From assembly GCA_903891315.1 (NCBI GenBank), contig CAITEF010000479.1, positions 1 to 38,547 of the forward strand: a DNA stretch of 38,547 nt. The letters are read 5' to 3'. Below the pieces are notes generated by a model. That model was not told the DNA's origin, ran no database searches, and was given only the letters and a program-made list of their open reading frames with translations. Source of the stretch: an uncultured Rhodospirillales bacterium (GTDB taxonomy: Bacteria; Pseudomonadota; Alphaproteobacteria; Acetobacterales; Acetobacteraceae). This document shows positions 1 to 38,547 of the stretch, piece by piece; positions within the stretch are counted from its first letter, which is position 1; each line of letters opens with the position of its first letter. The position numbers and the translations under genes were made by a program.

Positions 1-570
1 AACTTCGCCCAGGTGGCGCAGGGTGCGCGTGACAAGAACATCCCGGACATGATCCCCGGCGGTTTCCGCGTGATGGAACAGAACGGTTTCGTGGTGCAGC
101 TGTCCTGGATGCAGGTGGTGATCTTCTTCACCACGCTGGCGCTGCTCGGCGTGTTCACATGGCTGGTGACCAAGACCCCGCTGGGGCGCGCCATGCGGGC
201 CTGCGAGCAGGATATGAAGATGACCTCGCTGCTCGGCATCGACGTCAACCGCACAATCGGGCTGACCTTCGTCATCGGCGCGTCGCTGGCAGCCGTCGCT
301 GGGCTGCTCTTCCTGCTCTATTACGGCTCGATCAATTTCTACATCGGCTTCAACGCAGGCGTGAAAGCCTTCACCGCCGCCGTGCTGGGCGGTGTGGGGT
401 CGCTGCCCGGGGCGGTGATCGGCGGGTTGGCGATCGGGCTGATCGAGGCGTTCTGGTCGGGCTATGCCTCGGTTGAATACAAGGATGTGGCGGCGTTTTC
501 GGTGCTGATTGTGGTGCTGATCTTCATGCCCACCGGCCTGCTTGGCCGCGCCGATGTGGAGAAGGTGTGA
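1..570 (+). CDS. livH: Branched-chain amino acid ABC transporter permease LivH (5' end outside window)
   Basis: Inner-membrane permease that pairs with LivM in the HAAT-type importer. Only the last 189 codons are present: the frame is open from base 1, so the true start lies upstream. Several hydrophobic helices are visible. Between two of them is the cytoplasmic loop TPLGRAMRACEQD...LLGIDVNR (about residues 58-82), which docks on the ATPase subunit and is characteristic of LivH. The last helix ends in MPTGLLGR, a typical LivH ending. It is followed after 1 nt by livM and heads a livHMGF run. The cargo (leucine/valine versus urea or short amides) cannot be decided from the permease alone. Assignment to the family is very likely. 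Confidence 0.95.
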   Translation, partial: NFAQVAQGARDKNIPDMIPGGFRVMEQNGFVVQLSWMQVVIFFTTLALLGVFTWLVTKTPLGRAMRACEQDMKMTSLLGIDVNRTIGLTFVIGASLAAVAGLLFLLYYGSINFYIGFNAGVKAFTAAVLGGVGSLPGAVIGGLAIGLIEAFWSGYASVEYKDVAAFSVLIVVLIFMPTGLLGRADVEKV

Positions 571-571
571 G

Positions 572-1849
572 ATGCCCGGCACCATGAGAGACGCCCTGAA
601 AGACGCTGCGATTTCGGCGTTGATTGCATTCGGGCTGTTCGGCGCGATGGTGGGGCTGCCCACCGTGACCGGCCCCGGCGGGAAGCTCTCGCTGGATCCG
701 CAACCGCTGACGGTTGCGATCATCGTCGCGGTGGTGTTCGTCGGCAGGCTTGGCATGCTGTTGTGGCAGGGTCGGCCAAAGGCACCGCCGAAGCCGATCT
801 CGGCAGCACCGTCGCGGTTCCAATTTGCCCGGATCGCGGGCGTGGTGCTGCTCGCGGTTGCCGCCACGCTGCCGATCTATGGCGGGCGCTATATGATCGA
901 TAACGGCGTGCTGGTGATGACCTATGTCATGCTTGGCTGGGGTCTGAACATTGTCGTCGGTCTCGCCGGTCTGCTCGATCTTGGCTATGTCGCATTCTAC
1001 GCGGTGGGGGCCTATTCCTATGCGCTGCTCTCGCAGGATTTCGGCTGGGGGTTCTGGACCTGCCTGCCACTGGCTGGAATTCTCGCGGCGTTCTGGGGCA
1101 TTCTGCTCGGATTTCCGGTGCTGCGCCTGCGGGGCGATTATCTGGCGATTGTCACACTGGCGTTCGGCGAGATCATTCGGATCGTGCTGCTGAATTGGAC
1201 GTCGCTGACCGGGGGGCCGAACGGCATTTCCGGCATTCCGCGGCCCACGCTGTTCGGGTTGAAATTCACCAACACAGACGATCCTGGCACGTTCGCCGGG
1301 TTTTTCGGGCTGGAACCGTCGCTGACCCACCGCGCGGCGTTCCTGTATTACGTCATCTTCGCCCTCGCCTTGCTCACCAATTGGGTCTCCACCCGTCTGC
1401 GCCGCCTACCACTTGGACGCGCCTGGGAAGCGCTGCGCGAGGACGAGATCGCCTGCCGCGCGCTGGGGATCAACGTGACGGTGACCAAGCTCACCGCGTT
1501 CGCCATCGGGGCGGCGTTTGGCGGGTTCGCCGGAGCATTCTTCGCCACGCGTCAGGCGTTTGTCTCTCCGGAGAGCTTCACCTTCATCGAATCCGCCATC
1601 GTGCTCGCGGTCGTGGTGTTGGGCGGGTTGGGCAGCCAGCTGGGTGTGGCACTCGCAGCCCTGGTGATGATCGGCGGCGGCGAGGTTTTCCGCGATTTCA
1701 ATGAGTATCGGATGCTGATCTTTGGCGTCGCCTTGGTGGTGGTGATGGTGGTGCGGCCACGCGGGTTGGTTTCCGGGCGGACGCCTTCGGTGACACTCGG
1801 CAAGGGGGTGCATATCGGCGCGGACATGATGAGCCAGGGGCACGGCTGA
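572..1849 (+). CDS. livM: Branched-chain amino acid ABC transporter permease LivM
   Basis: Second permease of the LivHMGF importer, 425 aa. I start it at ATG 572, 1 nt after the livH stop, because GGAGAAGG lies about 8 nt upstream inside the end of livH; a frame-compatible start at 542 would overlap livH by 29 nt. The N-terminal 110 residues are the extended membrane segment seen in long LivM proteins. The core follows, with a run of helices and the EAA-type loop [16 protein letters not shown] near residues 286-301. The C-terminus holds VVRPRGL, typical of LivM. The stop TGA shares its A with the ATG of livG, so translation is coupled. Confidence 0.96.
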
Positions 1850-2646
1850 TGGGCGACACTTTGCTTTCGGTCGAGACCCTGACCATGCGCTTCGGTGGGC
1901 TGCTTGCGGTCAACGAGGTGTCGTTTGACGTGCGCGCGGGCGATATCACCGCGCTCATCGGCCCGAACGGGGCGGGCAAGACGACGGTGTTCAACTGCAT
2001 CACCGGCTTCTATCGCCCGACCTCGGGTCGGATCTTAATGGGCGGGATGGATCTGGCGAAGCTGCCAGGCCATCAGATCGTCCAGCGTGCGAAGGTGGCG
2101 CGCACCTTCCAGAACATTCGGCTGTTCGCCGGGATGACGGTGCTGGAGAACCTGATGGTGGCCCAGCACAATACCGTCATGCCCGATGTCGCGCACGGGC
2201 TTCTCGCGGTGTTCGGCCTCGGCGGCTATCGCAAGCTCGAAGCCGATGCGATCGAGCGGGCCCGCTATTGGCTCGATCAGGTCGGACTGACCGCACGGGC
2301 CGATGAGCCAGCCGGATCGCTGCCCTACGGCGCGCAGCGTCGGTTGGAGATTGCGCGGGCAATGTGCACCGGGCCGCAATTGCTGTGTCTGGATGAACCG
2401 GCGGCGGGGCTCAACCCGCGTGAATCGGATGAACTCTCCGCACTGCTGATCTCGATCCGTGATGGCGGATGTGCGGTGCTGCTGATCGAGCATGATATGG
2501 GCGTGGTGATGCGGATTTCCGATCATGTGATCGTCCTCGATCACGGCACACGGATCGCCGATGGCACCGCCAATGAGATCAAGGCGAACAAGCACGTGAT
2601 CGCGGCCTATCTGGGCGAAGAAGATCCGGAGGAGGTTGTGCTATGA
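1849..2646 (+). CDS. livG: Branched-chain amino acid ABC transporter ATPase LivG
   Basis: Cytoplasmic ATPase of the importer, 265 aa, the usual LivG length. Walker [10 protein letters not shown] is at residues 38-46. The signature region has the LivG form [14 protein letters not shown] (158-171) in place of LSGGQ. Walker B LLCLDEP is at 178-184, and the switch histidine is in LLIEHDM. It overlaps livM by one base and livF by four (ATGA), so all subunits are probably made in fixed ratio from one mRNA. No odd residues are seen in the nucleotide-binding motifs. Confidence 0.97.
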
Positions 2647-3362
2647 GCGCACTTCTCGAACTTCAGGGCGTAACCGCGTTCTACGGCGCGATCCAGGCGC
2701 TCAAGGGCATCGATCTGACGGTCAATGAGGGCGAGATCGTCACCCTGATCGGGGCGAACGGGGCCGGGAAATCCACCCTGATGATGACGATCTGCGGCAC
2801 GCCGCGCGCCCGTGATGGGCGGATCGTCTATGACGGCGTCGATATCCACGCGATGCCGACGCATGAGATCATGCGCCGCCGCATCGCGCAGTCGCCGGAG
2901 GGGCGGCGGATCTTCGCGCGCATGTCGGTCTACGAAAATCTTCTGATGGGCGCCTATGGCCGCGAGCCCGCGGAAGCGACCGAGACCATGGCGCAGGTGT
3001 TCACCATGTTCCCCCGCCTGCAGGAACGCCGCGACCAGCGCGGCGGCACATTGTCGGGTGGCGAACAGCAAATGCTCGCGATTGGCCGCGCCTTGATGAG
3101 CCGTCCGCGTTTGCTGCTGCTCGATGAGCCCAGCCTGGGGCTGGCACCTTTGGTCTCCAAGGCGATTTTCGCGGCGATCAAGGAGCTGAATCGCACCACC
3201 GGCCTCACGGTCTTGCTGGTCGAGCAGAACGCGATTCAGGCGCTCAAGCTGGCGCATCGCGGTTACGTTCTGGTCAACGGCGCGATCACCATGCAGGGCA
3301 GCGGGGCGGAGCTGCTGGCGCGGCCGGAGATTCGCGCGGCCTATCTGGAAGGCGGCCATTGA
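2643..3362 (+). CDS. livF: Branched-chain amino acid ABC transporter ATPase LivF
   Basis: Second ATPase, expected to form a heterodimer with LivG. It has 239 aa, normal for LivF. Walker A is GANGAGKST (37-45), the ABC signature LSGGEQQ (137-143) and Walker B LLLLDEP (157-163). LVEQN carries asparagine after the Gln, as in LivF proteins, where LivG has EHD. The last codons read AAYLEGGH, a LivF-type tail. The GGAAGGCGG encoded near the 3' end (3347-3355) doubles as the ribosome-binding site of the next gene, whose start overlaps this stop by four bases. Confidence 0.97.
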   Translation: MSALLELQGVTAFYGAIQALKGIDLTVNEGEIVTLIGANGAGKSTLMMTICGTPRARDGRIVYDGVDIHAMPTHEIMRRRIAQSPEGRRIFARMSVYENLLMGAYGREPAEATETMAQVFTMFPRLQERRDQRGGTLSGGEQQMLAIGRALMSRPRLLLLDEPSLGLAPLVSKAIFAAIKELNRTTGLTVLLVEQNAIQALKLAHRGYVLVNGAITMQGSGAELLARPEIRAAYLEGGH

Positions 3363-4042
3363 CGCGCCGCGTCACGCTCAGCTTCGACAACGGGCCGACG
3401 CCGGGGATCACCGAAGGCGTGCTGGATTGTCTCGACCGGCACGCGATCAAGGCGACGTTCTTCGTCATCGGGCAAAAATTGCGGGTGCCGGGGGCGGTCG
3501 ATCTGATGCGGCGGGCGCATGCGGCGGGGCATTGGATCGGCAATCACACGCTCACCCACAGTGTCCCGTTCGGCGAGCAGCCCACGGAAGCCTTCGCGCG
3601 CGGCGAAATCGACGAGACCGAGGCGTTGATCGGCGATTGCGCCTGCCCAGAGAAACTGTTCCGCCCCTATGGCCGCGAGGGCCGGATCGGGTCGCATCTG
3701 TTCAGCCGGGCTTCGGTCTCGCATTTGCTGGATCATCGCTACCGGACGGTGCTGTGGAACGCCGTGCCGGGTGACTGGCGCGATCCGGTGGGCTGGTTCG
3801 ACACCTGTCTCGCCCAAGTGACGGCGCGCGACTGGAGCCTCGTGGTGCTGCACGACATCACCAATGGCTGTCTGGCGCATCTACCCGCCTTGCTCGACCG
3901 GCTGGTGGACGCCGGGCTTCGTTTCGAGCAGGACTTTCCGCCCGACATGGTCCTGACCGAATCTGGCAGGATCGCTCGTCTCGGCGACGAATTGGTGACC
4001 GGGGGAATCGCGGGGCTTTCCTCGCCCGAGCGTTCTGCCTAG
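3359..4042 (+). CDS. Polysaccharide deacetylase (NodB-fold) family protein coupled to livF
   Basis: A 227-aa NodB homology-domain protein, probably a metal-dependent C-N hydrolase. The start is TTG 3359, overlapping the livF stop, with a good Shine-Dalgarno GGAAGG about 7 nt upstream. Motif 1 is SFDNGP (residues 8-13), motif 2 NHTLTH (62-67) with two metal-ligand histidines, motif 3 RPYG (102-105), and motif 5 VVLHD (162-166). In motif 1 the usual second aspartate (FDDGP), normally a metal ligand, is asparagine, so substrate or metal use may differ from chitin or peptidoglycan deacetylases. There is no signal peptide, so it acts in the cytoplasm. Its place inside a liv operon suggests it acts on the imported compound (perhaps an amide); that is inference. 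Family assignment is firm, substrate unknown. Confidence 0.85.
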   Translation: MTRRVTLSFDNGPTPGITEGVLDCLDRHAIKATFFVIGQKLRVPGAVDLMRRAHAAGHWIGNHTLTHSVPFGEQPTEAFARGEIDETEALIGDCACPEKLFRPYGREGRIGSHLFSRASVSHLLDHRYRTVLWNAVPGDWRDPVGWFDTCLAQVTARDWSLVVLHDITNGCLAHLPALLDRLVDAGLRFEQDFPPDMVLTESGRIARLGDELVTGGIAGLSSPERSA

Positions 4043-4095
4043 TCTGCATTTCAGCCACGCGGTCAGCGCGGCACAGAACAAAGGGACACGACCGA

Positions 4096-5202
4096 ATGAT
4101 GAAACGCATTCTCGTCGCTGGCGCGGCCGCTCTTGCGGTTGCCAGCGTGATGGCGGCCTCCCCGGCCTCCGCGCAGATCAAGATCGCTGCTGCCGGCCCG
4201 ATGACCGGCTCCAACGCTTCCTTCGGAACCCAGCTGAAGGTCGGTGCCGAACAGGCCGTGGCCGATATCAACGCCAAAGGGGGCGTGTTGGGCCAGAAGC
4301 TGGTGCTGTCCATCGGTGACGACGCTTGCGATCCGAAGCAGGCAGTGTCGGTGGCGAACAAATTCGCCGCTGACGGCGTGAAGTTCGTCGCCGGCCATTT
4401 CTGCTCGTCCAGCTCGATCCCGGCCTCGAAGGTCTACACCGAGGAAGGCATCCTGCAGATCACGCCAGCCTCGACCAATCCGAAATTCACCGAGGAAGGC
4501 AGCTGGAACACGTTCCGCGTCTGCGGCCGTGACGACCAGCAGGGTGCGGTGGCGGGCGGCTACATCGCCAAGGAATTCAAGGGCCACAAGGTTGCCATCC
4601 TGCATGACAACTCGGCCTATGGCAAAGGCCTGGCGGACGAGACCAAGAAGTCGCTGAACAAGGCTGGCTTCCAGGAAGCCCTGTATTCCGCCTATGTTCC
4701 GGGTGAGAAGGATTACTCGGCACTGGTCTCGCGTCTGAAGCAGGCCAATATCGATCTGATCTATATTGGCGGCTACTACACCGAAGCCGGTCTGATCCTG
4801 AAGCAGGCTCGCCAGCAGGGCCTGAACGCCACCGTGATGTCGGGTGACGCGATGGTCACCGACGAGTTCTGGGCGATCACGGGTGCTGATGGCGAGGGCG
4901 CGCTGATGACCTTCCCGTCTGACCCGCGCAACCGCGCAACGGCTGCCGCCGTGGTGAAGGCGTTCGAAGACAAGAAGATCAATCCGGAAGGCTATGTTCT
5001 TTATTCGTACGCCGCCATCCAGGTTTGGGCGCAGGCCGCTCAGAAAGCTGGCACGACGGATGCCAAGAAGGTCGCCGAAGTGATCCGGGCTGGCAGCTGG
5101 GACACTGTGTTGGGCAAGATCTCGTATGACAAGAAGGGCGACGTGACTGTGTCGGACTTCGTGATGTATATCTGGCACGCTGGCAAATACGCCGAGATGT
5201 GA
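4096..5202 (+). CDS. Periplasmic branched-chain amino acid-binding protein (LivK/LivJ family)
   Basis: Substrate-binding protein of the importer, 368 aa. It starts at ATG 4096 (ATG 4099 also possible) with AAAGGGA upstream. Residues 1 to about 26 are a classic Sec signal peptide ending SPASA-Q. The mature part is type I periplasmic-binding fold: the opening IKIAAAGPMTG is the LivJ/LivK start, with GDDACDPKQAV, GHFCSSSS and the late SYDKKGDV segment all in family positions. It follows the deacetylase gene after 53 nt and is closed by a strong terminator at 5212, so it is the last gene of the liv operon. The ligand is not readable by eye. Confidence 0.93.
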   Translation: MMKRILVAGAAALAVASVMAASPASAQIKIAAAGPMTGSNASFGTQLKVGAEQAVADINAKGGVLGQKLVLSIGDDACDPKQAVSVANKFAADGVKFVAGHFCSSSSIPASKVYTEEGILQITPASTNPKFTEEGSWNTFRVCGRDDQQGAVAGGYIAKEFKGHKVAILHDNSAYGKGLADETKKSLNKAGFQEALYSAYVPGEKDYSALVSRLKQANIDLIYIGGYYTEAGLILKQARQQGLNATVMSGDAMVTDEFWAITGADGEGALMTFPSDPRNRATAAAVVKAFEDKKINPEGYVLYSYAAIQVWAQAAQKAGTTDAKKVAEVIRAGSWDTVLGKISYDKKGDVTVSDFVMYIWHAGKYAEM

Positions 5203-5211
5203 TGTGCGTTG

Positions 5212-5241
5212 GGTGCAATTCCGCTCGGAATTGCACCTTTT
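5212..5241 (+). terminator. Rho-independent terminator of the liv operon
   Basis: A perfect 11-bp stem (GGTGCAATTCC at 5212-5222 with GGAATTGCACC at 5227-5237), a four-base loop, then TTTT at 5238-5241. It lies 9 nt after the stop of the binding-protein gene. A frame open from 5209 runs through this hairpin into the next gene, which is why the start of that gene is placed downstream at 5293. Confidence 0.88.
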
Positions 5242-5292
5242 GCGCGTTGGATGGTGCAATTTCTGCGTAATTGGCACCCCACGATTGTCGTC

Positions 5293-5745
5293 ATGATCGA
5301 AGAAATCCGACTGGCCACCGTGAATGACCTGGAGGCTGTCGAGAGGGTCATTCACGACGCCTATTCGCACTATATTGCGCGCATTGGCCGTCAACCCGGC
5401 CCGATGCTTGACGACTACAAATCCCTGATTGCAGCAGGACATGTGCGCGTCGTCGAGCACAATGGCATGGTCCAGGGGGTGCTGGTGCTCATCCCAGAGG
5501 ACAACGCGATGCTTCTCGACAACATCGCGGTATCTGCCACGGCACAAGGTCTCGGTCTTGGGCGCAAGATGTTGGCGTTCGCCGAGCGAGCGGCGCTGGA
5601 CGCGCGCTACAACGCGATCAGGCTCTACACAAACGCGGCGATGACCGAGAATATCGAGTTGTATTCCCGGATCGGCTATGTCGAGACGCACCGGATTGTC
5701 GAGAAGGGGTTCCAGCGGGTCTACATGGCCAAGCCGTTGGGATAA
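5293..5745 (+). CDS. GNAT family N-acetyltransferase
   Basis: A 150-aa single-domain acetyltransferase. I start it at ATG 5293 (MIEEIRLATVND), since the longer frame back to 5209 encodes the liv terminator hairpin. The acetyl-CoA pyrophosphate loop is QGLGLG (residues 85-90) after beta-strand 4 LLDNIAV, and the helix-4 tail has the NIELYSRIGYVE pattern seen in GNATs. The N-terminal IRLATVNDLEAVERV is the usual strand-helix opening. The acceptor is unknown; amino acid, peptide or small-amine acetylation are all possible. It lies between the liv terminator and the convergent mutY gene, 9 nt from the mutY stop. Confidence 0.88.
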   Translation: MIEEIRLATVNDLEAVERVIHDAYSHYIARIGRQPGPMLDDYKSLIAAGHVRVVEHNGMVQGVLVLIPEDNAMLLDNIAVSATAQGLGLGRKMLAFAERAALDARYNAIRLYTNAAMTENIELYSRIGYVETHRIVEKGFQRVYMAKPLG

Positions 5746-5754
5746 CGATGTCGG

Positions 5755-6789
5755 CTACGAGAGCGCCAATTTCAGGCATTTCCGCATCACCGACGGCAAC
5801 GCGGCCCCGCCCAGATCGGCCCGCGCGCACAGCACACCCTCCGCATTGATCCGCACCACTTCGGCCATCTGAACCTGAAGTTGCAGTTCGAAATGCGTCA
5901 ATCCATGCCGAATTTCGCCCACATCCCGCCAATTCGCCTGCATAGGGGCGTGTGCATTGGCTTCTGACGGCATCCAGGGCTCACCGCGCCAAGGCGTGCC
6001 CGGCAACTCGCTCATACCTCCATAGAGGCCCTGTGGCGGGCGACGGCGGAGCAGGACGTTTCCCGTGGAATCGATCAGGCAGAAATGCACGCCGTGACGC
6101 AGCGAACGCGCAGCCTTGGGCGTCTTGCGCGGCAATTCGGCTTCGATGCCCTGCTTGCGCGCATCACATTCTCCGCGCCAGGGGCAGAGAGCGCAGGCGG
6201 GGTTGGTCGGCGTGCAGATCGTGGCACCGAGATCGAACAGCGCCTGTGCGAAATCCGACGGCCGCGCCTGTGCCGCCTTTCCCGCACCGAGACGCGCGGC
6301 GGCGATGGCAATTTCAGGTTTTGACCCCGGCAGCGGCGCATCAATGGCGAAGATGCGGCTGGTGACGCGTTCCACATTGCCGTCCACCGGCACCGTGGGC
6401 AGCCCGAAGGCGATGGCACCGATGGCGGAGGCGGTGTAGGGTCCGATGCCCGGAAGCGCCTGCAACCCCTCCAGCGAGCGCGGAAAGCCGCCCTGGGCCA
6501 TCACCGCGCGGGCACAGGCATGCAGATTGCGGGCGCGGGCGTAGTAGCCCAATCCCGCCCAGGCCTGCATCACCGACTCGCTCTCCGCCTGAGCCAACGC
6601 CTCCACGGTGGGAAAGCGTTCGAGGAAGCGGTGGAAATAGGGTATGACGGCGGCAACCGTGGTCTGTTGCAGCATGATCTCGCTGATCCAGACGCGGTAC
6701 GGGTCCATCGCGGCACCGGGCAGCGCGCGCCAGGGTAGCGTGCGGCGGTGGCGGTCATACCAGTCGAGCAGGGCATTGGGATCGGGCAC
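5755..6789 (-). CDS. mutY: A/G-specific adenine DNA glycosylase MutY
   Basis: Removes adenine mispaired with 8-oxoguanine. I chose GTG 6789 because it gives 344 aa and places the landmarks at the E. coli positions: catalytic Glu37 in WISEIMLQQT, the helix-hairpin-helix LPGIGPYTA (112-120), Asp136 in VPVDGNVERV, and the 4Fe-4S cysteines at 192, 199, 202 and 208 (C-X6-C-X2-C-X5-C). The C-terminal third is the MutT-like 8-oxoG recognition domain (from about 225, with LLRRRPPQGLYGGMSELPG). An ATG at 6852 would add 21 residues and overlap the divergent DUF721 gene; neither start has a strong ribosome-binding site. Confidence 0.95.
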   Translation of the reverse strand: MPDPNALLDWYDRHRRTLPWRALPGAAMDPYRVWISEIMLQQTTVAAVIPYFHRFLERFPTVEALAQAESESVMQAWAGLGYYARARNLHACARAVMAQGGFPRSLEGLQALPGIGPYTASAIGAIAFGLPTVPVDGNVERVTSRIFAIDAPLPGSKPEIAIAAARLGAGKAAQARPSDFAQALFDLGATICTPTNPACALCPWRGECDARKQGIEAELPRKTPKAARSLRHGVHFCLIDSTGNVLLRRRPPQGLYGGMSELPGTPWRGEPWMPSEANAHAPMQANWRDVGEIRHGLTHFELQLQVQMAEVVRINAEGVLCARADLGGAALPSVMRKCLKLALS

Positions 6790-6798
6790 CAGCGAGTG

Positions 6799-7272
6799 AT
6801 GGCAAGCGACGCGAAGAACGACAAGCCCCGCAAGATCGAAGACACCCGCCATGTCTTCGGCCCACGCACAATTTCGGCCGTGTTGCCGCCGTTGCTGCGC
6901 CCGGTGTTGCAGAAACGCTCGCCAGGCATCGCCACTCTGCTCTCGGATTGGGAGGCGGTGATCGGCCCGGCCCTGTCGCCGGTGACGGTGCCGCGCAAAC
7001 TCGCAGCCGGAACGCTGACGATTGCCTGCTCCGGGCCGGTCGCGATGGAGTTGCAGTATCTCGCCCCGCAACTGCTCTCGCGCATCAACGCCTACCTCGG
7101 CGGCAATGCAGTGGCGCGGCTGAAATTCGTGCAGGATCCGCGACCGCCGCCGCCAATGCCGAAGCCACGCCCGGCGGCGGACGAGGCGGCACGCCATGCG
7201 GTGCAGTCGCTGCCGGAGGGCGAGTTGCGCGAGGCGTTGGAGCGGTTGGGGCGGATGGTGTTGCGGAAATAG
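6799..7272 (+). CDS. DUF721 family protein, probable replicative helicase loader DciA
   Basis: A 157-aa protein with the DUF721 core. An N-terminal segment GPRTISAVLPPLLRPVLQKRSPGIATLLSDWEAVIGP leads into the KH-like fold (VTVPRKLAAGTLTIACSGPVAMELQYLAPQLLSRIN, residues about 58-95), followed by a basic, proline-rich tail. DUF721 proteins include DciA, the helicase operator thought to load DnaB where DnaC/DnaI is absent. I place the start at ATG 6799, since the open frame from 6748 would run inside mutY. The 9 bp between the two divergent starts cannot hold both promoters. The 3' end abuts the modC stop with no gap. Family assignment is good; the DciA role rests on the family. Confidence 0.82.
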   Translation: MASDAKNDKPRKIEDTRHVFGPRTISAVLPPLLRPVLQKRSPGIATLLSDWEAVIGPALSPVTVPRKLAAGTLTIACSGPVAMELQYLAPQLLSRINAYLGGNAVARLKFVQDPRPPPPMPKPRPAADEAARHAVQSLPEGELREALERLGRMVLRK

Positions 7273-8352
7273 TCAGCCCGGCGTCAGCACATCAATCGAG
7301 GTCGATTTCACCAGCGCCACCACGGCAGCCCCTGGCACCAATGCGAGCCGCTGCACCGCATCGGGCGTGACGCGGGCGAGCAAGACGCTGTCGCCCTTTG
7401 TGATCTCGACCAGGGCAGCGTGGCGCAGAGGGTCGTCAACCACACGCCGCACATGGAATTCGAGCGCGTTGTGAACGCTGATCGCCGACGGAATCTCCGC
7501 GGCGAGGATGATCTCACGTGCCGGAATCCGCACCCGAACCAACGCACCCGGCGAATTGGCCACGAGCGGCACAACGAGGCGAAGGTCGGACGAGGCAAGC
7601 CGCGTCAATTGACGGGCGTGGTCGTGATCCTCCACCACCAGATCGAGCACGGTGCCGGCATCGTCGCGCACAGCCAGCGGCAGCGATGCATCGCTCGCCA
7701 ACTCGGCAATCGGCCCGCTCGCCCTGAGCTTTCCGCCCTCCAGCAGCACGACGGTATCGGCCAGCAGTGAGAGTTCAGGCAGCGAGTGCGTCACGTAGAG
7801 CATTGGCAATGCGAGGCTGGATTTCAGGCGCAGCAGATAGGGCAGAATATCCGCCCTCCGTGCATCATCCAGGCTCGCCAACGGCTCGTCGAGCAGCAAC
7901 AGGCGGGGTTGCGAGAGCAACGCGCGGCCAATCCCCACGCGCTGGCGCTCGCCGCCGGAGAGGGTGTGCGGCTGGCGGGCGAGCAAGGGGGCAATGCCGA
8001 GCAGATCGACCACGTCGTCAAAGCGGATTGGCCCAGCAGGCGCACGGCGCAATCCATAGCGCAGATTGGCATCGACATTCATGTGCGGGAACAGTCGGGC
8101 ATCTTGGAACACCAGCCCGATCCGCCGCAATTCAGGCTCGACCCAGACACCATGGCCGGTGTCCAGCAACACCTCGCCATCCAGAGAAACATGCCCACGA
8201 TCCACCCGCAACAGGCCAGAGACCGCTGATATCACTGTGGATTTCCCGGAACCGGACGGGCCGAACAGCACCGTCGTGCCCGGCGTTGGGGCGACGAAGG
8301 CGATGTCGATCTCGACGCCTGGATAGCGGTGGCGCAGCGAGATGGTGATCAT
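7273..8352 (-). CDS. modC: Molybdate ABC transporter ATPase ModC
   Basis: Cytoplasmic ATPase for molybdate/tungstate import, 359 aa as in other ModC. Walker A GPSGSGKST (31-39), Q-loop VFQDARLFPHM (81-91), signature LSGGERQRVGIGRAL (131-145) and Walker B LLLLDEP (151-157) are intact. The VFQDARLFPHM wording is typical of ModC. After residue 280 comes a C-terminal TOBE-type segment (AEIPSAISVHNALEFHVRRV...), the oxyanion-binding regulatory domain. The ATG overlaps the modB stop (ATGA). It is the last gene of the ogt-qorA-MFS-modB-modC chain. Confidence 0.93.
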   Translation of the reverse strand: MITISLRHRYPGVEIDIAFVAPTPGTTVLFGPSGSGKSTVISAVSGLLRVDRGHVSLDGEVLLDTGHGVWVEPELRRIGLVFQDARLFPHMNVDANLRYGLRRAPAGPIRFDDVVDLLGIAPLLARQPHTLSGGERQRVGIGRALLSQPRLLLLDEPLASLDDARRADILPYLLRLKSSLALPMLYVTHSLPELSLLADTVVLLEGGKLRASGPIAELASDASLPLAVRDDAGTVLDLVVEDHDHARQLTRLASSDLRLVVPLVANSPGALVRVRIPAREIILAAEIPSAISVHNALEFHVRRVVDDPLRHAALVEITKGDSVLLARVTPDAVQRLALVPGAAVVALVKSTSIDVLTPG

Positions 8353-9044
8353 CGCCCGAGCCTCGCACGCAGGCGGCGGCCGAGGAATTCGGAGATCAGC
8401 AACCCGGTAACCGCGAGGCTGACCGAGACCAGCGACAGACGTGCGGCAACCGCCTCGCCTTCAGGCTGCTGGAGCGCGGTGTAAATCGCCAGCGGCAAAG
8501 TCTGGGTCTGGCCGGGAATATTGGCGGCAAAGGTGATCACCGCGCCGAACTCACCCAGCGAGGCCGCAAATGCCACAACGGCACCGACCACGATGCCGGG
8601 CAGAGCGAGGGGCAGCACGATGCTGAACAGTCGGTCGAGGCGACCAGCCCCAAGCGTGCGGGCGGCTTCGATCAAGCCAGGGTCGATGGCGTCGAGCGAC
8701 AGCCGGATGGTGCGCACCATCAACGGGAAGCTCATCACGGCACAGGCCAATGCGGCTCCCTCGGTGGTGAACACCAGACGGATGCCGAACCAATCATGCA
8801 GCAGGCCGCCAATCTGGCCGCGCAGGCCAAAGGTCAGCAACAGCAGCCAGCCGACCACCACCGGCGGCAGCACCAGCGGCAGATGGACCACGATGTCGAG
8901 TACGCCGCGCCCTACGAAGCGTCCGCGCGCCAGCGCCGCGGCGACCAGGCAGGCCAGCGGCAGGCCGAAGCCGACGGCGCGGGCGGCCACGGCGAGGCTC
9001 AGTCGGATCGCCTGAAGCTCGTCGGGCGAAAACCCGACGATCAC
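8349..9044 (-). CDS. modB: Molybdate ABC transporter permease ModB
   Basis: Inner-membrane permease for molybdate, 231 aa. It has about five to six helices, with HLPLVLPPVVVGWLLL (about 54-70) typical of ModB, and the EAA loop EAARTLGAGRLDRLFSIVLP (126-145). The start is GTG 9044, whose bases overlap the stop of the upstream MFS gene (GTGA), so its translation probably depends on readthrough from that gene. No binding-protein gene (modA) lies next to it: the upstream neighbour is an efflux pump, so ModA must be elsewhere or this permease is shared with another binding protein. Confidence 0.93.
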   Translation of the reverse strand: MIVGFSPDELQAIRLSLAVAARAVGFGLPLACLVAAALARGRFVGRGVLDIVVHLPLVLPPVVVGWLLLLTFGLRGQIGGLLHDWFGIRLVFTTEGAALACAVMSFPLMVRTIRLSLDAIDPGLIEAARTLGAGRLDRLFSIVLPLALPGIVVGAVVAFAASLGEFGAVITFAANIPGQTQTLPLAIYTALQQPEGEAVAARLSLVSVSLAVTGLLISEFLGRRLRARLGR

Positions 9045-10474
9045 GGTCGGGGTTTGTGGGGCACATGCCCGCTCATGTCGTCCGCCGCGTTTCGGGCCAT
9101 CAACAGGGTGGTTGGAATTGCGGCGACACAGGCAGAGCCAATCACCAGGAAGGCCGTACTAAAGTCTTCTACCCCCGGTGCGCCATGACCGGTGATATGC
9201 ATCGACGCCTCCAGCACGGCGGCCCCCACGGTGACGCCAAGTGTGAGCGAAATCTGCTGGATGGTGGCATAGAGTGCGGTGGAGGCGCTCATCTGCTCGC
9301 GCGGCACCTCGGCGTAGGCGACGGAGTTGTAGGCGGTGAATTGCAGCGAACGGAAAAACCCGCCCAACAGCAGGATGGCGTAGATCCACCACAACGGCGT
9401 GTCGATGCGGAACGTGGCACATGCCAGCAGCAGCAGGCTGGTGAGCACCGAGTTGATCAGCATGGTGTCGCGATAGCCGAAGCGGCGCAGCATCCGCATC
9501 GCCGCCGGTTTCATCAGGATCGCGCCCGCCGCACTGGCGAAGGTGATCATACCGCTCTTGGCTGGGGAATAGCCGAACGCGATCTGCATCATCAGTGGCA
9601 GCAGAAACGGGATGGCCCCCACGCCCAGCCGAAACACCGAACCACCCAGCACCGAGACCAAAAAAGTGGGATAGCGGAACAGGGTGAAATCCAGCAGCGG
9701 TGCTGGATGGCGGCGGGCGTGGCGCCAATAGAAGATGCCGAACAACGTGCCGCCACCCAGCAAAACCGCTTGAACCCAGGGCGGCACCAGACCACGCCCG
9801 ACGGTCTCGGACGCTCCCATCAGGAAGGCCAGACATAGACCCGACCAAAGAAGCCCCCAGCCATCGAGCTTGGCCGGCCGCACATCATCCGTCTTGGGTG
9901 CGTACCGGGTGACCAACACGATTCCGAGGAGGCCAATCGGCACGTTGATGTCGAACACCCAGCGCCAAGAGACATAGGAGACAATGAAGCCGCCAAGCGG
10001 CGGGCCGAGGATCGGGCCAATCAGCGCAGGCATCGACAGCCAGGCCATCGCGTCCAACACCTCGGATTTGGCCGCCGTACGAAGCAGCAGCAACCGCCCG
10101 ACCGGCACCATCATCGCCCCGCCCACACCCTGAAGGATGCGGGCAAACACCAGGAACTCCAGCGAGGTGGCGCGGCCGCACAGAATAGAGCCGATGGTGA
10201 AGACGATAATCGAGGCGCGGAATACCTGCCGCGATCCGTAACGATCTGCCATCCACCCGCTGGCGGGAATGAACACCGCCAGGCTGAGCAGATAGGAGGT
10301 CAGCGCAATGTTCATTCGAACCGGATCGGACCCGAAATCCCGCGCCATCGTCGGCAGCGCAGTTGCGATCACCGTGCCGTCGAGATTCTGCATGAACAGG
10401 GCGCATGCGACGATGAGCGCCGTCAGACGGGTCTGACGTTGGTGTTTGCGGCGCTCATCGTCGGCGATATCCAT
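9041..10474 (-). CDS. DHA2-type (14-helix) MFS drug efflux transporter
   Basis: A 477-aa major facilitator of the EmrB/QacA type. Motif A is GWMADRYGSRQVF (73-85), the antiporter motif C is LIGPILGPPLGGFIV (155-169), and motif D1-like NLDGTVIATALPTM lies in helix 1 (30-43). These three identify proton-coupled drug antiporters of the DHA2 group. About 14 hydrophobic segments fit. It starts 6 nt after qorA and overlaps modB by four bases, so it is co-transcribed with both. No EmrA-like membrane fusion gene is nearby, so it probably exports to the periplasm on its own. The substrate is unknown. Confidence 0.92.
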   Translation of the reverse strand: MDIADDERRKHQRQTRLTALIVACALFMQNLDGTVIATALPTMARDFGSDPVRMNIALTSYLLSLAVFIPASGWMADRYGSRQVFRASIIVFTIGSILCGRATSLEFLVFARILQGVGGAMMVPVGRLLLLRTAAKSEVLDAMAWLSMPALIGPILGPPLGGFIVSYVSWRWVFDINVPIGLLGIVLVTRYAPKTDDVRPAKLDGWGLLWSGLCLAFLMGASETVGRGLVPPWVQAVLLGGGTLFGIFYWRHARRHPAPLLDFTLFRYPTFLVSVLGGSVFRLGVGAIPFLLPLMMQIAFGYSPAKSGMITFASAAGAILMKPAAMRMLRRFGYRDTMLINSVLTSLLLLACATFRIDTPLWWIYAILLLGGFFRSLQFTAYNSVAYAEVPREQMSASTALYATIQQISLTLGVTVGAAVLEASMHITGHGAPGVEDFSTAFLVIGSACVAAIPTTLLMARNAADDMSGHVPHKPRP

Positions 10475-10480
10475 CGCCGA

Positions 10481-11452
10481 TTATGGGATCAGGACGGTGC
10501 TGCCTGTGGTCTTGCGTCCCTCCAGGGCGATATGCGCGGCGGCGGCCTCGCTGAGCGGGAAAGTCTGGTTGACGCGGATCTTCACGACCCCCTTGGCCAC
10601 CACATCCATCAACTCTGCCGCCGCTGCCACCAGATCGCTGCGCTTGGCAGTGTAGGTGGCAAGCGTGGGTCGGGTGACGAACAGGCTGCCCTTTGCGGTC
10701 AGCACGCCGAGATCGACCGGCGGCACCGGGCCCGAGGCGTTGCCGAACACCACCATCAGGCCAAGCGGGGCCAGACAGTCGAGGCTGATGTTGAACGTGT
10801 CCTTGCCGACGCCGTCATAAACCACCGGCACCATCGCGCCGCCGGTGATGCGCTTCACCTCGGCGGGCAGATCCTGGTAGCCGACGATGACATGATCAGC
10901 GCCATGCTCGCGCGCCAGCTCGGCCTTCTCCGGCGTGGAGACCACGCCGATGACATTGACGCCGAGATATTTCGCCCATTGGCACATGATCAGGCCGACG
11001 CCACCGGCGGCGGCGTGGACCACGATGGTCTGACCGGCTTGAACCGGGAAGGTGCGACGCAGCAGATACTGGGCGGTGAGGCCTTGCAGCATCATCGCGG
11101 CCCCGGTGTTGAAATCGATCTCAGCCGGCAGCAGCACCAGACGGTCAGCCGGGATGACGCGCTGGGTCGCATAAGCTCCAATCGGCCCGCCGGCATAGGC
11201 GACGCGGTCGCCGACGGCGAGGTCGGTGACGCCAACGCCGAGTGCGAGGACAACGCCGCTGCCCTCCATGCCGATCGTCGCCGGCAGGGCGGATTTGTAG
11301 AGGCCGGTGCGGAAATAGACGTCAATATAATTGAGGCCGACGGCTTCATGCCGGATCAGCGCCTCGCCCGCGCCGGGCTCAGGGGTGGGAACATCCTCCC
11401 AGCGCATCACCTCGGGGCCACCATTGGCGTGAATGCGGATCGCTTTGGTCAT
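10481..11452 (-). CDS. qorA: NADPH:quinone oxidoreductase (zeta-crystallin type)
   Basis: A 323-aa zinc-free medium-chain reductase. The N-terminal GroES-like domain has GLNYIDVYFRTGLY (39-52), and the nucleotide-binding motif AAAGGVG is at 147-153 with GADHVI further on. NYIDVYFR and HAAAGGVGL are quinone-oxidoreductase wording. It reduces quinones and probably other electrophilic carbonyls with NADPH in the cytoplasm. The ATG overlaps the ogt stop (ATGA), and the MFS gene follows after 6 nt. Lying between an alkyl-DNA repair gene and an efflux pump, it may belong to an electrophile-defence unit; that is inference. Confidence 0.9.
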   Translation of the reverse strand: MTKAIRIHANGGPEVMRWEDVPTPEPGAGEALIRHEAVGLNYIDVYFRTGLYKSALPATIGMEGSGVVLALGVGVTDLAVGDRVAYAGGPIGAYATQRVIPADRLVLLPAEIDFNTGAAMMLQGLTAQYLLRRTFPVQAGQTIVVHAAAGGVGLIMCQWAKYLGVNVIGVVSTPEKAELAREHGADHVIVGYQDLPAEVKRITGGAMVPVVYDGVGKDTFNISLDCLAPLGLMVVFGNASGPVPPVDLGVLTAKGSLFVTRPTLATYTAKRSDLVAAAAELMDVVAKGVVKIRVNQTFPLSEAAAAHIALEGRKTTGSTVLIP

Positions 11453-11934
11453 GTCCGTTCCTGTACCGGTTGGTCGTCTTCTATCGGGGCTGCACTTCGG
11501 CGTTCGAGGTCGAGCAGAAACAGCTTGGTTGGCAGCCCGTCCCCGCCCGAATAGCCCCCTAGCCCGGCCGACGCAACGACGCGGTGGCAGGGGATCAGAA
11601 TGGGGATTGGGTTGGTCGCCATCGCCGTGCCGACGGATCGCGCGGAGCCGCCCGCGATTGCGGCGAGTCCGGCATAGGTGTTTGTCCGACCAGGCTGGAT
11701 CTGCCGGAGCTCCCGCCAGACGCGCTTGCGATATTCGGTGCCGTAAGGGGCCAGCGGCAGATCGAATTGCAGCGAGTCACCGTCAAAATAGGCCTGCAAT
11801 TGCGCACGGGCCGCCAGCAACAGCGTCGTCGGGTCCTGATCACGGCCCCAGCCCCAATCAAGGGCGACAATCGCCCCATCGTCTTCCGAGACGGTGATGT
11901 CGCCAACCGGGGTGTGCAGCGAGAGTTGCGGCAA
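11449..11934 (-). CDS. ogt: Methylated-DNA-[protein]-cysteine S-methyltransferase
   Basis: Suicide repair enzyme that moves methyl or alkyl groups from O6-guanine to its own cysteine. It has 161 aa, the Ogt length without the Ada regulatory domain. The active site is IPCHRVV with Cys116, and the helix-turn-helix part is TNTYAGLAAIAGGSARSVG (85-103). The start is TTG 11934: GGAA lies about 9 nt upstream and no ATG or GTG is in frame before it. It is the first gene of the minus-strand chain and overlaps qorA by four bases. The symbol is by family; ogt versus ada-type naming is a matter of convention. Confidence 0.92.
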   Translation of the reverse strand: MPQLSLHTPVGDITVSEDDGAIVALDWGWGRDQDPTTLLLAARAQLQAYFDGDSLQFDLPLAPYGTEYRKRVWRELRQIQPGRTNTYAGLAAIAGGSARSVGTAMATNPIPILIPCHRVVASAGLGGYSGGDGLPTKLFLLDLERRSAAPIEDDQPVQERT

Positions 11935-12051
11935 GTCGCGTTCCGGATGAAAAGTGAAGTCAGACCCCGATGCCAGCGCTCCTGCCCGGTTCTGTCAAGC
12001 TTGTGCGCGCCCGGCCTGGGTGCTGCCTCTGGATTTTGTTGGAGAATAGGA
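11935..12051. promoter_or_regulatory. Divergent intergenic region between ogt and the ferredoxin gene
   Basis: 117 bp between two divergent genes, so it should hold the promoters of the ogt operon (minus) and of the ferredoxin-mnmE run (plus). I see no clear -35/-10 pair. GGAGAATAGG at 12041-12050 is the ribosome-binding region of the ferredoxin gene. Confidence 0.35.
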
Positions 12052-12390
12052 ATGATTAATCGCAGCCTTGCCGGTGATCCGGAACCGTTTTTCGACGCAC
12101 ATTTGTTCGTCTGTTGCAACCGCAGACCCGATGGGCATGAGCGCGGCTCCTGTGCTGCCAAGGGTTCAGAGAAACTGCGCGACTATATGAAGGCGCGGGC
12201 GAAGGAGCTTGGGCTGAAAAATCTTCGGGTGAATTCGGCGGGGTGTCTGGATCGCTGTGAGCTTGGTCCGTGCCTGGTGATCTATCCCGAGGGGATTTGG
12301 TATAAAATCGAAACCACTGCGGATGTCGATGCGGTGTTGCAGCAGCATCTGGTCGAGGGCGGACGAGTGGAGGCGTTGATGTTGCGCTGA
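12052..12390 (+). CDS. Thioredoxin-like [2Fe-2S] ferredoxin family protein
   Basis: A 112-aa small redox protein. I start at ATG 12052 with GGAG 7 nt upstream; the frame is open far upstream but that part is antisense to ogt. The fold is recognised by HLFVCCNRRPDGHERGSC at the start (Cys21/22 and Cys34) and NSAGCLDRCELGPC (Cys65, Cys69, Cys74), the spacing of thioredoxin-like 2Fe-2S proteins, followed by VIYPEGIWY. The extra cysteine at 22 and Cys74 are additional to the usual four. It probably shuttles electrons in the cytoplasm. The partner is unknown; it precedes mnmE by 23 nt and may be co-transcribed. Confidence 0.87.
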   Translation: MINRSLAGDPEPFFDAHLFVCCNRRPDGHERGSCAAKGSEKLRDYMKARAKELGLKNLRVNSAGCLDRCELGPCLVIYPEGIWYKIETTADVDAVLQQHLVEGGRVEALMLR

Positions 12391-12413
12391 GTCGGCGCGG
12401 AGGGGAGGCGACA

Positions 12414-13700
12414 ATGCGGGCGACGATCCATGCGCCTGCGGGCGTGGTCGGACGGACGGCGCTGACAGTGTTGCGTCTGAGCGGACCGCGCACCGGTGAG
12501 ATTGTGGCGGCACTCGCGGGCGGCCTGCCAGCTCCACGTCGCGCCTCATTGCGGCGGCTGCGCGGTGCGGATGGGTCGACGCTCGATCGGGCGTTGGTGC
12601 TGTGGTTTCCCGGACCCGACAGCTACACCGGCGAGGATTGCGCCGAACTCCATCTGCATGGCGGGGTGGCGGTGTTCTCGGCGGTGACGGCGGCCCTCGA
12701 ACATCTCGGCGCGCGCCCGGCTGAGCCCGGCGAGTTCACCCGGCGCGCCGTGCTGGAGGGCAAGCTCGATCTGCTGGAGGCGGAGGCGACGCTCGATCTG
12801 ATCGAGGCAGAAACCGACGCGCAACGCACCCAGGCGCTGCGACACCTGGGCGGCGAGATGAGTGCTGTCGCTGAATCGTGGCGGGCTGATCTGCTGCGCC
12901 TGCTGGCGCATCAGGAGGCGTTGATCGATTTCCCCGATGAGGACCTGCCGCCAGAGGTCGAGGCAGCGTTGCTCGCAGGGATCGCGGCGCTGCGGGATGT
13001 GTTTGCCCAGGCGCTGGCCCAAGGTGCGCGCGGTGAGCGACTGCGCAGCGGCTTGGTGTTTGCCATCGTGGGCGCGCCGAATGCCGGCAAGTCGACTTTG
13101 TTCAACGCGCTCTGCCAACGCGACGTGGCGATTGTCTCTCCCATCGCGGGCACCACGCGCGATGTGCTGGAGGCGCGTATTGTCCTCGACGGCGTGCCAG
13201 TGACGCTGCTCGACACCGCTGGGTTGCGCGACACGGATGACCCGGTCGAGGCCGAGGGGGTGCGTCGGGCAAAGGCGCGCTTGGCCGAGGCGGATCTGAC
13301 GATGGCGGTATCGGATGACGCAGTGTGGCCGGACTTGCCACAGGGAGTTCCGGTGCTGCGTGTGCAAACCAAGCGCGATCTTCGTGGGCCGGTCGCCGAT
13401 GCCGATATCACGGTGTCGGCACTGGATGGCGATGGGGTTGATGCATTGCTCGATCACCTGCTTGTGTGGGCGCGCGACCTGGCCGGATTGTCGGCGTCGC
13501 CCACCCTGACGCGAGCGCGACATCGGGCGGTTCTGCTGGCCGCGTCCGAAGCATTGGACGCGGCACGCGATGCGGAATTGCCGGAACTGCGCGGCGAAAG
13601 TCTGCGTCAGGCGATGCGGGAAGTCGGCAGGCTCACCGGTCTGGTTGATCCGGAAGAAGTTCTCGGCGCGATCTTTGGCGAGTTTTGCATCGGCAAATAA
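12414..13700 (+). CDS. mnmE: tRNA uridine-5-carboxymethylaminomethyl(34) synthesis GTPase MnmE
   Basis: GTPase that, with MnmG, installs the cmnm5 group on U34 of tRNAs. It has 428 aa, slightly short for the family (about 440-455). Start ATG 12414 has a strong GGGGAGG 6 nt upstream. The N-terminal folate-binding domain shows [15 protein letters not shown] (70-84) and [16 protein letters not shown] (105-120). The G domain has G1 GAPNAGKST (220-228), GTTRD (246-250) and DTAG (267-270). G4 is TKRD (319-322) instead of the usual NKxD, so the guanine-specificity asparagine is threonine. The C-terminus is FCIGK, the conserved end with the catalytic cysteine. The mnmG start follows 44 nt after the stop. 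Confidence 0.96.
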
Positions 13701-13744
13701 ACGGGCTGCACTCTTTGCGCTTGATCTGTCCAAGCCAACGGTGC

Positions 13745-15616
13745 ATGGCGCGCGACATGGAACAGAATTTCGACGTCATTGTTATTGGTGCCGGTCATGC
13801 CGGATGCGAGGCTGCGGCCGTCGCCGCGCGCCTCGGTGCGCGCACGCTGCTGCTCACCGACCGCCTTGAGACGATTGGCGCGATGTCGTGCAATCCGGCG
13901 ATCGGCGGGATCGGCAAGGGGCACCTGGTGCGCGAGGTCGACGCGCTGGACGGGTTGATTGGTCGTGCCGCCGATCTGGCGGGGATTCACTTCAAGCTGC
14001 TCAACCGCAGCAAGGGCCCCGCCGTTCGCGGGCCGCGCGCGCAGGCAGATCGCAAGCTGTATCGCCGAGCGATGCAGTCACTGCTCGCCGAGCAGAAGGA
14101 TCTGACGATCCGGGCCGGTCACGCGGTGGATTTGGAGACCGGCGGCGATGGCCATGTCGCCGCTGTCTTGACCGAGGACGGCGCCCGGATCGCCTGCCGG
14201 GCGGTGGTGATCACCACCGGCACCTTCCTGCGCGGTCGCACCTTCATCGGCCCGGTCTCGCGTGAGGCGGGTCGGGTTGGCGAGCGACCTTCGGTGGGGT
14301 TGGCACTGGCGCTGGAGCGGCTGGCGCTACCGCTCGGCCGCCTGAAAACCGGCACGCCGCCGCGTTTGGATCGTCGGACCATCGATTGGGATGGTCTTGA
14401 TGCCGATTGGGGCGACGCAGTCCCGGAACTGTTCAGCACGCTGTCCGATGGCGTGGTCAATCCGCAGATTGCCTGTCGGGTGACCGGCACCACGGAGCGC
14501 ACGCACGCGATCATTCGCGAGAATCTGCATCGCTCGGCGGTGTATGGCGGCCAGATCGCCGGACGCGGTCCACGCTATTGCCCTTCGATTGAGGACAAGG
14601 TGCATCGGTTCGCCGGTCGCGAGCGGCACCAGATCTTCCTCGAACCTGAGGGACTGGATGACGACACGATCTACCCCAACGGCATTTCCACCAGCCTGCC
14701 GGAGGACGTGCAGGCGGCAATGGTGGCGAGCATTCCCGGCCTAGAGCGCGCGGTGATCCTGCAGCCGGGTTATGCGGTGGAATATGATTATGTCGACCCG
14801 CGCGCGCTGACGCATGGCCTCGCGGTGCGTGCATTGCCGGGGCTCTTCCTGGCCGGGCAGATCAACGGCACCACCGGCTATGAGGAAGCTGCGGCACAAG
14901 GGCTGGTCGCCGGGCTGAATGCCGCGCGCCTCGCCGGGGGGCAGGATGCGTTCTGCTTCGACCGGGCAGATGCCTATATTGGGGTGATGATCGATGATCT
15001 GGTCACGCAGGGCGTGACTGAGCCGTATCGGATGTTCACCTCCCGCGCTGAATTTCGACTATCGCTACGCGCGGACAATGCCGATCTCAGGCTTACTCAG
15101 ACCGGGATTGGACTTGGTTGCGTTGGCGCGCGGCGCGCGGACGCGTTCGCGGCGTTTTCTGCGGAACTGGCTGAGGCGGAGGCGCATGCACGCGCAACAT
15201 CAGCATCCGTGCAGGATTTGGCGCAGCTTGGCCTTCCAGCAAAGGCCGATGCCGCGACGCGCTCGGCCTTCACGCTGCTGGGCAACACTCAGGTCTCGCG
15301 TGAGGCCCTCAATTCGCTGTTCCCGCATCTGGCAGATTTGTCGCCTCGGGTGACGGCGTGCCTTGAGGCGTCATCGCTCTACTCAGGCTATCTTGGCCGC
15401 CAGACGGCGGAGATTCACGATTTCCGGCGCGAGAGCGAGGTGTTGCTCGGCGACCCTGATTCCCTGCAGGCGCTTGGCGGTCTGTCGAACGAGGTGCGCG
15501 AGAAGCTGCGCCTGCACCGGCCGACCACGCTGGCAGCAGCCGCCCGGATCCCCGGTATGACCCCGGCGGCATTGGCCGCAATTGCTGGTCACACGCGCCG
15601 CGCCATCTCGGCGTAG
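13745..15616 (+). CDS. mnmG: tRNA uridine-5-carboxymethylaminomethyl(34) synthesis enzyme MnmG
   Basis: FAD- and NADH-dependent partner of MnmE, 623 aa from ATG 13745. ATG 13757 gives 619 aa and is equally possible; the open frame back to 13685 overlaps mnmE and is unlikely. The FAD-binding motif [10 protein letters not shown] is at 15-24, then [24 protein letters not shown]. The second conserved signature is the [12 protein letters not shown]...L region, and [17 protein letters not shown] follows, as in all MnmG. The C-terminal helical domain (after about 550), which contacts MnmE and tRNA, is complete. The rsmG ATG follows the stop directly. Confidence 0.97.
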
Positions 15617-16255
15617 ATGTTTCACGTGAAACACTCCACCCTGCCGCCCGTCAATGTTTCACGTGAAACAGAAGCCAAGCTCCGAGACTTCGCCGCACTG
15701 GTCCAGAAATGGAACCCCACCATCAATCTGGTGTCCCGCAGCGATCTCGACCAACTCTGGCAGCGCCACATTCTCGACAGTCTGCAACTCGCCCCGCTGA
15801 TCCCCAACACCGCAAGCCACCTCACCGATATCGGCTCAGGCGGCGGTTTCCCGGCCATCGTGTTGGCCATCGCCACACAGCGCTCCTTCCACCTGGTTGA
15901 ATCCGACGCGCGCAAATGCGCCTTCCTACGCGAAGCTGCCCGCACCCTCGGCCTGTCCGCCACCATCCATTGCGCACGCATCGAACAAATCATTCTCCCG
16001 CCAGCCCCCGTCGTCACCGCCCGCGCACTCGCCCCCTTGAGCCGACTGATCCCACAAGCAGCCCACCTTCTCGCACCGGATGGATATTTTCTCTTTCCAA
16101 AGGGCAGAAACGCCGAGAGCGAATTGACGGAAGCCTCGCGAGAATGGCAGATGAAGATCGAGCGGTTCGCCAGCAACACCGACCAAGCTGCCACCATCCT
16201 CAAACTCTCTGAGGTCCGCCCTGCTGGCAAAGGCCGTGATTTTCAGGAGGACTGA
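15617..16255 (+). CDS. rsmG: 16S rRNA (guanine527-N7)-methyltransferase RsmG
   Basis: S-adenosylmethionine-dependent methylation of G527 in 16S rRNA; loss gives low-level streptomycin resistance in many bacteria. It has 212 aa, normal length. Motif I is DIGSGGGFPA (71-80), and TARALAPLSRLI and FPKGRN follow. The first 18 codons contain two parS sites. The start is placed at ATG 15617, immediately after the mnmG stop, but translation could begin later: no other ATG precedes the conserved SRETEAKLRDF segment, which is well aligned with the family. The stop is 3 nt before parA. Confidence 0.94.
   Translation: MFHVKHSTLPPVNVSRETEAKLRDFAALVQKWNPTINLVSRSDLDQLWQRHILDSLQLAPLIPNTASHLTDIGSGGGFPAIVLAIATQRSFHLVESDARKCAFLREAARTLGLSATIHCARIEQIILPPAPVVTARALAPLSRLIPQAAHLLAPDGYFLFPKGRNAESELTEASREWQMKIERFASNTDQAATILKLSEVRPAGKGRDFQED
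15618..15633. promoter_or_regulatory. parS: parS site 1 (perfect palindrome)
   Basis: TGTTTCACGTGAAACA, the 16-bp consensus parS bound by ParB, perfectly palindromic. It lies within rsmG codons 1-6 and reads as FHVKH. ParB genes follow 1.4 kb downstream. ParB nucleates here and spreads; this marks the origin-proximal centromere. Confidence 0.97.
15655..15670. promoter_or_regulatory. parS: parS site 2 (perfect palindrome)
   Basis: A second exact TGTTTCACGTGAAACA, 37 bp downstream of the first (start to start), reading as NVSRET in rsmG, a different frame of the palindrome. The spacing of about 3.5 helical turns puts the two sites on opposite faces of the helix. Confidence 0.97.
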
Positions 16256-16258
16256 GCT

Positions 16259-17058
<800 letters not shown>

Positions 17059-17062
<4 letters not shown>

Positions 17063-17922
17063 GCCCGAAGGACAGCAATCCACGTCTCGGCAAGGGCCTC
17101 GCCGCCCTGCTCGGTGACGCCGCCCCGCAGGCGCGGGCGGGAGCTGCTCAAGGCGTTCGGACAATTCCGGTGGAGTTTCTGGAGCCCAGCCCGTTTCAGC
17201 CGCGGGTGAAAATGAATGCCGAGGCGCTCGACGATCTCGCCTCTTCCATCAAAGCGCGCGGCATTTTGCAACCCTTGCTGGTCCGCCCACATCCCGGCCA
17301 TCCCGGTCGCTACCAGATCATCGCGGGCGAGCGCCGCTGGCGGGCGTCGCAGCAGGCCGGGCTGCACGAAGTGCCGGTGCTGGTACGCGAGCTCAGCGAC
17401 ATCGAGACAATGGCCGCCGCCCTGGTGGAAAACCTGCAACGACAAGATCTGAACGCGGTCGAAGAGGCAGAGGGCTACAAGCGACTGATCGACGAATTCC
17501 GCATGACCCAGGAAGCGCTGGCGGAATCTGTCGGCAAGTCGCGCAGCCACATCGCCAACACGCTGCGTCTGCTCAACTTGCCCGCCACCGTGCTGGAAGA
17601 GGTGAAGAAGGGCACGCTGTCCGCCGGCCACGCCCGCGCGCTGCTGGCGCATCCCGAGCCGGAAAAGGCAGCTCTTGCGGTGATCTCGCGCGGCCTCAAC
17701 GTGCGGCAGACCGAGGCGCTGAGCAGCCGCAAGCCGGACGTCGTGGCGCCGGTCGGCAAGCCGAAGGATCCGGAAACCGAGGCGTTGGCGCGTGATCTGT
17801 CTGAGCGTCTGGGACTTCGCGTCGATATCGCCTTCGACGGCACCGGCGGCTCGGTGCGACTGACCTATCGCTCGCTCGACCAGCTCGACGGCATCATCGC
17901 CCTGCTGAACGGCCGCGCATAG
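17059..17922 (+). CDS. parB: Chromosome partitioning protein ParB (CTPase clamp)
   Basis: Binds the two parS sites upstream and spreads as a CTP-dependent sliding clamp; stimulates ParA. It has 287 aa. It opens with NPRLGKGLAALLGD, the ParA-contacting N-terminus. The CTP-binding box is AGERRWR (89-95), followed by ENLQRQDLNAVEEAEGY (124-140). The helix-turn-helix is TQEALAESVGKSRSHIANTLRLL (150-172). The C-terminal dimerisation domain runs from about 235. The 3' end overlaps the convergent holA gene by 29 bp, so the two mRNAs are complementary at their ends. Confidence 0.97.
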
Positions 17923-18922
17923 TCGCCGCCGCCCGACCGGCGATGGCGAGCACGGCATTGCGGCAGATTGTCTCGGCCGGAGCGCCGGTGCGCTTGCATT
18001 CGCGCTCCGCCGCCCAAAGCCGCTCCAGCCCCGCCGAACCCGATACCAGATCCCAGGCCCGCAGCGCGGCCCTGAAATTCGCCTCGCGCTTGAAGAACAC
18101 CGGCGGACGCAGAGCGCGCATCGCCTCATCAATCCCCGCACCTTCGGCTGCCATCGCCAGCACGCGCACCACCCGGATCAACTGACCCGCCACAATGCGC
18201 AGCACCGCCACGGGCGAGCCGCCCTCGGCGAGCGACAATTCCATCGCCCGATCACAGCCCGGCACATCGCCACAGATCGCGGCAAACGACGCATCCTCCA
18301 GCGACAATCCGGACAGATCGCCGACACACAGCGCGGCGGCCTCGACATCCACCCGCCCCTGCGGCCCAGCAAACAGCGCCAGCTTGTCCAGCTCACTCTG
18401 AGTCACACCACGATCCGCCCCCAGATGGTCGGCGAGCCAGCCGACCGCGTCAGGGTCGATGGTCACTTTTGCCGCCGTCATCGTCGCACGGATCTGTTGG
18501 CCAATCGCCGCCTTGTCCATCGCGTAGCAGGCGAACACACCGGCATGCGGCGATTTCTCCAGCGCTGTCTTGAGCCGGGATTTGTTGGTCAGGCCGTAAC
18601 CTTCGAGCACCAGCAGCCCACCGCCATCAACTTCGATGGCCGATTGCACCGCAGCCGTTGCCGTATCCGCCGCCTCGCGCAGCCTGACCACTTTGCGTCC
18701 GCCCATCAGTGACATCGACGCCAATTCGGAGCGCAGCACGCCGAGATTGTCGCGCTCGATCTCCACCACCAGGAATGGATCAGACAGCGATCCGGCAACC
18801 CCGCGCACCGTGCGTGCCGCCAATTCGCGGATCAGACCCTCATCCTCGCCGAAAAACAGGATCGCGCGCAATTCGCTCGGATTGGCGATAACAGCATCAA
18901 TCCGGCGCGGCTCGATTTTCAA
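17894..18922 (-). CDS. holA: DNA polymerase III subunit delta
   Basis: Subunit of the clamp loader that opens the beta clamp. It has 342 aa, normal for HolA. LFFGEDEGLIRELA (23-36) opens domain I; GGRKVVRLREAAD follows. The region LADHLGADRGVTQSELDKLALFAG and the late segment LRPPVFFKREANFRAALRAW are typical alphaproteobacterial delta wording. The start is TTG 18922, 3 nt after the lptE stop; no better start is present near the conserved N-terminus. Last gene of the DUF3576-leuS-lptE-holA run. Confidence 0.92.
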   Translation of the reverse strand: MKIEPRRIDAVIANPSELRAILFFGEDEGLIRELAARTVRGVAGSLSDPFLVVEIERDNLGVLRSELASMSLMGGRKVVRLREAADTATAAVQSAIEVDGGGLLVLEGYGLTNKSRLKTALEKSPHAGVFACYAMDKAAIGQQIRATMTAAKVTIDPDAVGWLADHLGADRGVTQSELDKLALFAGPQGRVDVEAAALCVGDLSGLSLEDASFAAICGDVPGCDRAMELSLAEGGSPVAVLRIVAGQLIRVVRVLAMAAEGAGIDEAMRALRPPVFFKREANFRAALRAWDLVSGSAGLERLWAAERECKRTGAPAETICRNAVLAIAGRAAATMRGRSAGR

Positions 18923-18925
18923 CTG

Positions 18926-19450
18926 TCAACCCGGCTTCTGTTCTTTTTGGAAATACGCCGCAAGATCAGTGACAATCTGCTGCGAGATACTTGTCGAGAT
19001 CCGCCGCAAGACGTCCTCATTGCGCAATTCCGTATAGAAATACTGCACGTCGACCAAGTTCGCGCCGTCATTCGACTTCGCCCAGCCTGATACCACATCA
19101 CGCGGCTCACCCTTGACTGCCGTCAGCGTCCAATGCGCCGTCCCGATGACCCGCAATCTCGTCACCGCCGAGGTGGCGAACTCGGTGGCCACACCCTGTT
19201 CCGAGATCGTATAGGTCACCGAAAGCTGATAGGCGCGATCACTCAGACCGTCCGGGCCTTCCAGACGACGCTGCAATTCCTCGCGCAGCACCTGCCCGGG
19301 GCGCTCCGGGATCAGTGCCACATCGATCTGCCGCAGCCGGTCCGAGACCGCCCCGTTGTCGTGGCGGCCATACAAGGGTTGAAAGCCACAGCCGCTGCTG
19401 AGGGCGGCCAGCAATCCGGCTCCGATTGTCCGACGGCGGATCATGTTCAC
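18926..19450 (-). CDS. lptE: LPS assembly lipoprotein LptE (RlpB-like)
   Basis: Outer-membrane lipoprotein that plugs LptD and helps place LPS on the surface. It has 174 aa. The N-terminal signal is [17 protein letters not shown], with the lipobox SSGC and acylated Cys21 followed by GFQPLYG, the GFxPLYG mark of this family. The alphaproteobacterial form also carries [23 protein letters not shown]. The start is GTG 19450, overlapping the leuS stop (GTGA), or ATG 19444 two codons later. It lies between leuS and holA, as in most proteobacteria. Confidence 0.92.
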
Positions 19451-22071
19451 CCCGCGACCACGAAATTGACAATGCGGTTTGGCACATAGACCCGCTTGAC
19501 GACGCGTTTGCCGTCCAGCGCACGCGCCACATTCGGCTCTTCCGCCGCCGCCGCCAGAACATCCTCTTCTTTCGCGCCTGGAGCAACCTCGATGGTGCCG
19601 CGCAGCTTGCCGAGAACCTGGACGGCAATCGTCACCGATTCGGCGGCGAGCAAGGCCGGATCAGCCACCGGCCAGTCCGACTGTGCGATCAACGTGCCCC
19701 CCGGCGTCAGGCGTGCAGCGATTTCCTCCGCCAGATGCGGCATCATCGGCGAGATCAACCGTGCAAGTGCCGCGAATGCCTCCGCGCGTGCCCAGGCCAT
19801 CCCGGCCACGTCACCGGCGCGCTCGGCGTCGGTCAGCGCATTGGCGAATTCGTAGATGCGGGCCACAGCGACGTTGAAGCCGAAATTCTCCAGCGCCTCG
19901 GTGACCCCGGCAATCGTGCGATGCGTCGCCCGGCGCAGCGCGCGCGCGGCAGGGGCGAAATCGTCAGGCACCGCACCCGGCGCTCCGACAGGTGCCGTCT
20001 CGGCGAGGCGGAACAGGCGCTGGGTGAAGCGATAGGCCCCGAGCACGCCGCTCTCCGTCCACTCCATGTCACGCTCGGGCGGGTTGTCGGAGAGGATGAA
20101 CCAGCGCGCGGTATCGGCCCCGTAGCGCTGGATGATCGCGCCCGGATCGATGGTGTTGCGCTTGGATTTCGACATCGCCTCGATGCGGCCGACAATCACT
20201 GTCTCGCCGGTGTCGATGTGGGTGACACTGCCATCGGCGTGGCGGACGATCTCTTCCGGATAGAGCCAGCGGCCATCTTGGCCCTTGTAGCTCTCGTGGT
20301 TCACCATGCCTTGGGTGAACAGCCCGGCAAACGGCTCTTTTGCCGAGAGATGGCCGGTGCGGCGCATCGCGCGGGTGAAGTAGCGCGAATAGAGCAGATG
20401 CAAAATCGCGTGCTCGATGCCGCCAATATACTGATCCACCGGCAGCCAATGATCCACCGCCGCCCGCGTCACCGGCTCATCGGCCAAAGGCGAGCAGAAG
20501 CGGGCGAAATACCAGGAGGAATCGACAAACGTGTCGAACGTGTCGGTCTCACGCAAAGCCGGCTTGCCGCAAGACGGGCAGTTGGCGTGTTTCCACGTGG
20601 GATGGTGGTCGAGCGGATTGCCGGGGCGGTCGAAGGTGACATCTTCCGGCAGACGCAGCGGCAGATCGGATTTCGGCACCGGCACCACGCCGCAATCGTC
20701 GCAATGGATCACCGGGATCGGGCAGCCCCAATAGCGCTGGCGTGACACACCCCAGTCGCGCAGACGCCAATTGACGACGCCGCGGCCGACGCCGATCTCC
20801 TCCAGCCGCGCAATCGCCGCAGCCCGCGCGGCATCCGGTGCCAGACCGTCCAGGAAGCCGGAATTGATCATCTCGCCGGTGCCGTCACAGGCCTTGTTGG
20901 CGATGGTGAAGCTCTGCGCATCCTCGCCCGGCGGCAGCACCACTGCGGTGACGGCGAGATCATATTTCCGAGCGAAATCAAGGTCACGCTGGTCATGACC
21001 GGGGCAGCCGAAGATCGCTCCGGTGCCGTATTCCATCAGCACGAAATTGGCGATCCAGACCGGATGCGACAGGCCGGTGAACGGATTGACCACCTGAAGC
21101 CCGGTGTCGAACCCCTTCTTCTCCAGCGTCTCCAACACCGCTTCCGACGTGCCCTTGCTCTGGCAATCGGCGACAAAAGCCGCCGCGTCCGGATCGCGGG
21201 CGGCGACGGCGGCAGCGATTGGGTGCTCGGCGGCAACAGCCAGGAAGGACATGCCGAACAGTGTGTCCGGGCGTGTGGTGTAGACCTCGATCTCCTCATC
21301 GCCCTCGGTCAGCTTGAAGCGCACCCGCGCGCCCTCGGAGCGGCCAATCCAGTTCGCCTGCATCAGCCGCACGCGCTCTGGCCAACGATCCATCTCGCCC
21401 AAGGCGGAGAGCAATTCGGGCGCTTCATCGGTGATGCGGAACACCCAGGTGGCGAGTTTTTTCTTCTCGACCAGCGCACCGGAGCGCCAGCCGCGTCCGT
21501 CGATCACCTGTTCATTCGCCAAAACCGTATTATCAACCGGATCCCAGTTAACATAGGCCTCGCGACGCTCCACCAGCCCCGCGCGCAGCATGTCGGTGAA
21601 CAAAGCCTGCTGGTGGCCGTAATAGGACGGGTCACAAGTGGCGAATTCGCGCGCCCAGTCGATCGACAGCCCCATGCGCTTCAACTCGGCGCGCATATTG
21701 GCGATGTTGTCCCAGGTCCATTTCGCCGGATGCACGCCACGCTCACGCGCCGCGTTCTCGGCGGGCAGGCCGAACGCGTCCCAGCCCATCGGATGCATCA
21801 CCGAAAAGCCGCGCGCGCGCTTGTAGCGGGCGACGACGTCGCCCAGCGTGTAGTTGCGCACATGGCCCATGTGGATCTTCCCCGAAGGATAGGGGAACAT
21901 TTCGAGCACGTAGTATTTTGGTCGGCCGTCGGTCGGTACATCTTCCACGCGGAAGACGGATTGCGCGTCTCATGCCGCTTGCCAGCGCGGCTCAGCGGCG
22001 CGGAAATCGTAGCGCGGTGCGTCGGTTACGGGTTCAGACGCGACGACATGGGACGGAGCAGAGGAGGTCAT
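19447..22071 (-). CDS. leuS: Leucyl-tRNA synthetase with an in-frame UGA at codon 34
   Basis: Charges tRNA-Leu; normally essential. From ATG 22071 the frame gives 874 codons, the usual LeuRS length. Conserved N-terminal sequence ([16 protein letters not shown]) lies before codon 34, and matching sequence ([20 protein letters not shown]) lies after it. Codon 34 itself, at 21972-21970, is TGA where the family has Trp (RWQxxW). The class I motif HMGH is at about 67-70 and KMSKS reads MSKSK near 632; the editing domain and the zinc-type cysteines CDDC and CPSC are present. If UGA stops translation, the next possible start is GTG 21948, with no ribosome-binding site and the loss of 41 residues. 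The stop overlaps lptE. The gene identity is certain; whether it makes full-length protein is open. Confidence 0.93.
21970..21972 (-). other. In-frame TGA inside leuS (position of a conserved Trp)
   Basis: On the minus strand codons read GCG GCA TGA GAC GCG. A single G-to-A change from TGG would produce it (plus-strand base T at 21970 instead of C). Flanking codons keep LeuRS similarity on both sides, so there is no indel. Confidence 0.9.
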
Positions 22072-22169
22072 GGACAGCCTGACGAGAGCGACGGAATTGC
22101 GCGTTCTCTATCGGGCAGAACCGGGCAGCGGGCAATATCCGCCGCCGCCCGTCTCCATTGTCGGAAGCG

Positions 22170-22706
22170 TTAACCGCCTTGAACGTTGGCCGCACGCAAC
22201 TCGCGCGCACGGGTGAGGACCTTGTCTTCCATCTCGGTCGAGGTGCCCGGAGAGACCGGTGCATCAACCCACTGGCCGCCCTTCAGCACCTGATGGAACA
22301 GCGAAATATGCACCGCATCGGCGCGCAATTCGCGGCTGAGGATATAGGCCGTCGCCTTGAAGCGTTCGCCGGTGGCGTCGGCGGGGGTGTACCAGTCGGT
22401 GATGATCACGCCACCGAACGGGTCGGCCGAGATCAGCGGCATAAAGGCGAGGGTGTCGAGCGTACCGCGCCAGACATAGGCGTTCACACCAATGCCGGTG
22501 CTGCTGCCGCCAGCGCTGTCATTGCGGCTTTTGGAGACACCCAGTGTGAACAGCGAATCGTCCTCGCGGCCCAGCAGCGAGCCCTTCGGCCCCTGGAAGC
22601 GCGGATCGTTATACTCGTCCGGGCGTCCTTCGCGCGAATTTGAGCAGCCGGCCAGCGTGGCGGCAAACAGGCTGATGGCGACGGCGGCGACGAGGCGAAC
22701 ACGCAT
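22170..22706 (-). CDS. DUF3576 family lipoprotein
   Basis: A 178-aa predicted lipoprotein. The signal peptide LVAAVAISLFAATLAGC has a perfect lipobox LAGC, with acylated Cys21 and Ser22 next to it, which suits outer-membrane sorting. The mature part has the DUF3576 wording GIGVNAYVWRGTLDTLAFMPLISADPFGGVIITDWY, and a C-terminal part REL..IRVF-like ISLFHQVL. It lies directly upstream of leuS, as in many alphaproteobacteria, with 98 nt between. Function unknown; the conserved neighbourhood with lptE suggests an envelope role (inference). Confidence 0.88.
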   Translation of the reverse strand: MRVRLVAAVAISLFAATLAGCSNSREGRPDEYNDPRFQGPKGSLLGREDDSLFTLGVSKSRNDSAGGSSTGIGVNAYVWRGTLDTLAFMPLISADPFGGVIITDWYTPADATGERFKATAYILSRELRADAVHISLFHQVLKGGQWVDAPVSPGTSTEMEDKVLTRARELRAANVQGG

Positions 22707-22759
22707 TGACTGGGGTTCTTTCGCGATGTGGGCGTATTGGACGGCGTTCCGATGGCCCC

Positions 22760-22788
22760 CTGATAGCGCAAGCCTGACCCAGCGCCAA
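22760..22788 (-). promoter_or_regulatory. Possible sigma-70 promoter of the DUF3576-leuS-lptE-holA operon
   Basis: On the minus strand TTGGCG (22788-22783), a 17-bp spacer, then TATCAG (22765-22760), each 4 of 6 to consensus, ending 53 nt before the DUF3576 ATG. The rest of the 22707-22814 spacer shows nothing else. Confidence 0.3.
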
Positions 22789-22814
22789 GCGGGCGAGAAT
22801 TCCCGCGGCGTGAC

Positions 22815-22846
22815 AAAAAAGAAAGGCGGCGGGTTTCCCCGCCGCC
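22815..22846 (-). terminator. Rho-independent terminator of the porin gene
   Basis: Read on the minus strand: GGCGGCGGG, a GAAA tetraloop, CCCGCCGCC, then TTTCTTTTTT. A perfect 9-bp all-GC stem capped by a GNRA loop, 30 nt after the porin stop. This is a very strong terminator, as expected for a highly expressed outer-membrane protein. Confidence 0.93.
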
Positions 22847-22876
22847 CTCTTTTGGCGTCATCAAACTTCTGAAGGA

Positions 22877-24391
22877 TCAGAAGATGAAGATGTTGCCGAC
22901 GGCGATCGCGCGAGCGGTCGTCGTGTTGTTCACAGCGCCAGCCGTGCCGGTGCCGGTGTAGCTTGCGCCACCGATGCCCGAAGTCAGCAGGTCGATACCG
23001 GCCTGATGCTTCCAGCCATACACACCGGACACGAACACTTCAGCACCCGGAGCGTAGTCATAGGTGCCGCCCAGGGCGATGCCGTACTGGTGCAGCGTAG
23101 AACCGCCGTTGGTGATCGCCTGAGTGGTCGAGTTGGTCAGCGCATAACCAGCGCTGATCATGTTGATGTACTGGACGCCAACAACCGTGTGACCCCAAGC
23201 ATAGTTCACGCCGAGCAGGAAGGACTGGCTGTTCTTCTGGCCGGTGCGCAGGATGCTGTTGTCGGTGTTCATCGCACCGCCAGTGTAGTGAGCGCCGACC
23301 GTCACGCCCGACATCGAAGCCGACAGACCGGCGTCGAGGATCGAGAGGTTCTTCGCGCGCGGAGCGGTGGCGATCAGGTTCGAGGTCGAAACCGTGCCGG
23401 ACTGCATCGTGCCGACCTGGCCAGCAACAGCCACGCCGCCGAACGAGCCGCGATAGCGGACGTTGCCGTCGAACGTGTTGCGACGCACCAGGATCGGCTG
23501 ACCATTGGTCGAGAAGCCGGTCGAGATGTTCTGGCAGTTCGCGGTGGTGTAGCCATAGGCGCAGGAGTCTTCACCCGTGCTGGCGTTCGGTTCGAAGCCG
23601 ACGCCGAAGTCGAAGCCCGAGAACACCGGCGAGACGTATTCGATCTTGCCCTGCGTATAGGTCCAGGAGTTGCCCGGGAACGGATAGTCAGGAATGGTCG
23701 CGCTGCTGACCAGACGCTGAGCCGCACCGTTCCAGCCACCTTCCGGCTCACCAGCCATACCAGCTGCCACGTTCAGACGCGACAGCGAGTTGTCGGTGTA
23801 GCCGAACCACAGGCGACCGAGAGCCGGGGTGCCGACGTAGGCAGCTTCACGACGGAAGAACAGCACGTTGTTGGTCGAGGAGCTGTTCAGCGCCAGCGAA
23901 GCCGAGACGAGCTGGCCCGGGATGGTCGTGCCCGACGACGGGATGGTCAGCTTGCTGACGGAAACCGGAGCCTGAGCCGAAGCGTTGGCCGCGTTTTCCT
24001 GACGGATTTCGACGAGCGCACCGTATTCCAGGCCACCCTTCGACTTCGCATCAAAGCCCGTATAGATACGGACGTATTCCTGAACCTGCGAGTTGTCGGC
24101 CTTGGTGCCCGAAGCGAAGGCGCCACCGAGGGTCGAGCTGCCGCCGCTGGTGTAAAGGGTCGTGCCCGGCTTCTGAACGGTGCCGGTGTCAGAGCCAAAA
24201 CCGACCTGAACTTCGAGGCGCGAACGCAGGAACGGGACAACAGTGCCCGGCTCCGGGAAAGCGCCCGACTGGGTGGCGAGACCCGTGGCCGGCGAGACGA
24301 TCGGCTGAGGGGGCATCTGAGCATTTGCCTGGCCAGCGGCCAGGACGCCCAGACCGGAGATGGCCGTAGCGGCCAGCATGATCTTACGCAT
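22877..24391 (-). CDS. Outer-membrane porin
   Basis: A 504-aa beta-barrel porin of the general alphaproteobacterial type. Residues 1-24 are a Sec signal (MRKIMLAATAISGL...GQANA, cut before Gln). The mature chain is rich in alternating Gly, Ser, Thr and aromatics, with FRREAAYVGTPALGRLWFGYTD (a porin loop-3 type segment), and ends in IFIF, the C-terminal Phe needed for BAM insertion. One pair of cysteines (CAYGYTTANC) could form a loop disulfide. The Shine-Dalgarno GGAGGA is strong. Codon usage is heavily biased to C/G-ending codons, as for abundant proteins. Pore selectivity cannot be told. Confidence 0.92.
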   Translation of the reverse strand: MRKIMLAATAISGLGVLAAGQANAQMPPQPIVSPATGLATQSGAFPEPGTVVPFLRSRLEVQVGFGSDTGTVQKPGTTLYTSGGSSTLGGAFASGTKADNSQVQEYVRIYTGFDAKSKGGLEYGALVEIRQENAANASAQAPVSVSKLTIPSSGTTIPGQLVSASLALNSSSTNNVLFFRREAAYVGTPALGRLWFGYTDNSLSRLNVAAGMAGEPEGGWNGAAQRLVSSATIPDYPFPGNSWTYTQGKIEYVSPVFSGFDFGVGFEPNASTGEDSCAYGYTTANCQNISTGFSTNGQPILVRRNTFDGNVRYRGSFGGVAVAGQVGTMQSGTVSTSNLIATAPRAKNLSILDAGLSASMSGVTVGAHYTGGAMNTDNSILRTGQKNSQSFLLGVNYAWGHTVVGVQYINMISAGYALTNSTTQAITNGGSTLHQYGIALGGTYDYAPGAEVFVSGVYGWKHQAGIDLLTSGIGGASYTGTGTAGAVNNTTTARAIAVGNIFIF

Positions 24392-24662
24392 TTAATCCTC
24401 CAAAAATCGCCGCTAACGGCAGATTGCGAGCCTCGCCCCGTCTCCCAGTCGCTCACAGCAGCCGTGCCACGCACGGGGACTTTCTTACTGCGACGATGTA
24501 ATCTGGGCGGGAGCCGCCAGACCTGTCAGAGTATTGAACTCCCGCTTCAGATCCGGCAATCCAGCCCCGACGCCTTACATGGCATTTGTGAAACACTGTG
24601 GCACAGACGCAACACGCGGCATCCCGTTGTTGCATTGCAACAAGATAGGCAAGTGAGACGAA
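24392..24662. promoter_or_regulatory. Divergent control region of porin and yggS
   Basis: 271 bp between the divergent porin and yggS genes. It must carry the porin promoter (minus) and the yggS-kup promoter (plus), but I cannot choose a -35/-10 pair. Two inverted repeats are visible: CCGTG-N5-CACGG near 24460-24475 and the palindrome at 24627-24643 listed separately. Confidence 0.5.
24627..24643. promoter_or_regulatory. 17-bp palindrome upstream of yggS, possible operator
   Basis: TTGTTGC-ATT-GCAACAA, perfect 7-bp arms with a 3-bp centre, ending 19 bp before the yggS ATG. The size and symmetry fit a dimeric repressor or activator site; the short loop also allows an RNA hairpin in the yggS leader. 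Confidence 0.4.
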
Positions 24663-25373
24663 ATGATCTTGTCGGCAGACCCCAATCTCGTCGCAACAAA
24701 CCTGCAGGAAATCCGCAACCGTATTGTCGCAGCTTGCGCGAACAGCGGACGGCGGCCTGAGGAGGTGACGCTGGTTGCGGTCTCCAAGACGCATCCGGCC
24801 GACGCCGTGCTGGAGGCTCTCGCCGCCGGACAGATGGTGTTCGGCGAAAACCGCGTGCAGGAGGCAGCACAAAAATTCCCTGGCCAGCGTGCGGCGCATC
24901 CGGCGATGCGGCTGCACATTATCGGCGGGCTGCAGACCAACAAGGCGCGCGAGGCGGTGCGGCTGGCCGACTGCATCGAGACCATCGACCGCCCGCGTCT
25001 GGCCGAGGCCATCGCCGACGCGATCCAACGCGAGGGGCGGTCGCCTGATCTGCTGGTGCAGGTCAATATCGGCGACGAACCGCAGAAAAGTGGCATTCCC
25101 ACCGCCGAGGCGGATCACTTCATCGCAGATTGCCGCAACCGTTTCGGTGCAATGCTGCAAGGGCTGATGTGCATACCACCCGCTGACTCTGACCCCGCAC
25201 CGCATTTCGCAGCTCTGGCCACGATGGCCCGGCGTCACGGTCTGGCCGTCATATCAATGGGGATGTCGGGGGATTTCGAGACGGCGATCGCACAAGGTGC
25301 GACCCATGTGCGGGTCGGTACCGCGATTTTCGGCCATCGCCCGCCGCTTGCACCGCCCGCCAGTGCACCCTAA
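24663..25373 (+). CDS. yggS: YggS/PLPBP family pyridoxal-phosphate homeostasis protein
   Basis: Single-domain PLP-binding protein of the alanine-racemase-like TIM-barrel fold, 236 aa. PLP lysine is Lys42 in AVSKTHP; the family marks GENRVQEAAQK (61-71), LHIIGGLQTNK and VNIGDEPQKSG follow, and SMGMSGDFETAIAQGATHVRVGTAIFG is the C-terminal phosphate-binding signature. It has no known catalytic activity; it buffers PLP and affects amino acid and keto acid pools. It is followed by kup, so the two may be co-transcribed. Start ATG 24663 has only a weak GAGACGA upstream. Confidence 0.94.
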   Translation: MILSADPNLVATNLQEIRNRIVAACANSGRRPEEVTLVAVSKTHPADAVLEALAAGQMVFGENRVQEAAQKFPGQRAAHPAMRLHIIGGLQTNKAREAVRLADCIETIDRPRLAEAIADAIQREGRSPDLLVQVNIGDEPQKSGIPTAEADHFIADCRNRFGAMLQGLMCIPPADSDPAPHFAALATMARRHGLAVISMGMSGDFETAIAQGATHVRVGTAIFGHRPPLAPPASAP

Positions 25374-25403
25374 CCAATGCCCGCGCAGTCGAATGAGGGT
25401 CAG

Positions 25404-27314
25404 ATGAGCGTCGCCGAACCAGAAGCCGAAGCCGAAGTCCTTCCCCACCATGTGCCGCATGGCGTGACCATGCCGTTGCTGCTCGGCGTGCTCGGTGTTG
25501 TGTATGGCGATATCGGCACCAGCCCGCTTTATGCGCTCAAGGCCAGCATCGACCAATTCGGGTCGGAGAAGATCGCGCAGGCTGATCTGCTCGGCGTGTT
25601 GTCGCTGATCTTCTGGTCGCTGATCCTGGTGGTGACGGTGAAATACGTCCTGCTGGTGATGCGCGCGGACAACCGTGGCGAGGGCGGCATTCTGGCGCTG
25701 ATGGTGCTCGCCCAGCGCAGCATGCAGAACGCCAAGTTCCGCAAGCTGCTCGCCTTGGTCGGCATCGGCGGCGCGTGCCTGTTCTTCGGTGACGGCGTGA
25801 TCACGCCCGCGATCTCGGTGTTGTCGGCCATCGAAGGCATGGAAGACGTAGCCCCCTCCTTGAAGGAATGGGTGCTGCCGGTCTCCGCTGTGGTGATCGT
25901 GGCCCTGTTTGCCGTGCAATCGCGCGGCACTGGCAGTGTCGGGCGGATCTTCGGCCCAGTGATGGCGGTCTGGTTCATCACGCTCGGCGGCTTGGGCGTG
26001 ATTCAACTGGTGCAGAACCCGCAGGTGCTCTGGGCGCTGTCACCGACCTACGGCATCGCACTCTGCGCCACCCATGGCTGGACCGCCTTCGTCGCCCTCG
26101 GCTCGGTGGTGCTGGCCGTGACGGGGGCGGAGGCGCTGTATGCCGATATGGGGCATTTTGGTGCGGCCTCGATCCGGGTTGCGTGGAATCTGTTCGTGTT
26201 GCCGTGCCTGGTGTTGAACTATTTTGGCCAGGGTGCGTTGGTCCTCGCCGATCCATCGGCGGCGCAGAGCCCGTTTTATCGCATGGCGCCCAGTTGGGGG
26301 CTGATCCCGATGATCGTGCTCGCCACGCTGGCCACGGTGATCGCCTCCCAGGCGCTGATCTCGGGTGCCTATTCGGTGACACGCCAGTGCATGCAGTTGG
26401 GCTATCTGCCGCGCATGCGGGTGGACCACACCTCGGCGACCGAGGAGGGCCAGATTTATGTGCCGCAGATCAACACGGCCCTGATGGTGGGCGTTCTGGT
26501 TCTGGTCTTCGCCTTCCGCTCCTCCGACGCGCTGGCCTCGGCTTACGGCATCGCGGTGACCGGGACGTTTATCTGCACCTGTATCTTGTCCATCGTCGTC
26601 TTCCGCCGTCAGTTCGGCTGGGCGCGCTGGATGGCGCTGGGCATCTTCGGTGCCTTCACCCTGATGGACACGATGTTCTTCGCCGCCAATGCCCTGAAGA
26701 TCCCGGAAGGCGGCTGGGTGCCGTTGATGCTGGGGCTCGGCCTGTTGGCGTTGATGACGAGTTGGCGGCGTGGGCGCGATTTGCTGGTGGATCGCTGGAA
26801 GCAGGACAGCTTGCCGCTCGCCGCTTTCCTCGCCCGGCTGCCGCATTCGCGCACCATCCGCGTGCCAGGCATGGCGGTGTTCATGACCGGCTCACCGGAT
26901 TACGTGCCGGGCGCGCTGCTGCACAATCTCAAGCACAACAAGGTGTTGCATGAGAAAGTGCTGTTCGTGACCGTCTCGACCCGCGACGTGCCGGAAATGC
27001 CGACCGACGAGCGCGCCAAGGTGACGGAACTCGCCCCAGGCATTCACCGCGTGCTGCTGCGCTACGGCTATATGGAGAGCCCCAACCTGCCACGCGATCT
27101 CAGCATGCTGCGTGATCAGGGCGTGGAGATCGAGCCGATGCAGGCGAGCTATTTCCTCGGCCGCGAGACGTTGGTGCGCGCGATGGCGCCGAAAATGGCG
27201 ATCTGGCGGATGTGGCTGTTCCTCTTCCTCGCCCGCAACGCAACACCCGCCACCGAGTTCTTCCGCATCCCGAGCGACCGCGTGGTGGAACTCGGTGTGC
27301 GGGTGGCGATCTAG
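25404..27314 (+). CDS. kup: Low-affinity potassium transporter Kup
   Basis: Proton-coupled K+ uptake across the inner membrane, 636 aa from ATG 25404. I prefer this start since GAGGG lies just upstream; ATG 25377 would add nine residues and lacks a ribosome-binding site. The KUP signature [16 protein letters not shown] opens helix 1; [30 protein letters not shown] and [22 protein letters not shown] are all family marks. About 12 helices are followed by a soluble C-terminal domain of about 150 residues ([31 protein letters not shown]) typical of Kup. It is 30 nt downstream of yggS. Confidence 0.96.
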
Positions 27315-27325
27315 GAGCAACGCCC

Positions 27326-27355
27326 GTCCGGCCGATCGATTCCGATCGGTCGGAC
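27326..27355. terminator. Hairpin between convergent kup and SbtA-type gene
   Basis: A 13-bp stem (GTCCGGCCGATCG with CGATCGGTCGGAC, one G-U pair on the plus strand, A-C mismatch on the minus strand) and loop ATTC. No T-run follows. It is 11 nt after the kup stop, so it may end kup transcription together with Rho or stabilise its 3' end. Confidence 0.55.
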
Positions 27356-27370
27356 CGTGCGCTAGCCCAC

Positions 27371-28330
27371 CTACCCAAGAACTGCCTTCGCCACACCGAT
27401 ATACGTCGGAATGCCGAACAGCAGGTTGAACGGGAAGGTGATGCCGAGTGACATCGTCAGCGGAATGGCGAGTTGGGCCTGCGGCAGGGCCATGCGCAAA
27501 GCCGCGGGCACGGCAATATAGGAGGCCGATGCGCCCAGCGTCATCAGGATTGCAGCCCCTCCTGCGGACAGCCCGACCAGCCAAGCGAGGCCGAGCGCGA
27601 GGCTCGCCCCCACCAGCGGCGAGCCGAGGCCGAACACCACCAGTCCGGGCTTGAGATATTGCCGCCCGTCACGCAACCCACGCCCGGCGACGAGGCCCAT
27701 TTCCAGCAGGAACAGGCATAGGAAGCCGGGGAACAGATCGACCAGGAAGGGCTTGACTGGGGCTGCGCTTTTCGCGCTCGCCACCGCACCGATGACGAGT
27801 GCTCCGAGCAGCGTCAGAACCGAGCCGTTGAGCAGCACCTCGCGGACCGTGCCGCGTTGGTTGCTCTGCGATCCACCGGCCAGCAGGAGTGCGGCGAGGA
27901 TCGCAGGAGTCTCCATCGAGGCGGCGACGGCAACCATGAAGCCCTCAAACGGGAGGCCAACCTGGGTCAAGGCCCCGGTGGCGGCGGCGAAGGTGACCGC
28001 CGAGATCGAGCCGTAGTGCCCAGCAATCGCGGCCCGGTCGACCCGCGGAAGATGGGTGAGAGCGCCAAGCGCAGGGAAAGCGAGAAGTGGCATCGCAAAT
28101 GACAAGCTCGCCCCCGCCACGAGAGCCGTGACCAGTTGCCAGGTGATGCCGTGATTGGCGATCTCCAGCCCGCCGCGAAAGCCGATGGACATCATCAGAT
28201 AGAGTGAGAGCAGCCGCGCCACCGGCTCCGGCACCGCCAGATCGGATCGCGCCAACGCGGCGCCGACGCCGATGACGAAGAACAGCACCGCCGGCGAGAG
28301 CAGGTTTTGTAAAGCCAGATCGATCAGCAT
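27371..28330 (-). CDS. SbtA-type (sodium-dependent bicarbonate) permease family protein
   Basis: A 319-aa polytopic protein of the SbtA family. The start at ATG 28330 is preceded by GGGAG; the longer frame to 28381 adds 17 unconserved residues. About ten helices are visible, with LLSPAVLFFVIGVGAALARSDLAVPEPVARLLSLYLMMSIGFRGG at the start and GHYGSISAVTFAAA near 110-123, both SbtA wording. The protein has the internal two-fold pattern (SASYIAVPAALRMALP late). In cyanobacteria SbtA takes up bicarbonate with Na+; the substrate here is not proven. A LysR gene lies divergent, and cyanobacterial bicarbonate transporters are often controlled by such regulators. Confidence 0.85.
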   Translation of the reverse strand: MLIDLALQNLLSPAVLFFVIGVGAALARSDLAVPEPVARLLSLYLMMSIGFRGGLEIANHGITWQLVTALVAGASLSFAMPLLAFPALGALTHLPRVDRAAIAGHYGSISAVTFAAATGALTQVGLPFEGFMVAVAASMETPAILAALLLAGGSQSNQRGTVREVLLNGSVLTLLGALVIGAVASAKSAAPVKPFLVDLFPGFLCLFLLEMGLVAGRGLRDGRQYLKPGLVVFGLGSPLVGASLALGLAWLVGLSAGGAAILMTLGASASYIAVPAALRMALPQAQLAIPLTMSLGITFPFNLLFGIPTYIGVAKAVLG

Positions 28331-28339
28331 GCGAGGCAC

Positions 28340-28360
28340 TCCCAGTTGGACACTCTGGGA
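28340..28360. promoter_or_regulatory. Inverted repeat in the sbtA-like/LysR divergent spacer
   Basis: TCCCAG-N9-CTGGGA. Position fits either a LysR-type operator or an mRNA hairpin: on the minus strand the arm CTGGGA plus the next G supplies the GGGAG ribosome-binding site of the permease gene 8 nt before its ATG. The rest of the 28331-28437 spacer is AT-rich from 28380 to 28408, unlike the surroundings, and probably holds the promoters. Confidence 0.45.
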
Positions 28361-28437
28361 ATTGACTAGGCAGTTCACCATGATATGGGAAATTGATAGT
28401 TTTAAATGCTTCCATTGCCATTCATGATGTTGGTGCC

Positions 28438-29301
28438 ATGCCCCGCCCTCTCCTCACCCTCGATCTCGATCTGGTCCGCAGCTTCGTCGCCATCGCAACG
28501 CTCGGGCAGTTCACCCTGGCGGCGTTGCGGCTGGGGCGTCAGCAATCGACGATCTCGTTGCAGATCGCCCGATTGGAGACGGCCCTCGGCGCGCGTCTGC
28601 TGGAACGCTCACCACGCGCGGTGCGACTGACGCCGGAGGGTGAGCGGTTTCTGCCGCACGCCCAGCGCCTGCTCGCGCTGAACGACGCGGCGGTGGCGGA
28701 ATTGTCGGAACCGGCGATGATCGGCACCGTGCGGCTTGGCACACCGGAGGATTTCGCCACCACGCATCTGCCCCAAGTGCTCGCCCGCTTCGTGCAGGCC
28801 TATCCGGCGGTGGCGTTGGAGGTGACGTGTGATCTCACGCTCAACCTGTTGGAAGGCTTCCGCGAGGGAAAGTTCGATCTGGTCCTCGCCAAGCGCGAAC
28901 CCGATGCCAGGGCGGCCCGCGAGGGGCTCAAGGTCTGGCGCGAACAATTGGTCTGGGTGTCGGGCGAGGCGGAATTCGACCACGACGATGGCCCGGTGCG
29001 GCTGGTGGTCTCACCGGAGCCCTGTGTCTACCGCAAACGCGCCACCCAGGCGCTGGATCGGGTGGGATTGGCGTGGCGGGTGGCCTATACCTGCGGCGCG
29101 CTGTCCGGGGCGATTGCGGCGGTGAAGGCGGGGCTCGGCGTCTCCGTGCTGCCGCGCGACATGGTTCCGGAGGGGCTGCATGTCTGCGGGGCGGCGGAAT
29201 TGCCGCTGCTCGACGAGACCGAAATCGCCCTGCTCGATCACGGTGCCCTCAGCCTGCCCGCACGGCGGCTGAAAGAACATATCGTGCGCGCTCTGGGCTG
29301 A
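28438..29301 (+). CDS. LysR-family transcriptional regulator
   Basis: A 287-aa LysR-type regulator from ATG 28438 (the open frame to 28393 adds 15 residues of AT-rich promoter sequence). The winged helix-turn-helix is at residues about 8-67: LDLVRSFVAIATLGQFTLAALRLGRQQSTISLQIARLE, with ERSPRAVRLTPEGERFLPHA as the wing. The effector domain follows (RLGTPEDFATTHLPQVLARF). It lies head to head with the SbtA-type gene and probably controls it and itself. The effector is unknown. The stop is 56 nt from the next gene. Confidence 0.92.
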   Translation: MPRPLLTLDLDLVRSFVAIATLGQFTLAALRLGRQQSTISLQIARLETALGARLLERSPRAVRLTPEGERFLPHAQRLLALNDAAVAELSEPAMIGTVRLGTPEDFATTHLPQVLARFVQAYPAVALEVTCDLTLNLLEGFREGKFDLVLAKREPDARAAREGLKVWREQLVWVSGEAEFDHDDGPVRLVVSPEPCVYRKRATQALDRVGLAWRVAYTCGALSGAIAAVKAGLGVSVLPRDMVPEGLHVCGAAELPLLDETEIALLDHGALSLPARRLKEHIVRALG

Positions 29302-29357
29302 GGTGACGCCGATGCGATGGACGATTAAGAGGCGTCGAACCGGAACAGGGGCAGGTG

Positions 29358-30167
29358 ATGAACGATCTCGACACGCGGCTGGAAGCGGCCGTCGGGCTGG
29401 CGCGCGCGGCGGGCGATCTGGCGATGCAATATCTGCCCAACCCCGGGGCCGCGACTGCCACGCTGAAAGGCGCGCAGGACTGGCTCACCGAGGCCGATGG
29501 CGCGGTCGAGGCGTTCCTGGCCGAGCAGATCGGCGAATTGTTCCCCGAGGACGGGTTCCAGGGCGAGGAGGGCGGCGAATTGCGGCCCGGCCAGCGGCGC
29601 TGGGTGGTGGACCCGATTGACGGCACCTCCAATTTTGCTCGCGGCGGCAAGCGCTGGTGCGTCTCACTCGGACTGATCGAGGGCACCACGCCGCTGCTCG
29701 GCGTGCTGGTCGCACCAGCTCTGGATGAGGTTTATGCGGCGCGTCTGGGCGGTGGAGCGACGCTGAACCGGCGGACAATCCGCGCCGCGTCGACCACCGA
29801 GATGCCGCGCGCGATGATCGAGGTGGGCTGGAGCCCGCGCCGCCCGAACGCTGAATACCAGGCGATCTGCGCGCGTGTGCAGGAAGCGGGTGCGATGCTG
29901 CGGTCAGGCGGCTCGGGTGCCATGGGGTTGGCCGATGTCGCGAGCGGACGGCTCGACGGCTATGTCGAGGCGCATATCAATCTGTGGGATGTGGCCGCCG
30001 GTCTGGCGATCCTGGCCGAGGCAGGGGCCTATGTCTCGCCATTCCTGGACGGCAGCGGGCCGGTGAGCGGAGATGTCATTATTGCCGCGGCACCGCGCAT
30101 TTCCGCAGAATTGCGGCAGATTTGGCGGCCTCACGCACCGCAAAATGCTGCTTTCACCGAGTCATAA
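29358..30167 (+). CDS. Inositol monophosphatase family protein
   Basis: Mg2+-dependent phosphatase, 269 aa, start ATG 29358 after CAGGGGCAGG. Metal ligands: GEE (69-71), DPIDGT (85-90) and the C-terminal WDVAAG near 210, all intact. It could act on inositol phosphate, histidinol phosphate (HisN) or 3'-phosphoadenosine phosphate (CysQ); DPIDGTSNFARG and the length fit the SuhB/HisN side. It is 68 nt upstream of the PiT transporter, and the phosphate link may be coincidence. Family certain, substrate uncertain. Confidence 0.9.
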   Translation: MNDLDTRLEAAVGLARAAGDLAMQYLPNPGAATATLKGAQDWLTEADGAVEAFLAEQIGELFPEDGFQGEEGGELRPGQRRWVVDPIDGTSNFARGGKRWCVSLGLIEGTTPLLGVLVAPALDEVYAARLGGGATLNRRTIRAASTTEMPRAMIEVGWSPRRPNAEYQAICARVQEAGAMLRSGGSGAMGLADVASGRLDGYVEAHINLWDVAAGLAILAEAGAYVSPFLDGSGPVSGDVIIAAAPRISAELRQIWRPHAPQNAAFTES

Positions 30168-30191
30168 TATTTCTTGCCACCCAATTCCGGC

Positions 30192-30222
30192 ATTGATGCA
30201 TCGAAGTTGCTTTCGCATCAAT
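30192..30222 (+). promoter_or_regulatory. Inverted repeat just upstream of the PiT ribosome-binding site
   Basis: ATTGATGC-N15-GCATCAAT, 8-bp perfect arms, ending 2 nt before GGAGGGGAG. Could be an operator or an mRNA hairpin near the translation start. No PHO-box-like direct repeats are seen. Confidence 0.35.
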
Positions 30223-30235
30223 CTGGAGGGGAGCC

Positions 30236-31912
30236 ATGACTGACACGAACGTATCGCCCGGGATAGCCTCGGCAAGCACCGTGCTTGAGGTGCAGACGAC
30301 CACCCACGGTCATGCGCATCATGCGCATTATCACCGCCCGAACATGGACGCCAAGCCGGGCCTGATTGGCGCGCTGTTGTTCGGAGCCCTGCTGATCGCC
30401 GGTCTGGCCTTCGTGGCCTACGGGCTGTCGACCGATATCAACGACGCGGGCGGTGAGCCGGTGGCGGTGGCGGCATTCGTTTTGCTCGGCCTAGCACTGC
30501 TGATCGCGCTCGGCTTCGAATTCGTCAACGGGTTCCACGACACCGCCAACGCGGTGGCGACCGTGATCTACACCCGCGCGCTGCCGGCGCAGTTCGCGGT
30601 GGTCTGGTCGGGCATGCTCAACCTGATTGGCGTGCTGACCTCCTCGGGCGCGGTGGCCTACACGGTGGTCAGCCTGCTGCCGGTGGAGCTGATCCTGCAG
30701 GTTGGCAGTTCGGCGGGTTTTGCGATGATCTTCGCGCTGCTGATCGCGGCCATCATCTGGAATCTCGGCACCTGGGCGCTGGGCATTCCGGCCTCGTCCT
30801 CGCACACGCTGGTCGGCTCGATCATCGGCGTCGGTCTGGCCAACCAGTTCATGGATTTCAACGGCGACGGCACATCCGGCGTCGATTGGGGTCAGGCGAT
30901 GGGCGTGGGGCGCACGCTGCTGGTCAGCCCGATCTTCGGCTTCATGATGGCCGCTGTGCTGGTGGTGATCCTGAAACTGGTCACCAACGCGATGATGAAG
31001 GACAACAAGCTGTTCACCACGCCGGACGGCGAGAACCCGCCGCCGTTGTTGATCCGTGGCCTGTTGATCCTGACCTGCTCGCTGGTGTCGTTCTTCCATG
31101 GCTCGAATGACGGCCAGAAGGGCATGGGCCTGATCATGCTCATCCTGATCGGCGCGCTGCCGACCGCCTATGCGTTGAACCGCACAATGCCGGCCGCCGA
31201 GGCACCCGCCTTCATCGCCAAGATGCAGGCCGCCCAGGCGGTGTTCCAGGCTCATGGCAACAACATCACGCTCACGCCGGATGCGGCGCGCGTGAAGGTG
31301 ACGGATGCGCTGAAGCTGCGTCGCTTCGACGAGACCACGTTTGCCGGTGCCGCCAGCCTGGCGGGCGACATTGCCCAGCAAGTGCAGAGCAATGGCGAGG
31401 TTCGCAAGATCCCGGCCGCTGCTGTGCAGAACGTGCGCAACTCGATGTATCTGGCCGACGAAGCCGTTCGCCTGATGCCGAAGACCGGCTTTTCGGCCGA
31501 TGAAGTCAAGACGCTGGCGACCTTCAAGTCCGCTCTGGACAACGGCACCAAGTTCATCCCGTGGTGGGTGAAGGTGACTGTGGCGATCGCCCTCGGCATG
31601 GGCACGATGGTGGGCTGGAAGCGCATCGTGGTGACCGTGGGCGAGAAGATCGGCAAGACGCATCTGACCTACGGCCAGGGTGCCTCGGCCGAACTGACGG
31701 CCGCCTTCACCATCGCAGCGGCAGACATGTATGGCCTGCCGGTTTCGACCACCCACGTGCTGTCCTCCGGCATCGCCGGGACGATGGCGGCCAATGGCTC
31801 GGGCCTGCGTTGGGCGACGGTGCGTTCCATCGCGATGGCTTGGGTGCTGACCCTGCCTGCGGCGATGGTGCTGGCCGGCTCACTGTTCTACATCTTCCGC
31901 ACGATGTTCTGA
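30236..31912 (+). CDS. PiT-family inorganic phosphate transporter
   Basis: Inner-membrane phosphate (metal-phosphate) symporter, 558 aa, larger than PitA. Start ATG 30236 has GGAGGGGAG 5 nt upstream. Residues 23-34 form a His-rich segment (HGHAHHAHYHRP), then the first PiT signature GFEFVNGFHDTANAVATVIYTRALP (93-117) and the second half with FFHGSNDGQKGMG (near 286-298), the duplicated GxxxND/HD motif of PiT. An inserted hydrophilic block of about 130 residues (near 315-445) separates the two membrane halves. A DUF47 accessory gene is not adjacent. The ending shows ADMYGLPVSTTHVLSSGIAGTM, a conserved PiT motif. Confidence 0.93.
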   Translation: MTDTNVSPGIASASTVLEVQTTTHGHAHHAHYHRPNMDAKPGLIGALLFGALLIAGLAFVAYGLSTDINDAGGEPVAVAAFVLLGLALLIALGFEFVNGFHDTANAVATVIYTRALPAQFAVVWSGMLNLIGVLTSSGAVAYTVVSLLPVELILQVGSSAGFAMIFALLIAAIIWNLGTWALGIPASSSHTLVGSIIGVGLANQFMDFNGDGTSGVDWGQAMGVGRTLLVSPIFGFMMAAVLVVILKLVTNAMMKDNKLFTTPDGENPPPLLIRGLLILTCSLVSFFHGSNDGQKGMGLIMLILIGALPTAYALNRTMPAAEAPAFIAKMQAAQAVFQAHGNNITLTPDAARVKVTDALKLRRFDETTFAGAASLAGDIAQQVQSNGEVRKIPAAAVQNVRNSMYLADEAVRLMPKTGFSADEVKTLATFKSALDNGTKFIPWWVKVTVAIALGMGTMVGWKRIVVTVGEKIGKTHLTYGQGASAELTAAFTIAAADMYGLPVSTTHVLSSGIAGTMAANGSGLRWATVRSIAMAWVLTLPAAMVLAGSLFYIFRTMF

Positions 31913-31935
31913 CGCTGAGAGATGTTTTGAGTGAG

Positions 31936-31968
31936 AAAAGCCGGGGACCTTAAGGTTCCCGGCTTTTT
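31936..31968 (+). terminator. Rho-independent terminator of the PiT gene
   Basis: AAAAGCCGGGGACC (31936-31949), loop TTAA, GGTTCCCGGCTTTT (31954-31967), one G-U pair, running into TTTTT. It begins 24 nt after the stop. The A-tract on the left makes it plausible in both directions. Confidence 0.92.
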
Positions 31969-32062
31969 CTGTTTCGGGCGAGAGGCGTGATGGTTCCCGT
32001 GAGGTCAAACATCCCAGGATGAGGGACTTCCCCAACACCCCAACCCGGCGCAGCATGGCGCG

Positions 32063-32329
32063 ATGACTCCCGCCCGCCGCCTCACGCTCGCCCTCGGTTT
32101 CACCCAAACGATCGGCCACGCGACCTCGTATTACGTCCCTTCCGTGCTCAACGCGGCGGTCTCGGAGAGTCTGGGCGTGTCGCGCACAGCACTGCTGGCG
32201 GAATTCACCCTCGCATTGCTGGTCTATGGCCTCGCCTCCCCCGGCGTGGGGCTCGATGTCGTGATGCTCGTCCTTGGACTGGCGGCCTTGGGCTGTCTGC
32301 TGATGTTGCGACGGAGTGTCAGGACATGA
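32063..32329 (+). pseudogene. MFS transporter remnant with a large in-frame internal deletion
   Basis: An 88-codon ORF whose two ends both match the intact MFS gene next door. Residues 5-62 (RRLTLALGFTQTIGHATSYY...YGLASPGVG) align with residues 5-62 of that protein (RRLTLGIGFTQTLAWATTYY...GGLSPLVG). Residues 64-84 ([21 protein letters not shown]) align with its last 21 ([21 protein letters not shown]). About 300 codons are missing at the junction near 32249-32252, without loss of frame. The stop overlaps the next ATG (ATGA). So this is a degraded tandem duplicate; a two-helix peptide could still be made. No clear ribosome-binding site. Confidence 0.8.
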
Positions 32330-33471
32330 TCCACACGCGACGGCTCACACTGGGCATCGGCTTCACCCAGACGCTGGCTTGGGCCACCACCTATTACATT
32401 CCAGCGACGATGTCGGTGCCAGCGGCGGCGGAATTCGGCGTCTCGCAGACGCTGCTCGTCGGCGGGTTCTCGGCGGGGCTGTTGATCTGCGGCGGCCTGT
32501 CTCCGCTGGTCGGGCGGTTGATCGACAATGATGGCGGACGCGGCGTGTTGATCGTGGCACCGCTCATCACCGCCATCGGACATCTGCTGCTCGCCTTCGC
32601 CCCCAACGTATCGCTCTGGTTCCTCGGCTGGGCGGTGATGGGTGTGGGCATGGCGGCGGGGCTGTACGACGCAGCCTTCGGCACCATCGGACGCCTGCTC
32701 GGCAGTGCGGCCAAACCCGCGATCGTCGGGGTGACGATGATGGCGGGCTTCGCCTCCACGGTCGGATGGCCGACTGGGACCTATCTGGTGGCGTCGGTGG
32801 GATGGCGAGACACGCTGCTCATCTTCGCCCTGGTCCAGGTTCTGGTGATCCTGCCGGTGATCCTCGCCTGCGTGCCGAGGCTCTCGGCGGCCCCGGGGCT
32901 GGGTGTCACCGCACACACGCATGCCGAGACCCCGCCGCCGCCGACCGGGGCATTCTTCTGGATGGCGACGTATTTCACCATGCGGGCGGCGATCAATGCG
33001 GCGGTGTTTGTCCATCTGTTGGTTCTACTCAAAGGGCTGGGCTACGGGGTGAATGTGGCGGTTGGAGCGGCGGCCTTGATCGGTCCGGCGCAAGTAGGCG
33101 CGCGGGTGATCGACTGGTTTTTCGGCCGCCATCTCTCGCCGCTGAAATCGGCAATCTATGCGTCCTCGGTTCTGCCGATCTCCGTCTTCGCATTGCTGTT
33201 GGGTGTGCCCGCGCCGGTGTTCACCGTGGGGTTCGGCGCCTCGAACGGGGTGTTCACCATCAGCAAAGGCACGCTGCCGATGTATATCTTCGGCGCATCG
33301 GGTTATGCCGTGCGGGTGGGATTGCTCGCCCGCCCGGCGATGATCGCCTCGGCCATCGCCCCCACGCTGTTCGCCCCTATCGTCACCGCACTGCCCGCCG
33401 TCTGGGTGGTGGTGATCCTCGGCGGGCTCGGAACGGTGGCGTTTGGCTGTCTGTTGATGCTCAGGCGGTGA
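32326..33471 (+). CDS. MFS transporter
   Basis: A 381-aa, 12-helix major facilitator of the small YbfB/oxalate-formate antiporter-like kind. Helix 1 has LGIGFTQTLAWATTYYIPA, a segment seen in MFS proteins annotated as monocarboxylate or unknown transporters. Motif A is reduced to SPLVGRLIDNDGGRGVL (58-74). The two halves are joined by a loop rich in Pro and Thr (HTHAETPPPPTG, about 195-206). It starts on the four-base overlap with the truncated paralogue and ends in an 11-bp overlap with the convergent TlpA-like gene. The substrate is unknown. Confidence 0.88.
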   Translation: MIHTRRLTLGIGFTQTLAWATTYYIPATMSVPAAAEFGVSQTLLVGGFSAGLLICGGLSPLVGRLIDNDGGRGVLIVAPLITAIGHLLLAFAPNVSLWFLGWAVMGVGMAAGLYDAAFGTIGRLLGSAAKPAIVGVTMMAGFASTVGWPTGTYLVASVGWRDTLLIFALVQVLVILPVILACVPRLSAAPGLGVTAHTHAETPPPPTGAFFWMATYFTMRAAINAAVFVHLLVLLKGLGYGVNVAVGAAALIGPAQVGARVIDWFFGRHLSPLKSAIYASSVLPISVFALLLGVPAPVFTVGFGASNGVFTISKGTLPMYIFGASGYAVRVGLLARPAMIASAIAPTLFAPIVTALPAVWVVVILGGLGTVAFGCLLMLRR

Positions 33472-34045
33472 GTTTGCGGATGGCGGTGATCGCGGCCTCC
33501 GTGTCCCACGCAACGCCGCCCTCCAGCCGCCCGCGCTCGTTCCCGTTTCGGTCGATGATGATCGAGGTCGGCAGGCCACGAGCCCCCCAGCCACGCGCGG
33601 CATTGCCGAATTTGTCGAGCCAGATGCCGAGATGGGCGATGTTGTGCGCCGCGTAGAATTTGCGCACCTGATTGGCCCCGCCACGATCCGAGGAGAGCGG
33701 GACAACCACGATCCCCTCCTTCTCCAGCACGGCCGCCAGGCGATCAAGTGACGGAAGTTCGGCCACGCAGGGCACGCACCAGGTTGCCCACAAATTCAGC
33801 ACAACACCTTTGCCCAGAAACGCGGCAGGGGTGAGTTCCGCGCCATCCGCATCGGTGAAGGTCTGGCTGGCGAACGGGATTGGCGGTTCGGTGGGCTTCA
33901 TCGAGTCGAACCCGCGCAGTTCCACCTCCGGTTCGGGCTTCGGCGTGAGGATGGTCTGGGCCGCGAGTTTGCGCAGGGGCAGGAGCGGCGTTAGGGTCGC
34001 GCCCGCAAGACAGGCCGTGACAGCACGGCGGCTGAACGAATTCAT
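33461..34045 (-). CDS. TlpA-like thiol:disulfide oxidoreductase (periplasmic)
   Basis: A 194-aa secreted thioredoxin-fold protein. The open frame continues far upstream antisense to argH, but the real start is ATG 34045, with AGGGGAAGG upstream. The N-terminus [23 protein letters not shown] has a twin-arginine pair and hydrophobic core, so Tat or Sec export is possible. The catalytic motif is WATWCVPC with Cys90 and Cys93, then [10 protein letters not shown], and the cis-proline GLPTS near 158. The type reduces disulfides, for instance in cytochrome c maturation. It lies divergent from argH with only 15 bp between starts. Confidence 0.9.
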
Positions 34046-34060
34046 CAGGAACCTTCCCCT

Positions 34061-35470
34061 GTGAGCAAACCCGAAGACCTGCGCAACACTGAAGCAAACA
34101 TGCAGTGGGGTGGCCGCTTTGCCGGTGGCCCGTCTGCGATCATGCAGGAGATAAATGCCTCCATCGGCTTCGACCGCAAGATGTGGCGGCAAGACATTCG
34201 CGGCTCGCTCGCCCATGCAGCCATGCTGGCACAGCAGGGCGTGATCACGCTGGACGATGCCAGCCAGATCGAAGCCGGGCTCAGGCAGATCGCCAGCGAA
34301 ATCGAGGCGGGGAATTTCCCCTTCGTCGATGAGCTGGAAGACATCCACATGAACATCGAGGCCCGGCTGACCGACCGCATCGGTGAGGCAGGCAAGCGTC
34401 TGCACACCGGGCGCAGCCGCAACGATCAGGTGGCGACCGATTTCCGCCTCTGGGTGCGTGACGCGATTGACGGCATCGATGCGCAGCTTGCCGATGTGAT
34501 GCTCGCACTCGCCACCCGCGCCGTCGAGCACGCTTCTGACCCCATGCCCGGTTTCACCCATCTGCAAACCGCACAACCCGTGACCTTCGGCCACCACATG
34601 CTGGCCTATGTCGAAATGCTGAGCCGTGATCGCGGCCGTCTGGCCGATGCACGGCGTCGCCTCAACGAATGCCCGCTCGGTTCGGCAGCACTGGCGGGCA
34701 CCTCGTTCCCGCTGGACCGGCACATGACCGCCGAGGCCCTGGGCTTCAACCGGCCCACCGCGAACTCGCTCGACGCGGTGTCGGACCGTGATTTCGCGCT
34801 GGAATTCCTGTCGGCGGCGGCGATTTCGGCGATGCATCTGTCGCGTCTGGCCGAGGAGATCATCATCTGGTGCTCGGCCCCCTATCGCTTCATCCGCCTG
34901 TCGGACGCCTACACCACCGGCTCCTCGATCATGCCGCAGAAACGCAATCCGGACGCCGCCGAGCTGGTCCGCGCCAAAACCGGCCGAATCACCGGCTCGC
35001 TGGTGGGCCTGCTGACGGTGATGAAGGGACTGCCGCTCGCCTACGCGAAGGACATGCAGGAGGACAAAGAGCCGGTGTTTGACGCCGCCGATGCCTGGGC
35101 GTTGAGCCTCGCCGCCACCGCCGGGATGGTGCGCGACCTGAAGCCCGACCTCGCCCGCCTGCGCGAATTCGCGGGCTCCGGCTTCTCGACGGCGACTGAT
35201 CTCGCCGATTGGCTGGTGCGGGTGCTCAAACTTCCCTTCCGCACCGCGCATCACGTCACCGGCCGCTTGGTGGCGCTGGCCGAGAACCGCGAGGTTGATC
35301 TCGCCGATCTCACGCTTGCCGAGATGCAGGCGGTGGAGCCCGGCATCACGCAGGAGATTTTCAGCGTGCTGACCGTCGAAGCCTCGGTCGCCTCGCGCCG
35401 CAGCTATGGCGGGACCGCCCCGGAAAATGTCACATTGCAGGCGCAACGATGGCTGAAGGTGCTGGCATGA
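34061..35470 (+). CDS. argH: Argininosuccinate lyase
   Basis: Last step of arginine synthesis: argininosuccinate to arginine and fumarate. It has 469 aa, normal length. The start is GTG 34061 with AGGA 10 nt upstream; the conserved beginning is [12 protein letters not shown] (14-25). The superfamily signature [12 protein letters not shown] is near 287-298, with the catalytic serine in [18 protein letters not shown] (about 113-128) and [13 protein letters not shown] follow family order. The stop overlaps the lptM ATG by four bases. Located in the argH-lptM-lysA cluster common in alphaproteobacteria. Confidence 0.97.
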
Positions 35471-35589
35471 AAACGGCTCTGATATTGCTGGCTGTGTTGG
35501 CTGTTGCGGCATGCGGCAAAAAAGGCCCGATCCAGCCGCCTGGGCCTGCGGATCAAGTGACGTATCCAAAGGTTTATCCGGCGTATTAG
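35467..35589 (+). CDS. lptM: LptM-type small lipoprotein (YifL family), 40 aa
   Basis: A 40-codon gene overlapping the argH stop (ATGA). The peptide starts [16 protein letters not shown], a lipoprotein signal with lipobox VAAC and Cys16, then [12 protein letters not shown]. CGxKGP followed by a proline-rich tail is the hallmark of LptM/YifL, which assists the LPS translocon LptDE. Position directly after argH and before lysA is the standard one, although in this window lysA has been pushed 2.4 kb away. Ends TAG 35587-35589. Short but well supported by motif, overlap and neighbourhood. Confidence 0.85.
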
Positions 35590-35627
35590 CGCATGATAAA
35601 TTTGCGTTGAAACTTGACCACCCCAAA

Positions 35628-35710
35628 CCGTCATTGCAAGCGGAGCGCAGCAATCCATCGCGATGCAGCCAATTCAGCGATGGATTGCTGCGCACCGCTT
35701 GCAATGACGG
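35628..35710. repeat. REP-like long palindrome (33-bp arms)
   Basis: Arms at 35628-35660 and 35678-35710 are inverted copies with one mismatch, around a 17-bp centre. The arm begins CCGTCATTGCAAGCGGAGCG and continues CAGCAATCCATCG, the well-known GTCATTGC...GCAATCC interspersed repeat type. The region 35590-35745 holds nothing else that I recognise. A half copy lies at 36615. Confidence 0.85.
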
Positions 35711-35745
35711 AGTTTTATCGGTTCGTCCCTACGCCACACGCCCCA

Positions 35746-36369
35746 TTAAGTAACAACCCGGAACATTGACGCCGCCATCTCCCGTCTGCGCGCGATGGCT
35801 TTTTCAACCGCCTTCTCCCGCCGCGCCCAGGAGATCACCCCGCGCGGCAGCTTGATCCGCAACGGCTCCGGCTTCGGCCTCGGTGTGCGCGGTTTCGGCA
35901 CACGCGGCGCTGTCACCATCCACGCCAAATCCACCCCCAATGCCCGGCACAAAGGCCGCAGCATCCGCTTGGCTTGCGGCGCCGCCTCCAGCAATTCCAC
36001 CATCTCTGGCGTGTTCAGCAAATCGCGGAGTTGGTTGGTGAAATACGCCGCATTGTGCTTGCCCGCCTCCAGCATCCAGCCCCATTTGCGCGGCATCAGC
36101 ACATAAGGATTCTTCGGCGCACGCGGCCCCGGCGTGACAACACGCGACATCGCAGCTTGCAGCTTGCCCGCACGAAACCGCAGCAGCAATCGCTCAAGCC
36201 GTCTCCGGATCGTGCTGACCCGATTGTGGAACACCAGCGTGAGCGCAGGCTCCATCGCCCGCCAATTCCCAAACACCGCCAACAGCCCACACAAAATCGT
36301 CCGCACACGTGCGGTGATCGGGTCTGATGCAGCCACCGAAGGGGCGAGTGGGAAAGGATAATAATCCAT
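35746..36369 (-). CDS. Basic protein of unknown function (Acetobacteraceae-type family)
   Basis: A 207-aa Arg-rich protein that I cannot assign to a function. I start at ATG 36369 (MDYYPFPLAPS), as the longer frame begins with TTG 36405. Hydrophobic residues around 20-40, then a basic stretch VSTIRRRLERLLLRFRAG, then a segment KNPYVLMPRKWGWMLEAG and LRDLLNTPEMVELLEAAPQAKRMLRPLCRALGV. The tail is Pro- and Arg-rich. Proteins of this pattern seem to recur in several copies in Acetobacteraceae genomes (from memory). No catalytic motif or signal peptide is seen. It is isolated among repeats, without a clear ribosome-binding site. Confidence 0.6.
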   Translation of the reverse strand: MDYYPFPLAPSVAASDPITARVRTILCGLLAVFGNWRAMEPALTLVFHNRVSTIRRRLERLLLRFRAGKLQAAMSRVVTPGPRAPKNPYVLMPRKWGWMLEAGKHNAAYFTNQLRDLLNTPEMVELLEAAPQAKRMLRPLCRALGVDLAWMVTAPRVPKPRTPRPKPEPLRIKLPRGVISWARREKAVEKAIARRREMAASMFRVVT

Positions 36370-36435
36370 CGACCAGCTTATTTCAGATTTGGTGGCGGTT
36401 TTCAATAGAATTCTTTCCTAACACACCGCCCCGTA

Positions 36436-36508
36436 GCCCGCATCAACGATGCGGGGCTCTCACCGCAGACACGCATTGTCGGGTTCAACCCGCATCGTTG
36501 ATGCGGGC
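36436..36508. repeat. Pair of inverted REP-like palindromes (20-bp identical arms)
   Basis: GCCCGCATCAACGATGCGGG (36436-36455) recurs inverted and exact at 36489-36508, 33 bp apart. Each copy is itself a small palindrome (CCCGCATC-AAC-GATGCGGG). The arrangement, two head-to-head palindromes with a short linker, is the BIME layout. The 36370-36701 gap contains this, one half repeat and the MNT promoter. Confidence 0.8.
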
Positions 36509-36614
36509 CACGCGATCGCACCCGATCCGTCAGATTCCGCCTGCCCTTCGCTTTCGTTTCCCTCGCGAGGAAACGCGGTGTCGGCACCAGCGTCCAACCC
36601 AATCCACTCACCGA

Positions 36615-36645
36615 CGTCATTGCGCGCGCAGCGTGGCAATCCAGG
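36615..36645. repeat. Half copy of the GTCATTGC...GCAATCC repeat
   Basis: CGTCATTGCGCGCGCAGCG continuing TGGCAATCCAGG resembles one arm of the 35628 palindrome (CGTCATTGC...GCAATCC), without its inverted partner. Probably a solo, decayed copy. Confidence 0.65.
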
Positions 36646-36687
36646 AGTGCCGCCAAATCACCACCCTACCGCCCAAGCCTCGACCCC

Positions 36688-36696
36688 TGATATAAT
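36688..36696 (+). promoter_or_regulatory. Extended -10 promoter of the MNT gene, probably giving a leaderless mRNA
   Basis: TGATATAAT: the extended -10 TGnTATAAT in perfect form. The last T (36696) is 6 nt before the A of ATG 36702, so transcription should begin at or one base from the start codon. There is no Shine-Dalgarno (CCCCC precedes the ATG) and no -35 match. Confidence 0.65.
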
Positions 36697-36701
36697 CCCC
36701 C

Positions 36702-36995
36702 ATGGACCGCCAGACCGCCCTTTCCACCCTACGCGCCCACGAAGCCGAATTGCGGCATCTCGGTGTTGAGCATCTGTATCTGTTCGGCTCCACCGCGCGC
36801 GACGAGGCCGGAGAGGATTCGGATGTTGATCTGTTCTTCGATTACCGGCGTGGACAGTTCGGGCTCTACGAATTGCTCGACGTGAAAGACGCCGCCTCCC
36901 GCATACTGGGCCGGGACGCAGACGTGATGACGCGCGACAGCGTACACAAGGCGTTGCGTGCACGGGTGGAAGCAGAGGCCGTGCAGGTTTTTTGA
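36702..36995 (+). CDS. MNT-type nucleotidyltransferase (antitoxin of a HEPN/MNT pair)
   Basis: A 97-aa minimal nucleotidyltransferase. It has the catalytic GSX10DXD exactly: Gly29-Ser30, ten residues, Asp41-Val-Asp43 (LFGSTARDEAGEDSDVDLFFD), and a later acidic strand DADVMTRDS. In MNT-HEPN (MntA-HepT) modules this antitoxin adenylylates a tyrosine of the HEPN RNase. Here it is followed by such a HEPN gene, the two overlapping by one base (TGATG). The promoter places the start codon at the mRNA 5' end. The gene looks intact although its partner is broken. Confidence 0.85.
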   Translation: MDRQTALSTLRAHEAELRHLGVEHLYLFGSTARDEAGEDSDVDLFFDYRRGQFGLYELLDVKDAASRILGRDADVMTRDSVHKALRARVEAEAVQVF

Positions 36996-37340
36996 TGGGA
37001 TCACGCTCTGTCGCTCTTCGATTGGATGACATGATCGAGGCCGGCGAACGCGTGCAAGCTGTGGCCACGACTTTGACGGCTGATGTTGCCGAAGAGGACT
37101 GGCAGACAATTTGGCTGATGCAGCGAGGGATTGAGATCATCTCCGAGGCCAGCCGACATTTGCCGGACGATCTCAAGGCCCGGCATCCGGAGATTCCGTG
37201 GCGCAAATTGGCAGATTATCGGGAACGTGCTGCGCCATGGCTATCAGACTGTCTCTGCGCCGCTTTTGCGGAAGCTGGCGGGCGAGGATCTGGCGATGTT
37301 AATGGCGGTCTGCCGTGCAGAACGGGCTTCAAACCCGTAG
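36995..37340 (+). pseudogene. HepT-like HEPN toxin gene broken by a one-base frameshift
   Basis: From ATG 36995 the frame encodes a HEPN N-terminal part (SVALRLDDMIEAGERVQAV...IWLMQRGIEIISEASRHLPDDL...HPEIPWRKLAD), then at 37217 it shifts. The conserved next part is found in the +1 frame: IIGNVLRHGYQTVSAPLLRKL...RAERASNP, ending at TAG 37338-37340. GATTATC instead of GATATC (one extra T at 37216/37217) explains it. The shifted zero frame runs on to 37540 through repeat DNA. The HEPN motif reads NVLRHGY, with HxY present but Gly in place of the usual Arg of RX4HXY. The toxin is probably inactive. Confidence 0.82.
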
Positions 37341-37365
37341 GGCGGAAGCGCGAAGCGCCTCCGCC
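37341..37365. repeat. REP-like hairpin abutting the hepT remnant
   Basis: GGCGGAAGCGC (37341-37351), GAA, GCGCCTCCGCC (37355-37365): 11-bp arms with one mismatch. The preceding CGTAG supplies the hepT +1-frame stop. A further GGCGGAGGTGCTTC follows near 37388. The 37366-37399 stretch holds nothing else. Confidence 0.7.
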
Positions 37366-37399
37366 GATCGGGGTACCGCCAAGAAAAGGCGGAGGTGCT

Positions 37400-37603
37400 T
37401 CACACGTCCAGCCTAAGATTTCGGTTGGTCCACCTTTTCGGTGGTTTCGATGCCTCATGAAGAACCAGCCAGATCAACAACGAAAATCCAATCACCACGA
37501 TCAGAACCACCCACGTTGTCAGATCACCATTTTTCAGTGATTCAAATGTTTGAGCCAGAAAACGAAACGTAAAGTTTGCCGCCTGCGGTAACCAAACAAG
37601 CAA
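37400..37603 (-). CDS. Possible small single-helix membrane protein, 67 aa
   Basis: An ORF with one clear transmembrane helix (TTWVVLIVVIGFSLLIWLVL, residues about 29-48), preceded by a short amphipathic N-terminus and followed by a basic tail (KPPKRWTNRNLRL). The only start is TTG 37603, but AGGGA lies about 8 nt upstream. I do not recognise the family. The 3' end runs into repeat DNA. It could be a real small gene or chance; a short hydrophobic ORF in an accessory patch fits small membrane toxins, but no evidence shows that. Confidence 0.3.
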   Translation of the reverse strand: MLVWLPQAANFTFRFLAQTFESLKNGDLTTWVVLIVVIGFSLLIWLVLHEASKPPKRWTNRNLRLDV

Positions 37604-37674
37604 CAGAAGTCCCTAAAGCAGGAATCCGATCAGTTCGAAGATACCCTCGACCGTGTGCATGCCAGCTTATCCCC

Positions 37675-37815
37675 TCAATCACGCCCACGAAGCACCCGGC
37701 GTTCGTAGATCCAAATGACGATCAAAGCCCCCAAGCCAGCCAAAAAGCCCCAAAAGCCAGTCGCCAGAATGATTTCGCCCACCATCTGCATCAGAAATCG
37801 CACAAGCGCTTCCAT
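37675..37815 (-). CDS. Possible small single-helix membrane protein, 46 aa
   Basis: Starts ATG 37815 with AAGGA 5 nt upstream, a good ribosome-binding site. MEALVRFLMQMVGEIILATGF and GFLAGLGALIVIWIYERR form one or two hydrophobic helices, with a charged tail RRVLRGRD. Family not recognised. It lies upstream of the other small hydrophobic ORF on the same strand, 71 bp apart, so they could be one transcript. The longer open frame to 37911 has unrelated composition. Confidence 0.4.
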   Translation of the reverse strand: MEALVRFLMQMVGEIILATGFWGFLAGLGALIVIWIYERRVLRGRD

Positions 37816-37927
37816 CGAGTCCTTGGCGAAGCAACGGAAAGGACAGTATCGCCAACGGCACCGCGGCAATAAATGACATTTCGAGTGAGACGGGCCGACC
37901 TCGCCCATCATCGGCCTGCCGCAAGAC

Positions 37928-37953
37928 GGCGGGTTGCACTGCGCTGACCCGCC
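37928..37953. repeat. REP-like palindrome just before lysA
   Basis: GGCGGGT-N12-ACCCGCC, with CTAC following, the GTAGGGCGGGT...ACCCGCC type of interspersed repeat. It ends 15 bp before the lysA ATG, so it marks the right edge of the accessory patch. Confidence 0.65.
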
Positions 37954-37968
37954 CTACATCATAAGAGC

Positions 37969-38547
37969 ATGGCCTCGCTCTCCCCCCTCCCCTCGCCGGA
38001 TTTCGATCTCTCCCCCGAAGCCCTGGTCGCAGCCCGACCTTGGCTGAAGCGCCATGCGATGGATGGGCTGTTGCTCGAAGACGTGCCGCTCAACGCCATC
38101 GCCGATGCGCTCGGCACGCCGACCTATGTCTATTCGGCAGGCACCATCCGCGCGCGTCTCGCAGCCCTCACCAACGCGCTGAAGGGCCTCGATTGTCAGG
38201 TGCATTTCGCGGTGAAGGCCAATGATCACCTCGCCGTGCTCCGCCTGATGCAGCAAGGCGGGGCCGGGGCTGACGTGGTCTCCGGCGGCGAATTCCTGCG
38301 CGCCCGGCGTGCGGGCATCGACGCAGCACACATCGTCTTCTCCGGCGTCGGCAAAACGGCGGACGAAATCCGGCTCGCCCTCTCGCAAGACATTTACCAG
38401 CTCAATGTCGAATCCGCCGAGGAACTCGACACCATCTCCGCCCTCGCCACCGCGATGGGCAAGACCGCCGATATCGTGCTGCGGATCAACCCGGATGTGG
38501 ATGCAGGCACCCACGCCAAGATCACCACCGGCAAGGCGGACAACAAA
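37969..38547 (+). CDS. lysA: Diaminopimelate decarboxylase (3' end outside window)
   Basis: PLP enzyme of the last lysine step: meso-diaminopimelate to lysine. The frame is open from ATG 37969 to the window end, 193 codons, about 45 percent of a LysA. PLP lysine is Lys83 in HFAVKANDHLAVLRLM; GADVVSGGEFLRARRAGI (about 99-116) and IVFSGVGKTADEI, the NVES(AEEL) segment and LRINPDVDAGTHAKITTGK follow family order. GTPTYVYSAGTIR opens the TIM barrel. It belongs with argH-lptM; in relatives lptM is next to lysA. Start has AAGAG upstream, weak. Confidence 0.95.
   Translation, partial: MASLSPLPSPDFDLSPEALVAARPWLKRHAMDGLLLEDVPLNAIADALGTPTYVYSAGTIRARLAALTNALKGLDCQVHFAVKANDHLAVLRLMQQGGAGADVVSGGEFLRARRAGIDAAHIVFSGVGKTADEIRLALSQDIYQLNVESAEELDTISALATAMGKTADIVLRINPDVDAGTHAKITTGKADNK

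Follow-up and report, generated by a model that had tools for sequence, protein, structure and literature searches.

The window analyzed here is a stretch of 38,547 nucleotides of DNA from the draft genome of an uncultured Rhodospirillales bacterium, and on its minus strand it carries a reading frame for leucyl-tRNA synthetase (LeuRS), leuS, that runs from ATG 22071 to TGA 19447 (874 codons plus the stop) and is broken at codon 34 by an in-frame TGA (Table 1). When the frame is read through this TGA it matches the bacterial LeuRS family TIGR00396 (leuS_bact) at 985.3 bits, over the cut-off of 548.4, from model positions 1 to 842 of 843, and the editing and anticodon-binding domains are present in the product. 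LeuRS homology lies in frame both 5′ and 3′ of codon 34, and because both flanks align in the same frame, a frameshift or a wrongly chosen gene start was rejected as the cause of the TGA. An earlier sequence-only reading of the window had located the start codon, the interrupted codon (21972–21970) and the in-frame homology on both sides correctly, and it is also true, as it stated, that TGG is one base away, since a C at 21970 on the plus strand restores it. By eye, the 20 bases before ATG 22071 offer only a weak AGG.

Table 1. Positions of the interrupted leuS frame, its parts and the adjacent gene in the window.
Feature	Position	Strand	Remarks
leuS (leucyl-tRNA synthetase) frame, interrupted at codon 34	19447..22071	-	TIGR00396 match on readthrough; open on either side of the TGA
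In-frame TGA, leuS codon 34	21970..21972	-	All 84 related loci that align here have TGG
leuS codons 1-33, 5′ of the TGA	21973..22071	-	Codons 20-33 conserved, codons 1-19 variable among relatives
GTG, leuS codon 42, first in-frame start past the TGA	21946..21948	-	Without a preceding Shine-Dalgarno-like sequence
lptE, next gene downstream, overlaps the leuS stop (context)	18926..19450	-	PF04390, 28 bits

The sequence-only reading called codon 34 a conserved tryptophan codon, and a comparison with 86 related leuS loci (six from the genus and 80 from our genome collection) bears this out, with TGG in all 84 of the loci that align there, the six genus mates included. Two loci, L040 and L041, duplicate L018 and L017 in their figures, and the 86 loci thus correspond to about 84 distinct ones and the 84 aligned loci to about 82 distinct genes. 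The two loci that are unaligned at codon 34 are L094, which starts past the site, and L100, which is frameshifted and has the tryptophan in its other reading frame. Tryptophan also stands at this position in the five printed PDB alignments, which involve two groups of LeuRS. One of the seven genus mates (G007, ∼74% complete) has no leuS above the cut-off. A search of 397 genomes of the family returned a leuS match in 384, and among the best 150 of these matching genomes, a best-scoring sample that is biased toward intact genes, an internal stop was counted by eye in the window's own row alone.

Apart from codon 34, the gene is clean. Lone departures at otherwise invariant leuS positions were counted across 85 rows, with L040 and L041 excluded as repeats, and the only such departure in the window's leuS is codon 34 itself; 54 rows have none and the maximum is four. 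Compared with the genus mate G003, the 14 codons immediately upstream of the TGA (codons 20–33) show five synonymous and no nonsynonymous differences, while codons 20–53 without codon 34 show 13 synonymous and four nonsynonymous differences in 33 codons and the remaining codons show 241 and 108, respectively, in 838. If codons 3–19 are added, all aligned codons up to 33 show eight synonymous and 10 nonsynonymous differences in 31 codons, so the extreme N-terminus of LeuRS is free to vary. Given a gene that is otherwise clean and a conserved segment at codons 20–33, the change at codon 34 is, judged from these alignments, either recent or not real.

To place the leuS interruption against a background, 698,776 bases of this genome, including the window and 21,467 N from ten contigs that are N throughout, were compared with the genes predicted from 1,185,294 bases of G003 (an earlier version of the comparison took in 27,053 bases and was later enlarged). 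Alignments were accepted as coding if they had at least 50 residues, at least 50% identity and at least half of their base differences at codon position 3. The 129 alignments so obtained (43,584 codons) contain two genes with an internal stop, namely leuS and a DUF1902 gene. A total of 20 stops fell inside alignments and 18 of them were set aside by eye, as lying before the likely start, in a weakly aligned 5′ extension or in the last residues, with those in L123 alone being checked against the list of open reading frames as well. Further stops that appear if the codon-position filter is removed were taken as antisense or extension matches. The DUF1902 gene (PF08972, 57.2 bits on readthrough; L288, G000:C61, 8568–8807, minus strand) has its TGA at 8777, which is codon 11 and is tryptophan in G003, and it is therefore a second isolated TGA at a tryptophan position in this genome. 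Across the 598 tryptophan positions of G003 that were aligned, this genome has TGG at 548, TGA at two and other codons at 48. A codon-usage scan for stops within coding frames had been dropped, as it could not distinguish interruptions from adjacent same-frame genes and gave leuS itself a weak score 5′ of its stop, and the orthologue comparison was used instead.

Interruptions of other kinds are also present. One of 150 ABC-transporter domains scored genome-wide, from 225 candidates, has an internal stop, an in-frame TAG in G000:C187:1617-2072 (minus strand), and none of 56 MFS matches has one. Hence, with two TGA genes and one TAG domain, isolated stops in this genome are uncommon yet present, and UGA is not their only type. 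In the reverse control, in which G003 was compared with this genome's genes (117 genes, 42,448 codons), 18 stops were found, none of them at a tryptophan position; they were taken as 5′ extensions and none is clearly internal in G003, with one query (h29) uncertain. With two internal stops here and none or one in G003, the genomes cannot be told apart by this count. Damage to leuS itself also occurs in other drafts, as the gene is broken in two of the 80 loci of the genome collection, by a TAG near position 8299 in L110, whose contig title gives a coverage of 2.09, and by a frameshift near 1092–1107 in L100.

The draft to which the window belongs consists of 697 contigs, is 96.15% complete with 4.65% contamination, and is probably metagenomic in origin; 18 of the 19 first-listed relatives are labeled as MAGs. 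We consider it highly probable that the TGA is a point error in, or an unfixed variant of, a TGG codon. A single G to A change on the coding strand would turn TGG into TGA, and most likely it is not fixed in the living population but would have come from a consensus or sequencing error, or from a rare strain variant, in a fragmented draft of this kind. The functional gene would then have TGG at codon 34 and encode an ordinary bacterial LeuRS of 874 residues, and the reads would be expected to show TGG. This explanation is favored because the change is a lone one-base difference in one draft, within an otherwise clean essential gene, and because no recoding component was found, and it is favored also by the other isolated stops in the assembly and the comparable leuS lesions in other drafts. 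Sequencing error was the first of four options in the sequence-only reading, and the evidence points in that direction. Two observations argue the other way. The assembly is not grossly bad, as only two frame changes were seen in the alignments to G003, both in L287 and both judged by eye to precede the likely start codons of what is presumably queC and of a small gene. In addition, TGA at a tryptophan position accounts for two of the three isolated stops, a pattern that leaky reading of UGA as tryptophan would also give, and the control has none, which keeps near-cognate suppression alive, although with three events the argument is weak.

Such suppression would mean that a nonsense mutation has recently become fixed and that the ordinary tRNA-Trp(CCA) reads UGA at low frequency, so that less full-length LeuRS is made, and we regard this as unlikely. 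It would require a single base change, the conserved codons 20–33 directly upstream of the TGA and the DUF1902 gene with its second TGA would both fit, and the window's leuS is the sole copy above the cut-off. The excerpted text of a survey of bacterial in-frame stops (PMC7918605) lends further plausibility, describing such stops as being under purifying selection and TGA as leaky with tryptophan inserted. Several observations weigh against it, however. G003, G005 and G006, all with TGG in leuS, share an identical tRNA-Trp(CCA) with this genome, and those of G001, G002 and G004 differ from it by one to three bases. The anticodon arm of this tRNA-Trp can pair at five positions as read by eye from the sequence (the minimum-energy fold given by ViennaRNA is not a cloverleaf), unlike the type with a 4-bp stem that reads UGA (PMC13092985, as excerpted). 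The Rfam tRNA model finds 39 tRNAs in this incomplete genome and the 38 that could be typed include none with a UCA anticodon; thus neither a UCA anticodon nor a changed tRNA-Trp(CCA), either of which would indicate suppression by an altered tRNA, was seen. A match to RF2 over its cut-off is present. Local RNA structure around the TGA was not detected in three stretches compared with shuffled sequences (z-scores of −0.70, −0.06, and 0.85), in a test of pseudoknot-free folds. The TGA occurs in one genome only, where the survey, in the same excerpts, demanded two, and the TAG interruption in the same genome also speaks against suppression. The suggestion in the sequence-only reading that a leaky stop could serve as a natural control point in an essential synthetase is not borne out, in that no aligned relative has TGA, the tRNA-Trp is ordinary, local structure was not found, and other isolated stops, TAG included, are present in the genome.

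Far less probable is initiation downstream of the TGA, at GTG 21948 or at a later in-frame start, to give a working LeuRS that lacks the first 41 residues. This GTG is indeed, as had been pointed out, the first in-frame ATG, GTG or TTG past the TGA and a restart there would cost those 41 residues, and the resulting protein of 833 residues still scores 972.3 bits against TIGR00396. The match begins only at model position 27, however, the lost stretch is conserved in the aligned relatives from about codon 20, and the 20 bases that precede the GTG show by eye no Shine-Dalgarno-like stretch, in agreement with the prior claim that a ribosome-binding site is not visible. There is less likelihood still that this copy of leuS is dying because the cell relies on a different LeuRS. 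An assembly that is ∼96% complete could lack a second gene, but the search for one that had been recommended gave no other TIGR00396 match over the cut-off in the 697 contigs, the other hits falling below it, and the gene has no further lone departure from the invariant positions.

Altered meanings of UGA can be assessed from its use as a stop and from the selenocysteine machinery. TGA terminates 10 of the 16 window genes that were checked, livM and parA among them (some of the gene names in this count are labels that we assigned), just as the sequence-only reading described UGA as the normal stop of the window. At the level of the genome, the orthologue ends in TGA in 68 of 106 cases here versus 75 of 109 in G003, which argues against reassignment of UGA, and the two TGA codons at the 598 tryptophan positions likewise uphold its exclusion by the sequence-only reading; UGA is thus neither rare as a stop nor common at tryptophan codons, the pattern that reassignment to tryptophan would give. 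One hit to the tRNA-Sec model, in C60, exceeds its cut-off, but it was rejected as ARAGORN types it as tRNA-Ser with anticodon TGA, and selB gave no match over the cut-off, so the pair of selB and tRNA-Sec that a selenoprotein needs is not seen in this incomplete genome. Reading of the leuS UGA as selenocysteine, or as a reassigned codon, therefore has a very low probability, given also that the aligned relatives have tryptophan at codon 34, the tRNA-Sec model hit being the one observation in its favor.

The evidence points to the leuS TGA being a one-base error or a rare assembly variant and not a novel form of decoding, and the case serves as a caution that comparison with relatives and with a background count should come before an isolated in-frame stop in a draft genome is called recoding. 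We would give only a very small chance to the more far-reaching version, in which UGA is fixed in the one leuS of the species and near-cognate decoding by tRNA-Trp keeps the cells alive, with the supply of LeuRS set by the balance between RF2 and Trp-tRNA and with the TGA of the DUF1902 gene as another case in a lineage that is unusually tolerant of UGA. If it were true, an essential synthetase sustained by a leaky UGA would provide a natural case, of a rare kind, in which the amount of an enzyme is tied to the accuracy of translation. Among the literature matches listed, no title concerned a bacterial leuS with an in-frame UGA.

With respect to known systems, the window's leuS resembles the bacterial LeuRS of TIGR00396 in its full-length match, its domains and its presence as one copy above the cut-off, and it differs in having TGA for TGG at codon 34. 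The tRNA-Trp with a 4-bp anticodon stem that is reported to read UGA (PMC13092985, as excerpted) likewise concerns UGA at a tryptophan position, whereas the tRNA-Trp of this genome can pair 5 bp and is the same as in three genus mates that have TGG. Another parallel is with the isolated in-frame stops of bacterial genes in the survey of Belinky et al. (2021; PMC7918605), which, according to the excerpted text, were accepted only if they were present in at least two genomes, thereby reducing sequencing errors. The window's leuS is like them in that one in-frame stop interrupts a gene that is conserved elsewhere along its length, but unlike those cases its stop is not seen in a second genome.
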